Positions 1 to 64,000 of a stretch of 64,000 nucleotides of DNA are shown one piece after another. A program made the position numbers and the translations under genes. Under the pieces are notes generated by a model. It worked only from the letters and a program-made list of their open reading frames with translations. It searched no databases and was not told the DNA's origin. Within the stretch, counting starts at the first letter, position 1; each line of letters begins with the position of its first letter. The DNA comes from Oscillospiraceae bacterium (GTDB lineage Bacteria > Bacillota > Clostridia > Oscillospirales > CAG-272), in NCBI GenBank assembly GCA_015063895.1, contig SVTG01000002.1, forward strand, positions 62,001-126,000. Reading direction: 5' to 3'.

Positions 1-2
1 GA

Positions 3-602
3 TATACCGAGGTTGAAAGTATTCTCAACGAATGGAATTATGTGCTTGGCTGGCACGGTGATGAAATGGCGTATAGTCATCTTGTCAAAAAACAGATCAA
101 GGGCGCTTCCTTTACGCTGGCGGCCATGTGCGCGTGCCAGGCGTCGAGTGTGGATATGCTGATGTATTACGATGCACGCCCCACTCACTGGAACGGGTTG
201 TTTGATTTTGTGCAGGTGGGTAAGGTGACCACCACGGCATATTTTGCATTTCCCATGTTTGATGCGCTTTACAAGCTGGGAAATTATGTAGCGTCTGCCT
301 CGGATGATGGCGATGCCTTTGTGTGTGCCGCCAAAAATGAAAATGAGGCTGCTGTTATCATGACGCATTATAACGATGACGATAACGCCGCGCCCAAATT
401 TATCAAGCTGGATATGGTGGGCCTTGCAGCCGAAAACGGCGTTGAAGCGGAGATATATCTGCTGGATGCCGATCATGATCTTGCGTTGGTACAAAAGGCT
501 GTGATCTACGGTGACCGCTTTGTTTGGGAGCCTCAGGTCCCCAACTTTACCTGCTATTTGCTGAAATTCAGAAAAATTGAGAAGAGTCAACCAAATCATT
601 AA
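3..602 (+). CDS. Glycoside hydrolase, GH39-like (5' truncated by window edge)
   Basis: The reading frame is open from base 3, before the ORF-track start at 42, so this is the C-terminal ~200 residues of a longer gene. The frame begins with 'ESILNEWNYV', resembling the acid/base Glu segment of GH39-like (beta/alpha)8 glycosidases. It is followed by a barrel-like stretch and a C-terminal beta-rich part ('AEIYLLDADHDLALVQ') typical of the beta-sandwich after the barrel. It sits 14 bp upstream of the MBL fusion gene on the same strand, so the two are probably co-transcribed. The family call rests on overall resemblance; another clan-A glycosidase is possible. Substrate cannot be inferred. Confidence 0.55.
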   Translation, partial: YTEVESILNEWNYVLGWHGDEMAYSHLVKKQIKGASFTLAAMCACQASSVDMLMYYDARPTHWNGLFDFVQVGKVTTTAYFAFPMFDALYKLGNYVASASDDGDAFVCAAKNENEAAVIMTHYNDDDNAAPKFIKLDMVGLAAENGVEAEIYLLDADHDLALVQKAVIYGDRFVWEPQVPNFTCYLLKFRKIEKSQPNH

Positions 603-616
603 GGGGGAATGATCGT

Positions 617-1987
617 ATGAGTAAGATAACGGAATACAGGATCGTTGTGCCGAGCAGACCCGAGACCAATGAGCTGCGTGCGGCATCCTTTATACGGGAA
701 AACGTGAAGCTTGTGTGCGGCAAGAAGCTTGATATCGTCAAGGACAGCGAAGCGCCGACGCCGCTTGAGATCGTTGTCGGTAAAACGTCAAGAGAAGAAA
801 CTGACGGTATTGAGCTTGCCCGCTCAAGGGACGGTATTTGGGAATTTACCATGTTTAAAAAGGGAGAGCGTCTGTATCTGACCGGCCTTGGCACACCGCC
901 CGACACGCCGCCCGCGTATCATTCGGCATATAAAAAGCTGGATGACGGTGCGATCGGCACGGTTATGGCCGCTTATCGCTTTGTTGAGGAGATACTTGGG
1001 TATCAATTCGTTTACGCTACATACGACGCATTTCCCGAGGATCCCGATCTTGAAATGCCGGCAACCTACCAATACAGCTATACCAGAGCAGATCTTCGCT
1101 TGCAAAGACCGCAGCCGATCGAGGGGGCGGCGTTGTATTCGCTGAATTGCTCGGAGTTGATCGATTGGAATATCGGCAGCTTTATCCTGAAAACGCGCGA
1201 GGGCAAGCTTATTGTGATCGATGGCGGCGAGAGGGAAGATCTGCCAAGACTGATCGAGTGCCTGAAAAGCATTTCGGGCGAGGCGGTGCCCACAGTGACG
1301 GCATGGCTGTTTTCTCATCTTCACAGCGACCACGTCCATGCGTATCAGCGCCTGTGCGAGGAGGAGTGGAGAGATAAGCTGAAGGTCAAGGACGTGTATT
1401 GTAATTTCCTTACAAGAGAATTTTGGACAAAGCTCTCGCCCGAGGCGCATGAAAGACACGCCAAGAGCTACGATATCATGATGACAAGCGACCAAGCCCT
1501 GCACACCGATCTGCACGTGGTACAGAAGGGTGATAAGATCACGGTGGACGAGATCGAATTTGAGGTCATTCACGTGCCGGATCTTGCGTTTGCGGACCGT
1601 ATGAATATCAACGATTCGAGTGTGGTCTATAAGATGAACTATGACGGTGCGCAGACGGTCATGTTCCTGGGTGACGCCGAATGGGTGTGCGATAATGATC
1701 TGGTAGAAAACTGTGCTGAGAAATTGTCAAGCGACGTGGTACAGGTAGGGCATCACGGGTGCGGTAATGTATCGCGCAGATGCTATGAATTGATCGGCGC
1801 ACAGGCCTATATCTGGCAGTGCGGTGAGCGATTCTGGTATCAGGATAGCGGTGAAGGATTGAATACGCATAACGTGGGCTATATCCGCTATCGGGCATTT
1901 ATGAAGGAGATCGGCGTGAAAAATGAGAATATTCACGTCACGTTACGGGATATCCAATCCTTCCCGCTGCCCTTTCCCATTCAGTGA
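617..1987 (+). CDS. MBL-fold hydrolase with N-terminal carbohydrate-enzyme-like domain
   Basis: This is a 456-residue protein with SD AAGGGGGA before ATG. Residues ~1-155 resemble the alpha/beta N-terminal domain found ahead of alpha-glucuronidase, GH20 and DUF4838-type catalytic domains ('LEIVVGKTSRE' and 'AAYRFVEEILGYQF'). Residues ~175-456 are a metallo-beta-lactamase domain of the ComEC/late-competence type, with the metal motif 'SHLHSDH' at 233-239, 'LGDAE' at 351-355 and 'VGHHGCGN' at 377-384. No signal peptide or membrane segment is seen, so it is probably cytosolic. The glycosidase gene upstream and SGNH hydrolase downstream suggest a role in glycan degradation. MBL identity is firm; the N-terminal assignment and substrate are inference. 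Confidence 0.75.
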   Translation: MSKITEYRIVVPSRPETNELRAASFIRENVKLVCGKKLDIVKDSEAPTPLEIVVGKTSREETDGIELARSRDGIWEFTMFKKGERLYLTGLGTPPDTPPAYHSAYKKLDDGAIGTVMAAYRFVEEILGYQFVYATYDAFPEDPDLEMPATYQYSYTRADLRLQRPQPIEGAALYSLNCSELIDWNIGSFILKTREGKLIVIDGGEREDLPRLIECLKSISGEAVPTVTAWLFSHLHSDHVHAYQRLCEEEWRDKLKVKDVYCNFLTREFWTKLSPEAHERHAKSYDIMMTSDQALHTDLHVVQKGDKITVDEIEFEVIHVPDLAFADRMNINDSSVVYKMNYDGAQTVMFLGDAEWVCDNDLVENCAEKLSSDVVQVGHHGCGNVSRRCYELIGAQAYIWQCGERFWYQDSGEGLNTHNVGYIRYRAFMKEIGVKNENIHVTLRDIQSFPLPFPIQ

Positions 1988-2022
1988 ATGCTGATTTGCA
2001 CAGCATTGATACAAACCAAAAC

Positions 2023-2052
2023 TTGATGCGTTTGTGTCTGACATGGTATAAT
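2023..2052 (+). promoter_or_regulatory. Sigma-A promoter for the SGNH hydrolase gene
   Basis: TTGATG (2023-2028) and TATAAT (2047-2052) are separated by 18 bp and lie about 40 bp upstream of the start at 2096. This marks a separate transcription unit after the MBL gene. Confidence 0.6.
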
Positions 2053-2095
2053 ACGAAAAACGCAGCATGCGTAGAAATGAAAAGGAGATAACAAT

Positions 2096-2752
2096 ATGCC
2101 CGTTCGTGTTGGCTTACAGTATATTGAGATTTGGAAAGAGTCCTTGGAGAATTCCGTGCGCAGATATGAGCAGGAGCAGGTGGAGCCGGGGCAGATCGTA
2201 TTTTACGGCCCCTCTAATTTTACCAGATGGAGCGCACGATGGAATCACGTTCCGCTGCGCGAGGTGCTTTTGGGGGCGAGTGGCAAGCCCTGCTGCGTGA
2301 ATCGCGGCTTTGGTTCAAGCTGTGCGGAGCATCAGCTTTATTATTACGACCGCATGGTTCGTCCCCTGAAGCCCAAGGTGCTGGTTTACAGCCCCTCCTA
2401 CGGCAACGGTGGGGCATTTGGCTACAGCAGAGAGGAAAACTGGGAGCTGGCACAGCGCGTGCTGGCCTATGCGCTGACCGATTTTCCCGACCTGCGTATT
2501 TATCTGGAGGGCTCGGGCGCGGGGCCTAAAGCTACCGAAGAGGTTTTGGCGCAAAGAATAGAATACAACGAATGGCTGCAGAAATTCGCGAGGGAAACGC
2601 CAAACGTGATCTACGTGGATAAGATGAGCTGCACCCCCTTGCGCGATAAGAGCATATACGTGGAGGATGGGGTACATTATAACCAAAAGGGTTATGACAT
2701 TTATGCTGAATTTTTCCGCGAGGTATTAAAGGACGAGCTGGCACAATTTTAA
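2096..2752 (+). CDS. SGNH/GDSL-family hydrolase
   Basis: This 218-residue, signal-less protein starts after SD AAAAGGAG. The SGNH blocks are recognisable: block I is the variant 'FYGPSNFTRW' with the nucleophile Ser, block II is 'NRGFGSS', a 'SPSYGNG' segment may supply the Asn, and block V is 'EDGVHYNQKGYD' carrying the Asp-x-x-His pair. Such proteins are esterases or deacetylases acting on glycans or lipids. It is transcribed from its own promoter behind two genes of glycan metabolism, which fits a carbohydrate-esterase role, but the substrate is unknown. The block I change from GDS to GPS is a moderate departure from the family. Confidence 0.75.
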   Translation: MPVRVGLQYIEIWKESLENSVRRYEQEQVEPGQIVFYGPSNFTRWSARWNHVPLREVLLGASGKPCCVNRGFGSSCAEHQLYYYDRMVRPLKPKVLVYSPSYGNGGAFGYSREENWELAQRVLAYALTDFPDLRIYLEGSGAGPKATEEVLAQRIEYNEWLQKFARETPNVIYVDKMSCTPLRDKSIYVEDGVHYNQKGYDIYAEFFREVLKDELAQF

Positions 2753-2773
2753 TTTATAAAAAAGGAGGCAACG

Positions 2774-2989
2774 ATGTCTTATCAAATGTCAGGCTGTCAG
2801 CGGCTGTGCGCGACCTGTGTATACTGGATAGGACCGCGCGAGCCGAATTACTTTGCCAATATGGTCGTGATCGATAGCCAGAGCGTAAAGGGCAAATGCT
2901 TTTGTCTTAGCGGCCCTCACGCAAGGGCTGAGCGGCAGAGCAACAGCGGTGCTTGCTCCCGTTATGAAAAGTGGCCCGTGCTCCGTTAA
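2774..2989 (+). CDS. Small cysteine-rich protein (putative metal-binding)
   Basis: A 71-residue ORF with strong SD AAAGGAGG, 21 bp downstream of the SGNH gene. Cysteines appear as 'CQRLCATCVYW', then 'GKCFC', then a single Cys before 'SRYEKW'. This suggests a zinc-ribbon-like or otherwise metal-stabilised fold. The 'C-x(2)-C-x-YW-G' plus 'GKC...C-x-x-YEKW' pattern recurs in small clostridial proteins of unknown function, as far as I recall. The stop codon lies in the loop of a 12-bp-stem hairpin. No function is proposed. Confidence 0.6.
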   Translation: MSYQMSGCQRLCATCVYWIGPREPNYFANMVVIDSQSVKGKCFCLSGPHARAERQSNSGACSRYEKWPVLR

Positions 2990-3119
2990 AGGAGCACGGG
3001 CCGACATAAAACGAATACGCCGTTTAGGGCTGCGCCCTACGCCGTGTTCGTTTTTATAAAAAAGCTCCCCCGTAGTAACCTGCTTTATGGCAGATACGTT
3101 ACGGGGGATCTTTTTTTGC
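2973..3119 (+). terminator. Three consecutive hairpins, terminator cluster
   Basis: Hairpin 1 (2973-3002, stem GGCCCGTGCTCC) has the CDS stop in its loop and no T-run. Hairpin 2 (about 3010-3054) ends in TTTTT. Hairpin 3 (about 3064-3119, stem CCCCGTA/TACGGGG) ends in a seven-T run. Together they insulate the plus-strand genes from the convergent gene at 3146. Confidence 0.7.
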
Positions 3120-3145
3120 AAATATGTTGTGATACGGGGCAAAAA

Positions 3146-3916
3146 TTACACTCTGGCAGTCCCTTCCCATTCCTCGGCGGGGTCACATTCAAGGAGCTTG
3201 GCAACGGTCGGAGCTACGTCCTTGAGTGATGCCTCGGGCAGCACCTTGCCACCCTCGAAGCGCGGACCGATGAGGAAGAAGGGGATCGTCATATCCTCGG
3301 GGCTATCGGTGCCGTGCGTGCGGTCGTGACCGCCGTGGTCGGCTACGAAGATGATGGTATAGTCCTTTGGAATGCTGTTATAGACCTCTTCCACACAGCC
3401 GATGGCATCGTGGGCATCCTTCATATATTCGGGGCCCATCCAGCCGAGTGCATGACCGGTGTTGTCGGTATCGGCGAGATAAAGGAAAAGAAAATCGGGC
3501 TGCTGCTCGTTGATGTATTTGATGGCACGGGGGGTGATGATCTCATTGACGTCCTGATAGTTATAGCAGCTGATAAAGTCGCACACGTCAAGCTTGCCGG
3601 GGCGGCAAAGGTCGCGCAGCTGATCCCACGTGATGAAAAACGCGCACTTTTTCTTATTTCTCTTCAGCACCTCCACAATGCCGTCAATGGGGCGCACCTG
3701 GGGGGTATAGGTGTTGGTGGTGGTGCCGTGACGGGAGGGGTCAACGCTGTGAAACAGCGATACGTGACAGGGGAGCGTTACCGAGGGAAATACGGTTTGG
3801 GCATTGAGCGAATAGGTGGCCAGCTCCGTCATTTTTTGGGCAAACGGGTGCCCGCAGCTCATCATAGCATCGGGGCGCATACCGTCGGCAAGAATCAAAA
3901 TAACCTTTTCGGACAT
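3146..3916 (-). CDS. Alkaline phosphatase superfamily protein (nucleotide pyrophosphatase/phosphodiesterase-like)
   Basis: I chose the second Met (MSEKVILIL) as start because GGAGG lies 8 nt before it, inside the first codons of the longer ORF ending at 3931. About 256 residues. Metal and nucleophile motifs of the type I phosphodiesterase/NPP family are visible: 'LILADGMRPD' (first metal Asp), 'FPSVTLPCHVSLF' (nucleophile Thr), 'LADTDNTGHALG' and 'VADHGGHDRTHG' (metal Asp/His residues). No signal peptide is apparent, so it is probably cytosolic, hydrolysing phosphodiesters or phosphonates. It stands alone, converging on the genes to its left. Confidence 0.8.
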   Translation of the reverse strand: MSEKVILILADGMRPDAMMSCGHPFAQKMTELATYSLNAQTVFPSVTLPCHVSLFHSVDPSRHGTTTNTYTPQVRPIDGIVEVLKRNKKKCAFFITWDQLRDLCRPGKLDVCDFISCYNYQDVNEIITPRAIKYINEQQPDFLFLYLADTDNTGHALGWMGPEYMKDAHDAIGCVEEVYNSIPKDYTIIFVADHGGHDRTHGTDSPEDMTIPFFLIGPRFEGGKVLPEASLKDVAPTVAKLLECDPAEEWEGTARV

Positions 3917-4106
3917 AAGAGTATCCTCCATTTTTTTACTGCACCCTCATTATATAACCGCGAATTTTAAAAGTCAATACGGTTTGTGAAATTTTGCTTT
4001 TTAAAATAACAGTGCCCCGCCAAAAAGCGAGGCGTTGTGATCAGCGTGCGTTTATTTCGCTTGTCGGTGACGTAAAAGGCGTAAAGCTTTTTGCCGATGT
4101 TGGCCG

Positions 4107-4208
4107 TCATGGTGCTGCCGGCATACCGCATTTTTTCATGGCATACTGCTTGACGGCGGTGCCTGCTTGTGAGATCAAGAGCGCACCGTACAGTAAAAAT
4201 TCCATCAT
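4107..4208 (-). pseudogene. Short ORF, possible remnant of a DMT/EamA transporter
   Basis: An ATGATG start with AAAGGATT upstream opens a 33-codon frame reading 'EFLLYGALLISQAG' then 'KKCG' and stopping abruptly. The hydrophobic start resembles the first helix of some drug/metabolite transporters, so a truncated gene is possible. An overlapping minus-strand ORF (3967-4296) in another frame covers the same bases, and neither can be confirmed. The 3932-4370 interval otherwise shows no convincing gene. Confidence 0.22.
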
Positions 4209-4369
4209 GTGTGAATCCTTTAAATTTAAAATGGAGTGGCGGACAGCTGCCGCGCATACGGTGCTTATTATGGCATAAAACAAAGTGGGTTTCCATCTTT
4301 TTTAAAAGTCTGTTGCATTATTTGAAATAAATTTTTTTCCGTGCTCGGATATTCTTCAATATATGAATA

Positions 4370-4412
4370 AAAAAGGCAATATCAGACCATTAGGAATGAT
4401 ATTGCCTTTTTT
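4370..4412. terminator. Bidirectional hairpin terminator
   Basis: The stem AAAAAGGCAATATCA pairs with TGATATTGCCTTTTT around a ~12-nt loop. A-run and T-run on the two sides allow function on both strands. It lies where a minus-strand terminator for the spoIVB-like fragment would be expected and resembles the terminator beside intact spoIVB (9121-9165). Confidence 0.7.
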
Positions 4413-5000
4413 GGCGGACGACCGATGGTCGCCTCTACGGCGTTGAGGGTATGGCTTGTAGGGGCGCGCATGGCGCGTCCGTTTACGACGCCAAATTGCC
4501 CGTCTGTGCGAGCATATTTTCAATAATTTTGGCGGACGACCGATGGTCGCCCCTACGGGGTTCAGGGTATGGCTTGTAGGGGCGCGCATGGCGCGTCCGT
4601 TTACGACGCCAAATCGCCCGTCTGTGCGAGCATATTTTCGATAATTTTGGCGGACGACCGATGGTCGCCCCTATGGGGTTGAGGGTATGGCTTGTAGGGG
4701 CGCGCATGGCGCGTCCGTTTACGATGCCAAATCGCCCGTCTGTGCGAGCATATTTTCGATAATTTTGGCGGACGACCGATGGTCGCCCCTACGGGGTTGA
4801 GGGTATGGCTTGTAGGGGCGCGCATGGCGCGTCCGTTTACGATGCCAAATCGCCCGTCTGTGCGAGCATATTTTCGATAATTTTGGCGGACGACCGATGG
4901 TCGCCTCTACGGCGTTGAGGGTATGGCTTGTAGGGGCGCGCATGGCGCGTCTGTTTACGATGCCAAATCGCCCATCTGTGCGAGCATATTCTCAATAAAA
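4413..5000. repeat. Five tandem copies of a 118-bp repeat
   Basis: Units start at 4413, 4531, 4649, 4767 and 4885, always 118 bp apart, with a few substitutions per unit. Each unit carries a 'GTAGGGGCG...' dispersed-repeat core and, on the minus strand, codons reading 'IIENMLAQTGDLAS' plus stop. These match the 3' end of a spoIVB-like gene. The ORFs listed over this array (74-aa family 'MRAPTSHTLN...') are products of the repeat rather than genes. Confidence 0.92.
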
Positions 5001-5041
5001 ATTCCGTATCCCACGGTGGGATCATTGATCAGCACGTGCAG
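4955..5041 (-). pseudogene. 3' fragment of a second spoIVB-like gene
   Basis: The minus-strand frame reads 'HVLINDPTVGYGIFIENMLA' followed by 'QMGDLAS' and stop. Intact SpoIVB in this window ends 'HVLIGNPTTGYGIFIENMLN'. Only ~28 codons remain, with an in-frame stop immediately upstream. The last codons are duplicated in each of the five tandem repeat units. It is clearly homologous but not a recent copy, because the C-terminal residues differ. Confidence 0.8.
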
Positions 5042-5220
5042 TTACCATATTCCGCTTCGCTCCATGGCAAGCTTGCTTTGCAAGCATTGCGCGCCGACGA
5101 GCGGAGTGCATCGCACCAAGCGGTAACGCTTGCACCGCAAAGGAGTATAATGGGCTACCGCTCAGGAATGTGGTGGGTAAAGGACAACAGTTTTTAACTA
5201 AAAATTCATATTTCTTTGCA
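5042..5220. other. Gene-free interval with short inverted repeats
   Basis: No credible ORF. It contains several short palindromes such as GCAAGCTTGCTTTGCAAGC and AGCGGTAACGCTT, resembling decayed extragenic palindromic repeats. It lies between the spoIVB fragment and the 3' end of the TPR/CFI-box gene. Confidence 0.5.
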
Positions 5221-6474
5221 TTACCAATTTTTATCTTCGTAAGGCGTGTCTTCAACACCATTAGATTGAAGCTTTGCAACCATACGGTCAAGCTTGCCTT
5301 TCCAAAGCTTTTTAAACCAATTTGTGTTGCCAAACCACTTTACAAGAGTAGGGCTGATTGCATAGTATGTACGAATGAACAATCTTCCGTACCAAGTAGA
5401 TCCGAGCGTGTCATCACGATAACGACGAAGCGTCCATACCTGCGGACAATCGTAAGAGCCGTATACACAAGTTGCAATGTAGCAGCCAGCATTTTTCTTT
5501 ACGGTTGGACGATTAGGAATAACATAACTAGGATTAATTTCTTTGATTTTTTCGTGATATCCCATCATCTCGTCAATAAGTTTCTGCCTAAATTCAGTCG
5601 TTAAAGTAAATTCTCTTGAATAACCACCGTTTCTATATGTGTAGGAACAGGAATCTACCACATTTTGTATAATCAAAATTAAGTTTTTATATCGTCCAAC
5701 ATCTGATTGCTTATCATCATCACACAAATCTATTGCCGCTTTAAGTATCATTATACATGACGCACAGCGTTCTGTAAATGTTTCCCAAATGTGTTTTGAT
5801 GGATGCTCCGAGTGTTGGTAATCTTTGGTGATGACATTTTCCCATGCAGAGCAAACAGCGTCATTCATCAAAGAAGCTACTTTTTTGTAAAATTCAGTAG
5901 AAGCGACACCACATTTTTTTAACAGCAGCAATAAATACTGCGCTGTCATTTTTATATTATCTAAAATATCAGACGAATTTTCTCTAGAAGGATACTCGGC
6001 AAAATTATTACAACATAGTTTTATTAAAGCAGTTGATAATGCTGATATCTCAATAACTGCTTCTGTTTTGATTTCTTTAAGCTTATCCGCGGGGGCATTG
6101 TCAATTGCTTTGGTAAAACAATTAACACTTTCTTCTATTCGAATTTTTCGCAAAGTTGATTGCCAACCGGCTGCTTTTCCTTTTAAAAACCAAGCTCTAT
6201 AATATGTTGGATCTATCTCAATTATCTTGTTGCAGTATATTTCCGCTTCTTTCTTGTTCCCGGCATCATACGCATTTTCAGCCATAGTATAATAGTTATC
6301 GATTTTAGAGGAATCATCCACTCTGACGGTTCCCGTGACCTCCACTGTCCCCTCAATCATCATTTTCTTGGCTTCTTCAACAGAATATTTTGTTCCGCAC
6401 GGTTGGCATACAAAAAATCCGTCCTGCTTTACAAGGTCTGTGCTTCCACACATTTCACAAGTTAATTGTTTCAT
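5221..6474 (-). CDS. Zinc-ribbon/TPR/CFI-box protein
   Basis: A 417-residue protein and last gene of the five-gene minus operon. Residues ~5-30 form a TFIIB-like zinc ribbon ('CEMCGSTDLV...CQPCGTKYS'). Residues ~55-130 look like TPR helices ('YYTMAENAYDAGNKKEAEIYC', 'YYRAWFLKGKA'). The middle is a long helical region of unknown fold. Residues ~330-400 match the CFI-box C-terminal domain: 'CYIATCVYGSYDCPQVWTLR' then 'LFIRTYYAISPTLVKWFG'. SD GGAGG precedes ATG. CFI-box domains occur at the C-termini of diverse bacterial proteins and their biochemical role is unclear to me. Domain calls are firm; function is unknown. Confidence 0.75.
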   Translation of the reverse strand: MKQLTCEMCGSTDLVKQDGFFVCQPCGTKYSVEEAKKMMIEGTVEVTGTVRVDDSSKIDNYYTMAENAYDAGNKKEAEIYCNKIIEIDPTYYRAWFLKGKAAGWQSTLRKIRIEESVNCFTKAIDNAPADKLKEIKTEAVIEISALSTALIKLCCNNFAEYPSRENSSDILDNIKMTAQYLLLLLKKCGVASTEFYKKVASLMNDAVCSAWENVITKDYQHSEHPSKHIWETFTERCASCIMILKAAIDLCDDDKQSDVGRYKNLILIIQNVVDSCSYTYRNGGYSREFTLTTEFRQKLIDEMMGYHEKIKEINPSYVIPNRPTVKKNAGCYIATCVYGSYDCPQVWTLRRYRDDTLGSTWYGRLFIRTYYAISPTLVKWFGNTNWFKKLWKGKLDRMVAKLQSNGVEDTPYEDKNW

Positions 6475-6488
6475 GGTTTCCTCCGTAT

Positions 6489-6686
6489 TTATAATCTTTT
6501 TTGTCCTTTAACCGTAATTAAATATCTTATCTCACCTGTATCCGAAGGCGTTGTTTCAATAATACATCCACCATCAAGAGCTTTTTGTATTAGAACGGGT
6601 GTAATTCCTTGTATCTTTAACAATCTTTTTCTCGTGACGGGAACTCCAAACGAAAAGTTAATTAACAATTTATACAATTCATCCAT
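6489..6686 (-). CDS. Small hypothetical protein, possible winged helix
   Basis: A 65-residue ORF whose start overlaps the end of the preceding gene by 8 nt and has GAGGGGGA upstream. The sequence 'PVTRKRLLKIQGITPVLIQKAL' followed by 'GEIRYLITVKGQKRL' suggests helix-turn-helix plus beta-wing, as in winged-helix proteins, but it is short. It has no Cys pair for metal binding. The tight coupling supports a real gene; function is unknown. Confidence 0.5.
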   Translation of the reverse strand: MDELYKLLINFSFGVPVTRKRLLKIQGITPVLIQKALDGGCIIETTPSDTGEIRYLITVKGQKRL

Positions 6687-6891
6687 TTTTTACGTCCCCC
6701 TCTTCATAAAAATCACATTTTGCCGCAGAACTGCACTTGTCCTTCCAAACAGGAGATTGTTCATTTGTGCAATATCGGTTAGGTGCTTTTCCTACTGCAA
6801 AAATACAACGAGAAGGATGCCTACGCTTACCATCAGATTTTAACGTTACCAGGTGTGCAGGACATCCCTGCATATCTCTTACTCTTGCCAT
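6679..6891 (-). CDS. Small cysteine-containing protein
   Basis: A 70-residue ORF between the membrane protein gene (7 bp away) and the 65-aa gene it overlaps. Five Cys occur: 'MQGCPAH', 'SRCIFAVG', 'NRYCTN', 'KDKCSS' and 'AKCDFYEEG'. The spacing recalls the 71-aa Cys-rich protein at 2774, which also ends in a Cys followed by a Tyr-Glu, but I cannot show homology. Likely metal-binding by composition; function unknown. Confidence 0.5.
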   Translation of the reverse strand: MARVRDMQGCPAHLVTLKSDGKRRHPSRCIFAVGKAPNRYCTNEQSPVWKDKCSSAAKCDFYEEGDVKNG

Positions 6892-6898
6892 AAAAACC

Positions 6899-7567
6899 TC
6901 ATTTCAAAATTTTGCACTTTTTATTTCGCTCAGTAAGTAATGTATTAATCTCTACAACAAGTGTCTTCTTATCCACCGCCGTTTTCATTTCCTCAACCTT
7001 GGCTGTGATTCTTGATTCCAAGTCACCCAGCTTTTCGTGGCTCATCGGGTCGCTAAAACGGACTTGTTCGGCAAGCTTTTTGAGTGCCGCTTTGGTTTCA
7101 GCGTCTGTTTCAGTTTCAACAAGAATTTCAATATCGGTTTGCAGGAATTGGATAAATACACGCTTTACCTTGATTTTTTCCTCTACACGGTTGATTTCCT
7201 TTGCGCCCGCCTGACCTGCAATAACACACAGGGCAGAGATATCAAGGATAATTACGCATATCACAACTGCCAACCATGCGGGAAGCGTCGGGAAGATCAT
7301 AAAGACCGCAAAGGCAATCAGTTGAATGATCAGATAAGTTATTCCAACGTGAACAACGGGAATGCCAAGGAATTTGCTTTTCAACGTATCCTTTTTACCA
7401 AAGGCAATCTTCCACAATGGAATTTGTACTGCAAAGGCTACAACCGCGAAAACGTATGCCGCAAAGAACGTGGCAGTTTTTTCGGTAGGGATTACAAATG
7501 CAATGACGTTAAATAAAACAAATACAATACCAAGGGCAAGATAAGACTTTAAATTATTCTTTTTCAT
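6899..7567 (-). CDS. Membrane protein with cytosolic coiled-coil tail
   Basis: A 222-residue protein starting 3 bp after the SPFH gene stops, so translationally coupled. Four hydrophobic segments are visible at ~9-25, ~33-52, ~70-90 and ~97-117. They are followed by a charged helical tail with a predicted coiled coil ('LVETETDAETKAALKKLAEQV', 'LGDLESRITAKVEEMKTAV'). I recognise no named family. The coiled-coil tail next to an SPFH scaffold protein suggests the two form a membrane-associated complex; this is inference. Confidence 0.65.
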   Translation of the reverse strand: MKKNNLKSYLALGIVFVLFNVIAFVIPTEKTATFFAAYVFAVVAFAVQIPLWKIAFGKKDTLKSKFLGIPVVHVGITYLIIQLIAFAVFMIFPTLPAWLAVVICVIILDISALCVIAGQAGAKEINRVEEKIKVKRVFIQFLQTDIEILVETETDAETKAALKKLAEQVRFSDPMSHEKLGDLESRITAKVEEMKTAVDKKTLVVEINTLLTERNKKCKILK

Positions 7568-7570
7568 TGC

Positions 7571-8758
7571 TTATCCCCCTCTCTTTGTACCGCATTTGGG
7601 GCAGAACTTACCGGGGCGCTCAAATTGATAGCCGCAATTTCTGCAAACATTATCGGGAATAGCTACCTTTGTTCCGCACTCGTCGCAAAATGCCGCGCCA
7701 GGTGTAAGCTTTGCACCGCAATTTTCACAGAAAGTAGATGGACAATCGGGGACGCCTGTCCCTACAGGTTGCGTATCTGTTCCGTTAAACGCCGTATTGA
7801 CCGCGCCGCCGACCATATTGGCAATGCCACCCCCAACACCAGCCATCATACCGAGACCAATTCCCATATTTGTGAACTGTCCCGCACCTTCGTTTTTAGC
7901 AGCGTCTTGCGCAACGTCGAATCCGCGCTCTTGCTGATAGGTATATCCTTCTTGTGCTCGTTTGGTAGCCTGTGCCTGAGAGTCGATAACAACCTTTTGA
8001 GCTTCTGTTTGTGCGTGAATGATATCAGTCTGCTGTTGTAACTTGGCTTCGGCAATATCCGCGTACTGACGGAAGTGTAACTCCTTAAAGCGTTCGTATT
8101 GAGGATCTCCGTCGGGTTTTACAATAGTAGTAACGTAGAAACGACTGAGATTGATGCCGTATTCAAGGAAATCATCGATCAGTTTTTCGTGTATATCATT
8201 TGAAAAGACTTCCAACTGCTCGTCAATTTCAAAAATGTTGATGGCGTTCTGTCGCATTGTCTGCGCCATATAGGTCTTGACCTTGGTCATCAGTACCGCG
8301 CGGAAATACGTAACAAGACTTTGACGGTCAAGATAGTTTTCCGTACCGACAAGCTTGATGAGAAGCTTTCGGGAATCCTCAACGCTGAGTGTCATTTCTC
8401 CCGATGCGCCAATGGAGATCGGAAACTTATAGGTTGGTTCTACGTACTGAACCTTAGAGTCTGTACCCCATCGGATTGCCATCTGTTCGGTTTTGTTTAT
8501 AAAATAAACCTCACAATGGAACGGTGTCTGTCCACCCGTAGGAATATTGATTATTCTACGTAGCAGCGGAATGTTCTGCGTTTCAAGCGTGTGTCGTCCC
8601 GCACCGAATAAGTCAAGTGCTTGACCATTTGCAAAAAACACGGCTTCTTGCGATTCGTGGACGATCAGTTGCGAAGTCGTATTAAAATCTTCGCACGGAT
8701 GCTTCCATATAAAGGTGCTATTGTCGCCTTCATATTTGATAATATCGGCTATTGCCAT
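7571..8758 (-). CDS. SPFH-domain protein with C-terminal double zinc ribbon (YdjI-like)
   Basis: First gene of the operon, 395 residues. Residues ~25-250 form an SPFH (stomatin/prohibitin/flotillin) domain like that of Bacillus YdjI ('AVFFANGQALDLFGAGRHTL', 'INLSRFYVTTIV'). A helical segment follows ('KLQQQTDIIHAQTEAQKVV'), then a Gly-rich hydrophobic stretch ('GMGIGLGMMAGVGGGIANMV'). At the end are two zinc ribbons ('CENCGAKL...CDECGT' and 'CRNCGYQF...CPKCGT'). In Bacillus, YdjI works with PspA and YdjGH at stressed membranes; no PspA is present here. A strong promoter sits ~45 bp upstream. The fold is firm; the membrane-stress role is by analogy. Confidence 0.8.
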   Translation of the reverse strand: MAIADIIKYEGDNSTFIWKHPCEDFNTTSQLIVHESQEAVFFANGQALDLFGAGRHTLETQNIPLLRRIINIPTGGQTPFHCEVYFINKTEQMAIRWGTDSKVQYVEPTYKFPISIGASGEMTLSVEDSRKLLIKLVGTENYLDRQSLVTYFRAVLMTKVKTYMAQTMRQNAINIFEIDEQLEVFSNDIHEKLIDDFLEYGINLSRFYVTTIVKPDGDPQYERFKELHFRQYADIAEAKLQQQTDIIHAQTEAQKVVIDSQAQATKRAQEGYTYQQERGFDVAQDAAKNEGAGQFTNMGIGLGMMAGVGGGIANMVGGAVNTAFNGTDTQPVGTGVPDCPSTFCENCGAKLTPGAAFCDECGTKVAIPDNVCRNCGYQFERPGKFCPKCGTKRGG

Positions 8759-8785
8759 AGCGTTCTCCTTTTCAAAACAGATGCG

Positions 8786-8855
8786 GGCTATTTATAGCTC
8801 GTATTGTATCATATATAGCCTATTTTGTCAAGTGTTTTGGGCTATAATTAGTCTA
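8786..8855. promoter_or_regulatory. Divergent control region with repeated GGCTAT palindromes
   Basis: Three related sites surround the operon promoter: GCTATTTATAGC (8787-8798), ATATATAGCC (8811-8820) and GGGCTATAATTAGTC (about 8840-8854). Each is a full or half GGCTA...TAGCC dyad. One lies downstream of the operon -10, one in its spacer, and one over the likely -10 (TATAAT 8843-8848) of the divergent XRE gene. This placement suits repression of both directions by that XRE protein. Confidence 0.5.
8803..8831 (-). promoter_or_regulatory. Sigma-A promoter of the SPFH operon
   Basis: On the minus strand TTGACA (8831-8826) and TACAAT (8808-8803) are separated by exactly 17 bp. This near-consensus promoter reads into the SPFH gene and the four genes after it. 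Confidence 0.85.
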
Positions 8856-8883
8856 AAATCACGAAAGAGGATATTATATAGAT

Positions 8884-9120
8884 ATGTATACGGCTGTGAA
8901 AAACAGAATTTTGCAATTGCTTGGTGAAAAGAGAATGTCAATACACCGCCTTGCGATGGAATCGGCTGTCGCGCCATCGTCTATAAAAAATATACTTTAT
9001 GGAAAAAGTCAAAATCCCGGAATCGTTACATTAAAGATGCTTTGCGACGGATTTGGGATAACGATTGTTGAATTTTTTGACACTGAAGAATTCAGGAATT
9101 TAGAACAGGAAATTCAATAA
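8884..9120 (+). CDS. XRE-family transcriptional regulator
   Basis: A 78-residue single-domain Cro/CI-type HTH: 'SIHRLAMESAVAPSSIKNIL' is the HTH core, followed by 'TLKMLCDGFGITIVEFF', typical of helices 4-5. It is divergent from the SPFH operon across 125 bp containing repeated palindromes, which makes it the probable local regulator. It ends '...FRNLEQEIQ', almost the same C-terminus as the second XRE gene at 31424 ('FCNLEQEIK'), so the two are probably paralogues. AGAGGA lies a little far (13 nt) from the ATG, so the start is slightly uncertain. Confidence 0.85.
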   Translation: MYTAVKNRILQLLGEKRMSIHRLAMESAVAPSSIKNILYGKSQNPGIVTLKMLCDGFGITIVEFFDTEEFRNLEQEIQ

Positions 9121-9165
9121 AACAAGGCAATCTCATCCAAGTTGATGAGATTGCCTTGTTATTAT
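9121..9165. terminator. Bidirectional terminator between XRE gene and spoIVB
   Basis: The stem CAAGGCAATCTCATC pairs with GATGAGATTGCCTTG around a short loop. It separates convergent genes. The stem start AAGGCAAT(C/A)TCA is shared with the terminator at 4370-4412. Confidence 0.8.
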
Positions 9166-10214
9166 CCTGCCTTCGCCATGGGAATTTGCGCAGCATTTAA
9201 CATATTCTCAATAAAAATTCCGTACCCCGTGGTGGGGTTGCCGATCAGCACGTGGGTAATGGCGCCGACGAGCTTTCCGTTTTGAATGATCGGGCTGCCG
9301 CTCATACCCTGCACGATGCCGCCTGTTTTTTCAAGCAGCGCTTCGTCGGTGACGGTAACGGTAAAGCACTTGTTATCCTTGGCTGCGCGGTGAATATCCG
9401 AAATTTTCACCGTGTATTCCTGCGGGCCCTCATCGTCAAGCGTGCACCAGCAGGTAGCAACGCCCTCGTGCAGCTCGTCGCGGTGACCGACGGGCAACAG
9501 ACCCGCTGTGGTCGGCTGCGGATCGGTCAGCACACCAAATACGCCACAGGGGGTGTTGGTGGTCAGCGCACCGATTTTGGCAGCTGTAAATTGCCCCTTT
9601 AATTCGCCCGGGGTGCCTACCGCACCGCGCTTTACGTCATGGATGGATACGCCCATGACGGTGCCGCGCGACAGTGGAACAAGACAGCCGCTGGCGCCGT
9701 CGCAGATCCCGTGACCAAGGCCGCCGAAGTCTTTGCCGTTTGCGTGGATATAGGTGACGGTGCCGATGCCCGCACCCGTATCACGCACCCAAAGGCCGCA
9801 TCGCCAATGTCCGTCGCTGTCACACGCAAGAGGAGAAAGCGTAACGCTTTTTACTTCCTCGTCGCGCCGCAGCGTCAGCGTCAGCGGTGCTTCTTTCCCG
9901 TTTTCAATCATTTCTGCCAATGCTTTTGCGCTCTCAACGCTTTGGCCGTTTATTTTGGTGATACAGTCACCCGGTCGCACACCTGCCGCCTTGGCTGGAT
10001 TTTTGGCGTGCCCGCCCGAGGTCACGTCACAGTAACCGACCACCATAATGCCGTCTGTTACGTAGCGTACGCCAAACGCGCCACCCCCGACAAATACGTG
10101 TTCGCGCTGTGGCAAAGCGGCACCGACGGGCAATAGCAGTGCGCAGAGCAAAACGCTACATAATAAAAGAGCAAGCAGGGCCTTAGCGCTTGTTTTTTTA
10201 AAATTTCTGTTCAT
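9162..10214 (-). CDS. spoIVB: SpoIVB peptidase (S55 family)
   Basis: A 350-residue protein with SD GGGAGGAAG. A signal/anchor helix (~10-32) is followed by a PDZ domain (~75-130, 'AAGVRPGDCITKINGQSV') and the S55 serine peptidase domain, with the catalytic His in 'GLGHGI' and Ser in 'QGMSGSPI'. SpoIVB is made in the forespore, is secreted into the intermembrane space and cleaves SpoIVFA to trigger pro-sigma-K processing in Bacillus. The usual neighbour spo0A is absent here. A degenerate 3' piece of a second copy lies at 4955-5041. The protein is shorter than the Bacillus enzyme (~425 aa) but both domains are intact. Confidence 0.9.
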   Translation of the reverse strand: MNRNFKKTSAKALLALLLCSVLLCALLLPVGAALPQREHVFVGGGAFGVRYVTDGIMVVGYCDVTSGGHAKNPAKAAGVRPGDCITKINGQSVESAKALAEMIENGKEAPLTLTLRRDEEVKSVTLSPLACDSDGHWRCGLWVRDTGAGIGTVTYIHANGKDFGGLGHGICDGASGCLVPLSRGTVMGVSIHDVKRGAVGTPGELKGQFTAAKIGALTTNTPCGVFGVLTDPQPTTAGLLPVGHRDELHEGVATCWCTLDDEGPQEYTVKISDIHRAAKDNKCFTVTVTDEALLEKTGGIVQGMSGSPIIQNGKLVGAITHVLIGNPTTGYGIFIENMLNAAQIPMAKAG

Positions 10215-10358
10215 GTTTTCTTCCTCCCATCAGCATTACTATGCGCTCCTGTCTGCGGTTTCACACTAACAATAAGAGCACTGTTTACCAGCCTTTTCGC
10301 GCGGTGCCGATTTTTTGGGTGTGATTTGACGGTGGTAGCGCAAATTTATTTATTTTTA
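10215..10358. other. Divergent intergenic region
   Basis: Holds the upstream region of spoIVB on the minus strand, where a forespore sigma-factor promoter is expected but I could not assign one confidently. No gene is seen. Confidence 0.5.
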
Positions 10359-10404
10359 TTGACAAATGGTAATTTTATGATATAATTAGTTTGCTAATAA
10401 ACTA
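10359..10404 (+). promoter_or_regulatory. Promoter and MarR-type operator of exporter operon 1
   Basis: TTGACA (10359-10364) and TATAAT (10381-10386) are 16 bp apart. Immediately downstream lies the dyad TAGTTT-GCTAAT-AAACTA (10387-10404), well placed for autorepression by the MarR protein encoded next. Confidence 0.75.
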
Positions 10405-10417
10405 TTAAGGAGGCTCT

Positions 10418-10900
10418 ATGAAAAATCAATCGCACATACTGCTCCCGCCGCCCCCCGAGCGTGAGGAGCTGCGCGATCTGCCGCAGGCACCGCGCCTGCT
10501 GATGAACGTATCGCGCTTGCTACGCTACCGCGTACGCGATGCAGAGGCACGGGAGGGTGTTATGGACCAGCAGGCCGCAAGGCTGCTGATGGCGCATCTT
10601 GCCGTGCTTGGTGAGGCCAGTCAGCTGACGCTTGCCGAAAAAACGCATTTTTCCACCCCCACGGTATCGATCCTACTGCGGAAGATGGAAAAGGAGGGGT
10701 ACGTCGCGCGTGTGCCGCGCGACGATGACCGCCGCGTGATGCAGGTCTCCCTTACCGAAAAGGGGCTTGCCTTTGACCGTGAGCACGTGGGGCACATTAT
10801 GGCAAATGACCGCCGTGCGATGGCGGGCTTTACCGCCGAGGAGGAGGCGACGCTGGTGGCACTGCTTTCTCGCATGTATGAGAATTTAAAGGAAAAATAA
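10418..10900 (+). CDS. MarR-family transcriptional regulator
   Basis: A 160-residue protein with SD AAGGAGG. Its winged-helix core is plain: 'LTLAEKTHFSTPTVSILLRKMEKEGYVARVPRDDDRRVMQVSLTEKG' (quoted here in outline; recognition helix 'TPTVSILLRKME', wing 'DDDRRVM'). It is the first gene of a MarR-ABC-ABC operon, with the next ATG 1 nt after its stop. Such regulators usually repress their exporter genes until a drug-like ligand binds. A dyad operator lies just upstream. A second operon of identical layout lies at 40632-36658. Confidence 0.88.
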   Translation: MKNQSHILLPPPPEREELRDLPQAPRLLMNVSRLLRYRVRDAEAREGVMDQQAARLLMAHLAVLGEASQLTLAEKTHFSTPTVSILLRKMEKEGYVARVPRDDDRRVMQVSLTEKGLAFDREHVGHIMANDRRAMAGFTAEEEATLVALLSRMYENLKEK

Positions 10901-10901
10901 G

Positions 10902-12704
10902 ATGAAAAAACTGTTTCGTTATTTAAAGCCGTATCGGCTCTTTGCCGTGCTCTCGCCCTTGCTGATGATGGGCGAGGTGCTTTGCGATCTGTGCTTGCCG
11001 TATCTGATGTCCTTTATCGTGAATTACGGCATCATTGGTGAGAATATCGCAGGGAACCGTGTGGCCTCCTTTTTGATCGGGGTGTTTTATCCCGACGGTG
11101 GATATACTAATCTTGCGCTGATCATCGTGTTTGGTGTTCTGATGCTGGTGGTGACGCTTATCGGCGGATTTTTCGGCACGTTTTGTGCCTATACTGCCGC
11201 GCGCGCCTCGCAAAGCTTTGGGCATGATCTGCGGCGTGACGCCTACGGGCGCGTGATGTCCCTGTCGATCGAGCAGACCGACCGTTTTACGACAGGGTCT
11301 CTTGTTACGCGTATGACAAACGACATTGCCATGATCGTTGAATTTGTCGAAATGCTGCTGCGTATGTTCGTGCGTGCCCCCATGTTTTTCCTCGGCGGCA
11401 CAGTATTTTTGCTCACTCTCGAGGTGGAATTCGGCACGGTGCTTCTGATCTCCTTGCCCGTTTTGCTGCTGACACTGATCCTGGTGCTGGCGCGCGCGGT
11501 ACCGCTTTTTGGCACGGTGCAAAAACGCCTTGACCGCGTCAACTGCGTTGTGCAGGAAAATGTGAGCGGCGCGCGCGTCGTCAAGGCCTCGGTGCAGGAG
11601 GAGTATGAGAACAGCCGTTTTGCCGAGGCGAACGGCGCGCTGCGCAGCATCAATTACCGCGTGCTTCGCTTGATGGCAATTATGAATCCCGTGTTGATCT
11701 TCGTGCAGAATTTTGCCGTGATCGCCATTATTTATATGGGCAGCAACAGCATTGCCTCCGGCGTTGGCAGTATGAGCACCGGTAATATTATGGCCGCTGT
11801 TTCTTATGTGACGCAGGTAATTATGTCCATTATGATGGTGACGATGATGTTTCAGTCTGTTTCACGTGCGCTGGCTTCCGCAAAGCGCGTGCGCGAGGTG
11901 CTGGATACTGTGCCCGTCATTGCCGATGGCACGGGTACGCGTGCCGCTGACGGGGAGATCGCCGTGTCGTTTCGCGGTGTGTCGTTCCGCTATCCCGATA
12001 CCGTGGGTGAGCCCGTGCTGCATGATATCAATCTTGAGGTGCGTCGCGGTGAGACGCTGGCCATTGTGGGTGCGACGGGGTCGGGTAAATCGTCGCTGGT
12101 ACAGCTGATCCCGCGCTTTTACGATGCGACCGACGGCGAGGTGCTGGTCGATGGTGTGCCGGTCCGTGATTACAAATTAAAGGAGCTGCGCAGGAAGATC
12201 GGCTTTGTGCTGCAAAAGAGTGAGCTGTTTTCGGGTACCGTGGCCGACAATGTCCGTTGGGGCAAGCCCGATGCCACCGAGCACGAGGTGCAGGCCGCCG
12301 CGACTGTGGCCCAGGCTGACGGATTTGTGCGCGAATTTGCCGACGGATATCAAAGCGCGGTGGCAGAGAAGGGCGCGTCGTTATCGGGTGGACAAAAGCA
12401 GCGCCTGTCTGTGGCACGCGCGCTGGCACGCAAACCCGAGATTTTAATTCTTGACGATGCGACCTCCGCCCTTGACCTCTCTACCGAGGCAAGGCTGCGT
12501 AGCGCTTTGCGGGAAACGATGGGAGATACGACCGTGATCATGATCGCACAGCGTGTGGCCAGCGTGCGCGATGCCGACCGCATTGCCGTGATCGAGGACG
12601 GTACGATACGCCATTGCGCGCCGCACGACGAGCTGCTTCGGATCAGCGAGGCTTACCGTGATATTTATGCCTCTCAGATGGGCAAAGGAGGTGCAGCGGT
12701 ATGA
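10902..12704 (+). CDS. Heterodimeric ABC exporter subunit, degenerate-site half
   Basis: A 600-residue type IV ABC exporter half: six transmembrane helices (~1-320), then the nucleotide-binding domain with Walker A 'GATGSGKSS', signature 'LSGGQKQ', Walker B 'ILILDDATSALD' and an H-loop replaced by Gln ('MIAQRVASV'). The residue after Walker B is Asp rather than the catalytic Glu, and the switch His is Gln. Both are typical of the non-canonical site in heterodimeric exporters such as BmrC/D and TM287/288. It overlaps the next gene by ATGA. Likely exports drugs, peptides or lipids across the cytoplasmic membrane. Confidence 0.9.
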   Translation: MKKLFRYLKPYRLFAVLSPLLMMGEVLCDLCLPYLMSFIVNYGIIGENIAGNRVASFLIGVFYPDGGYTNLALIIVFGVLMLVVTLIGGFFGTFCAYTAARASQSFGHDLRRDAYGRVMSLSIEQTDRFTTGSLVTRMTNDIAMIVEFVEMLLRMFVRAPMFFLGGTVFLLTLEVEFGTVLLISLPVLLLTLILVLARAVPLFGTVQKRLDRVNCVVQENVSGARVVKASVQEEYENSRFAEANGALRSINYRVLRLMAIMNPVLIFVQNFAVIAIIYMGSNSIASGVGSMSTGNIMAAVSYVTQVIMSIMMVTMMFQSVSRALASAKRVREVLDTVPVIADGTGTRAADGEIAVSFRGVSFRYPDTVGEPVLHDINLEVRRGETLAIVGATGSGKSSLVQLIPRFYDATDGEVLVDGVPVRDYKLKELRRKIGFVLQKSELFSGTVADNVRWGKPDATEHEVQAAATVAQADGFVREFADGYQSAVAEKGASLSGGQKQRLSVARALARKPEILILDDATSALDLSTEARLRSALRETMGDTTVIMIAQRVASVRDADRIAVIEDGTIRHCAPHDELLRISEAYRDIYASQMGKGGAAV

Positions 12705-14674
12705 ATCAGGGCGGAAAAAGACCGGTTGCTACCCCTAACTTTGATATGCGTCCGGGCGGGCGCGGCAATCCAAACAGTCGCGCAAGCGTACAAAAACCGA
12801 AAAATCTAAAAAAGACCGTGGTGCGCTTGCTGCGCTATATCGGCAGCAGCAAATACATATTGATCGCGCTTCTTCTGATCATGCTGGCGGTGACGGCCGC
12901 AGAGCTGGCGGGACCCATGCTGCAGGGTAACGCGATCGATGCGATCGAGCCGATCTATGTCAACGCCGAAACCGATGAAATACTTTTTAATTATGACAAA
13001 AACGACCCCCGTTTTGAGGGTATTGCGGTAAAAACCAAGTTCCGTGTGCACTTTTTTGCCGGCTTTTACGAGGGGCGCGACGGACGCACAGCGGGTATGG
13101 TCAGCTATCTTGCGGCCATGGCGGTGATCTTTTTGGCTTGCAGCCTGTTACACTATTTTCAGGGTATTATTGCAGCTAAGCTTTCGCAGCGTACGGTCTA
13201 TACGATGCGAAATGATCTGTTTTGCAAAATTTCAAAATTGCCGATCTCATATACCGATAATCACAAGCACGGCGATATCATGTCGCGCATGACCAACGAC
13301 GTTGAAAACGTTTCAAATGCCATCTCGCAGGCCATTACCTCGCTGTTTTCTGCGGTGCTGACGCTTGTGGGCGCGTTTGCGATGATGCTTGTTTTAAGCC
13401 CCATTATGACACTTGTTGCGATGGTGACGGTGCCGCTTTCCATTTTTATCTCCACCAAGCTCGGCAAATTCATGCGCCGCTATTTCGTGCGTCAGCAGCG
13501 CCTGCTCGGCAGCCTGAACGGCACGGTTGAGGAGATGGTAACCTCTTATCAGACCGTAGTGGCCTACGGCAAGGAGGAGGCAGCCGTCGCGCATTTCTCC
13601 GAGATCAGCGGTGGCCTTCGCGATTGCGCAGTGAGCGCACGCGTATGGGGGTCCGTGATGGGGCCTGTCATGAACTTTATCGGTAATCTTCAATACGTTA
13701 TGATCGCGGCTACGGGCGGTGCGATGATCTTGTTCGGTGGCCCAGGCAATATCAGTATCGGTAATATCCAGTCAATGCTTTCGTATTCCAAGCGCTTCAC
13801 CAGGCCCATCAATCAGATCGCCAATCAGTATTCTACGATCCTGACGGCTCTTGCGGGTGCAGAGCGCATTTTTGAAATCATGGATCAGCCCGAGGAGATC
13901 GATGAGGGCGCGCTTGAAATTTCGCCCGACGGGATCAAGGGTAATATTGAGTTTGAAAACATTCATTTTCATTACGTGGAGGGTGAGCCCGTGTTAAAGG
14001 GACTCAACCTTTCCGTCAGGGCCGGGCAAAAGGTTGCCATCGTCGGTGCTACAGGGTCGGGAAAGACTACGGTCGTCAATCTTCTGACGCGCTTTTACGA
14101 GGTGGTTGACGGCAGAATCACCGTAGACGGTATCGATATTCGCGATCTGCCCAAAAAGACGCTGCGCCGTGCCATTGCCATCGTGCTGCAGGACACCGTG
14201 CTTTTTCACGATACCATTCGCGCCAATATTATGTATGGGCGTCCCACGGCCACTGAGCAGGAGATGAAGGAGGCCGCGCGTCATGCCAAGGCCGACCGCT
14301 TTATTGAGCGCTTGCCCGATGGGTATGACACCGTGCTTGACGAGGAGGGCAGCAATCTTTCGCGCGGTCAACGGCAGCTTTTGTCTATTGCACGCGCTGT
14401 GCTGGCCGACCCGAAGATCCTGATCCTGGACGAGGCGACCTCGTCGGTCGATACGCGCACCGAAATGCACATTCAGCAGGCAATGGTCGCGTTGATGAAG
14501 AATCGCACGTCCTTGATCATCGCACACCGTCTGTCCACCATTCGTGATGCCGACGTCATTGTGGTGGTGAAAAACGGTGTGATCGCCGAATCGGGCAATC
14601 ACGACGAGCTGCTGGCGCTCGGCGGGGAATACGCCAAGCTTTACCAAAATCAATTTGCGGGGATCGCGACCTGA
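12701..14674 (+). CDS. Heterodimeric ABC exporter subunit, catalytic half
   Basis: A 657-residue partner of the preceding gene. A basic Gly/Arg-rich N-terminus is followed by six TM helices with an extra extracytoplasmic insertion (~85-125, between TM1 and TM2). The NBD has Walker A 'GATGSGKTT', signature 'LSRGQRQ', Walker B plus catalytic Glu 'ILILDEATSSVD' and H-loop 'IIAHRLSTI'. The full catalytic set contrasts with the degenerate partner, as expected for a heterodimer. Start ATG overlaps the upstream stop by 4 nt; its own stop overlaps the next start by 1 nt. Substrate unknown. Confidence 0.9.
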   Translation: MNQGGKRPVATPNFDMRPGGRGNPNSRASVQKPKNLKKTVVRLLRYIGSSKYILIALLLIMLAVTAAELAGPMLQGNAIDAIEPIYVNAETDEILFNYDKNDPRFEGIAVKTKFRVHFFAGFYEGRDGRTAGMVSYLAAMAVIFLACSLLHYFQGIIAAKLSQRTVYTMRNDLFCKISKLPISYTDNHKHGDIMSRMTNDVENVSNAISQAITSLFSAVLTLVGAFAMMLVLSPIMTLVAMVTVPLSIFISTKLGKFMRRYFVRQQRLLGSLNGTVEEMVTSYQTVVAYGKEEAAVAHFSEISGGLRDCAVSARVWGSVMGPVMNFIGNLQYVMIAATGGAMILFGGPGNISIGNIQSMLSYSKRFTRPINQIANQYSTILTALAGAERIFEIMDQPEEIDEGALEISPDGIKGNIEFENIHFHYVEGEPVLKGLNLSVRAGQKVAIVGATGSGKTTVVNLLTRFYEVVDGRITVDGIDIRDLPKKTLRRAIAIVLQDTVLFHDTIRANIMYGRPTATEQEMKEAARHAKADRFIERLPDGYDTVLDEEGSNLSRGQRQLLSIARAVLADPKILILDEATSSVDTRTEMHIQQAMVALMKNRTSLIIAHRLSTIRDADVIVVVKNGVIAESGNHDELLALGGEYAKLYQNQFAGIAT

Positions 14675-15450
14675 TGGAAGCGGGAAAGATCAGATTTTTA
14701 CGCATTGCCGATGAGGAGCTGTCGCGCGAAAAGCTGCGCGACGGCATCGGCTTGCTTGCTGAAAAGCGGCTGCACAGCGTCCTGAAGCGCTGGGTGCTTG
14801 ACGATTTCTCCTGCCATGAGATCAAGATCGAGGGGCAGGGCGCAAGGCCGCGCAAATTCGTCGCAGACGTGCTTGCACCCACGGGCGAGATCTTTGAGGT
14901 GCAAACGGGCAAGCTTTATCCGATGCGCACCAAGCTCGCCTTTTATATGACACAAACAACGTACCCCGTCACAGTGGTGCATCCGCTGCTTGCCGTCAAA
15001 TATATCAGCTGGCTGGACGGTCGGAGCGGGGAGGTCACGTCGCGTAAAAAATCCCCGAAAAAGCAAACGCCGCTACACGCATTGGCACAGCTGAGGCCCT
15101 TTCTTGATTATCTGGGCACTCCGCGCTTTTCACTGTGCTTGCCCCTCTTGGAGGTCGATGAGTACCGACTGCTTGACGGCTGGGGCAGAGGCGGTAAGCG
15201 CGGCTCGCATCGCTATGAATTGATACCGATCGCGTTGCTTGATACGGTTTATTTGCGTGAAAAAGCCGACTACGTGGCGCTTTTTCCTGCCGATGAGCGA
15301 CTTGACGTGCCCTTTACCGCCAAGACCTTCGGTAAGGTCAGTCGCCTTGCGGGCTATGCACTTTACGATGCGTTGGCTGTCTTTGAGGCGCTTGACGTCA
15401 TTGAAAAATGCGGCAAGGAGGGGCGCGCTGCGCTTTATTGCAAAAAATAA
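14674..15450 (+). CDS. Uncharacterised protein, possible nuclease-like N-domain
   Basis: A 258-residue protein coupled by TGATG to the exporter. The N-terminal half has the spaced pattern 'KFVADVLAPTGEIFEVQTGKL' (Asp, then Glu-x-Gln), reminiscent of PD-(D/E)XK-type nucleases. The middle carries 'LLEVDEYRLLDGWGRGGKRGS', and the end ('FTAKTFGKVSRLAGYALYDAL...KCGKEGRA') looks like a winged helix. I have seen clostridial proteins with this arrangement but know no function. Its place behind a drug-type exporter is probably incidental. Nuclease relationship is inference from spacing only. Confidence 0.6.
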   Translation: MEAGKIRFLRIADEELSREKLRDGIGLLAEKRLHSVLKRWVLDDFSCHEIKIEGQGARPRKFVADVLAPTGEIFEVQTGKLYPMRTKLAFYMTQTTYPVTVVHPLLAVKYISWLDGRSGEVTSRKKSPKKQTPLHALAQLRPFLDYLGTPRFSLCLPLLEVDEYRLLDGWGRGGKRGSHRYELIPIALLDTVYLREKADYVALFPADERLDVPFTAKTFGKVSRLAGYALYDALAVFEALDVIEKCGKEGRAALYCKK

Positions 15451-15484
15451 AAAAAGCCTTCTGCCGCGGCAGAAGGCTTTTTGC
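15450..15484. terminator. Bidirectional terminator
   Basis: Stem AAAGCCTTCTGCC pairs with GGCAGAAGGCTTT with flanking A and T runs. It separates the convergent exporter operon and EEP phosphodiesterase pair. Confidence 0.88.
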
Positions 15485-16321
15485 TTAAAATGTGATATCA
15501 ATATATGCGGGGGCGTGATCGGAAACGGTCAAATAATAGTCAGGGCAGTAACGGTCAAAGCGGCTGATCGCCCCTTCGGGGATATCCTTGACTAAAATGT
15601 GGTCGATGGCAGTTTCAAAGGGGGTGTGCTGCCACGTGCCGGGGGCCTTTGGGCCGCAGGCATTATAGCCGCGCTCCTCAAAGCGGTAGTCGGTGGCCAG
15701 GTGATAGGCGTGGCTGTAGCCACCCTCGCCGAGCGCGTATTGGATAGAGGGGGAATTGAAGCGTGCGTTCATGTCGCCTACGAAAATGATGGGGCAGTTG
15801 TCGTATTTTTGCTGATATTTTGCCAGCAGCTCGGTTGCCTGCTTGATCTGTCTGCGGCGTACCTCGGAGGAGCCGGGGCGTCTTTCGTCGCTCATCCACC
15901 ACAGGTGGGTGGTTGCGAAAATGAATACCTTCCCGCTTTGCTTGTCACGGAACACACCGAGATTGAGGGATTTGGAATTGGCGTCGTTAAATTTGCCCTC
16001 AAAGTCGGCAACCATGGCGGGATAGAGGATATATTCGGTGTCAAGCAATTCAAATTTGTCGGCGCGGTAGATCAGAGGCGTCATATTACCCCACACAATG
16101 GTATAGGGCAGATTTTCCTCCAGGCAATAGAATTTAAAGAGCATCTGCATATCCATGTTGACCTCTTGGCCCCCGACGATATCGGGCATCAGATCCTTAA
16201 AGATCTGAATGTGTCCCTTCATGCGTACAGCCGCCGAGCAGTCAAGGCCAAGCGCCTCCCACACCTCGTTGTTGTTGGTGCAATTCCATTGATTCTGAGT
16301 CATTAAACGAAGCTTGTTCAT
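15485..16321 (-). CDS. Endonuclease/exonuclease/phosphatase-fold protein (paralogue 2)
   Basis: A 278-residue EEP-superfamily hydrolase. Visible residues: 'TQNQWNCTNN' (metal Asn), 'GGQEVN' (metal Glu), 'ATTHLWW' (His), 'FVGDMNARFNS' (Asp/Asn), 'DHILVKD' and the terminal catalytic 'SDHAPAYIDI'. No signal peptide, so probably a cytosolic phosphodiesterase or sugar-phosphate phosphatase. It follows its close paralogue by 9 bp, with the SD in the gap, indicating a tandem duplication within one operon. A more distant EEP gene is at 32964. Substrate unknown. Confidence 0.85.
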   Translation of the reverse strand: MNKLRLMTQNQWNCTNNNEVWEALGLDCSAAVRMKGHIQIFKDLMPDIVGGQEVNMDMQMLFKFYCLEENLPYTIVWGNMTPLIYRADKFELLDTEYILYPAMVADFEGKFNDANSKSLNLGVFRDKQSGKVFIFATTHLWWMSDERRPGSSEVRRRQIKQATELLAKYQQKYDNCPIIFVGDMNARFNSPSIQYALGEGGYSHAYHLATDYRFEERGYNACGPKAPGTWQHTPFETAIDHILVKDIPEGAISRFDRYCPDYYLTVSDHAPAYIDITF

Positions 16322-16330
16322 ATATCCTCC

Positions 16331-17188
16331 TTAAAATTCCACGTCGATATAGACGGGCGCGTGGTCGGAAAGTGACAAATAGTATTCGGGCATATAGCGG
16401 TCGTAGCGCTTGACGGCCCCTGCGGGCATATCCTTGACGTAAATATGGTCGTCGGCGGCGCTGTAGGGGGTATCCCACCATTTGGGTGCAGGGCCTCCCC
16501 AGCCGCAGGAGCAGTAGCCAGAGAGCTCGGTAGTGTAGTCGGTCGCGGCGTCGTGTGCGTGCGTGTAGCCCGCCTCATCCTCTACAAATTTGAGGGCAGG
16601 GGAATTGGTGCCCGTGTTCATATCACCCGCGATCACCACGGGGACCTCGCCGTACACGGCACGGTATTTGTCGATCAGCGCTACCGCCATACGGAGCTGG
16701 TGCTCGCGTGCCTCGTTGGAGCCCGCCTGGTAGTATTTATAGTCGGGGTTGTTGCCGTTGCGCCACCAGAGGTGGGTGGTCACGAAGATAAAGACCTTGC
16801 CGCTTTCCTTGTCGCGGAAGACCGCTAAGTTGCAGGCCTTGCTGTTGCTGTCGTTAAAGATGCCCTCGTACCCCTCCATATATTTAGGGTAGAGCAGGTA
16901 TTCCGTGGCAAGCAATTCAAGCTTGTCGGCACGGTAAAAGATGGGCGTCATATTGCCCCAGATCATAGCGTAGGGGAGCTTTTCCTCCTGTGCGTAAAGC
17001 ATAAAGAAAAGCTGCATATCCTTGTTGACCTCCTGGCCGCCGCACACGTCGGGCATCAGCTCTTGAAAGACGCGGATGTGTCCTTTCATACGCGTTTCGG
17101 CAGAGCAGTCAAGCCCTTGCTCGATCCATTTCTCCTGATTGTTCGTACAATTCCATTGGTTTTGACCCATTAAACGAAGCTTGCTCAT
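16331..17188 (-). CDS. Endonuclease/exonuclease/phosphatase-fold protein (paralogue 1)
   Basis: A 285-residue paralogue of the next gene, similar along its whole length: 'QNQWNCTNNQEKW', 'CGGQEVNKDMQLFF', 'TTHLWW', 'IAGDMNTGTNSPALKF' and 'SDHAPVYIDVEF'. All catalytic positions of the EEP fold are kept. A short insertion ('NGNNPDYKYYQAGSNEA') after 'THLWWR' and an extra Gly/Trp segment near residue 235 distinguish it, suggesting changed substrate preference. SD AAAGGAGAG precedes the ATG. It is the promoter-proximal gene of the pair. Confidence 0.85.
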   Translation of the reverse strand: MSKLRLMGQNQWNCTNNQEKWIEQGLDCSAETRMKGHIRVFQELMPDVCGGQEVNKDMQLFFMLYAQEEKLPYAMIWGNMTPIFYRADKLELLATEYLLYPKYMEGYEGIFNDSNSKACNLAVFRDKESGKVFIFVTTHLWWRNGNNPDYKYYQAGSNEAREHQLRMAVALIDKYRAVYGEVPVVIAGDMNTGTNSPALKFVEDEAGYTHAHDAATDYTTELSGYCSCGWGGPAPKWWDTPYSAADDHIYVKDMPAGAVKRYDRYMPEYYLSLSDHAPVYIDVEF

Positions 17189-17229
17189 CGTAGCTCTCCT
17201 TTCGGTGGCGTCTGTTGGCGCTTGGCCCC

Positions 17230-17258
17230 ATTATAACACGCGCGTGCGGGGGAATCAA
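17230..17258 (-). promoter_or_regulatory. Sigma-A promoter of the EEP pair
   Basis: Minus strand TTGATT (17258-17253) and TATAAT (17235-17230) with a 17-bp spacer, ~40 bp upstream of the start at 17188. Confidence 0.75.
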
Positions 17259-17320
17259 GACAAGCGTTATATTTTTAGATAATTAAACAATATAAAACAC
17301 GGTTTTTTGTGGCATTTGCC

Positions 17321-17349
17321 TTGACCTTGGCGGCGAAATAGGATATACT
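17321..17349 (+). promoter_or_regulatory. Sigma-A promoter of the GNAT gene
   Basis: TTGACC (17321-17326) and TATACT (17344-17349) with a 17-bp spacer, 22 bp before the ATG. Confidence 0.75.
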
Positions 17350-17371
17350 AAAGGGGAGGGGAGGTGCCTTT

Positions 17372-18106
17372 ATGGAGAAGCTGCAAAGGGCGTGCCGCGC
17401 GCTTTACGAGCAGGCTTTCGGCGTGTCGGGCGCGTTTGACGATGCGCTGTTTGCCCATGCGATGCCCGATTGTCTGCGCGTGATCGCCGAGGGCGATACG
17501 CCGAAATCTATGCTTTTTTCAATACCGTATGCCATTGAAACCGAAAACGGCATCGTTGATGCGCGGTATTTGTATGCGGTTGCCACCGATCCTGCCTTTC
17601 GCTCGCAGGGGCTGGCGACAAGGCTTCTTCGTGAGGTGATCGCCGAGGGCTTGCCCGTGTTTTTGCGCCCCAGCGCCCCCTCGCTGTTTGATTTTTACCG
17701 CGCGGTGGGCCTTGTGCCTGTATCGCCCGTGAAAACCGAGCGCGGCATGGCCGGCGGTGCAGGGGTGGCATTGCCCTTGACCGCACTTTCACCAAGCGCG
17801 TATCTTGCAGCGCGTAGAGCATACCTGCTGCCCCCCTTTGCGGCTCCCACCGAGGCGTTTTTGTCGCTGGGGTATCTTGGGGGCGGCGCCCTTGAAATGG
17901 CGGGGCAATTCGTTACCTTTTACGAGCTGCGTGGGCGCGAGGTGCTTTTTAAGGAATGGCTGGGAGCCACTCATTTTGCGCCCCGTGTGGCGGCTTTTCT
18001 CGGTGCGGATACCTACGAGCTGCGCACACCCTGTGCCGAGGGCACGCCCTTTGGCGTGGCGGCAAACTGCCCTGAGAACCTTACTTTTTTGATCGCACTG
18101 GATTAG
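17372..18106 (+). CDS. GNAT-family N-acetyltransferase
   Basis: A 244-residue protein with SD GGGGAGG. The acetyl-CoA-binding motif A is 'VATDPAFRSQGLATRLLREVI' (R/Q-x-x-G-x-G/A variant, residues ~70-90), preceded by beta4 'YLYAVAT' and followed by 'LRPSAPSLFDFYRAVGLVPV', the usual end of a GNAT core. The remaining ~110 residues form a C-terminal extension as in two-part Eis-like or clostridial GNATs. The dinB gene follows at 27 bp with its own SD, so they may share a transcript. Acceptor substrate unknown. Confidence 0.8.
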   Translation: MEKLQRACRALYEQAFGVSGAFDDALFAHAMPDCLRVIAEGDTPKSMLFSIPYAIETENGIVDARYLYAVATDPAFRSQGLATRLLREVIAEGLPVFLRPSAPSLFDFYRAVGLVPVSPVKTERGMAGGAGVALPLTALSPSAYLAARRAYLLPPFAAPTEAFLSLGYLGGGALEMAGQFVTFYELRGREVLFKEWLGATHFAPRVAAFLGADTYELRTPCAEGTPFGVAANCPENLTFLIALD

Positions 18107-18133
18107 ATCGGCATACGATGGAAAGGAGAGCAT

Positions 18134-19369
18134 ATGAGCGAGCGAACGATACTGCACTGCGATTGCAACGGCTTTTTTGCCTCGGTCGAAATGCTTTCAA
18201 AGCCCCATCTTGCCAAGGTGCCGATGGCTGTTGCGGGCGACCCCGAAAGCCGTCACGGCATCATTCTTGCCAAAAACGAGCTGGCAAAGGCCTATGGCGT
18301 GAAGACGGCTGAAACCATCTGGCAGGCCAAAAAGAAATGCCCGGATCTTGTGCTGGTTTCACCGCATCACGATCGGTATCACGAGATCTCAAAGCGCGTG
18401 AACGCCATTTATCTGGATTATACCGATCTTGTCGATCCGTTTGGTATTGACGAGTCTTTTCTTGACGTCACGGGCAGCATGCACCTGTTCCCTATGTCGC
18501 CAAGGGAGCTTGCCGACGTGATCCGCGCCCGTGTGCGCAGTGAGATCGGTATTACCATCTCGGTGGGCGTGAGCTTTTGCCGTGTTTTTGCCAAGCTTGG
18601 CAGCGATTATAAGAAGCCCGATGCCACCACGGTCATTGATCGCGATAACTACCGCGATATCGTATATCCCTTGCCCGTGTCGGAGCTTTTGTTTGTCGGG
18701 CGCCGCACAGCCGAGCAGCTGCGCGCGCTCGGGATTTTGACGATCGGCGATCTTGCCAAGGCTGACCCTGCGCTTCTGATGGCACGCCTCGGTGAGGCGG
18801 GCGGCATGCTGTGGCGCTACGCCAACGGTCAGGATAACGAGCCTGTGCAATCCTATTTTCAGAGAAAGCAGCCGAAATCGGTTGGAAACGGTATGACCTT
18901 CCGCCGCAATATCGTGGGTGAGGCCGAGATCCGTGCGGGGGTTGCCGCGCTGTGTGATTCGGTGGCGGCACGCTTGCGGCACGAAAATTGCAAGTGTACG
19001 GTGGTGCAGGTGCAGGTCAAGAGCCCTGATTTTAAGGTGGTGCAAAAGCAATGCACTCTGCGGCGCGCCACGTGGCTGCAGCGCGACCTCCTTGAAAATG
19101 CCATGGCGCTGATCAAGGCCGCCAACGGCTACGGCAATATGATCCGCGCGCTGACCGTGACGGCCGCGGGGCTGGTAGGCCCCGAGGGCACCGAGGAGCA
19201 GCTTGATATGTTCTCGGTGGCAGACGGCAAGGTTGAAAAGCAGGAGGGCGTGGAGGATACGATGCATGCGATCAGAGCGCGCTTTGGCAAAAAAAGCATT
19301 CGTCTTGGCTGCTATCAGCGCCCCGACGGAGATGCACTGACCGACACACAAACTGAACTTGAGTCTTGA
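18134..19369 (+). CDS. dinB: DNA polymerase IV (Y-family)
   Basis: A 411-residue translesion polymerase. Catalytic carboxylates lie in 'LHCDCNGFFASVEM' (Asp plus steric-gate-region FF) and 'DPFGIDESFLDVTGS' (Asp-Glu). The fingers and palm follow, with 'VGVSFCRVFAKLGSDYKKPD'. The thumb helix-hairpin-helix is 'RALGILTIGDLAKADPALL', and the little finger domain continues to ~350. The final ~40 residues hold 'EQLDMFSV', resembling a clamp-binding QLxLF-type motif. SD AAAGGAGAG. The stop codon lies within the -35 of the following gene. LexA-type operator not identified. Confidence 0.92.
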   Translation: MSERTILHCDCNGFFASVEMLSKPHLAKVPMAVAGDPESRHGIILAKNELAKAYGVKTAETIWQAKKKCPDLVLVSPHHDRYHEISKRVNAIYLDYTDLVDPFGIDESFLDVTGSMHLFPMSPRELADVIRARVRSEIGITISVGVSFCRVFAKLGSDYKKPDATTVIDRDNYRDIVYPLPVSELLFVGRRTAEQLRALGILTIGDLAKADPALLMARLGEAGGMLWRYANGQDNEPVQSYFQRKQPKSVGNGMTFRRNIVGEAEIRAGVAALCDSVAARLRHENCKCTVVQVQVKSPDFKVVQKQCTLRRATWLQRDLLENAMALIKAANGYGNMIRALTVTAAGLVGPEGTEEQLDMFSVADGKVEKQEGVEDTMHAIRARFGKKSIRLGCYQRPDGDALTDTQTELES

Positions 19370-19394
19370 CAGTATTTCTTTGGTTTGTTATAAT
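19366..19394 (+). promoter_or_regulatory. Sigma-A promoter of the EamA gene overlapping the dinB stop
   Basis: TTGACA (19366-19371), 17-bp spacer, TATAAT (19389-19394): a consensus promoter. The dinB TGA stop (19367-19369) is embedded in the -35 hexamer. Confidence 0.88.
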
Positions 19395-19427
19395 AGATTC
19401 GTTGTTTGAGAAAGCGAGTTTTCCGAT

Positions 19428-20357
19428 ATGCAGTTTTTACGCAAATCAAGTGGGCTGATCTGCTGCTTGCTGGCAGCCTTTTTCTGGGGAACGACGTTCG
19501 TGGCACAGGATACTGCCGCTGAAACGATACCGCCCTTTACCTTTTTGGCGCTTCGCTCCTTTGTGGGCGCGGCCGCGCTTCTTTTGGTGGTTTTGCTTAA
19601 GGATAAATGGCAAAAAAGCAAGGGTGTATACGCACCCTCAAGCCGATCGCAGATCAAGCTCACGCTCCTTGGCGGTGCCTTTTGCGGACTGTTTTTGTGT
19701 GCGGCCTCGGCCCTGCAGCAATTCGGCATCGCCAGCAACACGGGCTCGCCCGGTAAGGACGCCTTTATCACCGCCCTTTATATTGTTTTTGTGCCGGTGT
19801 TTTCTCTGGTGCTGGGCAAGCGTGCGGCGCCCCATATATACGCCTGCGTGGCGGTGGCGCTCGGGGGTCTTTGGCTGCTTTGCATGAACGGCAGCGCGCT
19901 GACAACGGGCGATATTCAGCTGATCGTTTGCTCACTGCTGTTTGCCTGTCAGATGATCTTAGTCGACCATATCGGCACGCGTGCCGATGCGGTGCGTCTG
20001 TCGGCGGTGCAGTTTTTGGTGGTGGGCGTGGTGGCAGCTCTGCTTGCCGTGATATTTGAAAAGCCCACGCTTGACGGGATCCTCACCGGTTGGTGGACGG
20101 TCCTTTATGCAGGTATTTTGTCCTCTGCCGTTGCGTATACGCTGCAGATCATCGGTCAGCAGCGCACGCCTGCGACGCTTGCCAGCCTTGTGCTGAGTCT
20201 TGAATCGGTGGTGGCAGTGATCGCCAGCATGATCGCGCTGTCGCTGTATCCCACCTTGCCGGAAATTTTCGGTATGCTTCTTATTTTTGCTGCGATCATC
20301 GTATCGCAGATCCCGTTTCAGTATAAAAACAAAATGCCGTCCGTCAAGCAAAATTGA
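19428..20357 (+). CDS. DMT-superfamily (EamA) transporter
   Basis: A 309-residue membrane protein with ten hydrophobic segments arranged as two EamA repeats: 'LICCLLAAFFWGTTFVAQD' opens the first and 'IQLIVCSLLFACQMILVDHIG' opens the second. Conserved features include 'NTGSPGKDAFITALYIVFVP' and 'LVLSLESVVAVIASMI'. Such carriers export metabolites or amino acids across the cytoplasmic membrane. It has its own consensus promoter. The mannitol-phosphate dehydrogenase gene begins 37 bp after it, so read-through is possible. Substrate unknown. Confidence 0.88.
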   Translation: MQFLRKSSGLICCLLAAFFWGTTFVAQDTAAETIPPFTFLALRSFVGAAALLLVVLLKDKWQKSKGVYAPSSRSQIKLTLLGGAFCGLFLCAASALQQFGIASNTGSPGKDAFITALYIVFVPVFSLVLGKRAAPHIYACVAVALGGLWLLCMNGSALTTGDIQLIVCSLLFACQMILVDHIGTRADAVRLSAVQFLVVGVVAALLAVIFEKPTLDGILTGWWTVLYAGILSSAVAYTLQIIGQQRTPATLASLVLSLESVVAVIASMIALSLYPTLPEIFGMLLIFAAIIVSQIPFQYKNKMPSVKQN

Positions 20358-20394
20358 CGGCGGCGAGAAAATAAATTTTGAAAAGAGGACAATT

Positions 20395-21612
20395 ATGAAA
20401 GCTGTTATGTATGGTGCCGGTAATATCGGACGTGGCTTTATCGCGCAGCGTTTGTATCTTTCGGGATATCACACGACCTTCGTTGACGTGAACACCGAGG
20501 TGGTGAATGCCATCAACGAGGCAGGGAAGTACCCGATCTACGTGACGCGCGGTACCGAATACGTGCCGGAATGGGTTGAAAACGTTGATGCGATCAACGG
20601 CAGAGAGGAGCAGCGTGTGATCGATGCGATCGCCGATGCCGATCTGCTGGCAACTGCACTTGGTGTGCCTGTGTTGCCCTTTGTGGCACATATTATCGCA
20701 AAGGCCATTTTAAAAAGAAAAGAGGCAGGCCGTCCGCTCAATATTTTGATCTGCGAGAATATGATCGGCTCAAACGAATATCTGCGCGGTCTTGTTGAGC
20801 CTCACATTCCTGCCGAGGCTAAGGATTTCTTTGAGAACAACGTTGGCTTTGTTTGCGTTTCGGTTGGCAGAACCGTGCCGCCCACGCCCGAAGAATTCAA
20901 GCAAAAATATCCGCTTGCCGTTTGTGCCGAGCCTTACAGTGAATTACCCGCCGATGCGCTGGGCTTCCGCCCCGTCGGGTGTGAGCTGCCCCCCATCAAG
21001 GAGCTGGTTGCCTTCACTCCCTTCGCCTACTTCATCGAGCGCAAGCTGCTCATACATAACATGGGTCATGCGCTGATGGCCTATATGGCCTACCAGAGAG
21101 GCTATCAGTATATTTTTGAGGCAGCCACTGACGGTGAGATCAAGTATATCCTCACGCGCGCACTGCTTGAGTCTGCACGTGCGCTTGCCAAGCGCCACGG
21201 TGCCTCTACCGATGATGCGATGCAGTTTGTAGAGGATCTGATGGTGCGCTTTGAAAACAAGCTTCTGGTAGACTCGCTGGATCGCGTTGGCCGCGACCCC
21301 AAGCGCAAGCTTTGCCCCACTGACCGTCTGGTCGGCGCGTTTAACGTCGTGCGTGAGCAGGGCGGCATTCCTGCGCACATCGCTGTCGGTATTGCGGCAG
21401 GTTATTTGTTTGATCTTGAGAGCGATGCGGGCGCCGTGGAGATTTCTACGTATGTCAAGGAAAACGGTATTGAGCGCGCGCTTGAAAAATACAGCGGCTT
21501 GACCGATCCCGCTGACGTTGCGATGATCAAGACCTTTTATGATATGCTTCGTGCCAAGGCACCCTTCTCTCAGTTTGTGGAGACCCTTGCCGGCATGAAA
21601 AATACGCACTAA
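20395..21612 (+). CDS. mtlD: Mannitol-1-phosphate 5-dehydrogenase family protein
   Basis: The ORF track begins at 20287, but AGAGGA 6 nt before the ATG at 20395 and the Rossmann start 'MKAVMYGAGNIGRGF' fix the real start; 405 residues. The N-terminal NAD-binding domain has 'GAGNIGRGF' and 'TTFVDVNTEVV'. The C-terminal polyol dehydrogenase domain contains the signature Lys segment 'RKLLIHNMGHAL'. The enzyme oxidises mannitol-1-phosphate or reduces fructose-6-phosphate. No PTS genes are nearby, and related tagaturonate/fructuronate reductases share this fold, so the exact substrate is uncertain. Confidence 0.78.
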   Translation: MKAVMYGAGNIGRGFIAQRLYLSGYHTTFVDVNTEVVNAINEAGKYPIYVTRGTEYVPEWVENVDAINGREEQRVIDAIADADLLATALGVPVLPFVAHIIAKAILKRKEAGRPLNILICENMIGSNEYLRGLVEPHIPAEAKDFFENNVGFVCVSVGRTVPPTPEEFKQKYPLAVCAEPYSELPADALGFRPVGCELPPIKELVAFTPFAYFIERKLLIHNMGHALMAYMAYQRGYQYIFEAATDGEIKYILTRALLESARALAKRHGASTDDAMQFVEDLMVRFENKLLVDSLDRVGRDPKRKLCPTDRLVGAFNVVREQGGIPAHIAVGIAAGYLFDLESDAGAVEISTYVKENGIERALEKYSGLTDPADVAMIKTFYDMLRAKAPFSQFVETLAGMKNTH

Positions 21613-21635
21613 ATTCGGCGATTGCTGTTGTGGTT

Positions 21636-21672
21636 GCGCCCGACAAAGCCGTGCTTTCGGCTTTGTCGGGCG
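21636..21672 (+). terminator. Hairpin after mtlD-like gene
   Basis: The arms GCGCCCGACAAAGCCG and CGGCTTTGTCGGGCGC form a 16-bp perfect stem. It lacks a long T-run, so factor-independent termination is only possible. Confidence 0.5.
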
Positions 21673-21732
21673 CAGCTTGCAAGCCTTTAAAAATCGTGTC
21701 GAAGAGTTTTTTTCGCAATTTTTTCGTAGTGC

Positions 21733-21761
21733 TTGACAAACCTGTTTTTTTTCGCTATAAT
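21733..21761 (+). promoter_or_regulatory. Consensus promoter of tRNA-Gly
   Basis: TTGACA (21733-21738), 17-bp spacer, TATAAT (21756-21761), 10 bp before the tRNA 5' end. Confidence 0.88.
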
Positions 21762-21771
21762 AAGGAAGTCC

Positions 21772-21845
21772 GCAGGCGTAGTCTAGTGGTAAAACCCCTG
21801 CTTCCCAAGCAGGAGATGCGGGTTCGATTCCCGTCGCCTGCTCCA
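21772..21845 (+). tRNA. tRNA-Gly (CCC)
   Basis: The acceptor stem is GCAGGCG/CGCCTGC, the anticodon arm is CCTGC-TTCCCAA-GCAGG with anticodon CCC, and the T arm contains GGTTCGATTCC. CCA is encoded (21843-21845). The molecule is 74 nt with CCA, normal for tRNA-Gly. Confidence 0.95.
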
Positions 21846-21886
21846 AAGAGAAACCCCGCCCATTGCGGCGGGGTTTCTCTTTGGAG
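21838..21886 (+). terminator. Terminator hairpin extending into the tRNA-Gly 3' end
   Basis: The core AAAGAGAAACCCCGCC pairs with GGCGGGGTTTCTCTTT. Pairing continues outward without mismatch into the last tRNA bases (CTGCTCC with GGAGCAG), giving a 23-bp perfect stem that includes the CCA end. Confidence 0.85.
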
Positions 21887-21990
21887 CAGCGACCGAACCC
21901 GTTTCAAACCGCAGCGCGGTTTGAAAGCGGGTTCGCATGCGCGTAGCGCATATTCGCCCGAAGGGCGAAATTCCCGTCCCGCGTGCGGAT
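21883..21990. repeat. Degenerate inverted copy of tRNA-Gly 3' end plus palindromes
   Basis: GGAGCAGCGACCGAACCCG mirrors the tRNA 3' part (reverse complement GGAGCAGGCGACGG...CGAACCCG). Behind it are further dyads: AACCGCAGCGCGGTT, ATGCGCGTAGCGCAT and TTCGCCCGAAGGGCGAA. No gene. Confidence 0.65.
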
Positions 21991-22047
21991 CGGGGGCAGG
22001 CACGACTCGGTGCCTTAGAAAACGTTAAAAATGGGAGAGAGAAGAGA

Positions 22048-22884
22048 ATGGAAAAGGCTTATCTTGAAATTACGAATATCTGCAACCTCTCCTGCGAATT
22101 TTGCCACAAAACGGTGCGCGAAAAGCGTCAGATGACCGCTGATGAATTTGAGCTTCTGACCGACCGCTTGCAGGGCGAGGTCAAATACATATTTTTTCAT
22201 CTGATGGGTGAGCCGCTGCTGCATCCGCTGCTGCCACAATTCGTGTGTCGGGCCCGCGAGAAGGGATTTTTGCCTGCCATTACCACCAACGGCACGCTTT
22301 TGGCAAAGCGGGGCGAGGAATTGCTGGCGGCACAGCCCTATAAGATCAGTATTTCCTTGCACGCGCCCGCGGCTAATGCCGCCTTTGCCGATGAAGCGTA
22401 TCTGCCTACCTGCCTTGCTTTCGGTAAGAGGATGGCCGAGCGTGGCACGATCGTGGCGTTTCGCCTTTGGAATATCGGGGGTGCGGGGGAGCGCGAAAAC
22501 GAAGCCGTGCTTGCCGCTATGCGGGAGGTGTTTCCCACACCGTGGGAGCACAAATGGAGCGGGTATCGCCTTGCCACAAAGGTATTTCTTGAGTGGGGCG
22601 AGGAGTTTGATTGGCCCGATATGCGCGCGCCTGCTATTTCTGAGGATACCCCCTTGTTTTGCTATGCGCTGCGTAATCAGGTCGGTATTCACGTGGACGG
22701 CACCGTGGTGCCTTGTTGCCTTGATGCCGAGGGAGAGCTTGCACTCGGCAACTTGTTTGAGAGCTCCTTGCGGGAGATCTTGCAATCTCCGCGCGCGCGT
22801 GCCGTTTACGACGGATTTACCGATCACCGCGGCGTTGAGGCACTCTGCCGCCGCTGCGGTTATGCGAGAAGATTTAAGGCATAA
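22048..22884 (+). CDS. Radical SAM/SPASM-type protein
   Basis: The start at 22048 (MEKAYLEITN) is preferred over the track start at 21937 because GGGAGAGAGAAG precedes it and the domain begins there; 278 residues. The [4Fe-4S]/SAM motif is 'CNLSCEFC' (Cys-x3-Cys-x2-Cys), followed by 'FHLMGEPLLHP', the SAM-contact GE motif. The C-terminal Cys set 'PCCLDAEGE...CRRCGYAR' resembles a SPASM-like auxiliary cluster domain. Possible roles are peptide modification or sulfatase-maturation-like chemistry, but no precursor peptide or sulfatase gene is adjacent. Confidence 0.82.
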   Translation: MEKAYLEITNICNLSCEFCHKTVREKRQMTADEFELLTDRLQGEVKYIFFHLMGEPLLHPLLPQFVCRAREKGFLPAITTNGTLLAKRGEELLAAQPYKISISLHAPAANAAFADEAYLPTCLAFGKRMAERGTIVAFRLWNIGGAGERENEAVLAAMREVFPTPWEHKWSGYRLATKVFLEWGEEFDWPDMRAPAISEDTPLFCYALRNQVGIHVDGTVVPCCLDAEGELALGNLFESSLREILQSPRARAVYDGFTDHRGVEALCRRCGYARRFKA

Positions 22885-22935
22885 AATAGAAGCGCTTGGA
22901 AAACGGACTTCTCATAAGGAAGTTTGTATTTATTT

Positions 22936-22985
22936 TGTAGGGGCGACCATTGGTCGTCCGCGGACGTGCAATGCACGCCCCTACA
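22936..22985. repeat. 50-bp palindromic dispersed repeat (GTAGGGGCG family)
   Basis: Bounded by TGTAGGGGCG and CGCCCCTACA in inverted orientation, with inner dyad ACCATTGGT. The same core occurs in each 118-bp unit at 4413-5000. It looks like a miniature non-coding element. Confidence 0.75.
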
Positions 22986-23013
22986 GATAAACGAATTTGA
23001 TGCGCAGAAAACA

Positions 23014-23058
23014 AATAATACCCCCGACAGATCTTAAATCTGTCGGGGGTATTATTAT
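23014..23058. terminator. Bidirectional terminator
   Basis: Stem AATACCCCCGACAGAT pairs with ATCTGTCGGGGGTATT with AT-rich flanks. It lies at the 3' side of the minus-strand metalloprotease gene and faces the radical SAM gene. Confidence 0.85.
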
Positions 23059-23523
23059 TCAATTAGGGTTTTCACAATAATATGTGTATAAGAGATATTT
23101 AGTCCATTTGTTCGCTTCCATTTCCAAACTTCTGTCTGTTCGTTTTTCATCCTCAAGAAAATACCATTGATAATAATGGGTCAATTCGTGGGCTATATTA
23201 AACAATATATCTTCTATAGAGTTTTTTGGGGTATGTTTTGCCGCGATATAAATTTGGGGATATGTCTTTTTATCAGCATCTCCGTCATAAAACACACCGT
23301 AATATTTGTGACCATCTGTTTGATTGATAAAATGTATTTTGTTATCAAACGTAACGTTTACCCTAATGGGAAAATAATAATTTGCTCTAATGAATTTAAT
23401 AAACCGCTTTATTTCGTTTTTTGTATCTTCATCAAATCCTTTTGGAAATACACATCTGATACCGGTTTGTTTTGCGGAGTCAATATATTCATTTTTGAAT
23501 TGGTTCTCTATCCAAAATATCAA
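23059..23523 (-). CDS. Putative zinc metallopeptidase (HExxH)
   Basis: I place the start at TTG 23523, because GAGGTG lies 6 nt upstream inside the longer track ORF and no in-frame ATG is available; ~154 residues. The motif 'NIAHELTHYYQWYF' is a zincin HExxH helix, and 'RSLEMEANKWTKYLL' downstream could supply the third ligand Glu, as in gluzincins. There is no signal peptide. The gene is clearly AT-richer than its neighbours and stands alone, which suggests horizontal acquisition. Target unknown. Confidence 0.6.
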   Translation of the reverse strand: MIFWIENQFKNEYIDSAKQTGIRCVFPKGFDEDTKNEIKRFIKFIRANYYFPIRVNVTFDNKIHFINQTDGHKYYGVFYDGDADKKTYPQIYIAAKHTPKNSIEDILFNIAHELTHYYQWYFLEDEKRTDRSLEMEANKWTKYLLYTYYCENPN

Positions 23524-23635
23524 TTTATTCACCTCAGCAAACAATATTGTTTCATTTTGTTTTGTCGCCAGCTTCGCCTTTGTACTACAAAGGCACAGGG
23601 CTTAGCCCATACCCATAAAGACGCACAAGCGCTTT

Positions 23636-24514
23636 TTATATATCAAAATCGGGTGTGTAGCCAACTGTGGCCGAGCCCTTTTTCTGCTTGAAGCCGTCAA
23701 AGTCAAGCAGAAGTGCTTTCTTTAGCACCTGCTCGTATTCGTAGGTCGTTACGCGCCGCAATAGATTTTTAGGCGCTGAACGGGGCGCAAAATCGGGTGT
23801 ATATTGCCGCAAAAGCGATAAGCGGATATGTGCGGTCGGTACTGTGTCAGAGATCGTTTTCAGGACAGCGGCCGCGTTCTCGCGGCAACCCGGTAGCACC
23901 AGGTGTCTGATCACCAACCCTCGCTGCAATATGCCGTTCTCGTCAAAGGATACGGGCCCCACCTGGCGGTACATTTCGGCAATGGCGGCCGTTGCGTATC
24001 GGCAGTAGTCGGGTGCGCCTGAATAGGCGGCTGAAAGAGTAGGGGATACGTACTTGAAATCGGGCAGATAAATATCAACGAGCCCCTGTAAAAGCCGTAA
24101 CGTTTCGGGGCGTTCGTAGCCGCTGCTGTTCCAAACGACAGGGATCTTCAGCCGGGGCTTGATCCGTGTCAGCACGCGCGCTACGCGGTCGGTGTAATGC
24201 GTGGCGGTGACAAGGTTCAGATTGTGCACGCCCGTATCGGCAAGAGCGAGCAGGATCTCGGCCAGCTCCTCCTCGTCAACCGCACGCCCCACGGCCTCGC
24301 GGCTGATTTTTTGATTTTGACAAAACAGACACGAGAGTGAGCACCCTGCAAAAAAGACGGTGCCCGACCCCTTGGTGCCACTGATGGGCGGCTCCTCAAA
24401 ATGATGAGGGGCGGCACGGGCGATGCGGATCTTGTCACCGACGTGGCAAAGCCCTATCTCGCCGTTTTCGCGGTCGGCGCCGCACTGATGCGGACAAAGA
24501 ACGCAGGCGCTCAC
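23636..24514 (-). CDS. Radical SAM protein, PflA/AmmeMemoRadiSam-like
   Basis: The GTG at 24514 is preferred as start because GAAGGGGGGAT lies just before it and 'VSACVLCPHQCGADR' is the usual beginning of the family; ~292 residues. A first Cys set 'CVLCPHQCGADRENGEIGLC' precedes the radical SAM motif 'CSLSCLFC'. The body includes 'VWNSSGYERPETL' and 'DIYLPDFKYV', both typical of PflA-like activases of the YgiQ/AmmeMemo group. It is single, and no glycyl radical enzyme gene is adjacent. It diverges from cinA. Confidence 0.82.
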   Translation of the reverse strand: MSACVLCPHQCGADRENGEIGLCHVGDKIRIARAAPHHFEEPPISGTKGSGTVFFAGCSLSCLFCQNQKISREAVGRAVDEEELAEILLALADTGVHNLNLVTATHYTDRVARVLTRIKPRLKIPVVWNSSGYERPETLRLLQGLVDIYLPDFKYVSPTLSAAYSGAPDYCRYATAAIAEMYRQVGPVSFDENGILQRGLVIRHLVLPGCRENAAAVLKTISDTVPTAHIRLSLLRQYTPDFAPRSAPKNLLRRVTTYEYEQVLKKALLLDFDGFKQKKGSATVGYTPDFDI

Positions 24515-24664
24515 GTGAATCCCCCCTTCGGTGTTTGGCTTGTCATTTATATTTGTTTTACCATATTTTTGGCTTTTTTTCAAGTTTTTCGTGCGATTTT
24601 GCGCCAAAAGCTGTTTTTTGTGCTACAATGATAGCAGAATTTTAATTTCCCGACGAGGTGGCTT

Positions 24665-25942
24665 ATGAAAAATAATTGCTTTGAACGTGCCGAGATCCTT
24701 TGTGTCGGCACCGAGCTGTTGATCGGCGATATTGTGAATACCAATGCGGCGTACCTTGCGCGCCGTCTGGCTACGCTCGGCATCGGCGTGTACCGTCAGG
24801 GTGTGGTGGGCGATAATCCCGCACGCCTACAGGCCGACGTGACCGCTGCACTTTCACGCAGTGATCTGGTGATCATGTCGGGCGGCCTGGGTCCTACCTA
24901 TGACGACCTTACCAAGGAGACGGTTGCCGCTGTGTTCGGGCGCAAAATGCAAATGCACACCCCGTCACTTTTGCGTATTGAGTCGTATTTTGCCGCCACG
25001 GGACGCGTGATGACCGAAAATAACAAAAAGCAAGCCATGATGCCCGAGGGCGCGGTGGTGTTTCCAAACGATTACGGCACCGCCCCGGCGCTGGCCCTTG
25101 AAAACGAAAAGGGGCAGGTCGTGGTGATGCTCCCGGGGCCTCCGCGTGAGCTTGAGCCGCTGTTTCGTGAGCAGGTAGAGCCGTATTTGAAAAAGCGCTG
25201 CGAGGCGATTCTTGTCAGCCGTAATCTGCATATTATCGGCATGGGAGAGTCGGCAGTGGAGGCGGCGCTGCCGCAGGCGCTGCGCGACAGTGAAAATCCT
25301 ACGGTCGCGCCCTATTGCGCGACGGGTGAGGTGCGCTTGCGTGTCACGGCGCGCGATGCCGACGAGGCGCACGCGACGGCGCTTTGTGACGCGATGATCG
25401 AAAAGCTGATGGCGTTGCCCCTTGGTGAATTTGTCTACGGTATTGACGTGCCCGCCCCCGAATATGCCCTGGTTGCCGAGTTGCAAAGACAGGGAAAAAC
25501 CGTCGCTACGGCCGAGTCCTGCACGGGGGGCCTGATCGCCAAAAAGCTCACCGACGTGCCGGGGTGCTCCGACGCGGTGGCCGGCGGTGCCGTGACCTAC
25601 CAGACGCATGAGAAGACGCGCTTGCTTGGCGTTCCTGCCGATCTGATCGCCCAAAACGGTGTTGTCAGCGCGCCCGTGGCCGAGGCAATGGCAAGAGGTG
25701 CGCTTGCCGCACTTTCGGTTGACGTTGCGATCGCCACAACGGGCTATGCAGGCCCCGGGGGCGGCACGGAAGGTGAGCCCGTGGGTACGGTGTACGTGGC
25801 GGTGGCCGACAAGGATACGGTCACGTCGCGGCGCCTGTCGCTCGGTGCTTTCCGCGATCGCGCCTATATCCGCGAGGTGGCTTCGGTGCGCGCAATATCC
25901 GACGCATTGGCATTTTTACGCAAAAACACCAAAAACTCGTGA
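24665..25942 (+). CDS. cinA: CinA-type nicotinamide mononucleotide deamidase
   Basis: A 425-residue protein with SD GAGGTGG. The N-terminal COG1058/MoCF-like domain has 'ILCVGTELLIGDIVNTNAAYLA' and 'SGGLGPTYDDLTKETVA'. A middle KH-like section follows. The C-terminal amidase domain has 'TAESCTGGLIAKKLTDVPGCS' (catalytic Ser region) and 'GYAGPGGGTEGEPVGTVYVAV'. The protein recycles NMN from NAD breakdown and is linked to competence in some Firmicutes. The usual neighbours recA and pgsA are absent here. It ends just upstream of the pfkA promoter. Confidence 0.93.
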   Translation: MKNNCFERAEILCVGTELLIGDIVNTNAAYLARRLATLGIGVYRQGVVGDNPARLQADVTAALSRSDLVIMSGGLGPTYDDLTKETVAAVFGRKMQMHTPSLLRIESYFAATGRVMTENNKKQAMMPEGAVVFPNDYGTAPALALENEKGQVVVMLPGPPRELEPLFREQVEPYLKKRCEAILVSRNLHIIGMGESAVEAALPQALRDSENPTVAPYCATGEVRLRVTARDADEAHATALCDAMIEKLMALPLGEFVYGIDVPAPEYALVAELQRQGKTVATAESCTGGLIAKKLTDVPGCSDAVAGGAVTYQTHEKTRLLGVPADLIAQNGVVSAPVAEAMARGALAALSVDVAIATTGYAGPGGGTEGEPVGTVYVAVADKDTVTSRRLSLGAFRDRAYIREVASVRAISDALAFLRKNTKNS

Positions 25943-25961
25943 AAAATTTATCAATCAATGC

Positions 25962-25990
25962 TTGACATTTGCGGTATAATATATTACAAT
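25962..25990 (+). promoter_or_regulatory. Sigma-A promoter of pfkA-ldh
   Basis: TTGACA (25962-25967), 17-bp spacer, TACAAT (25985-25990). A second TATAAT inside the spacer (25975-25980) is not correctly spaced. Confidence 0.8.
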
Positions 25991-26053
25991 ATTAACTGAT
26001 TGGAGTGAAACTGTTTGAACTGTTGACAGTTGATCAGAGAAAGGAATTTTTAC

Positions 26054-27130
26054 ATGGCTAAGTTTCGTAAAATCGGTATATTGACTTCGGGTGGCGATGC
26101 CCCCGGTATGAACGCCGCTGTCCGCGCCGTTGCACGCAAGGCACTTGACGAGGGCGTTGAGGTGGTAGGTATTCTTGGCGGCTATTCGGGCCTGATCCAC
26201 GATAACGTGGTGCCCTTCACCCCGAGAACCGTTTCCAACATTATTTCCCGCGGCGGCACGATTTTGTATTCCGACCGTTGCCCTGAGTTTAAAACCGAGG
26301 AGGGCATGCAGAAGGCGATCGCTACCTGCAAGCGCCACGGTATTGATGCGATCGTGGCATGCGGCGGTGACGGCACCTTCCGCGGTGCTACCGATATGAC
26401 CAATCACGGTATTCCCACGATCGGCATTCCCTGCACGATCGATAACGATATTACCGCAACCGATTACACGATCGGCTTTGACACGGCAATGAACACGACC
26501 CTGAACATGATCGACTGTCTGCGTGATACGTGCGAGTCACATAAGCGTTGCAACGTTGTGGAGGTCATGGGCCGCGACTGCGGTCAGATCGCACTCTTTA
26601 CGGGTCTGGCTTCGGGTGCTGTGGCTGCCATTGTACCCGAGGTGGCATTTGACGAGCAGGAATTTCTTGACCGTATGAAGAAGCTCATCGACGCAGGTAA
26701 GCGCAGCTTCCTTGTTATCGTCAGCGAGGGTGTGGTGACCGAGGACGGTAAGAAGTACGGTGAGGTGCTTGCCAAGAAGATCGACGCCGAGACCGGTATT
26801 GAAACCAAGTTTGCACGTCTGGCACACGTGGTGCGCGGCGGCAACCCCACGCTTCGTGACCGCTTCACCGCAACCGAGATGGGTGTGCGTGCCGTAGATG
26901 CACTGCTGGCAGGCAAGAGCAATATCGTTATTTGCCAGATCAACAGCAAGATCACCGAGCTTGATATCAACTACGCACTGATCGCCGACCGCATGTATAA
27001 GAAGAAGCTCAAGCCCGGCGACCTTGACGCGTTCAGCGCAGAGCAGGTGGCTGCCATGGAGGCTTTGGCCGCACAGCGTCAGGAAGAGATGGAAAGCGTT
27101 TACAAAATGGTTGCACAAACCAGTAAGTAA
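26054..27130 (+). CDS. pfkA: 6-phosphofructokinase
   Basis: The start at 26054 (MAKFRKIGIL) follows SD AAAGGA; the track start at 26030 lacks one. 358 residues. Diagnostic segments: 'GILTSGGDAPGMNAAVRA' (ATP binding), 'ACGGDGTFRGA' (the GGDGT Gly that distinguishes ATP-dependent enzymes), 'IPCTIDNDITATDYTIGFDTA' (catalytic Asp) and 'VEVMGRDCGQIAL'. It catalyses the committed step of glycolysis. It is followed 34 bp later by a lactate/malate dehydrogenase gene, making a small fermentative operon. Slightly longer than the 320-residue bacterial norm because of a C-terminal tail. Confidence 0.95.
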   Translation: MAKFRKIGILTSGGDAPGMNAAVRAVARKALDEGVEVVGILGGYSGLIHDNVVPFTPRTVSNIISRGGTILYSDRCPEFKTEEGMQKAIATCKRHGIDAIVACGGDGTFRGATDMTNHGIPTIGIPCTIDNDITATDYTIGFDTAMNTTLNMIDCLRDTCESHKRCNVVEVMGRDCGQIALFTGLASGAVAAIVPEVAFDEQEFLDRMKKLIDAGKRSFLVIVSEGVVTEDGKKYGEVLAKKIDAETGIETKFARLAHVVRGGNPTLRDRFTATEMGVRAVDALLAGKSNIVICQINSKITELDINYALIADRMYKKKLKPGDLDAFSAEQVAAMEALAAQRQEEMESVYKMVAQTSK

Positions 27131-27164
27131 TATATAAAACAGACCACGAAAGGAAAAAAGGAAC

Positions 27165-28103
27165 ATGAGAAAAGTAACTATTATCGGTGCAGGTAATGTT
27201 GGTGCTACTATTGCATACACGCTTGCAGTAGAGGGCGTGGCCAATGAGATCGTGATCATCGACATCAAAACCGAAAAGGCCGAGGGTGAGGCAATCGACA
27301 TCGCACAGGGCGGTCAGTTCTTCCGCGAGGACGTAAAGATCTCTTCCGGCAGCTACGAGGATGCAGTTGATTCCGACATCGTTGTGATCACCTCCGGTAT
27401 GGCCCGTAAGCCCGGCATGACCCGTCTTGACCTGGCGCAGACCAATATCAATATTCTTTGCAGCATTGCTCCCCAGATTACCAAGTATGCTCCCAATGCC
27501 GTTTACGTGATCGTAAGTAACCCTGTGGACGTTATGACCTACGTCTTCCACAAGATTACCAATATTCCCGAAAGCCGCATCATCGGCTCGGGCAACTCGC
27601 TTGATACCGCCCGCTTGCGCTACTGGCTCTCCGAGCATTTCGAGATCAGCCAGCAGAACGTACACGCTTACGTATTCGGCGAGCACGGTGACAGCTCCTT
27701 TGTGCCGTGGTCTCAGGCTGCCATCTGCACCACCAACGTAGACGATTACCAGAAGGTGCTTGATGCAGATCATCCGCTTGATCACGATGCCATTGAGGAG
27801 TATGTGAGAAAGTCCGGTGGCGAAATCATCAAGCGCAAGGGCGCTACCTTCTATGCAGTAGCTTGCGCGGCTGTGGATATCTGCAAGGTTATCTTCAGCG
27901 GCATTGAAACTGCTCTTGCCGTTTCTACCATGATGCACGGCGAATACGGTGTGGATGACGTTTGCCTTTCTGTTCTTTCCATCGTTGGCAAGGACGGCCT
28001 TAAGGGCAAGATCCCCGCAGCACTTACCGCACAGGAGGAGGAAAGACTCCAGCACAGTGCAAAGTGCCTGCGTAGCGTAATCGATCAGATCACCTATCAG
28101 TAA
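27165..28103 (+). CDS. L-lactate/malate dehydrogenase family enzyme with malate-type loop
   Basis: A 312-residue protein with SD AAAGGAA. The NAD site 'IIGAGNVGATIAY' and catalytic His in 'YVFGEHGDSSFVPWS' are LDH-like, as are 'RKGATFYAVA' and overall length. However, the substrate-specificity loop reads 'SGMARKPGMTRLDL'. The position that is Gln in lactate dehydrogenases (NQKPGETR) is Arg, as in malate dehydrogenases (ARKPGM). A second departure is 'IGSGNSLDTARL' where LDHs have GSGTVLDTARF. It lies behind pfkA, which suggests a fermentative NADH sink, but the preferred oxoacid should not be assumed to be pyruvate. Confidence 0.82.
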   Translation: MRKVTIIGAGNVGATIAYTLAVEGVANEIVIIDIKTEKAEGEAIDIAQGGQFFREDVKISSGSYEDAVDSDIVVITSGMARKPGMTRLDLAQTNINILCSIAPQITKYAPNAVYVIVSNPVDVMTYVFHKITNIPESRIIGSGNSLDTARLRYWLSEHFEISQQNVHAYVFGEHGDSSFVPWSQAAICTTNVDDYQKVLDADHPLDHDAIEEYVRKSGGEIIKRKGATFYAVACAAVDICKVIFSGIETALAVSTMMHGEYGVDDVCLSVLSIVGKDGLKGKIPAALTAQEEERLQHSAKCLRSVIDQITYQ

Positions 28104-28141
28104 AATTCGTCCCGTATAGAGGGTAATTCCTTTCATACGGT

Positions 28142-28184
28142 TCAAAAAGCCGCATTGCCATTTCGGTGGCAATGCGGCTTTTGC
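28142..28184. terminator. Bidirectional terminator
   Basis: Stem AAAAGCCGCATTGCC pairs with GGCAATGCGGCTTTT. It separates the convergent ldh-like and lipase-like genes. Confidence 0.9.
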
Positions 28185-28185
28185 G

Positions 28186-29139
28186 TTACGGATTTGCGTA
28201 AAAATCAAGAATTTGGTTGAGCACGGGGTGAAGCACCTCATCATTGGCAAATAAGATCTCGTGCTTGCTCTTTACCTGTGTGAGGGTCGCGTTTGTCAGA
28301 GCTGCTGCAAAGCGCGCCTGTGCCTCGTTACACACCAGATGATCGCGGTTGGCTGACAGTAATAGGACGGGGATCTTAACACGCGTGGGGGCCTTTTTGC
28401 GAAAAATGCGTCGGCACACACCAAGGGCAGCGGCGCTCCAGGCGTAGCTTGGTGCGCCACCGCTCATGTGGGGCGCGGTGCGGCGCCCCTCGCGCAGATA
28501 AGCGAAGCGCGCAGGGGAGAGGGCAGAGGAGCGCTCAAAGGGCTCGTTTTCGTAGTCCTTTTTCGAGATAAAGACTGCCTTCTTTGCGCGGCCCGTCAGC
28601 ATACAAAAGCGACACGCTGCACGGCAGGCAAGGCGTGTGATACCGCGGTACAGCAGATCGATCATGGGGGCGGAAAGCACGGCTTTTTCAAACACGTCCC
28701 CATGCTTTTCTAAGAAAAGTGCCGAAATGCCGCCACCCATTGAGTGTCCGAACAGAAATAGCGGTGCCGTGAGCGAATCGCGGTAGGCGGCAAGGATCTG
28801 CTCAAGGTCGCTGATATAATCGTCAAAGCGGCGCACGTGTATGACACCGACAGCGGCATCGCGTCCCGAGCGCCCGTGACCGCGCTGGTCAAAGGTCAAT
28901 ACGGAAAGCCCTTCACGCAGAAGATAGTAGATAAATTCGTGATATTTTTCAGCGGTCTCGGAAAAGCCATGTACGATCACTACCGTGCCGCGCGGCTCCT
29001 GTGCCGCGTAATGGCAGGTGTATAGCGGGGTACCGTCGGGGGCGGTAAGCGTTTGATCGGTGCGCGCCGCCTGCAGCGTCGGCAAAACCGTTTGTTTTAT
29101 TTCCTTGGCAAAATTCCCCTCGTTTAAAAAATCTCTCAT
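28186..29139 (-). CDS. Alpha/beta hydrolase (monoacylglycerol lipase/lysophospholipase-like)
   Basis: The start at 29139 (MRDFLNEGNF) has GGGAGG 6 nt upstream; the longer track ORF begins in AT-rich leader. 317 residues. Nucleophile elbow 'FLFGHSMGGGISAL' (Ser), oxyanion strand 'VVIVHGFSETAEKYHEF', acid in 'VLLLSANRDHLV' and His in 'VKSKHEILFAND'. 'TFDQRGHGRSG' is typical of the serine aminopeptidase S33/Hydrolase_4 group, which includes PldB-type lysophospholipases. No signal peptide. Single gene. Confidence 0.87.
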   Translation of the reverse strand: MRDFLNEGNFAKEIKQTVLPTLQAARTDQTLTAPDGTPLYTCHYAAQEPRGTVVIVHGFSETAEKYHEFIYYLLREGLSVLTFDQRGHGRSGRDAAVGVIHVRRFDDYISDLEQILAAYRDSLTAPLFLFGHSMGGGISALFLEKHGDVFEKAVLSAPMIDLLYRGITRLACRAACRFCMLTGRAKKAVFISKKDYENEPFERSSALSPARFAYLREGRRTAPHMSGGAPSYAWSAAALGVCRRIFRKKAPTRVKIPVLLLSANRDHLVCNEAQARFAAALTNATLTQVKSKHEILFANDEVLHPVLNQILDFYANP

Positions 29140-29274
29140 AAGCGCCTCCCGCAAAATATATTTTAGTATATAGTATTTTGCCGCTTTTGTCAAACAAAAA
29201 GCAAAAAAAGGAACCAAAAGTGTAAAAGATTTGAAAATAAAGCAATTTTTGTCTTTTATATTGCTTGAAATGAC

Positions 29275-29303
29275 TTGAAAAAGTCGCCTCACTACATTAT
29301 AAT
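29275..29303 (+). promoter_or_regulatory. Sigma-A promoter of the sugar isomerase/oxidoreductase operon
   Basis: TTGAAA (29275-29280), 17-bp spacer, TATAAT (29298-29303), 35 bp before the first ATG. Confidence 0.8.
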
Positions 29304-29338
29304 GAAATTACCAACATAGATAAGGGAGGTACTTTGCT

Positions 29339-30154
29339 ATGGCATTGCCCGTTGCAGTACAAGTGTATTCCGTGCGCGATGACGCGAAAGCAGATCTTCG
29401 CGGCACGCTGCAAAAAATCAAGGATATGGGTTATGACGGCGTGGAATTTGCCGGTCTTTACGAGAATGACCCTGCCGACATCAAAAAAATGTGTGAGGAT
29501 ATCGGTCTTGTGCCCGTTTCCGCTCACGTGCCGTATCGCGATATGATCGCTGCTCCCGAGGCAGTGCTTTCGCAGTATGCTACCATTGGCTGCAAGTTTG
29601 TGGCCGTGCCCTACCTTGTGGCGGAGGATCGTCCCGGCACGGAGGGCTTTGCTGCGGTGATTGAAAACATCAAGATGCTGGGCGCCGTTGCCAAAAAGCT
29701 TGGCATGACGCTGCTTTATCACAATCACGATTTTGAGTTTTTGAAGATCGACGGCAAGTATGCACTCGATATTCTTTACGATGAGGTTTCCGCTGACCTG
29801 CTGCAGACCGAGCTTGACGTTTGCTGGGTCAACGTAGGCGGCGAGGTGCCTGCCGATTATATCCGCAAGTACAGCGGCCGCACGCCCGTAGTGCATCTCA
29901 AGGACTTCTATGGCGAAAAGTCCGAGGATATGTACGAGCTGATCGGCATTGAAAAGAAGGTGCCCCAGCGTCCCGGCAACTTTGAGTTCCGTCCTGTGGG
30001 CTCCGGCTTGCAGGATTTCCCCGCTATTCTGAAGGCGGCTACCGAGTCGGGTGCACAGTGGGTCGTTGTAGAGCTGGATAAGCCCTCTATGGGTCTTACT
30101 CCCATGCAGTCGATCGAGATCAGCCGAGAGTACTTGAAATCCATTGGCAACTGA
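29339..30154 (+). CDS. Sugar phosphate isomerase/epimerase (xylose isomerase-like TIM barrel)
   Basis: A 271-residue AP2-endonuclease/xylose-isomerase-type barrel with SD GGGAGG. It opens 'AVQVYSVRDDAKADL' as usual for the family. Metal-binding carboxylate and His candidates are 'LLYHNHDFEF', 'ELDVCWV', 'VVHLKDF' and 'VVVELDKPS'. Such enzymes isomerise or epimerise sugars or inositol derivatives. The next gene, a Gfo/Idh/MocA oxidoreductase 38 bp away, is a frequent partner in inositol and keto-sugar pathways. Exact substrate unknown. Confidence 0.85.
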   Translation: MALPVAVQVYSVRDDAKADLRGTLQKIKDMGYDGVEFAGLYENDPADIKKMCEDIGLVPVSAHVPYRDMIAAPEAVLSQYATIGCKFVAVPYLVAEDRPGTEGFAAVIENIKMLGAVAKKLGMTLLYHNHDFEFLKIDGKYALDILYDEVSADLLQTELDVCWVNVGGEVPADYIRKYSGRTPVVHLKDFYGEKSEDMYELIGIEKKVPQRPGNFEFRPVGSGLQDFPAILKAATESGAQWVVVELDKPSMGLTPMQSIEISREYLKSIGN

Positions 30155-30192
30155 GCGTTGCCGCACAAATAAATTCAGGAGGAATTTTAATC

Positions 30193-31380
30193 ATGGCTAT
30201 TGCAGAAGATAAGGATCTTAATGCGTTTAAGGAATCCCAGGAAGAGGTTGTGATCGATACCACGCGCAAGCTGCGTGTCGGCTTTATCGGCTGCGGTTGG
30301 ATCGCAGGCTCTCATATCAAGTCCTTTATGAAGCAGCCCGACGTTGAGATCGTTGCGGGTGCTGACCTTGTGCCCGGTAAGGCAAAGGCATTTTTTGAAA
30401 AATACGGTGTGGAGGGTGTTAAGACCGACTACGCTTCCCATAAGGAGCTGCTTGACGACGAAAGCCTTCAGCTTGATGCCGTTACCATCTGTACCTACAA
30501 CCGTCAGCATGCCGAGCCCGCTATCTATGCACTGAAGAAGGGCGTACACGTGCTGCTTGAAAAGCCCTTTACGGTAACGCTTGACGAGGCCGTTGAGGTG
30601 ATGAAGGCTGAAAAGGAGAGCGGCAAGATCCTTTCCATCGGCTTCCAGCCCCGTCTTGATGCCAACATGAAGATGATCAAGAAGATCGTTGACAGCGGCG
30701 CGCTTGGCCAGATCTACTACATTCAGACCGGCGGTGGCCGCCGTCGCGGTATTCCGACGCCCTTCGGCACCACCTTTATCACCGATGAGACTGCAGGTAT
30801 CGGCGCACTTGGCGATATTGGCTGCTATTCGCTCGATATGGTGCTCAACGCCATCGGTTATCCGAAGCCCCTGACGGTCAGCGGCTATAAGTCTGCTTTC
30901 TTTGGCACCGACCCCAACTACTCTAACTACGTCAAGACCGGTCACCCCGAGTATGCAAAGGCATTTGAGGTTGACGACTTTGCCGCAGCCTTTATCCGTC
31001 TTGAGGGCGGCATCATTCTTGACTTCCGTATTGCATGGGCAATGAACATGGATACCCCCGGTGATACCATTATTCTTGGTACCAAGGGCGGTCTTCGTAT
31101 CCCCTCCACCGAGTGCTGGAACGGTACCGTTGGCGGCGCTATGAAGCTGTATCACGAGGTGTGCGGCGAGCAGACTGAGACTGTGATCCCGATCATTGAG
31201 GATAAGAGCGGCGCGAGTCTGTTTGATAAGAAGATCCGCTCCTTCTGCGATGCAGTAAAGAACGGCGGCACAGCTCCTGTACCCTCCTCCCAGATCCTTT
31301 ACAACCAGGCAATTATCGACGGTATTGCAAAATCCGCCAAGCTTGGCCGTGAGGTCGAGGTCGTCATTCCCGAGATCTGA
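30193..31380 (+). CDS. Gfo/Idh/MocA-family oxidoreductase
   Basis: A 395-residue NAD(P)-dependent sugar or inositol dehydrogenase with SD CAGGAGG. After a ~30-residue acidic N-terminal extension, the Rossmann motif is 'VGFIGCGWIAGSH'. The catalytic 'VLLEKPF' (EKP Lys) follows, and the C-terminal substrate domain has 'GALGDIGCYSLDM' (the G-D-x-G/H-x2-D pattern). It oxidises or reduces a sugar hydroxyl, in tandem with the TIM-barrel isomerase. The N-terminal extension before the Rossmann fold is longer than usual. No transporter gene is adjacent. Confidence 0.9.
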   Translation: MAIAEDKDLNAFKESQEEVVIDTTRKLRVGFIGCGWIAGSHIKSFMKQPDVEIVAGADLVPGKAKAFFEKYGVEGVKTDYASHKELLDDESLQLDAVTICTYNRQHAEPAIYALKKGVHVLLEKPFTVTLDEAVEVMKAEKESGKILSIGFQPRLDANMKMIKKIVDSGALGQIYYIQTGGGRRRGIPTPFGTTFITDETAGIGALGDIGCYSLDMVLNAIGYPKPLTVSGYKSAFFGTDPNYSNYVKTGHPEYAKAFEVDDFAAAFIRLEGGIILDFRIAWAMNMDTPGDTIILGTKGGLRIPSTECWNGTVGGAMKLYHEVCGEQTETVIPIIEDKSGASLFDKKIRSFCDAVKNGGTAPVPSSQILYNQAIIDGIAKSAKLGREVEVVIPEI

Positions 31381-31388
31381 TATAAAAG

Positions 31389-31430
31389 CAATAAAAGATC
31401 CCTTATCCGTGATAAGGGATCTTTTATTTT
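31389..31430. terminator. Bidirectional terminator
   Basis: Stem AAAAGATCCCTTATC pairs with GATAAGGGATCTTTT. It ends the oxidoreductase operon and the convergent XRE gene. Confidence 0.88.
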
Positions 31431-31684
31431 ATTTCTTGTTCAAGGTTGCAAAATAAGGCGGAGCTGAAAAAGTCGGATATGGTGATCTCAAGTCCGTCAC
31501 AAATTTTTTGAATGGTGGAGACCGTGGTGCCCTTGTTACGGCCGCTGATGATGTTATTCAGCGTTGATTGTGTAATGCCGCAGATCGTAGCGAGCTTGTT
31601 TATCGTAATGGATTTTTCAGCGCAGAGCTCCAATATGCGCATTTGTGTTGCTTGTCCGATAGTCAAGCCCTCACCACCTTTCAT
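31424..31684 (-). CDS. XRE-family transcriptional regulator
   Basis: Up to 86 residues. The HTH is 'ITINKLATICGITQSTLNNIIS', followed by 'TIQKICDGLEITISDFF'. The annotated ATG at 31684 has no SD, whereas GGTGGTGAGG precedes an in-frame TTG at 31666, which may be the true start. The C-terminus 'FCNLEQEIK' nearly matches that of the XRE gene at 8884. It is divergent from the PH-like membrane gene, with an AACTC-AAAA-GAGTT dyad over the latter's -35, so local regulation is likely. Confidence 0.82.
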   Translation of the reverse strand: MKGGEGLTIGQATQMRILELCAEKSITINKLATICGITQSTLNNIISGRNKGTTVSTIQKICDGLEITISDFFSSALFCNLEQEIK

Positions 31685-31722
31685 TGATATTATTATTCTA
31701 CAGTTTTTTTGTTAAAAAACTT

Positions 31723-31763
31723 AACTCAAAAGAGTTGACAACGTGGCTTTTGTGTGTTAAAAT
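31723..31763 (+). promoter_or_regulatory. Promoter with dyad operator for the PH-like membrane gene
   Basis: TTGACA (31735-31740), 17-bp spacer, TAAAAT (31758-31763). A dyad AACTC-AAAA-GAGTT lies directly over the upstream half and the -35, in the gap between the two divergent genes. Confidence 0.65.
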
Positions 31764-31823
31764 GTAAATAACACCCCAAATCTTGTAAAAAAGGGTGAGA
31801 ATATCTTTGTGAGGTTATTTGAA

Positions 31824-32216
31824 ATGAATCCTAATTACGTTGCTCAAAAATCTATTGTAAAAGCGTTTACTCCACTTTGCGTTCTCTTCTTTTGGTTGAT
31901 AATTCCTGCTTTCATTATCGTTTTTCGCATTATTGCGCTGAAAAGCGAGCGATTTGAATTTTATGACGATCACGTGATTCATAAATATGGTGTTTTAAAT
32001 AAAAATGAAGATCGCAAGCCCTTTTTCCGTGTGAATGGCGTTAATTTCAAGCAGAGCCTGTTGGGCAGTATTTTTAATTACGGTGATCTGATCGTAGATG
32101 CAACGGGTAAGTGGGATTTTGCTTTAGACGGTATTAAGGATCCGCGTGCCTTGAAGACGTTTCTTGAAACACGCGGTGCGCGCGAAAGTGATTTTCAAAA
32201 TATTGTTCATAACTGA
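31824..32216 (+). CDS. Small membrane protein with PH-like (bPH2) domain
   Basis: I prefer ATG 31824 (MNPNYVAQ) with GTGAGG 9 nt upstream over the GTG at 31809; ~130 residues. One or two TM segments ('VLFFWLIIPAFIIVFRIIAL') are followed by 'RFEFYDDHVIHKYGVLNKNEDRKPF', the start of a bacterial PH-like domain of the YdbS/YdbT type. The remainder ('GDLIVDATGKWDFALDGIKDP') fits the rest of that beta-fold. Role unknown. Divergent XRE neighbour suggests specific control. Confidence 0.65.
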   Translation: MNPNYVAQKSIVKAFTPLCVLFFWLIIPAFIIVFRIIALKSERFEFYDDHVIHKYGVLNKNEDRKPFFRVNGVNFKQSLLGSIFNYGDLIVDATGKWDFALDGIKDPRALKTFLETRGARESDFQNIVHN

Positions 32217-32239
32217 TACGGTTTACGGTTATAAAAAGA

Positions 32240-32281
32240 AAACAGGGCCGATACGCTTAGCGTATCGGCCCTGTTTTTTAA
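32240..32281. terminator. Bidirectional terminator
   Basis: Stem AACAGGGCCGATACGC pairs with GCGTATCGGCCCTGTT and ends TTTTTT. It lies between the convergent PH-like and esterase genes. Confidence 0.9.
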
Positions 32282-32284
32282 GAT

Positions 32285-32962
32285 TTATCCAAACGTGCTT
32301 GAGGAGTTGTATTCATCGATCAACTGCTTTGCGTTGCTGTTTTCGTGCGAAAGGAGCCAGGTGTAGATCTCGGGATTGTCGTAGGTATCGCTCCAGCTGT
32401 TGTGCCCGTGCTCGGGGTATACCGTCAGCTTGGCGTTGCCGCCCTTTTTGTTGATGGCGTTTATCATGTGCTCACTCTCTTGCACAAATACCGTGGCGTC
32501 CATGCCGCCGTGAAAGGCCCACACGGGCACGTTGATCAGTCGTGCGGCATTCCAGTACATGCCGCCGCCGCAAACGGGGATGATGGCGGCAAAGAGCTCG
32601 GGCAATGACATGGCAAGCTGCCACGCACCGTAGCCGCCCATGCTGTTGCCTGTGAGATACAGGCGCCCTTTGTCGGTGAAGGGTCGGCTCGCCACAAAGA
32701 AGGTAAAGCGCTTAAGGGTCTCAAACAGATCAAACCAAGTGTTTTCGTGGCAAAGGGGAGCGACGATCACAAAGGGATAGTCCTTTATTTTGTCGGGGCG
32801 CTTCATAAACGAGTGGCCCGTGATATTTTTGATATCGGTGCCGCGTGTACCCGCACCGTGTAAAAACAGCAGCACGGGGTAGGCTTTTCCTTCGGTATAG
32901 CCGTCCGGGTAGCGCACGGCATACTGCATATTTTCAAAAATGCTTGTAACTACGCTTGCCAT
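32285..32962 (-). CDS. Alpha/beta hydrolase, PHB-depolymerase/esterase-like
   Basis: The start at 32962 (MASVVTSIFE) has GGAGGGGAAAG upstream and follows the preceding stop by 1 nt; 225 residues. Oxyanion strand 'VLLFLHGAGTRGTD', nucleophile 'YLTGNSMGGYGAW' (G-N-S-M-G), acid in 'FHGGMDATVFV' and His in 'PEHGHNSWSDTY' form the complete triad of the prolyl-oligopeptidase/feruloyl-esterase type. No signal peptide. Last gene of an eight-gene minus-strand array. Confidence 0.85.
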   Translation of the reverse strand: MASVVTSIFENMQYAVRYPDGYTEGKAYPVLLFLHGAGTRGTDIKNITGHSFMKRPDKIKDYPFVIVAPLCHENTWFDLFETLKRFTFFVASRPFTDKGRLYLTGNSMGGYGAWQLAMSLPELFAAIIPVCGGGMYWNAARLINVPVWAFHGGMDATVFVQESEHMINAINKKGGNAKLTVYPEHGHNSWSDTYDNPEIYTWLLSHENSNAKQLIDEYNSSSTFG

Positions 32963-32963
32963 A

Positions 32964-33758
32964 TCAGCTTTCCCCTCCGATCGTGATAAAGCCGCAGACC
33001 ACAAAATGGTCAGAAATATAAACGCCGTCAATACCCTCATCTGCGATCTTATAGCTTCTTTCGGGTGTGCAGGGCAGGTCGGTGAAGATATAGTCGATCT
33101 TGCGGCGGCGCTCGGGGGGATATTCGCCGAATTTATGGAAGGTGCCGTCAAGCGTGGCGGTCACGTCAACGATCTCGCGGCCGCAGGGGGCGGCGCCTAC
33201 CATTGCCGTAATGGCCGTGTCGGTGGGAACGGCATTGGCGTCACCCGTTACGATCACGGGCAGGCCCTTCAAAGAGATGTATTGAATGATCTGCGTCATA
33301 CCCAGCAGCTTTGCCATATTGCCCACATGGTCAAGATGGGTGTTTACAAACAGGAAGGGCTTCTCGTTAAGGGGCTTCAAGACTGCCGCGGAAAAGGTGC
33401 GCGGGCAGCCGCTCTGATCGCCGCCATAGCGCGAGCCGGGTACCAGTGGCGTGTTTGACAGCCATTGCGTGTCAAAGGAAACGAGATCAAACAAATCGGT
33501 GCGGAAGGCAAGCGAGGTGCTCTCGTCGTCGTAATCCTTGCCGCGACCGCAGCCGATCACGGTGTAGCCGAGGGCGGGGAGATTGGCTACCAGCCAGCGG
33601 CGCATCGTGCCCGTGGCCTCCTGGAAGCCAATGAGGTCGGGTGCCTCGCTTTTGATAGTGTCAAGCACGCGTCCTTGGCGGTTGTCAAAAAAGTTGATGC
33701 CGTCGCTCTTGACGCGCGTACGCAGGTTAAAGGTCATTACTTTTAATTCGCGGCTCAT
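32964..33758 (-). CDS. Endonuclease/exonuclease/phosphatase-fold protein
   Basis: A 264-residue EEP enzyme with the standard motifs 'VMTFNLRTRV', 'LIGFQEAT', 'FVNTHLDHVG', 'VTGDANAVP', 'KIDYIF' and terminal 'SDHFVVCGF'. Unlike the 15485/16331 pair it has the ordinary 'TFNLR' start and GFQE motif, so it belongs to a different branch. It is coupled to the downstream esterase and begins 14 bp after the LUD gene. Likely a cytosolic phosphodiesterase; substrate unknown. Confidence 0.88.
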   Translation of the reverse strand: MSRELKVMTFNLRTRVKSDGINFFDNRQGRVLDTIKSEAPDLIGFQEATGTMRRWLVANLPALGYTVIGCGRGKDYDDESTSLAFRTDLFDLVSFDTQWLSNTPLVPGSRYGGDQSGCPRTFSAAVLKPLNEKPFLFVNTHLDHVGNMAKLLGMTQIIQYISLKGLPVIVTGDANAVPTDTAITAMVGAAPCGREIVDVTATLDGTFHKFGEYPPERRRKIDYIFTDLPCTPERSYKIADEGIDGVYISDHFVVCGFITIGGES

Positions 33759-33772
33759 TATTATTCTCCTTT

Positions 33773-34378
33773 TTAATAACCGAGATTTTCATTGATCAGA
33801 ACAAGCTCGACGTCAAGCCCCATCGGCTTTTCCCATAAAACCGTGAGGGCGCGGCAGATGCGTGCGTCGCTCTTGCAGTCGTAGCAGCGGTCGCCCTTGA
33901 CGGCGCAAGGGGTTTTCACCCCCAAACGCTGCGCGTTTTTGGGGGCTGCCACGTTACGTGCGCGCCACAGTGCCTCGTCATAGGTTTTGGCAATTTTGTT
34001 CTTGCCTACAACCAAATAGACCTTTTCGTGTCCGTAGACCGTCGCGGCCACACGGTTACACGTGCCGTCGATATTGATGATCTCACCGCTTTCGGCAAGT
34101 CCGTTGACGGAGCTGAAATAAATGGCGGCGGCATTGCCCTTGTCGCGCAGCTCCTTAGGGGAAACGCCTTCGGGTACGCGCCAATGCCAGAAGCAGGTAT
34201 TGTGGGTGGCAAGGCTTTCATAAAGGCCGCATTGCTCCAGAGTAACAGAGCCGCCAAAGCCGACGGTTTTGCCGTCAACGGCGGTATTCAGATAGGCAGC
34301 AGCCTCAGCGGCGGTTTCAAAGCAGGAAACGGCAAAGCCGCGCTGCTCTAAATTGGCACTCAGGGTTGAAAAGTCCAT
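33773..34378 (-). CDS. LUD-domain protein (LutC-like)
   Basis: A 201-residue protein with SD AAAGGAG. The LUD (LutB/LutC, DUF162) core is recognisable in 'GKTVGFGGSVTLEQCGLYESL' and 'GEIINIDGTCNRVAATVYGHEKV'. A C-terminal Cys cluster 'PCAVKGDRCYDCKSDARICRA' could bind a metal or Fe-S cluster. Lactate-utilisation partners lutA and lutB are absent; the common stand-alone form of this protein in Clostridia is uncharacterised. Adjacent genes share only operon membership. Confidence 0.82.
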   Translation of the reverse strand: MDFSTLSANLEQRGFAVSCFETAAEAAAYLNTAVDGKTVGFGGSVTLEQCGLYESLATHNTCFWHWRVPEGVSPKELRDKGNAAAIYFSSVNGLAESGEIINIDGTCNRVAATVYGHEKVYLVVGKNKIAKTYDEALWRARNVAAPKNAQRLGVKTPCAVKGDRCYDCKSDARICRALTVLWEKPMGLDVELVLINENLGY

Positions 34379-34389
34379 AAGATCTCCTT

Positions 34390-35109
34390 TCAGATGGCAA
34401 AGCCGCCGTCAACACCAAGGCATTGCCCTGTGATAAACGCGGCCTCGTTTGAGGCAAGAAAAGCGACGGCGGCGGCTACGTCCTCGGGGGTACCGAGGCG
34501 ACAAAGCGGTGTTTCGTCGGCTAGGGCGGCGAGAGTCGCCTCATCGTAGCAGCTGTTCATATCGGTTTGAATGACGCCGGGCTCAACACAGTTGACCGTG
34601 ATGCCTGAGGGGCCAAGCTCCTTGGCCAGAGCCATCGTCAGGCCCCGCAGTCCCGCCTTGGCTGCGGAATAGGCCACCTCCATCGAGGCGCCGACCTTGC
34701 CCCACATGGAGCCGATATTGACGATGCGTCCCCACCCGTTTGCGATCATTGACACCTGCGCTAAGCGGCAAAGAGCAAAGGCGGCGGTGAGATTTGTATT
34801 TAGCAGACGCTGCCACGTGGCGTCGTCCACGTCACGCGAGAGGCGCGTGTCCGACACGCCTGCGTTGTTTACAAGGATCTCGGGGGCGCCGCCAAGCGCC
34901 GCGACGATCTGCGGCCACACGGCGTCAAGCGCTGCGGTATCGGCAAGATCGCACGAAAAGGGCAGGGCACCGGTTTCGGCGGCCACGCGCGTGGCCGCTG
35001 CGTGGTTGGTGTGATAGATAAAGGCGACGCGGTGGCCTTTTTCGGCAAAGGCCTTGACGGTGGCGGCACCGATGCCGCGCGAGCCGCCTGTGACAAGCAC
35101 ACGCTTCAT
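34390..35109 (-). CDS. SDR-family oxidoreductase (FabG-like)
   Basis: A 239-residue classical short-chain dehydrogenase with SD AAGGAGA. Cofactor motif 'VLVTGGSRGIGAATV', structural 'LVNNAGVSD', catalytic Ser in 'NIGSMWGKVG' and 'YSAAKAGL' (Tyr-x3-Lys). The C-terminus 'GQCLGVDGGFAI' matches FabG-type 3-oxoacyl-ACP reductases. No other fatty-acid genes are near, so it may act on another carbonyl. A 102-bp gap separates it from the radical SAM gene upstream, without a clear terminator. Confidence 0.88.
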   Translation of the reverse strand: MKRVLVTGGSRGIGAATVKAFAEKGHRVAFIYHTNHAAATRVAAETGALPFSCDLADTAALDAVWPQIVAALGGAPEILVNNAGVSDTRLSRDVDDATWQRLLNTNLTAAFALCRLAQVSMIANGWGRIVNIGSMWGKVGASMEVAYSAAKAGLRGLTMALAKELGPSGITVNCVEPGVIQTDMNSCYDEATLAALADETPLCRLGTPEDVAAAVAFLASNEAAFITGQCLGVDGGFAI

Positions 35110-35211
35110 TGATCGTTCTCCTTTTTTAAAAGATGCCCGTCGGTGGGGCCGGCAAGCCCTTGCTTGCCTCTTTGATGTTTGTCTGATCCGGATTTTTAAA
35201 AAGCTGCTCGC

Positions 35212-36645
35212 TTATTGAAATTTCGGGGGCCTTCGCACCTCGGCCGATCTGAAATCTGCCTCTAAATACGTGGCGAATTCGGCGTGACGGTCGGTGGGAA
35301 GCAGGGTCTTTCCAAAGGCGTAAAAGTGTGAAAAAAGCTCGCGCTGCGCGATTTTTTGCAGGGCGCGCCCGTCGTGCAAGCAAAGGTAGTCAAGGAAGTT
35401 TTCAAAAAAGCCGAAGGGCGAGGGGACACGCGTTAAAATATAGTGCAATCCATGGGCAAATCTGCCCTTTTCCTGTAGGCGGTCAAGGAGGTCGGCAATG
35501 CCGTGCAGACGGTGCAGCTCCTCAAAGCTCAGCCACTTTGTCTGAAGCACGGTATAGGGCGGTGTCCCTGAAGCGATCATGCCGTATTCTTTTGCGTTTT
35601 CATACAGGGGTGTGCCGTGCAGCAGCTTCAAAAAGCCAAGCTGCAGCACGTCAGCACAGAAGTAGGTGTCGTCAAAGGATCTGGCAAACGAGGCGTAATC
35701 CTCAAAAGGCAGACCCGCAATCAGGTCAAGGTGTAAATGTAGATTTCCCGCTGCCTTCAGGCGCTTGGCGGCGCGTAGGGTGCTTGTGGCACTTTGGTGG
35801 CGGCAGATGGCCGCAAGCGTTTGTTCTTTGGTGCTTTGCACCCCGATCTCAAGGCGTATTTTGCGTGCAGGAAACTGCTTCAGGATCGCAAAGCATTCCT
35901 CGTCAAGGAGGCCGGCCGAGATTTCAAAGTGATAGCATTTGGTGTATCTTGCGTCCAGTAATCCCTGCCAGATCTTTTTGGCGCGCGCCACGTCAAAATT
36001 AAAGGTGCGGTCAACCAGCTTTACGGTGATAGGCCCGGGGATCTCTTCAAAGCTCAGTAGGTCGGCCAGGGTCTGCGCGGCGCTTTTCGCGCGCACGCCC
36101 GTTTGTGCGGCGGAAAGGCAGAAGGCACAGTGATAAGGGCAGCCGCGCGCGCTTTCGTAATATACCAGCGTTGAGGCGCGGTCCTTGGTGTAGTGCGCAC
36201 CGCGTGCTAAAAAGGCGGGGTCGGGCGTGCCTGTAAGCAGACGTGGCAGGGGATCGCCTGCGGCCAGCAGATCGGCCAGTGTCACAATGGCCACCTCACC
36301 CTCACCCGTGACGATACAATCAATAAAGGGCAGATCGGTGAAGCGGTGTGTGTCAAAGCTGACCTCAGGGCCACCCAGTAGGATCTTGGCGTTGGGGCAG
36401 AGCGCCTTCAGATCGCGCGCGAGCGCGAGCGTTTCACGGATATTCCAGATATAGCAGGAAAAGCCGTACAGATCGGCGTGGCTCTTGACAAGCTCAGCCA
36501 GCACCGATTCGGTGCGATCGCGCAGAGTGGGCTCCAAGATCTCAACGTTGGTGTAGCCTGCGTCGCGGAGCGCGGCCAAAAGGCAGCGCACCGAAAGCGA
36601 GGTATGCGCGTGAGAAGCATTTAAGGCAAATAACGTGATCTTCAT
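35212..36645 (-). CDS. B12-binding-domain radical SAM protein (DUF4080 type)
   Basis: A 477-residue protein. Residues ~1-130 are a cobalamin-binding-like Rossmann domain ('LLGGPEVSFDTHRF'). The radical SAM barrel has 'ESARGCPYHCAFCLSA' (Cys-x3-Cys-x2-Cys) and 'RLEIGVQSTKEQTL'. The C-terminal ~130 residues match DUF4080 in position and style. Such proteins are often annotated as magnesium-protoporphyrin cyclase-like, but the reaction is unknown. It starts 12 bp after the ABC exporter gene and may be co-transcribed. Confidence 0.85.
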   Translation of the reverse strand: MKITLFALNASHAHTSLSVRCLLAALRDAGYTNVEILEPTLRDRTESVLAELVKSHADLYGFSCYIWNIRETLALARDLKALCPNAKILLGGPEVSFDTHRFTDLPFIDCIVTGEGEVAIVTLADLLAAGDPLPRLLTGTPDPAFLARGAHYTKDRASTLVYYESARGCPYHCAFCLSAAQTGVRAKSAAQTLADLLSFEEIPGPITVKLVDRTFNFDVARAKKIWQGLLDARYTKCYHFEISAGLLDEECFAILKQFPARKIRLEIGVQSTKEQTLAAICRHQSATSTLRAAKRLKAAGNLHLHLDLIAGLPFEDYASFARSFDDTYFCADVLQLGFLKLLHGTPLYENAKEYGMIASGTPPYTVLQTKWLSFEELHRLHGIADLLDRLQEKGRFAHGLHYILTRVPSPFGFFENFLDYLCLHDGRALQKIAQRELFSHFYAFGKTLLPTDRHAEFATYLEADFRSAEVRRPPKFQ

Positions 36646-36657
36646 ACTACTATTGTA

Positions 36658-38490
36658 TCAGGTAAACTGCGAATTGTAAAGTGCCTTGTAAAAACCGCTC
36701 TCTTTTTTCATCAGTGCCTCGTGGTTGCCCGATTCGATCACGTTGCCGTCCTTTACGACCAAGATGACGTCGGCGTTTTGAATGGTGGACAGGCGGTGCG
36801 CGATGACAAACGAGGTGCGTCCCTGCATCAGGCGCTTCATGGCCGAGCCGATCTGCTGCTCGGTGCGGCTGTCGACGTTGGAGGTCGCCTCGTCAAGGAT
36901 CAGCATCGGGGCATCGGCAAGCATGGCGCGCGCAATGGTGATCAGCTGGCGCTGGCCCTTGGAAATATTGATGCCGTCGTCGGTGAGCATCGTGTCGTAG
37001 CCGTTTGGCAGACTTTCAATATAGTGGTGAATGTGCGCGGCCTTTGCTGCGGCTATCACCTCGTCCATGGTGGCGTTTTCCTTGCCATAGGTGATATTGT
37101 CAAAGATCGTGCCACAGAAGAGCCACGTGTCCTGCAACACCATTGTAAAGGCGCCGCGCAGCGATCTTCGTGTGGCCGCACGCACCTCGGTGCCGTCCAC
37201 GGAAATGCTGCCGCCGCCCACGTCGTAAAAGCGCATCAGCAGATTGATGATGGTGGTTTTACCCGCACCCGTAGGGCCGACAATGGCCACCGTTGTACCG
37301 GGGGCGGCGTGGACGGTGAGATCGTGCAGAATGGTCTTGTTTTCGGTATAGCCGAAGCGCACGTGGGAAAAATCTACTTCGCCCTTAACGTCTGTCAGTA
37401 CGGTGGCATCGGCGGCATCGGGCGTTTCGCTTTCCTCGTCGATCAGGCGAAAGACGCGCTCGGCTGCGGCGGTTGCCGATTGCAGCTCGCTGATGATGTT
37501 GGCCAGCTCGTTGATGGGGCCTGAGAATTTGCGTGAGTATTGTACAAATGCGGACACACCGCCAAGCGTGAGAACAAAGATCGGTGCAAGATCGGCGCGC
37601 GTGGTGCTGAGCATATACAGAATGCCGCCGAAGAGTGTGACTAAGGCGATCGAGAAGTTGTTGATAAAGTTGACGCTGGGGCCGATGATCGAGCCGTGCC
37701 AGTCGGCCTGGAAGTAGGCCTCCACGGCGTCGTTATTACGGGTGTCAAAGCGCGAAATGATGACGTTTTCGCGCGAATAGGCACGAATGGTCTTAGCGCC
37801 CGACAGCATTTCCTCGGCGTAACCGTTGAGTTCACCCAGCTTACGCGAGCGCGCCTTGAACAGGGGCCGGATACGCTTGGTCTTATAACGGGTAAAGAGG
37901 ATCGAGATGGGAATGGTGACGGCAAACACCAGCACCAGCGCAGGGGAGATTGAAAACATCATGCCAAGCGCGCCCGCAACGGTCACAATGCTGGCAAGCA
38001 CGTGTAAAAGGTCGTGAGAGAGCGAGGCGTTTACCGTGTCAATGTCATAGGAAATATGGCTGATGATATCACCCGTTGCGTGGGTGTCAAAATAGCCGAC
38101 GGGCAGGCTTGTCAGGTGCTCAAACACCTCTCGGCGCATGGTGTAAATGATTTTTTGGCTCAGTCGCACCATCAGGACCGAAAGCAGATAGGAAAGCAGC
38201 CCCGAGACGGTATAAAAGGCGATGAGCAGGCTGCCGTAAAGCCAGACCGTATCAAAATCAACGGCACCGCGACCGAGCTCAATGGCATCGATGGCACGTC
38301 CGGAGAGCATGGGTCCTGCCAGCGCCAAGAGGTTGGAGGAGAGCATTAAAAGCAGTGCCAACAAAACGGTTTTGGGATAGCGGAACAAATATTTGCCCAT
38401 ACGTGCCAGCACGCGTATTCTTTCCTTGCCTGTGGGAGCTTGAAGCGCGGGGGCGGCTTGCGTGTTCTTTGGCTGTAACGTCTTATTCAA
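36658..38490 (-). CDS. Heterodimeric ABC exporter subunit, catalytic half
   Basis: The track ORF starts at 38571 inside the upstream gene. A TTG at 38490 with GGGAGG 8 nt upstream overlaps the preceding stop and is the better start (610 residues, 'MNKTLQPKNTQ' when initiated). Six TM helices are followed by an NBD: Walker A 'GPTGAGKTT', signature 'ISKGQRQ', Walker B and Glu 'MLILDEATSNVD', H-loop 'VIAHRLSTI'. Complete catalytic set, pairing with the degenerate partner encoded before it. Equivalent to 12701-14674 in the first exporter operon. Confidence 0.88.
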   Translation of the reverse strand: MNKTLQPKNTQAAPALQAPTGKERIRVLARMGKYLFRYPKTVLLALLLMLSSNLLALAGPMLSGRAIDAIELGRGAVDFDTVWLYGSLLIAFYTVSGLLSYLLSVLMVRLSQKIIYTMRREVFEHLTSLPVGYFDTHATGDIISHISYDIDTVNASLSHDLLHVLASIVTVAGALGMMFSISPALVLVFAVTIPISILFTRYKTKRIRPLFKARSRKLGELNGYAEEMLSGAKTIRAYSRENVIISRFDTRNNDAVEAYFQADWHGSIIGPSVNFINNFSIALVTLFGGILYMLSTTRADLAPIFVLTLGGVSAFVQYSRKFSGPINELANIISELQSATAAAERVFRLIDEESETPDAADATVLTDVKGEVDFSHVRFGYTENKTILHDLTVHAAPGTTVAIVGPTGAGKTTIINLLMRFYDVGGGSISVDGTEVRAATRRSLRGAFTMVLQDTWLFCGTIFDNITYGKENATMDEVIAAAKAAHIHHYIESLPNGYDTMLTDDGINISKGQRQLITIARAMLADAPMLILDEATSNVDSRTEQQIGSAMKRLMQGRTSFVIAHRLSTIQNADVILVVKDGNVIESGNHEALMKKESGFYKALYNSQFT

Positions 38491-40204
38491 GGAAGGCACC
38501 TCCCATCTGCGAATCGCTGATCTCCTTGTATGCTTCACACGTGGCAAGCAGCTGCTCGTGTGTGCCGGCACCGATCACGGCACCGTTTTCAAGAACCAGA
38601 ATGTGGTCGGCGTGCTTGACGGAGCTGACGCGCTGTGCGATCACGACCGTGGTGGTGTTGGCCATGCCCTCGGCAATGGCGCGGCGCAGATTGGCGTCGG
38701 TCTTGTAGTCAAGCGCGGAGGAGGCGTCGTCGAGAATCAGAATGTCGGGATCGCCTGCGAGCGCGCGCGCGATGAGCAGGCGCTGGCGCTGTCCCCCCGA
38801 TACGTTGGTGCCCTTGGCGGTGAGCTGGTGCTCATAGCCGTCGGCAAAGCCCTCGATAAAGTCGGCGGCCTGCGCGAGCTCGGCGGCGCGGCGGATCGCT
38901 TCGTCGCTGATATTGCGCCCAAAGCGAATGTTTTCGGCTACGGTTTCGGCGATGATGAAGTCGTTTTGCATCACGACGCCGAACATGCTGTGCAACGCCT
39001 TTTTATCCATGGCGTAAATGTCCTTTCCGCCGATGCGAATGCTGCCGCTGTCGATATCGTAAAAGCCCTGCAAGACAGTTGAAAGTGTCGTTTTGCCCGA
39101 TCCCGTGGCGCCGATGACACCGAGCGTGCCGCCCTTGGGGAGTGTAAAGCTGATATGCGAGAGGTTGTCCTTTTTGCCGTTGTAGGAAAAGCAGACGTCC
39201 TCGAATACGATAAAGGCACCGTCGGCACTTTCCGTGCCCGTATCGGCAGTTTTGCGCGAGGTATCCTCAGCGGCCAGCACCTCGGCAATGCGGTTGGCAG
39301 AGGCGGCGCTCTTGGTGGACATAACAAAAATACGCGTCATAGCACTCATGGCGCCCGACATCAGCGTAAAATACTGGATAAAGGCAATGATGCGCCCGGG
39401 CATGGAAAGCCCGTCGTTGACAAGATAGGCGCCCGTGAGAATGACCGCTACGAGCCCGAGATTTAAAAACAGCGTCATCAAGGGCTGAGAAAGTGCCATG
39501 GTGATGCCCGCTTTCCGTTCGCAGGCAACGAGATTGCGGTTTACGGTATCGTAGCGGCGGCTTTCGTATTCCTCCTTGGAAAGCGCCTTGATCACGCGCA
39601 CACCCTGACAGTCCTCACGCACCACGCGCACCATGCCGTCAACCGCCTTTTGCGTCTGACGGTACAGGGGCATGCCGCGGCGGCTGATGAGAAATACAGA
39701 TCCACCGATAAAGGGCAGCGTGACGATCATCACAAGCGCTAAGCGCCAGTCAAGCACCAGCGTGATGGCGATACCGCCGATCAGCAGGATCGGCACACGC
39801 ACAGCCATACGCTGCACCATACCGATAAAGTGATGCACGTGATAGGTGTCGGACGTGAGGCGACTTTCAAGAGAGGGGACGGTGAATTGATCGGTCTGGC
39901 GCGAGGTCAGATGCATGGTAGCGGCAAACAGATCGTGGCGGATCCTACGCGAGGCCTCGCGCGCCACCTTAGCGGCGTTTTGGTTGGCGATAATATTGCC
40001 GATCATGGCAAGAAGAGCTGCCACGATCATCGCCCCACCCCACAGCACGATGTGTGATATGCTGTGTGTAGGCACCACAACGTCAAGAATGTGGCTGAGT
40101 ATGTAGGGGAGCATCAGCTCAAACAGCGTCGCGAGCACCTTAATGGTCAGTCCAAAGCTGATCATGCGGGACAGCGGCTTTAAATAACGGAAGATCAGCT
40201 TCAT
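38483..40204 (-). CDS. Heterodimeric ABC exporter subunit, degenerate-site half
   Basis: A 573-residue exporter half whose start overlaps the MarR stop (ATGA). The TMD occupies ~1-310. The NBD has Walker A 'GATGSGKTT', signature 'VSGGQRQ', Walker B 'ILILDDASSALD' (Asp instead of catalytic Glu) and 'VIAQRVSSV' (Gln in place of the switch His). These are the same two departures as in 10902-12704, marking the non-canonical site of a heterodimer. It is probably a drug or lipid exporter under MarR control. Confidence 0.9.
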   Translation of the reverse strand: MKLIFRYLKPLSRMISFGLTIKVLATLFELMLPYILSHILDVVVPTHSISHIVLWGGAMIVAALLAMIGNIIANQNAAKVAREASRRIRHDLFAATMHLTSRQTDQFTVPSLESRLTSDTYHVHHFIGMVQRMAVRVPILLIGGIAITLVLDWRLALVMIVTLPFIGGSVFLISRRGMPLYRQTQKAVDGMVRVVREDCQGVRVIKALSKEEYESRRYDTVNRNLVACERKAGITMALSQPLMTLFLNLGLVAVILTGAYLVNDGLSMPGRIIAFIQYFTLMSGAMSAMTRIFVMSTKSAASANRIAEVLAAEDTSRKTADTGTESADGAFIVFEDVCFSYNGKKDNLSHISFTLPKGGTLGVIGATGSGKTTLSTVLQGFYDIDSGSIRIGGKDIYAMDKKALHSMFGVVMQNDFIIAETVAENIRFGRNISDEAIRRAAELAQAADFIEGFADGYEHQLTAKGTNVSGGQRQRLLIARALAGDPDILILDDASSALDYKTDANLRRAIAEGMANTTTVVIAQRVSSVKHADHILVLENGAVIGAGTHEQLLATCEAYKEISDSQMGGAFLE

Positions 40205-40632
40205 TTTGATAGTTCCTCCACTTTTTGTCTGGCGTTGGCAAACGCCCTTTCAATAAGGCTTGCAAATTGCTCCATTTCTTCCTCGCTGAAGCCTAACGTG
40301 ATGATGGCGTTCCATTCGCGTGAAAGCTCGCGCAGGGCAGGCAGGAGCGCCACGGCCTTGTCGGTGGGATGGATCAGTAGCACGCGGCGATCCTCTGCGC
40401 CCGGGGTGCGCGTGACGTACCCCTCGCGCTCAAGATAGGCAAGCCGTCTTGCCGCACTGCTTTTGTTGACGCAAAGCGCCAGTGCAATGCTATCCTGTGA
40501 TTGCCCGGGGTGATGGCAGATATAAAATAAGTAGGGTCGGTCGCAGGGCCCGATGCCCGTGCCCTCAAGCTTTGGGGCGCGCCATTGGTTGCCGTAGCGT
40601 ACGATCGAATTTAAGCGGTTCAATGCGTGCAT
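40201..40632 (-). CDS. MarR-family transcriptional regulator
   Basis: A 143-residue winged-helix protein with SD ACGGAGGTG. Recognition region 'QDSIALALCVNKSSAARRLAYLEREGYV' and wing 'TPGAEDRRVLLIHPTDK' are visible. It heads the second MarR-ABC-ABC operon. The promoter carries a GTTGC...GCAAC dyad just after the -10, consistent with autorepression. It is not closely similar to the MarR at 10418, so the two exporters probably answer different signals. Confidence 0.88.
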   Translation of the reverse strand: MHALNRLNSIVRYGNQWRAPKLEGTGIGPCDRPYLFYICHHPGQSQDSIALALCVNKSSAARRLAYLEREGYVTRTPGAEDRRVLLIHPTDKAVALLPALRELSREWNAIITLGFSEEEMEQFASLIERAFANARQKVEELSK

Positions 40633-40653
40633 AAAAACACCTCCGTGTCATTA

Positions 40654-40703
40654 GTTGCATACGCAACCATTTAGATTATAATCAATATCGCCCTCACTGT
40701 CAA
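40654..40703 (-). promoter_or_regulatory. Promoter and MarR-type operator of exporter operon 2
   Basis: On the minus strand TTGACA (40703-40698), 17-bp spacer and TATAAT (40680-40675). The dyad GTTGCGTATGCAAC (40667-40654) follows the -10 at the expected transcript start. Confidence 0.82.
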
Positions 40704-40732
40704 GCAAATTAAAAAAATAAACCGTAAAATCG

Positions 40733-40761
40733 GCATATTTTTTTGACGTTGCCCATATAAC
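40733..40761 (+). promoter_or_regulatory. Candidate sigma-E (sporulation) promoter
   Basis: GCATATT (40733-40739), 14-bp spacer and CATATAAC (40754-40761) closely fit the mother-cell sigma-E pattern (ATATT, 13-15 bp, CATACA-T). It sits 35 bp before the SpoIIIAH-like gene, a class normally transcribed by sigma-E. Confidence 0.6.
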
Positions 40762-40795
40762 TGGAATGAGGCAATACACAAAGGAGGATTGAAGA

Positions 40796-41350
40796 ATGGA
40801 AAATCAACTTGAAATGCCCAAAGCTCACAAAAACGAAAAACGCCGCCCCCTACGTCGTCAGATCGTCATTGCCTGCGCAATGCTGCTGATTGCCGCCGCG
40901 CTGGTGCTCAATTTTACGCTGTTTGGTGAAAAAGCCGCCCCCGTGGATCCCGACGTTGAGGCGGGTGACGGGGCAGGGGACAGCACCGATACCAACACTG
41001 ACGTTGACGGGTATTTTTCCGCCACGCAGGTCAGCCGTCAGCGTGCCCGCGACGAGGCGCTGCTGGTGTTGCAGGGCGTGGTAGACAATGAAAATGCAGA
41101 CGAGGCCACCAAAACGGGTGCATTGCTTGAGATCTCGCAGCTTGCCAAGGAAATGGAGGCTGAGGCGAATATTGAGGCGATGGTAGTGGCCAAGGGCTTT
41201 GCACAGTGCGTAGCCATCGTCAATGACGACAGCTGCTCGGTCGTGGTGAAGAGCGAGGGGCTGGTGTCCTCGCAGATCTCGCAGATCAATGAGATCGTTT
41301 ATGAGCAAACGGGTATTTTACCCTCAGGCGTACGTATCATTACGAAATAA
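40796..41350 (+). CDS. SpoIIIAH-like stage III sporulation protein
   Basis: A 184-residue protein with SD AAAGGAGG. A short basic cytosolic start is followed by one TM helix (~22-42) and an extracytoplasmic domain. 'YFSATQVSRQRARDEALLVLQGVVDN' and 'EANIEAMVVAKGFAQCVAIVNDD' match the ring-building motif domain of SpoIIIAH, which spans the intermembrane space with SpoIIQ during engulfment. In Bacillus it is the last gene of the spoIIIA operon. Here it stands alone, so either the operon is elsewhere or this is an additional copy. Candidate sigma-E promoter upstream. Confidence 0.85.
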   Translation: MENQLEMPKAHKNEKRRPLRRQIVIACAMLLIAAALVLNFTLFGEKAAPVDPDVEAGDGAGDSTDTNTDVDGYFSATQVSRQRARDEALLVLQGVVDNENADEATKTGALLEISQLAKEMEAEANIEAMVVAKGFAQCVAIVNDDSCSVVVKSEGLVSSQISQINEIVYEQTGILPSGVRIITK

Positions 41351-41354
41351 AGAA

Positions 41355-41392
41355 AAACCGACGGCAAAAATTGCCGTCGGTTATCTTTTTGG
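41355..41392. terminator. Terminator after SpoIIIAH-like gene
   Basis: Stem AACCGACGGCAA pairs with TTGCCGTCGGTT and is followed by ATCTTTTT. Confidence 0.85.
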
Positions 41393-41397
41393 CTTTC

Positions 41398-41426
41398 TTG
41401 ACTTTTTGCGTGTTATATATTATAAT
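41398..41426 (+). promoter_or_regulatory. Sigma-A promoter of the LRR lipoprotein gene
   Basis: TTGACT (41398-41403), 17-bp spacer, TATAAT (41421-41426). Confidence 0.8.
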
Positions 41427-41476
41427 TTAGATTGTATGATTGACAGCACGATCTGAAGCTGAACGTCAAGGAGAGT

Positions 41477-42967
41477 ATGATGAAAAATTTAAAGGGATTT
41501 TGTGTAATACCCCTTCTTCTTCTGCTGCTTTGTGCACTGGTTGCCTGCGCTCCGTGTAAGCATAAGGATGCTGAATGGGAGGTGGTAACCGAGGCCACCT
41601 GCACCGTAGCGGGCACTAAGCATAAGGTGTGTGCCGATTGCGGCGAGGTGGTGGAAACAAAGCAATACGAAACGGGGCACGTGTATCAGGCGGGGTACTG
41701 TAAATTCTGCGGCCGTGCCCAATACGACAATCAGTATTTTGTGTACGAGGAGGTCGTTGTGAACGGCGAAGAGGGGTACGAGCTGGTCGATATGGGCAAC
41801 AGCAAGGCTCTGGCGGTGGAGATCCCACCCCTCAAAAACGGCAAGCCGATCCTGTCTGTGGCCGATCGTGCTTTCATGGGCAAGGATATTACGTCGGTGC
41901 ATTTTGGAAAAAACGTGCAGCGCATCGGCGAGCGGGCATTTGCCGAATGTGAGTCGCTTGAGACCGTGACCTTTACCGATACCAGCGAATTGACAAGCCT
42001 CGGCGTGGCGGCCTTTGAGGGGTGCGTGAAGCTGAAAAGCTTTGCCTTCCCTGCGGGTGTTACCGTGATCTCGGCCAGACTCTTTTCGGGCTGCACGGCG
42101 CTTAAGACCGTGACGCTGCACGATGGGATCCGCGCTCTTGATGAGGAGGCCTTTGCCGACTGTGAGGCTATCGATTACGCGCAAGAAAACGGCGCCAAAT
42201 ATCTTGGCACCGAAACGGCCCCCCATTTGTTTTTGGTGGCCGCCACCGACACGTCGCTGACAAGCTTTGCCGTGCCGCAGGATACACGCATTATCGCGTC
42301 GGGTGCCTTCAGTGGGTGCGCGGCACTGCAAAGCGTTGCGCTCCCCGAAGGGCTGCTTGCCATAGGCCCTTACGCGTTTGCCGCCTGTACGGTGCTGGAA
42401 AATCTGCAATTTCCGACAACGCTTGAGCGTATCGATCAATATGCCTTTGCCGAGTGCACGACATTGCAGGCTGTGACGATTCCTCAAAATGTGGCACATA
42501 TCGGTGCACACGCGTTTGATAAATGCACGGCGCTTTCATCGGTTTTCTTACCGACGGGGCTGCGTACGCTTGGGGAATTTGCTTTCTATATGACAGACGT
42601 GGAGCCTGTTGCGTACGGTGGGGGATTGTATCTCGGTAACACGCAAAATCCGTATCTTGTCCTGATCGGTGCCGAGCAGGGCGCGACGTCTCTCACGCTT
42701 CACGCCGATACGGCGGTAGTGGCCGACAGCGCGCTTGTCGGTTCGGCTCTCACCTCCTTTGTTGGCGGTGCGGGGCTTGTGACGATCGGCGTGCGCGCGT
42801 TTGCCAGCTGCTACAGCCTGGCAAGCGTGACGATTACGCCCCAGACGGGGTGGAAAACCTCTGAAATTTATGGTCAGGGCGGTATTGACGTCAGCTTTGG
42901 TGACGCTGCCGACAACGCCGCGCGTCTTGCGGGCATAGAGGCCTATCAATACTGGTACCGCTCTTGA
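41477..42967 (+). CDS. BspA-type leucine-rich-repeat lipoprotein
   Basis: A 496-residue surface protein. The signal peptide ends in the lipobox 'LVACAP', so Cys ~24 is lipidated. A Cys-rich section follows ('CADCGEVVETKQYETGHVYQAGYCKFCGR'), resembling the small zinc-ribbon-like segments often found at the N-termini of such proteins. Then LRR_5 (BspA-like) repeats: 'IGERAFAECESLETVTF', 'IASGAFSGCAALQSVALPEGL', 'IDQYAFAECTTLQAVTIP'. BspA-like proteins mediate adhesion or binding in gut bacteria. Monocistronic, with its own promoter and terminator. Confidence 0.88.
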   Translation: MMKNLKGFCVIPLLLLLLCALVACAPCKHKDAEWEVVTEATCTVAGTKHKVCADCGEVVETKQYETGHVYQAGYCKFCGRAQYDNQYFVYEEVVVNGEEGYELVDMGNSKALAVEIPPLKNGKPILSVADRAFMGKDITSVHFGKNVQRIGERAFAECESLETVTFTDTSELTSLGVAAFEGCVKLKSFAFPAGVTVISARLFSGCTALKTVTLHDGIRALDEEAFADCEAIDYAQENGAKYLGTETAPHLFLVAATDTSLTSFAVPQDTRIIASGAFSGCAALQSVALPEGLLAIGPYAFAACTVLENLQFPTTLERIDQYAFAECTTLQAVTIPQNVAHIGAHAFDKCTALSSVFLPTGLRTLGEFAFYMTDVEPVAYGGGLYLGNTQNPYLVLIGAEQGATSLTLHADTAVVADSALVGSALTSFVGGAGLVTIGVRAFASCYSLASVTITPQTGWKTSEIYGQGGIDVSFGDAADNAARLAGIEAYQYWYRS

Positions 42968-43005
42968 CAGCGTCCGTATTTGACAAAGCGTGATTTTTTA
43001 GGATT

Positions 43006-43044
43006 GCGGGTGGATACGCAAAACGCGTATCCACCCGTTTTTGG
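43006..43044 (+). terminator. Terminator after LRR lipoprotein gene
   Basis: Stem CGGGTGGATACGC pairs with GCGTATCCACCCG and is followed by TTTTT. Confidence 0.88.
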
Positions 43045-43115
43045 TCAAATTTCGCGTTTTGTCCAAGCGCTGCCGCAAAACCGACGCTTTGCGGCAAAAA
43101 AGCCGCTGTGAAATA

Positions 43116-43152
43116 TTGCAATATTTGATTTTTTATGATATACTTATCATAA
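43116..43152 (+). promoter_or_regulatory. Promoter of the yifB operon with overlapping dyad
   Basis: TTGCAA (43116-43121), 17-bp spacer, TATACT (43139-43144). The -10 is embedded in the dyad ATGATA-TACT-TATCAT, a possible repressor site. Confidence 0.6.
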
Positions 43153-43177
43153 ATATACGAAAAAGGGGGGGTAAGCG

Positions 43178-44716
43178 ATGCTGACAACGTTGCTTTGCGC
43201 AGGTCTTTGCGGTATTGACGGCTTTTTGGTGACCGTTGAATGTGATGCACAGGAGCGCATGGGCGATTTTGAGATCGTTGGGCTCCCCGACGTTGCCGTT
43301 AAGGAGGCTAAGGAGCGTGTGCGCACGGCCAGCTACAACAGCGGCTTTCGCTTTCCCGCCCTCTCCCTTACCGTAAACCTTGCCCCCGCCAATCGCAAAA
43401 AAGAGGGCTCGGGCTTTGACGTTGCGATGCTGTGCGGCATTTTGCGCTGTGGCGGTGTGATCCGCCGTGACGTGGATCTTTCGCGCACGTGCCTGATCGG
43501 TGAGCTTTCGCTGTCGGGTAAGGTGCGCCCCGTGCGCGGTGTGCTTTCCATGTGCGTGGCGGCGCGCGATGCGGGACTTACCGAGATATTCGTGCCTGCC
43601 GAAAACGCCCGTGAGGCGGCGGCCGTGTCGGGTATGACGGTCTATCCGCTGACCGATATTCCTTCTCTGGTGGCGCACCTCAACGGAGAAACGCGCCTCA
43701 CCCCCGTTTCGGCGGAGCTTGATACATACGCCGCGGCGATGGAGCAGATCGGGCTTGATTTTGCTGACGTGCGCGGCCAGGCTATGGCCAAGCGTGCACT
43801 TGAAATTGCGGCGGCGGGCGGTCACAATATTTTGCTCATCGGCCCACCCGGTACGGGAAAATCAATGCTCGCGAAGCGCTTGCCCGGTATCTTGCCTCCC
43901 CTTTCCTTTGAGGAGGCGATCGAAACCACCAAAATACATTCGGTGGCGGGTACCCTGCCCGAGGGGCGTTCCTTGCTGACAGCGCGTCCGTTCCGCGCAC
44001 CGCACCATACGATGTCGGCCGTCAGCTTGGTGGGTGGCGGCGTCAATCCTACGCCCGGTGAGGTTTCGCTTGCGCATAACGGGGTGCTGTTTTTAGACGA
44101 GCTGCCCGAATTCCCCAAAACCGTGACCGACACGCTCCGTCAGCCCTTAGAGGATCGGCGTGTGACGATCACCCGTGCCGCGGCACGCGTTACGTTTCCA
44201 TGCTCGTTTATGATGGTGGGTGCGATGAACCCCTGCCGATGCGGGTATTTCGGTCACCCGACCAAGCCCTGCACGTGCTCACCCGCTGACGTTAAGCGTT
44301 ATATTTCGCGTATCAGCGGCCCCTTGCTTGACCGCATCGATATTGAGGTCGAGCTACCCTCGCTGCCGTTTGAGGAGATCTCCGCCACCGCGCCTGCCGA
44401 GTCCTCGGCTGCCGTGCGTGCGCGCGTGATACGCGCGAGGGCCTTTGCCGCCGCACGTTTGCAGGGTGAGCGGGATATCTATTGCAACGCGCAGCTTGAT
44501 GCTGCGGCGATCCGCAAATACTGTGTGACTGACGAGGCCGCGCGTACGCTCCTTGCCAGAGCCTATGACCGTATGGGCCTGTCCGCACGTGGCTATGACC
44601 GCGTGATGCGCGTTGCGCGCACGATCGCCGATCTTGATGAAAGCGACGTGATCCGTGCACCGCACGTAGCCGAGGCTATTCAGATGCGTAGCCTAGATAA
44701 GAAATATTGGAACTGA
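43178..44716 (+). CDS. YifB/ComM-family AAA+ ATPase
   Basis: A 512-residue magnesium-chelatase-like ATPase. The N-terminal Lon-protease-like domain contains 'GFLVTVECDAQERMGDFEIVGLPDVAVKEA'-type sequence. The AAA+ core has Walker A 'GPPGTGKSM', 'RPFRAPHHTMSAVSLVGGG' and Walker B 'GVLFLDELPEF'. The C-terminal Mg_chelatase_C part includes 'MNPCRCGYFGHP' and 'YDRVMRVARTIADL'. ComM, the Gram-negative homologue, is a branch-migration helicase in natural transformation. It heads an operon with purB. Confidence 0.93.
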   Translation: MLTTLLCAGLCGIDGFLVTVECDAQERMGDFEIVGLPDVAVKEAKERVRTASYNSGFRFPALSLTVNLAPANRKKEGSGFDVAMLCGILRCGGVIRRDVDLSRTCLIGELSLSGKVRPVRGVLSMCVAARDAGLTEIFVPAENAREAAAVSGMTVYPLTDIPSLVAHLNGETRLTPVSAELDTYAAAMEQIGLDFADVRGQAMAKRALEIAAAGGHNILLIGPPGTGKSMLAKRLPGILPPLSFEEAIETTKIHSVAGTLPEGRSLLTARPFRAPHHTMSAVSLVGGGVNPTPGEVSLAHNGVLFLDELPEFPKTVTDTLRQPLEDRRVTITRAAARVTFPCSFMMVGAMNPCRCGYFGHPTKPCTCSPADVKRYISRISGPLLDRIDIEVELPSLPFEEISATAPAESSAAVRARVIRARAFAAARLQGERDIYCNAQLDAAAIRKYCVTDEAARTLLARAYDRMGLSARGYDRVMRVARTIADLDESDVIRAPHVAEAIQMRSLDKKYWN

Positions 44717-44731
44717 AAGGAAACATATACT

Positions 44732-46159
44732 ATGTCGAGTACCAAATACATTTCTCCCTTTTCTACCCGTTATGCCTCCGATGAGATGCAATATCTCTTT
44801 TCGGCCGAGAAAAAATTTTTAACCTTCCGCCGTTTGTGGATCGCGCTGGCTGAGGCCGAGCAAAGGGCGGGTCTGCCGATCACCGATGAGCAGATCGCCG
44901 AGATGAAGGCACACGAAAAGGATCTTGACCTGGATCTTGCCGCCGCATACGAGAAAAAGCTCCGTCACGACGTTATGGCGCACATTCACGCATGGGGTGA
45001 CGTGTGCCCCAAGGCGCGTCCTATCATTCACCTCGGGGCAACCTCCTGCTACGTGGGTGACAATACCGACATGCTGATCCTGAAGGAGGCACTTTTGCTG
45101 GTGCGCGGCAAGCTTTGCCGTGTGATGCAGAACCTGCGTGACTTTGCTCTTAAGTATAAGGATCTGCCTACGCTTGGTTACACGCATCTGCAGCCCGCAC
45201 AGATGGTCACGGTCGGCAAGCGTGCCACGCTGTGGCTGTACGATCTGGTGCTTGATTATCACGATCTTGAATACGTGCTGTCCACCCTGGCGCTTCTCGG
45301 CTCAAAGGGCACTACGGGCACACAGGCAAGCTTTATGGAGCTTCTTGACGGAGACGGAAAAAGGATCGATGAGATTGAAGCGTATATTGCCAAGGAAATG
45401 GGCTTTGACAAGGTCGTGCCCGTCAGCGGTCAGACCTACACGCGCAAATTTGACAGCCGTGTGCTCTCGGTGCTTTCCGGCATCGCACAGAGTGCTTATA
45501 AGTTCTCAAACGATATGCGTATCCTGCAATCCTTTAAGGAAATGGAGGAGCCCTTTGAGAAGAACCAGATCGGCTCCTCGGCGATGCCCTACAAGCGTAA
45601 TCCCATGCGCTGTGAGCGCATGAGTGCGCTCTGCCGCGCCGTTATTTCGGATGTCGCAAACACCGCCATCACCGCCTCCACTCAGTGGTTTGAGCGCACG
45701 CTTGACGATAGCGCCAACCGCCGTATTGCGATCTCGGAGGGCTTTTTGGCGGTAGATGCGATCCTTAATGTCTTCATCAACGTTACCGACGGCCTTGTGG
45801 TCTATCCCAAGGTGATCGCTTCGCGCGTTGCCGCTGAATTGCCTTTTATGGCATCGGAGAATATTCTTATGGCCGCTGTGAAGCGCGGCGGTGACCGCCA
45901 GACGCTGCACGAGGCTATTCGTGAGCACGCCATGGCTGCGGGGCGCATGGTCAAGGAGGAGGGCCTGCCCAACGATCTGCTTGAGCGCATCGCCGCAGAC
46001 GATCGCTTTGGCCTTGCCAAGGAGGATATAGAGAAGCTGCTGAGGCCCGCGGATTATATTGGCCGCTGTCCCGAGCAGGTCGAGCATTTTATTGAAAACG
46101 AGGTTGATCCTATCTTGCGTGCTACCGAGGCGATCGGCGGCGCTGCCTTGACGGTATAA
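44732..46159 (+). CDS. purB: Adenylosuccinate lyase
   Basis: A 475-residue fumarase/aspartase-superfamily enzyme with SD AAAGGAA. Signature 'IGSSAMPYKRNPMRCERMSA' (S-S-x-M-P-x-K-x-N) holds the catalytic Ser loop. 'LGATSCYVGDNTD' and 'GYTHLQPAQMVTVGKR' hold the conserved T-S and H residues. It converts SAICAR to AICAR and adenylosuccinate to AMP. It is 15 bp downstream of yifB and 27 bp upstream of an adenylate-forming enzyme; no other purine genes are in the window. Confidence 0.95.
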   Translation: MSSTKYISPFSTRYASDEMQYLFSAEKKFLTFRRLWIALAEAEQRAGLPITDEQIAEMKAHEKDLDLDLAAAYEKKLRHDVMAHIHAWGDVCPKARPIIHLGATSCYVGDNTDMLILKEALLLVRGKLCRVMQNLRDFALKYKDLPTLGYTHLQPAQMVTVGKRATLWLYDLVLDYHDLEYVLSTLALLGSKGTTGTQASFMELLDGDGKRIDEIEAYIAKEMGFDKVVPVSGQTYTRKFDSRVLSVLSGIAQSAYKFSNDMRILQSFKEMEEPFEKNQIGSSAMPYKRNPMRCERMSALCRAVISDVANTAITASTQWFERTLDDSANRRIAISEGFLAVDAILNVFINVTDGLVVYPKVIASRVAAELPFMASENILMAAVKRGGDRQTLHEAIREHAMAAGRMVKEEGLPNDLLERIAADDRFGLAKEDIEKLLRPADYIGRCPEQVEHFIENEVDPILRATEAIGGAALTV

Positions 46160-46186
46160 ATTCAAAAACGGTGAGGGGGTGATCCG

Positions 46187-47845
46187 ATGGCTGCTACGTA
46201 TGAAGCATTATTTGAAAGATCAAGCACGCTGTCAGCGCTGATTGACAGCATCAGCGAGACGTACGGTACGTCGGTCGCTATTCACGAAAAAAAGCAGGGC
46301 TTTTATCAGCATATTTCCTTTGGTCGCGTGGGTGAGGAGCTATCGGCACTGACCGCCGCCCTGTCGGGAAGGATCGTTGCGGGCAGCCGTGTACTGATCC
46401 TTGGAAAAAACAGCTATGCGTTCGTGCTGGCGACGCTTGCCGTCGCCGGTGGCGTTGGCGTTGCCGTGCCGCTTTCCTCCGGTGTGAAGAAAACGGCGCT
46501 TGCAAGGATCGTGAAGGCAAGCGGCATCACCGCTGTGCTTTACGATGACGTGACCGCCCCCCTGGTGGCTGATCTTGATCTGCCTTGCAAGCTTTCTCTT
46601 GCGGCATTTGAGTCACTGATCGAAGAGGGTAGGGGACTTTTGCTTGCAGGGACCGCTTCAGCTGTCCGTTGCCCCGATGATGCCGCGCTGCTTTTCTCCC
46701 TGCCAAGCGGCAAAAGGGTATTGCTTTCGCATACCAACCTTTTAAGGATGCTTGCCGCATTCTTAAAAACCAATTTGTTTGATGCACGCGATATTTTCCT
46801 CTCGCATTTGCCTCTTTCGCAGGCTACCGAGTGGGTGTGCGGTGTGCTGGGTCCGCTTTGCTGCGGTGCGTCGGTTGCCTTTGCTGAGGGCACGGGTATG
46901 CTGATGCGCAATATGCGCGAGATCCACCCGACCGCGATGGTGACAGTGCCCTTTGTGGCGGCACAGATCGCGGATAAATTTCATCGCCTGGCGGCTCGGC
47001 GCGACCAGCAGGCAAGCCTGCAGCGCGTCTGGCGTCTGACGGCTTCGGTCAAGCCCTTGGCGGCACGTCTTGCGGCAAGGCGGCGCTTACTGGCTACTGC
47101 CCGTGCACCTTTTGGCGGTGCGCTGCGCACGGTATTGACCGTAGGCGGGCAGGGCGAGGCAACGCTTTGCGATGCCCTTTGCAGGATCGGCATTCTTGCG
47201 GCACAGTGCTACGTGCCCCCCACACTCGGCTTACCGCTGGCGGTGAGCACGCCGCGCACTTGCCGTACGGTGGGGCACGCGTTATCGGGGCTCACGCTTT
47301 CCGTAGATGATAACGCAGAGATCTTTGTGCAGGGCGAGGCGCTGTTCCTCGGTTACGATGGCGAGGAGCCCTACGACGGGCATTCTCTACTCGCGACAGG
47401 GGACGTGGGGCGGCTGGATGCGCGTGGGCTTTACCGCATCGTGGGGCGCGTTGAAAATCGCATCGTACGTGCCGACGGCACCTGCATTTTCCCCGAAGAG
47501 CTTGAAAAAATGATCGTCGATCATTCGCACATTAAGCAGGCTGTGGTTGTAGGGCTTCCCTGCGACGGGGGACATGACGTTGAGCCTGCTGCTTTGATCG
47601 TGCCTGAGGGAGCAGCAAGCGACGACGAGGAGAGCGTACAGGCGCAGGAAAGGACAGTTGGGGAGTGGCTTTCGCGCGTGAATGGGCAGCTGCCCGAGGG
47701 CGCGCAGATCACACTTTTTGCCATCGCTACGGCACCCGTGCCGTGCGATAAGAGGGGACGCGTGCAGCGTCATCTGGTGGTAGAGCAGCTGCTTGCTGCC
47801 ACCGCACAAGAAAAGCAATCCGACACAAAAGGAGAAGATATATGA
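46187..47845 (+). CDS. Adenylate-forming (AMP-binding) enzyme with altered P-loop
   Basis: A 552-residue protein of the acyl-CoA synthetase/ANL superfamily with SD GAGGGGG. 'GSRVLILGKNSYAFVLATLAV' and the late motifs 'LLATGDVGRLDARGLYRIVGRVENRIVRADG' plus 'PCDKRGRVQR' (A10 Lys) are retained in outline. The usual P-loop 'TSGTTGxPKG' is replaced by 'FSLPSGKRVLLSHTNLL', lacking most Gly/Thr residues. ATP handling may therefore be altered or lost. It overlaps degV by 4 nt, suggesting a fatty-acid connection, because DegV proteins bind fatty acids. Confidence 0.75.
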   Translation: MAATYEALFERSSTLSALIDSISETYGTSVAIHEKKQGFYQHISFGRVGEELSALTAALSGRIVAGSRVLILGKNSYAFVLATLAVAGGVGVAVPLSSGVKKTALARIVKASGITAVLYDDVTAPLVADLDLPCKLSLAAFESLIEEGRGLLLAGTASAVRCPDDAALLFSLPSGKRVLLSHTNLLRMLAAFLKTNLFDARDIFLSHLPLSQATEWVCGVLGPLCCGASVAFAEGTGMLMRNMREIHPTAMVTVPFVAAQIADKFHRLAARRDQQASLQRVWRLTASVKPLAARLAARRRLLATARAPFGGALRTVLTVGGQGEATLCDALCRIGILAAQCYVPPTLGLPLAVSTPRTCRTVGHALSGLTLSVDDNAEIFVQGEALFLGYDGEEPYDGHSLLATGDVGRLDARGLYRIVGRVENRIVRADGTCIFPEELEKMIVDHSHIKQAVVVGLPCDGGHDVEPAALIVPEGAASDDEESVQAQERTVGEWLSRVNGQLPEGAQITLFAIATAPVPCDKRGRVQRHLVVEQLLAATAQEKQSDTKGEDI

Positions 47846-48693
47846 GCAAACAGGTTATTATTTGTAGTGACAGCACCAGTGATCTTAGCAGTGCTTTGAT
47901 TGAAAAATACGGTATCAAGATCATACCTCTTGCTGTTACGCTGGGCGGTAGATCCTATACCGACGGAGTAGATATTGACCCCGATATGATCTATGCGCAC
48001 TATGCGGCGAATAAGGAGCTGCCGAAGACTGCCGCGCCCAATTACGCTGCCTTTTGTGCCTTTTTTGAGGAGCAGACCCAAAACGGTGCCGCAGTGGTGT
48101 GCTTTACCATCAGTCAGACGATGTCCTCTACGTATAACAACGCGCGTTTGGCCGCTGCCAACTATCCTGACGTATACGTGGTAGATACCAAAAATCTCTC
48201 CACGGGTGGGGGCTTGCTTGTGCTGGCTGCTGCCGAGATGGCGCAAAACGGACTCGCAGCAGGCGAGATCGCAAAGTCGGTATCGGCGATGACTGAACGC
48301 GTTGACGCCTCGTTTGTGGTAGATGACCTTGAATTTTTACATAAGGGCGGCAGATGCTCCGCTGTGGCGGCGCTTGCCGCAGGCGTGCTGCAATTAAAGC
48401 CCTGTATTTCGGTGCGCGACGGTAAAATGGGCGTCGGTAAGAAGTATCGCGGCAAATTTGCACGTGTGCTGCAGTCCTATATTGCCGACCGTATTGGCGA
48501 TGGCACGGATATTGATACCACGCGCGTATTTGTGACGCACGCAGGCTGCGATGAAAGCATCGTTGCACAATGTGTGGCGCAGGTCAGTGAGGCGTTGCCG
48601 TGGGGCGAGGTGCACGTGACGCGTGCGGGCTGTACGGTTTCTGCGCATTGCGGGCGTAATACGCTGGGCGTCTTGTTTATGCATAAATCATAA
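47842..48693 (+). CDS. DegV-family fatty-acid-binding protein
   Basis: A 283-residue DegV/FakB-like protein, start overlapping the previous stop. 'VIICSDSTSDLSSALIEKYGIKIIPL' and 'VCFTISQTMSSTYNNARLA' are the two conserved lipid-head contacts. 'FVVDDLEFLHKGGRCSAVAAL' is the family's third signature. FakB proteins present fatty acids to the FakA kinase for phosphorylation and phospholipid synthesis. No FakA is adjacent, but the acyl-adenylate-like enzyme before it may act on the same pool. Confidence 0.92.
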   Translation: MSKQVIICSDSTSDLSSALIEKYGIKIIPLAVTLGGRSYTDGVDIDPDMIYAHYAANKELPKTAAPNYAAFCAFFEEQTQNGAAVVCFTISQTMSSTYNNARLAAANYPDVYVVDTKNLSTGGGLLVLAAAEMAQNGLAAGEIAKSVSAMTERVDASFVVDDLEFLHKGGRCSAVAALAAGVLQLKPCISVRDGKMGVGKKYRGKFARVLQSYIADRIGDGTDIDTTRVFVTHAGCDESIVAQCVAQVSEALPWGEVHVTRAGCTVSAHCGRNTLGVLFMHKS

Positions 48694-48700
48694 CAAAAAG

Positions 48701-48742
48701 AACACACCGCCGCCGCGAATTTCGCGGCGGCGGTGCTTTTGT
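48701..48742. terminator. Bidirectional terminator
   Basis: Stem CACCGCCGCCGCGAA pairs with TTCGCGGCGGCGGTG, flanked by A- and T-rich ends. It separates the convergent degV and ABC permease genes. Confidence 0.85.
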
Positions 48743-48752
48743 TACAAAGCTT

Positions 48753-50399
48753 TTATTTTTTGCCGTTGAGGATAAAGAGCGGCGAGAGCGTAAGCGAGAG
48801 GGCGGTAATGGCAAGATTCAGGGCGATGGCAATTCCTGCAAAGGGCAGGAGCAGATCAAAGGCGAAGCCGAGCACGATGAGCACGGCTGTCGGTGCCAGG
48901 CCAAAGTATACGAACAGGATCTGTATCAAGGATTTGATGATGGGTGTAAGGCCCTCGCGCAGAGAAAGATCGATAAACAGCCCCATGCTATCGCAAAATG
49001 CCCCCACCGAAATGATCAGCAGCAGCCACAGCAGCGCTGAGAAGGGGTTTGCGCGCAGAAGAATGGCGGCCAGCAAAAATGCAGGCAGCGTATCAAGCAG
49101 GGCATTCAGTGTGCCGCCAAGGAAGGAAAACAGCACCTTGCGGTGTGCGGTGTCGGGCACCATATAAAAATGCTCCTGTGCGATATCTGCCGAGATGGGG
49201 TTGCCAAGCGCACGGAAAAAGCCAAAGCCTGCAAGCATCAGCGCCACCGCGGGAAAGAAGCTGCTTTTTACCGCCAGCAGCAAAAATGCCACAGTGCCAA
49301 TGGCGGCCAGCAGATAGGTGAGAGAGGTTTTGGTGAATACGTGCAGATAGGCAAAGCGGAATCGGTTGTGTAGGGTTTTATAGAAGTATACGGTGGCACC
49401 GAGCCCCTTCAAGGGGCGTTCGGCGCGCACGCGCTCACCGCGCTCCTTTTTCCGTTGCTTGAGGCCCTTGGCATTTTGCTGCGCTTCGCGCAGCGCGGCG
49501 ATCTCCTCGGAGCGTGCCATGGCTTCCTCGTAAAAATCTGCCTTGATGCGGCGAATTATGAGCACCAGTAAAATAGCAAATAACACCAGAGCCAGCAGTG
49601 CGATCGCCGCACCGCCCCAATGGCCCCAATAGGCACAAACGAGCAATGCCTTCAGCCACCCCCAAACAGGTACGTAGCGCGTGAGGGGGGCGTTGAAAAA
49701 GGCAAACGCGGCTTTGAGGGCATCGCCCTCAAAGCGTCGGGAAAACAGCAAGAAGGCGCCACCGATGATGGCAATAAGGACAAAAAGCGTGGGGCGCAGG
49801 CGTTTTTTCAGGCTTTCTTTTGTGGCGCAAACGGTATATAAGAGCACCGAGATCAGCTTGCTGTAAAGAAGCAGGAAAAACCAAGCGGCCAAAATTATCA
49901 GCACCATGCCGACCCCAAGGCCCAGGTTGACCATAAGGTTCGGGATCTGAAACAGTAGGTAAACGGTGGCAAATGCCGAGGTGCCCGCTTGCATCAAAAG
50001 TCGGAAAAGCAGCACCGTTTGGGGGGATAATGGGGCTTGAAAGAGCAGGTTGACGTCAGCCATCAAAAAGATGGAGCTGCCGCTCTTGTCTGCCTGAAAG
50101 GCGGAAAAGAAGATGACGATCAGCACAAGTGCGCCGACGCCAAGCTCTAAGAGTGCGGCGATCTCCTCGGGTGTTGGCATCGCCTCGGCTTCGCCGCCGT
50201 CATCGGGTAGCGTTTCCTCGTAATGCTCCCCGTTTTCGGGTGTGTCTTCTTCAAATAGGGTGGAGAGTGCGGCGGCACCGAGGCCGAAAATGACACCGAT
50301 CAGTATGCAAACAAGCAGAAAAACCGCTACCCAAGTGCGGAAGAGCTTGCGTATTTGGTTTTTTACGGTGTGTACCATATAGTAAAGCGTCATACGCAT
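48753..50399 (-). CDS. Putative ABC exporter permease
   Basis: A 548-residue polytopic protein with SD GGAGG and about twelve hydrophobic segments. The architecture matches the 'putative ABC exporter' permease family of Firmicutes: a long first extracytoplasmic loop rich in Asp/Glu ('FEEDTPENGEHYEETLPDDGGE'), a basic cytosolic loop ('ALREAQQNAKGLKQRKKERGERVRAERP') and a C-terminal TM bundle. It starts 3 bp after the ATPase gene stops, and the two form a transporter. Substrate unknown. Confidence 0.78.
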   Translation of the reverse strand: MRMTLYYMVHTVKNQIRKLFRTWVAVFLLVCILIGVIFGLGAAALSTLFEEDTPENGEHYEETLPDDGGEAEAMPTPEEIAALLELGVGALVLIVIFFSAFQADKSGSSIFLMADVNLLFQAPLSPQTVLLFRLLMQAGTSAFATVYLLFQIPNLMVNLGLGVGMVLIILAAWFFLLLYSKLISVLLYTVCATKESLKKRLRPTLFVLIAIIGGAFLLFSRRFEGDALKAAFAFFNAPLTRYVPVWGWLKALLVCAYWGHWGGAAIALLALVLFAILLVLIIRRIKADFYEEAMARSEEIAALREAQQNAKGLKQRKKERGERVRAERPLKGLGATVYFYKTLHNRFRFAYLHVFTKTSLTYLLAAIGTVAFLLLAVKSSFFPAVALMLAGFGFFRALGNPISADIAQEHFYMVPDTAHRKVLFSFLGGTLNALLDTLPAFLLAAILLRANPFSALLWLLLIISVGAFCDSMGLFIDLSLREGLTPIIKSLIQILFVYFGLAPTAVLIVLGFAFDLLLPFAGIAIALNLAITALSLTLSPLFILNGKK

Positions 50400-50402
50400 G
50401 GG

Positions 50403-51107
50403 TTATGCCTCCGTGCCCTCGGTGATGGCGAAAAACAGATCCTCAAGCTGTGTGCTCTGTGCCTGTAATTCCTCGCGCGTGACGTTGGCGCGCAGAACGC
50501 CCTTTTGCATGATCAGGGCGCGATCCCATAGGAGCGAAACGCTGTCGATCATGTGGGTGGAGACCAGTACGGTGCGCCCCTCACGGCGCATCTCCTCGAT
50601 CACGTCTTTTAATTCCTTGATAGCGTGCGGATCAAGACCAATCATCGGCTCGTCCATCAAAAGCAGCTGGGGCTTGGGCAGAAGCCCGAGACAGAGGTTC
50701 AGCTTCTGCTGCATGCCCTTTGAAAGCTCGTCACCGAATTTATTCTTTTTATCGGTCAGCTCAAAGCGATCAAGCAGGCTTTCGGCATAGTCGCGGTAAT
50801 TCTCAAGCTTGTAAGCACGTGCGATAAATTCAAAATGCTCCCAAACCGTCAGATTCGGGTAAAGGGAGGGGATCTCGGGCACGTAGCCGAGCACACGCTT
50901 GGCCTCAACGCTCTTGTTGTGCAGACCGCGGACTGTAATATCGCCTTGATAGCGCAAAAAGCCTGTGATCGATTTTAAAAGTGTTGACTTTCCTGCGCCG
51001 TTGGGCCCGAGCAAGACGGTCACACCGCCCTGCGGCAGGTGAAAGCAAATATCGTTGCAAGCAATATTCTTGGCATAGGTCTTGGTTACATGTGAAACGG
51101 TCAGCAT
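50403..51107 (-). CDS. ABC transporter ATP-binding protein
   Basis: A 234-residue ATPase with SD AGGAGA. Walker A 'GPNGAGKST', signature 'LSKGMQQ', Walker B 'LLLMDEPMIGLD' and H-loop 'VSTHMI' place it in the CcmA/NatA-type exporter group. It works with the permease gene immediately downstream and lies 14 bp after the RNA methyltransferase gene, so all three are probably co-transcribed. Confidence 0.92.
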   Translation of the reverse strand: MLTVSHVTKTYAKNIACNDICFHLPQGGVTVLLGPNGAGKSTLLKSITGFLRYQGDITVRGLHNKSVEAKRVLGYVPEIPSLYPNLTVWEHFEFIARAYKLENYRDYAESLLDRFELTDKKNKFGDELSKGMQQKLNLCLGLLPKPQLLLMDEPMIGLDPHAIKELKDVIEEMRREGRTVLVSTHMIDSVSLLWDRALIMQKGVLRANVTREELQAQSTQLEDLFFAITEGTEA

Positions 51108-51121
51108 AATAGGTTTTCTCC

Positions 51122-52483
51122 TTATTTGTTACGTAATCCCTTGGGATAGTGGTTTTTTAATTTGCCGGCGACGTGCTTGCCGCCGCCAAGCGGTGCGCCT
51201 TCATAAAGTACGGCGGCGTAGCCGTTTTGCGTGTTCTGCAGCTCGGGGGCATCGATCTCCTCGCCTGCAAGATATTTTGCGGTGCGCGGATCGTTGGCCG
51301 AAAACGGCAAAATGCGCTTAAAATCTCTCCCGTATGCCGAGTAAAGATGGTGATGTGGCTCAAGGCGTCCCTTGACAAGGGTGCCGATACAAACGCCTGC
51401 GGCAAAGATACCGCGTGGCGGCAGGGGCACGTCAGGGCACAGGAAGACCTTATCGCCAAGACGGCAGAGCCGTCCTTCGGGTATTCCTTGCAGTGCTTGC
51501 GCTAAAAACGCTCCAACGGTATCCTCATCTGCGCGGGAAAGCGGCTGTGCGTTATTTTTGGGGATGGGCGTGGCAGCTGCTTCGTTGCTGCGTGTCAGCA
51601 GTGCGATAAACTGCCCCTCGCCCGGAGAAATATGCGGATAAAAGCGGCGGCAGGCGGTGAGGTCGTGCCCCTTTACCGAGATGCCGTCAGCCGTTACGGC
51701 GGTGACACAGTCAGCCACGGGGGAGAGCGAAAAATCAGGAAAGCTGTCAAGAAACCACGCAACGTTTTCCTCATTTTCGTCAAGCGACCACGTGCAGGTG
51801 GCGTAAAGCAGGCGTCCGCCCGGTGCAACACATTTAGCTGCATTGGTTAAAATGTCGCGCTGGCGTGCGGCGCAAAGGGCAACGTTTTCTTCGCTCCATT
51901 CTTCGCCCGCCACCTCGTATTTGCGTAGCATTCCCTCGCCCGAGCAGGGGGCATCGACCACCACGAGATCAAAATAATTACCAAAAAAGTTGGCAACGGC
52001 CGCGCTGTCAAGATTGGTGACGAGCGTGTTGGTAACGCCCATGCGCTCTATATTTCCTTGTAAAATGCGGGCTCTTGATGTGACGTATTCGTTGGATACG
52101 AGTACACCTTCCCGACCGATCGCGCTTGCCAGCTGGGTCGATTTGCCGCCGGGGGCGGCGCAAAGGTCAAGCACGCGCAGACCCTTTTCAAGAGGTAGGG
52201 CTGCCACGGTGCTGATGGCACCGGGGTCCTGCATATACAGCATGCCCGCGTGGTGCGCGGGGTGCGCGCCGATCTTGTCGTTTGTCGCGTAGTAGGCGTT
52301 TTTTGCAAAGGGTAGGGGCGTGGACACAAAGGGGAGCAGGGGCAGGAGCCGCGCGGCAGTTGTTTTGTCGGTGTTGACACGGAATGCGCGCACGGGGGGC
52401 GCCTCCAGCGCCGCGCAAAACGCCTCAAACGTGGGGGTGTCAAAATAACCCCGCATACGCTCTAAAAATTTTGAGGGAATCAT
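51122..52483 (-). CDS. RsmF/NOP2/Sun-family RNA m5C methyltransferase
   Basis: The start at 52483 (MIPSKFLERM) has AAGGAAG upstream; 453 residues. The SAM site is 'LDLCAAPGGKSTQLAS'. Catalytic cysteines are in 'VVDAPCSGEGMLRKY' and 'LLYATCTWSLDENE'. The C-terminal ~170 residues ('LVKGRLEPHHHLYSAYG' etc.) resemble the PUA-like RNA-binding extension of RsmF/YebU, which modifies 16S rRNA. Position in the ribosome cannot be deduced. Confidence 0.9.
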   Translation of the reverse strand: MIPSKFLERMRGYFDTPTFEAFCAALEAPPVRAFRVNTDKTTAARLLPLLPFVSTPLPFAKNAYYATNDKIGAHPAHHAGMLYMQDPGAISTVAALPLEKGLRVLDLCAAPGGKSTQLASAIGREGVLVSNEYVTSRARILQGNIERMGVTNTLVTNLDSAAVANFFGNYFDLVVVDAPCSGEGMLRKYEVAGEEWSEENVALCAARQRDILTNAAKCVAPGGRLLYATCTWSLDENEENVAWFLDSFPDFSLSPVADCVTAVTADGISVKGHDLTACRRFYPHISPGEGQFIALLTRSNEAAATPIPKNNAQPLSRADEDTVGAFLAQALQGIPEGRLCRLGDKVFLCPDVPLPPRGIFAAGVCIGTLVKGRLEPHHHLYSAYGRDFKRILPFSANDPRTAKYLAGEEIDAPELQNTQNGYAAVLYEGAPLGGGKHVAGKLKNHYPKGLRNK

Positions 52484-52576
52484 AGCATAGCTTCCTTCTT
52501 TTTGGCATATAATGTGGTATATAAACAATATACCACTTTGCAAACGGCTCTGTCAATAACTTTTTTTCAAAAAGAC

Positions 52577-52605
52577 TTGACAATGCCCGACGCTTATGCT
52601 ATAAT
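52577..52605 (+). promoter_or_regulatory. Consensus promoter of the tRNA-Leu/tRNA-fMet pair
   Basis: TTGACA (52577-52582), 17-bp spacer, TATAAT (52600-52605). Confidence 0.88.
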
Positions 52606-52642
52606 AGCAAGGCGAGTGAGGGAAACCTCTGCATTTCGGCCT

Positions 52643-52730
52643 GCCGGAATGGCGGAACTGGCAGACGCCCGGGACTTAAAATCCCGTGAGATTATATCTC
52701 GTACCGGTTCGATCCCGGCTTCCGGCACCA
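52643..52730 (+). tRNA. tRNA-Leu (UAA)
   Basis: Acceptor GCCGGAA/TTCCGGC, anticodon loop CTTAAAA within CGGGA/TCCCG giving anticodon UAA. A long variable arm (GTGAGATTATATCTCGT) is typical of tRNA-Leu. CCA is encoded (52728-52730). Confidence 0.95.
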
Positions 52731-52747
52731 TTTTCTCAATTTCATAT

Positions 52748-52825
<78 letters not shown>

Positions 52826-52862
52826 AAAAAGAAAACACCCCCTTGTGGGGTGTTTTCTTTTT
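52826..52862 (+). terminator. Terminator of the tRNA pair
   Basis: Stem AAAAAAGAAAACACCCC pairs with GGGGTGTTTTCTTTTTT directly after the tRNA CCA end. Confidence 0.9.
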
Positions 52863-52863
52863 T

Positions 52864-52910
52864 GCTCGCCGTAGGCGAGGCGGGGTGGGGTTTGAACCAT
52901 GCGACCTCTG
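52864..52910. repeat. Hairpin plus inverted degenerate tRNA-fMet 3' end
   Basis: The dyad GCTCGCCGTAGGCGAG is followed by GCGGGGTGGGGTTTGAACC, which is close to the reverse complement of the tRNA-fMet T-arm and acceptor (GCGGGGATGGGATTTGAACC). A GCGACCTCTGGTCGC dyad follows. Confidence 0.7.
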
Positions 52911-52996
52911 GTCGCATGAACCGAGCACGCGGTTGTGCTTCTTGACAATGAACGCACTGCATTTTAAAATTATGATAGCAAACAAAAGATTGTTTT

Positions 52997-53409
52997 ACCG
53001 CGTGCGTCGGGATCTATTTTGCCGAAGGCAAAATATTGCGTCGCTTTTCGTGTCACGCCCGAAAAGCAGCAAATAACCCGTACTAAAATTCTGCCCCAAC
53101 CCGCCCACCCACACCCCCTGTCACTCCGTGACCTCCCCCTCTCCGTCCCCAGAGGGGGAGGCATAAGAACTGTTTTTTGATGTGACCGAAAAAGATGCCG
53201 GTCACGAAACCCCAGAAGCCGCCACGGCTTCCGGGGTTTTTCCATGCCTTTCCCCGGTGTAAAATAAATAGATGCCAAAGCCATTTTTCGCCCTAGGGAC
53301 GGGAAATGAACCTTTCACCCACCATTTTGGGGCAGATTTTTCACGATTTTTGTGAAGGATCTGTCCCTTTTTTCGTTTTTGAAATTGTTAAATAATTGTG
53401 TCTGAAAGG
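52997..53409. repeat. Long direct repeat, copy A (~410 bp)
   Basis: Begins ACCGCGTGCGTCGGG and ends near AATAATTGTGTCTGAAAGG. It matches 61083-61491 over its whole length with scattered substitutions and small indels. It contains internal dyads (GCCGAAGGC, TGTCACTCCGTGACC, a terminator-like AACCCCAGAAGCC / GGCTTCCGGGGTT) and no gene. Confidence 0.9.
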
Positions 53410-53449
53410 GCAAGCGCGTCGTAGTTTGACTTTTATGTAATGTTATGAA

Positions 53450-53478
53450 TTGAAAAACAACACTGCTTATGATATAAT
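53450..53478 (+). promoter_or_regulatory. Sigma-A promoter of the response regulator gene
   Basis: TTGAAA (53450-53455), 17-bp spacer, TATAAT (53473-53478), about 45 bp before the ATG. Confidence 0.8.
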
Positions 53479-53522
53479 AAAATGGTATAAATACAATTCC
53501 CCACAAAAACAAAGGAGCAACC

Positions 53523-54176
53523 ATGAAAACGATACTGATTATCGACGACGATATGCACATTGGCGATATGCTGACCGAGGTGCTGGAGCGTGAGGGTTAC
53601 GGCGTTCTGCGCGCGTATTCGGGTACCGAGGCGCTGATGCTGCTTTCCACGAAAACACCCGACCTCGTGCTGCTTGACCTGATGCTCCCCGGGCTTTCGG
53701 GCGAGGAGGTTTTGCCGAAAATCAAGAATATTCCCGTCATTGTGGTCAGTGCCAAAATTGACGTGGATAATAAGGTGGATCTTTTGCTTGGCGGGGCGGT
53801 GGATTACGTCACAAAGCCCTTCAATACCAAGGAATTGTTGGCGCGGATTGCGGTGGCGCTGCGCGGCGCGACAAAGCAGACAACACTCCTGCATTTTGAT
53901 GACATTACCCTGAACGCGGCGAGCTACGCCGTGCATGTGGGAGAGGTTGAGGTCAAGCTGACGCGCACGGAGTTTGCTATCCTCAAATATCTGATGCAAA
54001 ACAGCGCGCAGGTGGTGTCCAAATCGCAGCTGTTGGAGCATATCAGCATCGACACCCCCGACTGCACCGAAACCTCACTCAAGATCCACGTCAGCAACCT
54101 GCGCGGCAAGCTGCGCGACGTGTCGGGCAAGGATTACATCGAAGCCGTTTGGGGCATCGGTTTTAAGCTGAAATAA
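53523..54176 (+). CDS. OmpR-family response regulator
   Basis: A 217-residue protein with SD AAAGGAG. Receiver domain (~1-115): acidic pair 'IIDDDMHIG', phospho-acceptor Asp in 'LVLLDLMLPGLSG', Thr/Ser switch 'VVSAK' and 'VTKPFNTKEL' (Lys). The winged-helix output domain (~125-217) has 'LTRTEFAILKYLMQNSAQVVSKSQLLEHI' style and 'SLKIHVSNLRGKL'. It is the first gene of a module with an ATPase, two permeases and a kinase. TTTACG-type direct repeats lie just after it, upstream of the ABC genes. Confidence 0.92.
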   Translation: MKTILIIDDDMHIGDMLTEVLEREGYGVLRAYSGTEALMLLSTKTPDLVLLDLMLPGLSGEEVLPKIKNIPVIVVSAKIDVDNKVDLLLGGAVDYVTKPFNTKELLARIAVALRGATKQTTLLHFDDITLNAASYAVHVGEVEVKLTRTEFAILKYLMQNSAQVVSKSQLLEHISIDTPDCTETSLKIHVSNLRGKLRDVSGKDYIEAVWGIGFKLK

Positions 54177-54202
54177 GGCAAAAAAGCCGCATTGCGGAAA
54201 TC

Positions 54203-54258
54203 TTTACGAAATCTTAACCCTTTTCTTTACCGCCGCCTTTACGCTTTTTTGATAGAAT
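54203..54258 (+). promoter_or_regulatory. Phased direct repeats before the ABC operon (response-regulator site)
   Basis: TTTACG (54203), TTAACC (54214), TTTACC (54226) and TTTACG (54238) are spaced 11, 12 and 12 bp apart. They lead to TAGAAT (54253-54258), which has no good -35. This is the classical layout of an OmpR-family activated promoter. Confidence 0.65.
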
Positions 54259-54288
54259 AGCGGCAACATCTAAAAGGAGGAGTTCAAG

Positions 54289-55203
54289 ATGGAATACGTA
54301 CTCACAACACAAAACCTATCCAAAGCCTACCGCAAATTTCAGGCGCTGGACAATTTCACCATGCACGTGCCAAAGGGTGCGATCTACGGCTTTGTCGGCA
54401 AGAACGGCGCGGGTAAGACCACGCTCATTCGCCTTATTTGCGGCTTGCAATCCCCTACGGCGGGCTCTTACAGCATCTACGGCATTGACTATAAGGAGAA
54501 AAGCATCGCAAAATCTCGCCGTCGCATGGGCGCGGTGGTGGAAACGCCCGCGATCTATATGGATATGACCGCTGCCGAAAACCTAAAGCAGCAGTATCTT
54601 CTGCTGGGGCTCCCTTCCTATGAGGGGATTGACGATCTGCTCTCACTTGTAGGTCTTGCAAACACAGGGAAGAAAAAGGCGCGCAACTTCTCGCTTGGCA
54701 TGAAGCAGCGCCTTGGCATCGCCATCGCTCTGGCGGGCGACCCCGATTTTTTGGTGCTGGACGAGCCGATCAACGGTCTTGATCCGCAGGGCATCATCGA
54801 GATCCGCGAGCTGATCTTAAAGCTCAACCGCGAGCGGCAGATCACCGTGTTGATCTCCAGCCATATCCTTGACGAGCTTTCGCGTCTGGCTACCCACTAT
54901 GGCTTTATTGATAAGGGCAGAATGGTAAAGGAAATGAGCGCCGCGGAGCTGGAAGCGGCTTGCCGCAAGTGTATGCGCGTGGAGGTCAGCAACGCCGCCG
55001 CGCTGTCGCACGTGCTGGACACTATGGGGGTGGAATACAAGATCCTTTCCGACACCACCGCTGACATTTACGCCAAGCTCAATATTTCCGAGCTGACGCA
55101 CGCGCTTGATGAGAGCGCTTGCGAGCTGCGCGCGATCACCGAGCACGACGAGTCGCTTGAGAGCTACTTTATGGGGCTTGTGGGAGGTGGCGAGCGTGAG
55201 TAA
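54289..55203 (+). CDS. ABC transporter ATP-binding protein (BcrA-like)
   Basis: A 304-residue ATPase with SD AAAGGAGGAG. Walker A 'GKNGAGKTT', signature 'FSLGMKQRLGIA', Walker B 'FLVLDEPINGLDPQG' and H-loop 'ISSHIL'. The ~90-residue C-terminal extension is that of bacitracin/lantibiotic-exporter ATPases (BcrA, NisF-like). The unusual Ile-Asn in 'DEPINGLD' is common in that group. Two permease genes follow, the first overlapping by 8 nt. Confidence 0.92.
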   Translation: MEYVLTTQNLSKAYRKFQALDNFTMHVPKGAIYGFVGKNGAGKTTLIRLICGLQSPTAGSYSIYGIDYKEKSIAKSRRRMGAVVETPAIYMDMTAAENLKQQYLLLGLPSYEGIDDLLSLVGLANTGKKKARNFSLGMKQRLGIAIALAGDPDFLVLDEPINGLDPQGIIEIRELILKLNRERQITVLISSHILDELSRLATHYGFIDKGRMVKEMSAAELEAACRKCMRVEVSNAAALSHVLDTMGVEYKILSDTTADIYAKLNISELTHALDESACELRAITEHDESLESYFMGLVGGGERE

Positions 55204-56032
55204 TTTGTTGCGCGCGGGGCTTGCCCGTTATCTCAAAAACCCGCTTACCGCATTGGTTGCCGTTGCCTCGCTTATAATAGGGCTGTTTAGCGGTCGCAAT
55301 GCAGTCTGCACCATTGACGACGTGTATCTGATCGCGCTTTTCATCGCGTTTGCCGCATTCATCTCGCTGTTCGTCGGGCGTGAGCACGGCGAGGGCGGCT
55401 TTCGCAATAAGGCGGTCACGGGCTACACAAAGGGTCAGATCTTCTGCTCGGAATGGCTTCTGCACACGGCGTTTTGCCTTGCGATGCTGCTGCTTTTTCT
55501 GATCGGCTTTGCGCCGCTCGCGCACGAGGTGCTTTCCCCTGTGCCAGCGGGAATGCTTGCCCTGATCACACTGTGTCTTATGATGATGACAGTTACCGTT
55601 GTCACGTTGCTTTGCACGCTTACGCTTTTGGTCAGCCAACGCGCTGTGTCGGCGATCCTTTCCGTGCTATTGGTGGTCGGGTTGTTGTTTGCTTCTTATG
55701 CGATAGATGCGGCACTTACACGTCCGCAGTACTATCTTATACAGCATTATAACGAGGCAGGGGAGTTCGTTTCTTTGCAGAAAATAGAGGATCCTCGCTA
55801 TGTCGACGGTGCGGCGCGCACATTGCTTACGCATTTGAGCTATACGCTTCCCTTGGGTCAGAGCGAACCATTGCTTGAAAGTATTGCGATATGGAATTAC
55901 AGTAACGCGGAGGCAGATCATGACTTTTCTTGGTTGAAGATCATTAAATTTCTCCCGCTGTACTCTCTGGGGTTAACAACGATTATTGGCAGCATCGGCT
56001 ACGTGATATTCCGTCGCCGTGACCTCAAATAA
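55196..56032 (+). CDS. ABC-2-type permease, first subunit
   Basis: A GTG start at 55196 with GGAGGTGGC upstream; the track start at 55106 is internal to the ATPase gene. 278 residues, about six TM helices. 'NLLRAGLARYLKNPLTALVAVASLIIGL' forms the first membrane segment, and 'GREHGEGGFRNKAVTGYTKGQIF' is the conserved cytoplasmic section of BcrB/NisE-like permeases. The C-terminus 'GYVIFRRRDLK' recurs in the next gene ('GFCRRDLK'), so they are paralogues forming a heterodimeric pore. Confidence 0.85.
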   Translation: MSNLLRAGLARYLKNPLTALVAVASLIIGLFSGRNAVCTIDDVYLIALFIAFAAFISLFVGREHGEGGFRNKAVTGYTKGQIFCSEWLLHTAFCLAMLLLFLIGFAPLAHEVLSPVPAGMLALITLCLMMMTVTVVTLLCTLTLLVSQRAVSAILSVLLVVGLLFASYAIDAALTRPQYYLIQHYNEAGEFVSLQKIEDPRYVDGAARTLLTHLSYTLPLGQSEPLLESIAIWNYSNAEADHDFSWLKIIKFLPLYSLGLTTIIGSIGYVIFRRRDLK

Positions 56033-56045
56033 GGGGGTGGACGGT

Positions 56046-56891
56046 ATGAAAAATCTGCTTTCTGCTACCTTTGCACGACTCTTTAAAGGGAAGCTGTTTT
56101 GGATCGGTATGCTTGCCATGGGCGGTCTTGGCGCCGTTGCAACGATCGCACGGGCACGTGACGCCTATGTTTTACAGGATATGGGCTACGACAGACCCGA
56201 TGGGCTTTTGTTTATCGGTCTCACTTATTTTCTCATCACCGTGGCGGCGTTCGACGGTCTGTTCATCGGTGCCGAGCACGCGGACGGCACGTGGCGCAAC
56301 AAGCTGATCGTGGGACAGGGAAGAGTGCAGATCTATCTCACCTACCTGATCGTCACAACTGCAGCCACGATGTTGATGCACCTTGTCTATATCGGCGTGG
56401 TATTGGGGCTTTCCGCACCGCTGCTGAATCCTTTTTTGACACTGATAAAGGTGAACGTGGTCTTCTTTTTCTGCTCGCTTGCCACCGTGGTGGCAATGAA
56501 TGCTCTGATGGTCACGCTTTGCATGCTGATCCAAAACAGGGCGGTTGTGGCGGTTGGCGCGATGCTGCTTGCCATTGGCTTGATGATGGGCGGCATGGCG
56601 ATCTATCAAATGCTCTGTGCCCCTGAATTTTTGAGTGGTCCGGCAACGGTCGTAAACGGCGTTCTGATGCCCTCTCCCGAGCCCGTGCCCAACCCCAAAT
56701 ATCTCACGGGTGCAAAGCGCGCATTCTTCCAATTTTTGCACGAGTTTCTGCCCGGCGGTCAGGCTATAACCATTGGTATGACAGGCGAGTTGCCTGCAAA
56801 CGTGTGGCGGTTGCCCGTATTTTCTGCGTTGCTCACCCTGCTATCCACCCTTGGCGGCGCGTGGGGCTTTTGCCGCCGAGATTTAAAATAA
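56046..56891 (+). CDS. ABC-2-type permease, second subunit
   Basis: The start at 56046 (MKNLLSATFA) has AAGGGGGTGG upstream; 281 residues. Same topology as its neighbour, with 'GAEHADGTWRNKLIVGQGRVQIYLTYL' at the conserved loop. Six TM helices, C-terminus 'GFCRRDLK'. With the ATPase and first permease it forms a bacitracin-resistance-type exporter. Probable substrates are antimicrobial peptides at the envelope; this is inference from family. Confidence 0.85.
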   Translation: MKNLLSATFARLFKGKLFWIGMLAMGGLGAVATIARARDAYVLQDMGYDRPDGLLFIGLTYFLITVAAFDGLFIGAEHADGTWRNKLIVGQGRVQIYLTYLIVTTAATMLMHLVYIGVVLGLSAPLLNPFLTLIKVNVVFFFCSLATVVAMNALMVTLCMLIQNRAVVAVGAMLLAIGLMMGGMAIYQMLCAPEFLSGPATVVNGVLMPSPEPVPNPKYLTGAKRAFFQFLHEFLPGGQAITIGMTGELPANVWRLPVFSALLTLLSTLGGAWGFCRRDLK

Positions 56892-56912
56892 TATCAAAAA
56901 GGAGGTGTGCGT

Positions 56913-57815
56913 ATGGTCGCGTTATGGATCGCGGTGGGAGTGCTGTCCCTTACTGTACTCTTGCTTGTGTGCAAGGTGCTTTCCATGCAAAAGGCGGCAA
57001 GAGAGATCGCCGTAGCTTTTTCCGAGCATCTGCAAAGCGATACCAATACGCTGATCTGTGTATCCACCAGAGATCGGCACATACGCACACTTGCCGCCTC
57101 GATCAACCGCGAGCTGCGCGCGTTGCGCGAGATGCGGCACCGCTACCAAAACGGCGACAAGGAATTAAAAAGCGCCGTTACCAATGTCTCGCACGATCTG
57201 CGCACACCCCTCACTGCTATTTGCGGGTATCTTGATCTTTTAGAAGCGGAGGAAAAATCAGAGCAGACCGCCCGCTATATTGCGCAAATTGCAAACCGTA
57301 TCGAGGTTTTGAAGTCGCTCACCGAGGAGCTGTTCCGCTTTTCGGTGATTTCCGCTGAACCCGCGCTAACCCCCGAGCGCCTGAACGTATGCCGCGTGCT
57401 GGAAGACACGTTGGTTTCCTTTTACGCAGCCCTTGAGAGAAAGGGCATAAAACCACAGATTTCTTTGCCCGATTGCGAAGTGTGGCGCGTGCTAGATGCT
57501 TCCGCGCTTTCCCGTATTTTCAGTAACATTGTAAGCAATGCGGTGAAATATTCCGATGGGGACTTTTCCGTCTGTATGAGTGAGGACGGGCGCATCGTGT
57601 TCAGCAATACGGCGCGCACCTTGTCCGCGGTGGACGTGGAAAAGCTCTTTGATCGCTTCTATACTGTCAATTCCGCCAGAAGCTCCACAGGGCTCGGGCT
57701 TTCGATCGCCAAGATCCTGGTCGAGCGAATGGGGGGCAATATCTCTGCTGATTATAAAGGGAATATGTTGTCGATAACCCTTTCCTTTGAGGGAGAATCA
57801 TATGAAAACAAGTAA
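56913..57815 (+). CDS. Sensor histidine kinase (single-TM, bacitracin-module type)
   Basis: The ATG at 56913 has AAGGAGG 8 nt upstream; the track begins at a GTG two codons earlier. ~300 residues. One N-terminal TM helix (~4-25) with essentially no sensor domain. H box 'NVSHDLRTPLTAICGYLDLL', N box 'RIFSNIVSNAVKYS' and G box 'GLGLSIAKILVERMGG'. Small kinases like this often sense through their partner ABC transporter. It belongs to the response regulator and exporter genes immediately upstream. Confidence 0.9.
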   Translation: MVALWIAVGVLSLTVLLLVCKVLSMQKAAREIAVAFSEHLQSDTNTLICVSTRDRHIRTLAASINRELRALREMRHRYQNGDKELKSAVTNVSHDLRTPLTAICGYLDLLEAEEKSEQTARYIAQIANRIEVLKSLTEELFRFSVISAEPALTPERLNVCRVLEDTLVSFYAALERKGIKPQISLPDCEVWRVLDASALSRIFSNIVSNAVKYSDGDFSVCMSEDGRIVFSNTARTLSAVDVEKLFDRFYTVNSARSSTGLGLSIAKILVERMGGNISADYKGNMLSITLSFEGESYENK

Positions 57816-57831
57816 GAAAATGGTTGCATCT

Positions 57832-58045
57832 AAATCGGTCACACAAGCCATATTGTGCATCCTTAATGGATGCCACCCCAAAAAGCCCAGATGTCACAAG
57901 GCATCTGGGCTTTTTTCTACCAATTTTCAGGTAGTGATTTTAATAGATGCCACACGGCAAAAACGCCGTGTGGATGGGATTTGAACTTGAATAATCGACT
58001 TTTTAGGGGAGATTTTGAGATTGCTTCATCTTAGAATCTGTCCCT
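57832..58045. repeat. Repeat element D: shared 19-mer, terminator, hairpin, tRNA-tail-like segment
   Basis: It opens AAATCGGTCACACAAGCCA, which recurs exactly at 63472-63490. A terminator (57880-57916, stem AAAAGCCCAGATG) follows, then the dyad CACACGGC-GCCGTGTG and GATGGGATTTGAACTT, resembling an inverted tRNA T-arm. A short frame 'MKTSKK...' from 57802 leads into the repeat and may be the start of a truncated gene. No intact gene. Confidence 0.6.
57880..57916. terminator. Terminator after the kinase gene
   Basis: Stem AAAAAGCCCAGATG pairs with CATCTGGGCTTTTT. Confidence 0.85.
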
Positions 58046-58048
58046 TGA

Positions 58049-58825
58049 TCATTTTTTATTCATATGTATTTTTCCGAAGCGGTTACGGAACTCTGACGGA
58101 TAACAGCCTTCATGATATTTAAAGTATCCAATGAAGGCTTTGTCGCTTGGAAATGCCAGCTCGGCAGCTATCTCCTTAACATACTTTTCTGTATTGCATA
58201 AAAGCTCCTTGGCTCTCGCAAGTAAAAAATTATTGATAAGCGCCCTCGCGCCAATACCGCAATTACTTTTGCATAAGCGGTTTATATGGTCGGGTGAATA
58301 GCCGAAATGCTCTGCCACACTTTTAACGGTAAGAGAGGAGTCTGCGTTTATCCTTATCCACTCGAGAAGTGTCTCTGCAATACTGTTATAGCTACACACA
58401 CTTTTTTCGGACAAATGACAGAGTACGGCAAGTATATGAATGAGTACTGAATTTACAGCGTATTCAGGAACGCTCGGCAGATTGTTATAGTGCAACAGCT
58501 CCTTAAAGAGGTACATACCGTTGAAGCTTTCGAAAAAACGTTTATTAAACGGGAGATCCCCCTCCTTCACGGTAAAATGTACCCAATAAAAGCCGACGTC
58601 ACTCGTTACCCTCGTTCCGTAATGAAGCACGTTCGGGGATAACAACATCACTTGTCCTTGCTCTACCAGATATTCATGCTCCCCCTCACGCATATATACC
58701 TTTCCTTTTGTGACACAGATTATCTCATAGGTTTTTTCTGTTCGTTTGGGGTGTATCCATTCCGTTTGCGTTGAAAAAAGTCCCGCATATGAAAATACGA
58801 TGTTATTATTCGTTAGAATGTTCAT
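58049..58825 (-). CDS. AraC-family transcriptional regulator
   Basis: A 258-residue protein. The N-terminal cupin domain (~1-150) includes 'YEIICVTKGKVYMREGEHEYLVEQGQVMLLSPNVLHYG'-type sequence, as in sugar-sensing AraC proteins. The two C-terminal HTH motifs are 'LTVKSVAEHFGYSPDHINRLCK' and 'YVKEIAAELAFPSDKAFIGYFK'. It is divergent from the GH127 gene and probably activates it in response to an arabinose-containing sugar. AT-richer than the core genes of the window. Confidence 0.9.
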   Translation of the reverse strand: MNILTNNNIVFSYAGLFSTQTEWIHPKRTEKTYEIICVTKGKVYMREGEHEYLVEQGQVMLLSPNVLHYGTRVTSDVGFYWVHFTVKEGDLPFNKRFFESFNGMYLFKELLHYNNLPSVPEYAVNSVLIHILAVLCHLSEKSVCSYNSIAETLLEWIRINADSSLTVKSVAEHFGYSPDHINRLCKSNCGIGARALINNFLLARAKELLCNTEKYVKEIAAELAFPSDKAFIGYFKYHEGCYPSEFRNRFGKIHMNKK

Positions 58826-58860
58826 ATCGTTTTTTCTTACCTCATATCGTGTTTTGAGAA

Positions 58861-58889
58861 TTGATTTTTATACGAATATATTTTATAAT
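58861..58889 (+). promoter_or_regulatory. Sigma-A promoter of the GH127 gene
   Basis: TTGATT (58861-58866), 17-bp spacer, TATAAT (58884-58889), between the divergent AraC and GH127 genes. Confidence 0.75.
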
Positions 58890-58945
58890 AAATTCAAAAG
58901 AAAATCAATATTTCCTTGAAAATACAGCTATTTTGAGGTGGTTTT

Positions 58946-60745
58946 ATGAAAACATACTCTTATAAAGAGGTACGGCTCACATCCGGCTACCTTTTAGAAA
59001 AGCAAGAGCTAAATCGGAAAATCACGATTGACGCGGTGTACGACCGCTTCTTTGAAACGGGAAGAATATCTGCCTTTGACTTTAGTTATGATCCCACTGT
59101 TGAGGGCTCTGTTAAGCCCCATTACTTTTGGGACAGCGACGTTGCCAAATGGATAGAAGGCGCGGCTTATATTTTGAAGCATCACCCCGAGATGCGCGAG
59201 CTTGAGCAAAAGGCAGACGGCATTATATCCAAAATAAAAGAGCATCAAGAGGATAACGGCTATTTCAATATTTACTTCACAGTCTGTGAACCCGAAAATA
59301 GATTTTCAAATCGCAACGCTCATGAGCTTTACTGTGCAGGACATCTGATGGAGGCGGCTGTTGCCTATGCCGAAGCGACTGGTAAAGAAACTCTTCTTGA
59401 GTGTATGGAAAAATACGCGGAGCATATATACAAGGTTTTCGTTGTTGATAGGAGCGCCGCTTTTTTCACACCTGGACACGAGGAGATCGAGCTTGCTCTC
59501 GTTCGTATGTACCACTATACAGGCGAAAGAAAATATCTTGACCTTGCGGCTCATTTCATAAATACTCGCGGAACTGTCGTCGAAAACGATCATCCCGAGT
59601 ACGACCAAAGTCACAAGCCCGTCAGAGAGCAAGCCGAGGCAGTCGGGCACGCGGTACGCGCCCTGTATCTTTACACCGGCATGGCACATCTTGCAAAAGA
59701 AACGGATGACGATGAACTGAAGCATGCTTGTCGCGTTCTCTGGAACGATATCATGTCGCATAAGATGTACGTTACAGGCGGAGTCGGCTCGACAAACATC
59801 GGCGAGGCATTTACAACAAACTACGACCTTCCAAGCGATACGGCTTATGCCGAGACCTGTGCGGCGATCGCACTCATGTTTTTTGGCAATGCCATGCTTG
59901 CCCTTGAAAACGATGCAAAATATGCCGACGTCATCGAGCGTGCCTTGTATAACGGTGTACTGTCGGGACTCTCCTTGGACGGAACAAGATTCTTTTACAC
60001 CAACCCTCTCGAGATCAATCTATCCGAGCGATGGAGTAGCACTTGGGGAAAACGAGTCTTCCCCATCTCGCAGCGCCCGGGCGTATTCAGCTGCTCCTGC
60101 TGTCCTCCTAATATTAACAGGCTTCTTCCCTCTCTTGGAAATTACATTTACGGTAGTGAAAACGACACCTTGTACATCAATCAGTTTATCTCGTCACAGT
60201 TAAACGACGTTGGAGTATGCTGTACGCAGAAAACCGATTATCCTAACGACGGCACGGTAAAGATCTCCGCAAGGGGCATAGCGAGGGTGGCCGTGCGTAT
60301 TCCGTCATGGTGCGAGCACCTTACGCTCAACAAGCCCTACTCCATCGAACGCGGATATGCCGTGGTTGAGAACGACGGTGGCGATATCGTTGCGAATTTT
60401 GACATAAAACCGAGGCTCGTATACGCTGACAGCCGTGTGATGAGAAACGCGGGACGCGTCTGCGTTGCAAGAGGTCCTGTGGTATATTGTGCAGAGGGAA
60501 TGGACAACGGTGCGGATCTTCATAGCTATTCTATTCCATCAAATCCCGAATTCCATGAGGCATATGATGAGAACCTCGGTCTTTATACACTACAGGTAGC
60601 TTGTGTAAGAGAAACAGATTTTGGAGACGAGCTTTATTCAAACCGTGCGCCGCAAAAGGTGAGAGCCAGCCTGAAGCTCATACCCTACAACTGCTTTGCA
60701 AACCGAGGCGAAACGGATATGATCGTCTGGCTACGCCGTGAATGA
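58946..60745 (+). CDS. GH127-family beta-L-arabinofuranosidase-like enzyme
   Basis: A 599-residue protein with SD GAGGTGG. An (alpha/alpha)6 barrel is expected across ~1-430. The Zn/cysteine active site of GH127 is visible: 'SDTAYAETCAAIALMFF' provides Glu and Cys ligands, and 'FSCSCCPPNINRLLPSLG' holds the Cys pair including the nucleophile. 'AHELYCAGHLMEAAVAYAEATG' is also diagnostic. C-terminal beta-sandwiches follow. No signal peptide, so it acts on imported oligosaccharides. Paired with the AraC gene but lacking a transporter. Confidence 0.92.
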   Translation: MKTYSYKEVRLTSGYLLEKQELNRKITIDAVYDRFFETGRISAFDFSYDPTVEGSVKPHYFWDSDVAKWIEGAAYILKHHPEMRELEQKADGIISKIKEHQEDNGYFNIYFTVCEPENRFSNRNAHELYCAGHLMEAAVAYAEATGKETLLECMEKYAEHIYKVFVVDRSAAFFTPGHEEIELALVRMYHYTGERKYLDLAAHFINTRGTVVENDHPEYDQSHKPVREQAEAVGHAVRALYLYTGMAHLAKETDDDELKHACRVLWNDIMSHKMYVTGGVGSTNIGEAFTTNYDLPSDTAYAETCAAIALMFFGNAMLALENDAKYADVIERALYNGVLSGLSLDGTRFFYTNPLEINLSERWSSTWGKRVFPISQRPGVFSCSCCPPNINRLLPSLGNYIYGSENDTLYINQFISSQLNDVGVCCTQKTDYPNDGTVKISARGIARVAVRIPSWCEHLTLNKPYSIERGYAVVENDGGDIVANFDIKPRLVYADSRVMRNAGRVCVARGPVVYCAEGMDNGADLHSYSIPSNPEFHEAYDENLGLYTLQVACVRETDFGDELYSNRAPQKVRASLKLIPYNCFANRGETDMIVWLRRE

Positions 60746-60890
60746 CCGAAAATAATAGATGCCGAAGTTTTTCGTGTATTGTAAGGATATAAGTATCTAT
60801 TAAGGATGCACATAAAACCGTCTCCAAAACTCCAAATCCCTTGATTTTATTGACTTTTTGAGATTGGCATCTATTTTGTCAAGACAACAC

Positions 60891-60931
60891 AAAACGAAAA
60901 AAGCACCCCGTGTGGGTGCTTTTTTCGTTTT
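60891..60931. terminator. Orphan terminator hairpin
   Basis: Stem AAAACGAAAAAAGCACCC pairs with GGGTGCTTTTTTCGTTTT. It resembles the tRNA-fMet terminator in size and position in its element, but no tRNA or gene precedes it closely; GH127 ends ~145 bp before. Confidence 0.85.
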
Positions 60932-61060
60932 GCTTGCCTTCGGCAAGGCGGGGGTGGGATTTGAACTATGCGACGGAGTCGCATGGGGCGACCTTCCGCC
61001 GTGCGAACCGAGCACGCGGTGGCGGTGCATGGCGGAGAAGGCGTTATATTATAAAGTCTG
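60932..61060. repeat. Hairpin plus orphan inverted tRNA-tail-like segment
   Basis: GCTTGCCTTCGGCAAGGC is followed by GCGGGGGTGGGATTTGAAC and GCGACGGAGTCGC. The order matches 52864-52910 after tRNA-fMet. A shared GCGAACCGAGCACGCGGT-like stretch follows in both. Confidence 0.65.
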
Positions 61061-61082
61061 GATAACTAACGAAGGATAACAC

Positions 61083-61491
61083 ACCGCGTGCGTCGGGGCC
61101 CATTTTGCCGAAGGCAAAATATTGCGTCGCTTTTCGTGTCACGCCCGAAAAGCAGCAAATAACCCGTACTAAAATCCTGCCCCAACCCGCCCACCCACAC
61201 CCCCTGTCACTCCGTGACCTCCCCCTCTTCGTCCCCAGAGGGGGAGACATAAGAACTGTTTTTTGATGTGACCGAAATAGATGCAGGTCACGAAACCCCA
61301 GAAGCCAAGCGGCTTCTGTTTTTTTTATGCCATTTTTTAAGTGAAAATAAAAAGATGCATTTGCCGCTTTTCGCCGTTCGAGCGGGAAATGAACCTTGCA
61401 CCACGCATTTGGGGTAGATTTTTCACGATTGTTGTGAAAAATCTGCCCCTTTTTTCGTTTTTGAAATTGTTAAATAATTGTGTTTGAAAGG
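61083..61491. repeat. Long direct repeat, copy B (~410 bp)
   Basis: Same orientation as 52997-53409; begins ACCGCGTGCGTCGGG and ends near AATAATTGTGTTTGAAAGG. Blocks of 60 or more bases are nearly identical, with a diverged ~80-bp middle. No gene. Confidence 0.9.
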
Positions 61492-61614
61492 AGGACTCTT
61501 ATTTAAAAATCAGAATATGCTCGTTTCGAATTTTTGAAAAAATATGTTATAATAATAAAAAAGTTTGTAAGATTTTCTTTTCTTCGGAGTCTTATAAGTG
61601 AAGGAGGTGATAGG

Positions 61615-62118
61615 GTGACGGATTTTGAACAGTTGTATAATACATATTTTAATGACGTTTATTTGTATATTTTGCGGCTTTCGGGTAACGAGCATATAGC
61701 TGAGGAAATTACAAGTGATACCTTCTTCAAAGCTATGAAGTCGATTAACAGCTTTCGTGGAGATTGCGATGTGCGTGTTTGGCTTTGCCAAATAGCTAAG
61801 AATTGTTACTATTCTTACATAAAGAAAAGCAATCGGACAGAACAAGTTGACGAAACAGAGTTGCAAGAGATTCCCGATCTTGCCCCAAGCGTGGCCGACG
61901 AGTACGTCCGGCGCGAGGAGATAGAGCAAATCCAAAAGATCTTGCACGACGTGAGTGAACCGCACAAGGAAGTCTTTATGTGGCGCGTGTATGCGGAGCT
62001 TTCATTCAAACAGATTGCTCAGATCTTTGGCAAGACCGAGAATTGGGCTTGTGTCACCTATCATCGAGCGCGAAAAATGATTAAAGAAAGATTGGAGGAA
62101 AAGAACGGTGAGAACTGA
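61615..62118 (+). CDS. ECF-type RNA polymerase sigma factor
   Basis: The GTG at 61615 (VTDFEQLYN) has AAGGAGGTGATAG upstream, a better start than 61534; 167 residues. Region 2: 'LYNTYFNDVYLYILRLSGNEHIAEEITSDTFFKAM' and 'VRVWLCQIAKNCYYSYIKK'. Region 4: 'FKQIAQIFGKTENWACVTYHRARKMIKE'. The anti-sigma gene overlaps it by 11 nt. It likely directs an envelope-stress regulon, possibly including its own operon. Confidence 0.92.
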   Translation: MTDFEQLYNTYFNDVYLYILRLSGNEHIAEEITSDTFFKAMKSINSFRGDCDVRVWLCQIAKNCYYSYIKKSNRTEQVDETELQEIPDLAPSVADEYVRREEIEQIQKILHDVSEPHKEVFMWRVYAELSFKQIAQIFGKTENWACVTYHRARKMIKERLEEKNGEN

Positions 62119-62662
62119 ATGTAGTGTAGTCAGAGATTTGCTACCGCTTTATGTTGAAGATATGGTAAACCCCGAAACTGCGCAGTTTGTAAGTGACCAC
62201 TTGAAAGAGTGTTCCGAATGTCATTCCGAGTTTGAAAGTTTGAAAAATGGAGTGCCGTTATCTATGGTTGAAAATAAACCTGCCGCTGAAACCGCGAACT
62301 CAAAGCCTTTCAAAAAAATGATGAAAAGAATGAATAGACAATTCTATTCGATTGCTTATGCTGCCATCATATTTTTAATTTTTCTTGGCTTTGGGTGGAC
62401 GGCTGGCAACAACTTAATGTATAACAGTTTGATTATGCCGATCGTTGGTATTTTCGGATACTACGTCTTTAAATGGAAAGCATTTTATAAGGTTCTTGTG
62501 TTGTTGCTTTTGATTGACCTTTCTGTATTTGCTTTTCAGCTTGTAGAGATAGGCTTTGTGGATACGCTTATGTGGACGATGCTATACGCAATCTTCGTTC
62601 TTGTCGGAGTGGCAATCGCCTTCCTTTTGTATTATGCGTTTAGAAAGGAGGAGAAGAAATGA
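62108..62662 (+). CDS. Anti-sigma factor with zinc-finger (zf-HC2) domain
   Basis: A 184-residue protein starting GTG with GGAGGAAAAG upstream, overlapping the sigma gene. The N-terminal zf-HC2 domain 'CSVVRDLLPLYVEDM...DHLKECSECHSEF' binds sigma. After a linker, four hydrophobic segments (~80-98, ~104-122, ~127-146, ~155-175) anchor it in the membrane. ATGA overlap with the next gene shows tight coupling. Confidence 0.88.
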   Translation: MRTECSVVRDLLPLYVEDMVNPETAQFVSDHLKECSECHSEFESLKNGVPLSMVENKPAAETANSKPFKKMMKRMNRQFYSIAYAAIIFLIFLGFGWTAGNNLMYNSLIMPIVGIFGYYVFKWKAFYKVLVLLLLIDLSVFAFQLVEIGFVDTLMWTMLYAIFVLVGVAIAFLLYYAFRKEEKK

Positions 62663-63438
62663 AAACACGAATTTTGAAGATTTCAGCCTTATGCTTGGCT
62701 ATTGCTCTTATTGTTGGCGTGTGTTGGTTTGCAAATGGGCTTGTGGGTAATCCCATTTCAAAAATGATGGCTCGTAATGCGGCAGAAAAGTATCTTAGAA
62801 CAAATTATTCAAATATAGACTATGAACTTCAAGAGGTCTCATATAGCTTCAAGGAAGTTGGATACTATGCACACGTTGTATCTCCCGGTAGTGTAGATGG
62901 TAATTTCACGCTGCGCATGTCAATGCTCGGAAAAATACGTGGTGATGATTATAGCACACGTGTTGAAGGACACGGCAATGTGGCAAATAGATTATTTTTT
63001 GAGTATCGTGAAATGGTGGATAGCGTTCTCAACAGTAGTGCGTATCCTTACACCATAGCTATGGGGTACGGTGACTTGGAATTTGAGCGCGAGGCTGGTG
63101 CAGAGGTGGTAGAGGGCGCCATCAAGAGAAGCGAGCTTGTTAACGACAGATTTTATAACGTAGGCATGCTGGGGGCTAAAAATGGCAAGCTTGTACTGCA
63201 TATTGATAGCGACAGCGTTGCCGATACCAATGAAAAGGCAGCCGAAATACTGTTAAAAACAAAGGAATTATTGGATCAATCGGGCATTTCATTCTATTCC
63301 GTACATTTTGTGTTGGGGGAAATAAATCTCAAGGATTTTCTTTCTACCGATATCAATGAGGATGGTATCATCGAACGAATCGAAAAATGCGCTGAGAATA
63401 CAAGGAATTACTATAACGAGCAAGATAAGGCAAAATAA
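62659..63438 (+). CDS. YfjL-like membrane-anchored protein
   Basis: A 259-residue protein with one N-terminal TM helix (~7-27) and 'NPISKMMARNAAEKYLRTNYSNIDYELQEV', the start typical of YfjL-like proteins. 'SFKEVGYYAHVVSPGSVDGNFTL' continues the fold. The extracytoplasmic domain is probably PepSY-related in shape but I cannot show it. Third gene of the sigma/anti-sigma operon; perhaps a sensor or effector for the envelope signal. Function unknown. Confidence 0.72.
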   Translation: MKTRILKISALCLAIALIVGVCWFANGLVGNPISKMMARNAAEKYLRTNYSNIDYELQEVSYSFKEVGYYAHVVSPGSVDGNFTLRMSMLGKIRGDDYSTRVEGHGNVANRLFFEYREMVDSVLNSSAYPYTIAMGYGDLEFEREAGAEVVEGAIKRSELVNDRFYNVGMLGAKNGKLVLHIDSDSVADTNEKAAEILLKTKELLDQSGISFYSVHFVLGEINLKDFLSTDINEDGIIERIEKCAENTRNYYNEQDKAK

Positions 63439-63471
63439 GATACTCGCGGATAAACAAAAATGCGTGTGTCC

Positions 63472-63560
63472 AAATCGGTCACACAAGCCAGCAAAAGAAA
63501 AGGCCACCCAGTCGGGTGGCCTTTTCTTTTGCCGATTACGGGGGCTTGCGGTTTGAGCCC
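63472..63560. repeat. Repeat element C left part: shared 19-mer plus terminator
   Basis: It opens with AAATCGGTCACACAAGCCA, identical to 57832-57850. The terminator (63492-63531, stem CAAAAGAAAAGGCCACCC) follows, then GGGGGCTTGCGGTTTGAGCC, which may be another degraded tRNA-tail segment. Confidence 0.6.
63492..63531. terminator. Terminator after the sigma operon
   Basis: Stem CAAAAGAAAAGGCCACCC pairs with GGGTGGCCTTTTCTTTTG. Confidence 0.88.
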
Positions 63561-63721
63561 TGCGGCGTGCAAATATCATAAAAATTGCAAGTATAATATC
63601 GCCGCAGAAAAGGTTGACGTTTTTGCGGAGCAAAATGGTCGGCGGTGTCGACAAGTCAACCTTTAAGCGTGCGAAGCGCAGCGAGCAAAGCGGGGCAACA
63701 TTCCACCTGTGCAACCGCATT

Positions 63722-63832
63722 ATGTGACCGAAATAGATGCAGGTCAAAAAACCCCAGAAGCCAAGCGGCTTCCGGGGTTTTTTCGTGCCATTTTTCAGGG
63801 TGAAAATAAAAAGAGGCATTTGCTGTTTTCGT
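63722..63832. repeat. Partial third copy of the long repeat
   Basis: TGTGACCGAAATAGATGCAGG and the following AACCCCAGAAGCCAAGCGGCTTC section match the middle of copies A and B, especially B, in the same orientation. The flanks of A and B are missing here. Confidence 0.8.
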
Positions 63833-63999
63833 CGTGCGAGCGAGAGGGGGAGCTTGACGCCTGTGCAGGAAAGATCGCTTTGCGTGTGATCGTAAACGAT
63901 CTGTGTCATATCCTGGTCAAGTGCCACCAGAACACGCGCTTTGATATGACGCTCGGAGACCTCGCTTTCGCTGACCCAGGATACGGTAGCACTGTCCAT
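63833..63999 (-). CDS. Unidentified partial coding region at window edge
   Basis: The minus-strand ORF from 63999 reads 'SEVSERHIKARVLVALDQDMTQIVYDH' with coding-like composition. It then runs into partial repeat copy C ('MPLFIFTLKNGTKKPRKP...' is repeat-encoded) and onward to a stop at 63289 through non-coding DNA. The real gene probably starts beyond or at the window end and is either truncated by the repeat or normally ends here. No family recognised. Confidence 0.35.
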
Positions 64000-64000
64000 G

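Follow-up and report, generated by a model that had tools for sequence, protein, structure and literature searches.

A conserved SPFH/four-TM gene module with an exchangeable third protein in gut Clostridia

The locus and its operon

The window, a stretch of 64,000 nucleotides from the genome of an Oscillospiraceae bacterium, contains at positions 5221-9120 six open reading frames whose coordinates were verified by an ORF check. Five of them form a minus-strand operon with intergenic distances of 3, 7, -8 and 14 bp, and the GC content of the unit is 0.40 vs 0.52 in the window. The operon starts with a gene (7571..8758, minus strand) for a 395-aa SPFH (Band_7_1) protein (PF13421, E=1e-35) that ends in a C-terminal double zinc ribbon (PF12773, residues 344-390, E=6.7e-10), and the C-termini of its relatives carry zinc ribbons or a SHOCT-like tail. 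Profile searches of the window protein revealed no N-terminal membrane segment, and the protein apparently lacks an anchor that would tie it to the membrane unaided. The next gene (6899..7567, minus strand) encodes a 222-aa protein, here called TM4, whose AlphaFold2 model (mean pLDDT 89) has four membrane-length helices, the fourth running into a cytosolic helical bundle. Searches of Pfam, NCBIfam and PADLOC gave TM4 no above-threshold family, and sequence and fold searches of the PDB gave no match; it is likely the membrane anchor of the SPFH protein. Two small accessory genes follow on the same strand, one for a Cys-rich protein of 70 aa (6679..6891; weak two-CW match in NCBIfam, E=0.005) and one for a protein of 65 aa (6489..6686), an open frame that overlaps the 70-aa gene by 8 bp. 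The last gene (5221..6474, minus strand) encodes what we call the third, or plug-in, protein, made of a zinc ribbon, a TPR/helical middle and a CFI-box C-terminus at residues 331-417. The CFI box is recognised by CFI_box_CTERM (NF041770, residues 331-399, E=5.7e-20), while the N-terminal zinc ribbon and the TPR appear at a sub-threshold E of about 1e-5. The structure prediction for the CFI box is of low confidence (pLDDT 36-74), and a literature search for the box gave no account. Pfam, NCBIfam and AlphaFold2 bear out what an earlier, sequence-only reading had attributed to the operon, namely its zinc ribbons, a CFI box and a protein with four membrane helices.

A 78-aa XRE regulator (8884..9120, plus strand; HTH_26 in Pfam, E=1.9e-8) faces the operon divergently. 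The consensus promoter that had been placed between them is present at 8803..8831 on the minus strand, as TTGACA-17-TACAAT with an extended -10, but this is a consensus match only, and promoter-like sites are no more frequent across the region than in shuffled sequence. An imperfect inverted repeat, GGCTATTTAT/ATATATAGCC, lies over this promoter at 8786..8820 and may be the operator of the XRE protein.

A three-gene module across genomes

The linkage of the operon genes was examined in 243 genomes of the class (Clostridia), the sole unbiased sample. Each of the 20 TM4 matches with E<1e-7 adjoined a PF13421 match, at a distance of at most 0.8 kb in 19 and of 2.7 kb in one; PF13421 alone was present in 140 of these genomes. 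The module was found in 18 of the 243 and in none of the four genomes of the same genus. An alignment-based locus search with TM4 as the query was unproductive, as TM4 is too divergent. A second set, the 80 best SPFH loci, was chosen by SPFH similarity and leans towards the subfamily of the window; among its 72 loci with room for further genes, TM4 was found in 67 (four of the five misses were called in another reading of the loci) and a downstream zinc-ribbon protein in 65. The order SPFH, TM4, zinc-ribbon protein is near-universal in this set and is kept across many families.

The other genes of the window locus have a patchier record. XRE relatives occur at or near SPFH genes in about 10 loci; the 70-aa gene was found in five, downstream of SPFH and on the same strand in every one; and BLAST with the 65-aa protein gave no homologue outside a near-identical contig, and locus L028 has an ORF of similar size at the corresponding position. 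Because of this patchy occurrence, the XRE gene and the two small genes were rejected as core parts. The co-occurrence that was to be looked for in all six genes holds for SPFH, TM4 and the zinc-ribbon gene, but not for the remaining three, which are accessory. The conserved order of the three is the outcome that the earlier reading had named as support for a system. The SPFH/TM4/third-gene module is real and consists of three genes; it is previously undescribed and is scattered through gut Clostridia.

Exchange of the third gene

The third protein of the window had been regarded as the partner that stands in for known SPFH partners. It turns out to be one of many exchangeable third proteins, of which 78 were compared. 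In all 78, the zinc-ribbon cysteines C6, C9, C23 and C26 are invariant, and together the proteins match 36 Pfam families, including DUF6273, LRR_5, RCC1, MORN, ankyrin and Trypsin_2. TIR_2 was found in 20 and the CFI box in 19, and about a quarter of third-gene copies hold a TIR domain; beyond the zinc ribbon, the proteins are made up of TPR, ankyrin, LRR, TIR, MORN, RCC1, an HtrA-like protease or a coiled coil. The CFI box is near-invariant among 17 sequences, and the glutamate of the motif WV[KR]NEW is kept in 23 of 23 TIR domains, where it corresponds to the catalytic glutamate of NADase TIRs (SARM1 E642).

Mapped on the SPFH tree, the third-gene types change almost as often as shuffled labels do for the CFI type (14 changes vs 16.7), the coiled-coil type (17 vs 18.3) and the type grouped as other (21 vs 22.2), whereas the TIR type is clustered (6 vs 24.2). 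At the DNA level, SPFH and TM4 align in pairs over about 1.6-2.5 kb at 78-92% identity, the similarity ends inside the third gene and, in CFI-type pairs, alignment resumes over the 267-279 bp of the CFI box; what the pairs have in common is the core plus the two ends of the third gene, to the exclusion of its middle. In particular, the CFI boxes of the window and of genome G112 are 93% identical and the remaining third-protein sequence differs. These comparisons indicate that the third gene has been exchanged repeatedly while the core was kept, with near-free change on the SPFH tree for all but the clustered TIR type.

A cassette at the spoIVB 3' end

In the window, the module lies within an inserted cassette of 4,140 bp (5163..9302; GC 0.408), both ends of which fall on a junction common to all spoIVB-fragment sites. 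The cassette comprises a donor spoIVB 3' end, the XRE gene, the SPFH operon and a TGTTGTCC...CTG end. Its distal end, AAAAACTGTTGTCCTTTACCCACCACATTCCTG (5163..5200, minus strand), carries the junction motif and is joined to AGCGG of a displaced spoIVB 3' remnant (4982..5162, minus strand; SGSP ... HVLINDPTVGYGIFIENML), which has 84% identity over 19 codons and is broken by a short insert. The cassette-end motif is essentially confined to spoIVB-type junctions in 2.1 Mb and occurs 0 times in shuffled sequence. On the other side stands an intact spoIVB-like gene (9162..10214, minus strand), named by its family and encoding an S1C-type peptidase. The cassette brought in the final codons of this gene, those from 9302 down, and the MarR and two ABC genes that flank it are retained in relatives. 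The same site-specific junction recurs across the family. Judged from these ends, the module and its XRE regulator entered the window genome as one precise cassette, site-specifically at the spoIVB 3' end.

No dedicated recombinase for spoIVB cassettes was recognised in the arrays read. Large serine recombinases are absent from several array genomes, and the one recombinase shared by nearly all 20 genomes, with or without arrays, is a general, Xer-like tyrosine recombinase. As regards insertion, the arrangement resembles integron cassettes, with serial cassettes that lack their own recombinase behind one attachment site. It differs in that insertion takes place in coding sequence, at the 3' end of spoIVB, and each unit carries a replacement gene end; moreover, no intI-like gene lies beside the site, and eight sites examined for attC-like folding showed no special single-strand fold, with z-scores from +1.1 to -2.5, just one below -1. 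A literature search for spoIVB as an insertion site gave no paper, and the junction exposes an undescribed insertion route at this sporulation gene.

Other copies of the module are also found on mobile elements. The complete plasmid pNP21 of a named Butyrivibrio strain carries SPFH and the two following genes in order, near a recombinase, hsdS, partition and toxin-antitoxin genes; further copies lie on prophage-like contigs, one of them near AbiD and capsid-like genes, and a resolvase stands upstream in nine of 83 loci. The genes flanking the module are chiefly housekeeping or mobile-element genes. A mobile, transferable module is supported by these data: the plasmid, the prophage-like contigs and the cassette ends uphold the transferable unit proposed for this locus, but the neighbouring 118-bp repeat array that had been read as a sign of it is a genome-wide dispersed repeat, unrelated to the operon, with its core occurring 34 times across the genome on several contigs.

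Relation to known systems and possible function

All domains of life have SPFH proteins, and the purpose of the bacterial ones is poorly settled. The nearest studied relative of the window protein is YdjI of B. subtilis, which is soluble and placed at the membrane via YdjG (zinc ribbons and TM) and YdjH (PMC8581546, PMC11237479). Like pspA-ydjGHI, the module has a PF13421-type SPFH protein with a C-terminal zinc ribbon, presumably dependent on partners at the membrane, and its operon also encodes a zinc-ribbon protein. However, the likely anchor of the module is an unrelated four-TM family, its zinc-ribbon protein is exchangeable and often has TIR, CFI or repeat domains, and the module is mobile and patchy. 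YdjG has two zinc ribbons, a YpeB-like domain and a TM segment; the window third protein differs, with a single zinc ribbon at its N-terminus, a TPR region and a CFI box, and gave no YpeB match. The lack of PspA and TPM partners, noted at first for the locus, extends across the window's own genome assembly (93% complete), in which PspA (PF04012) and the YdjH-type TPM domain (PF04536) gave 0 matches each while control profiles matched; membership in the PSP system was rejected for this reason. Flotillin/stomatin-NfeD (YuaF/YqiJ) operons also pair an SPFH protein with a small multi-TM partner, but the window SPFH protein is without an N-terminal membrane segment and TM4 matched no NfeD model in Pfam or NCBIfam. 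TIR antiphage systems (the Thoeris ThsB/ThcB4 family, SpbK) are resembled by the TIR third proteins, which match TIR_2, keep the catalytic-position glutamate and weakly match Thoeris_type3_ThcB4 (best E 3.7e-7). The TIR of the module differs in being embedded in a protein with zinc ribbon and TPR that is linked to SPFH-4TM, and the window operon, with no TIR protein, lacks the ThsA/ThsB pair of Thoeris.

PADLOC-DB 2.0.0 gave no convincing match for the five operon proteins; TM4 matched AbiEi at E=0.027 and the XRE protein capH at 1.9e-4, the other four proteins having none. The 98 flanking proteins matched 84 PADLOC families vs six for 97 control proteins, with many models falling on few proteins, so that no clean defence-gene enrichment emerged; SduA, SIR2-like or AbiD neighbours occurred in single loci. 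Literature searches for SPFH with TIR or zinc ribbons in defence gave no paper, and one on Thoeris type III was unproductive.

The kept core, the swapped third protein and the precise cassette insertion suggest a mobile sensing or defence device, and the module probably serves in conflict. We give an even chance to a mobile three-component membrane module in which SPFH, anchored at the membrane, serves as the platform for sensor/effector proteins that can be exchanged and that respond to invaders. The four-TM protein would tether the SPFH protein to the inner membrane, and the SPFH protein would oligomerise into a ring or cage; SPFH proteins are described in one account as forming membrane-attached cages (PMC11260169). 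The third protein would dock on this platform through its N-terminal zinc ribbon and would combine an exchangeable protein-binding repeat middle (TPR, ankyrin, LRR, others) with an output part, placed at the end or within the protein, putatively the CFI box in the window copy and the TIR domain in TIR-type copies. The middle would sense a variable membrane cue, most likely a product of a phage or other invader, and the output part would act after the platform is triggered. A stronger version is offered more tentatively: a new class of membrane-anchored bacterial immune receptor, in which zinc-ribbon proteins on an SPFH/4TM cage would supply interchangeable sensors (TPR, ankyrin, LRR) as well as outputs (TIR, CFI box). 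It would spread via plasmids and prophages and, within a single family of Clostridia, via an integron-like cassette route at the spoIVB 3' end. If the immune reading is true, the module represents a new receptor architecture.

A rather unlikely alternative, which draws on the resemblance to YdjI, is a YdjGHI-type, PspA-independent envelope-stress module without a phage role, in which an anchored SPFH ring steadies damaged membrane and is fitted to different envelope proteins by the zinc-ribbon protein. A soluble SPFH protein, a TM anchor and a zinc-ribbon partner follow the same logic as YdjGHI (PMC8581546, PMC11237479), and a stress scaffold of this kind would show how scaffolds get re-specified; yet PspA and TPM were not found in the genome assembly, and the patchy mobile distribution and rapid third-gene exchange are unlike a housekeeping stress response. 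It is less probable still that the operon is cargo serving its carrier (prophage, plasmid or cassette) through a membrane change that excludes superinfecting phages or maintains the element: the partition and toxin-antitoxin genes beside the pNP21 copy, and the copies near resolvases or within phage-like gene regions, would fit, but the majority of copies are on ordinary contigs of the chromosome without element-wide genes nearby and no antitoxin-like pairing was seen. That unrelated, scattered genes merely resemble an operon, whether by coincidence or as an artefact of assembly, is scarcely credible: although many source genomes are metagenome-assembled and odd hosts such as L066 (Tannerellaceae) and L088 (Gastranaerophilales) may be mis-binned, this is refuted by the linkage counts, complete in independent genomes, and by the intact gene order on pNP21.

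A conserved three-gene core

Checking of the ORFs confirmed the gene layout proposed in the sequence-only reading, namely an operon on the minus strand (8758-5221) and a divergent XRE regulator (8884-9120), the latter recognized by family search. Family searches also identify the SPFH protein as the Band_7_1 type with a double zinc ribbon, and the third protein as an N-terminal zinc ribbon with a weak TPR and a CFI box. For the four-TM protein (TM4) and the two small proteins, searches of curated families returned nothing above threshold. The fold of TM4 predicted by AlphaFold2 consists of four membrane helices and then a helical bundle (pLDDT 89), and no solved structure matches this model. 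The source assembly measures 1.86 Mb and is 93% complete.

Within the family, TM4 is present in 23 of 196 genomes (19 of 71 genera; none of four same-genus genomes), and the SPFH gene lies directly upstream in nearly every such locus. When the TM4 profile (cut-off E<1e-7) and PF13421 were searched independently in 243 genomes of the class, all 20 TM4 matches adjoined an SPFH match, 19 of them at 0.8 kb or less; since PF13421 itself was found in 140 of these genomes, TM4 is a marker of one particular SPFH subfamily. One genome per species from 85,462 species yielded hundreds of SPFH relatives, of which 80 were read. Among the 72 loci with room, TM4 follows SPFH in 67 and 65 have a zinc-ribbon protein downstream, with a TIR gene upstream in four of the seven that lack one. 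The hosts are chiefly Lachnospiraceae, Oscillospiraceae and unnamed Clostridia, with a few Chloroflexota. The earlier expectation of a gene order conserved across unrelated genomes holds for SPFH, TM4 and the zinc-ribbon protein, and fails for the small genes and the XRE gene: relatives accompany the module in 5 loci for the 70-aa gene, in about 10 for the XRE gene, and only in a near-identical contig for the 65-aa gene. In some loci (L065 8001-13613, L053 and L092), two or more zinc-ribbon third genes stand in tandem behind one SPFH-4TM pair.

An exchangeable third gene

All 78 collected third proteins keep C6, C9, C23 and C26 of the N-terminal zinc ribbon, while the remainder includes TIR_2 in 20, a CFI box in 19 and DUF6273 in 9, further types being LRR, RCC1, MORN, ankyrin, HtrA-like protease, TM2 and long coiled coils. 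In the CFI group, both protein ends are nearly fixed, with TPR, ankyrin, LRR or unrecognised sequence between them. On the SPFH tree, CFI, coiled-coil and other types switch nearly as often as shuffled labels, and the TIR type is inherited in blocks. In close DNA pairs (L054/L055, L058/L060 and window/L029), homology spans SPFH and TM4, usually reaches the zinc ribbon, is then lost and resumes at the CFI box; the middle of the third gene is thus swapped under a stable core. Large zinc-ribbon/TPR/TIR proteins tied to SPFH-4TM end in DUF6273, BspA-type LRR or RCC1 repeats (L036, L042, L046, L062, L067 and others), and their TIR retains the WV[KR]NE glutamate; TIR-bearing third proteins match ThcB4 of Thoeris weakly.

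Arrival at spoIVB and mobile carriers

On one side of the window operon is an intact spoIVB-like gene, on the other a displaced piece of its 3' end. About 17 of 105 family genomes contain similar fragments, with up to nine matches in one (G007), and between the fragments of these arrays (window 4982-5200 and 9162-9303; L140, L141 and L170-L185) lies unrelated cargo of 1-5 kb, for example a Phd/Doc-like pair or AraC-plus-sugar genes. In fragments extending that far, the start is identical to the base: conserved AAAAnTGTTGTCCCTAcTTGACCACACTCGTG meets spoIVB sequence at the codon after the Met of GMSGSP, giving the same junction across arrays (TGTTGTCC...ACTCGTG|AGCGG), where intact genes have native sequence instead of AAAAnTGTTGTCCCTAcTTGACCACACTCGTG. 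The motif is essentially confined to spoIVB junctions in 2.1 Mb of fetched DNA and was never found in shuffled sequence. Motif and fragment comparison places the window junctions at 9303/9302 and 5163/5162, and hence the cassette measures 4,140 bp (GC 0.41), containing exactly the XRE gene and the five operon genes. A genome of a different genus (G112) has an SPFH operon (L029) at the same site, adjacent to spoIVB and two ABC genes. Its XRE gene differs, and its third gene is of the LRR-CFI type, with a CFI box sharing 93% identity with the window's; no recognisable junction was found there, and this operon may be older. A dedicated recombinase, sought in genomes with and without arrays, was not found, and the sites, unlike those of integrons, do not fold like attC. 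To judge from the fragment arrays, a sporulation gene seems to serve as the target of an undescribed, integron-like insertion route.

Some other copies lie on mobile carriers. The Butyrivibrio fibrisolvens plasmid pNP21 (20.5 kb) carries the module near a recombinase, a restriction S subunit and a YoeB/RelB pair, and IMG/VR contigs, assigned to phages by our reading of their ORFs, carry it amid capsid-, portal- or lysin-like genes. In 9 of 83 loci, including prophage-like and plasmid copies (L163 5192-9552, L165 4859-11037 and L168 4925-10053), the module is preceded by a gene for a small serine resolvase. L163 and L165 have an additional gene of 153-162 aa inside the operon, HEPN-like in L165 (an IMG/VR contig); an AbiD gene adjoins the insertion in one such contig, and SduA and a SIR2-like gene come immediately after the third gene in L051 and L111. 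These associations are single cases and suggestive. When flanking genes were compared with control genes in PADLOC, no clear-cut enrichment emerged.

Possible function

Module composition, linkage, third-gene exchange and the cassette ends are established by these comparisons. As a guide to mechanism, the SPFH protein YdjI is soluble, depends on two membrane proteins, YdjG and YdjH, and then recruits PspA (PMC8581546; domain make-up in PMC11237479), and the logic of ydjGHI is similar. By analogy, TM4 would stand in place of YdjH, and the zinc-ribbon protein in place of YdjG plus PspA. An SPFH ring would be anchored by TM4, the third protein would dock through its zinc ribbon, its repeat region might act as sensor, and TIR or CFI would be the acting part. 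A conflict system is the best fit, which we hold at about an even chance; it is preferred because repeats are exchanged between fixed ends, occurrence is patchy and carriers are mobile. A scaffold for envelope stress is the less likely alternative, at roughly one chance in four. The parts are known domains, and no description of the trio was found in the literature searched, which covered a minority of subscription journals; an immune reading, which we keep open, would be categorically new.

Neighbouring repeats

A short insert with the TTTGCAAAGCAA palindrome breaks the displaced spoIVB fragment at a similar spot in G000 and G037 (window 5040-5160; L141 about 1990-2120). A 118-bp tandem array of five copies lies at 4409-4998; its core, GGGGCGACCATCGGTCGTCC, has 34 occurrences genome-wide in arrays on several contigs, and the array is a dispersed repeat.
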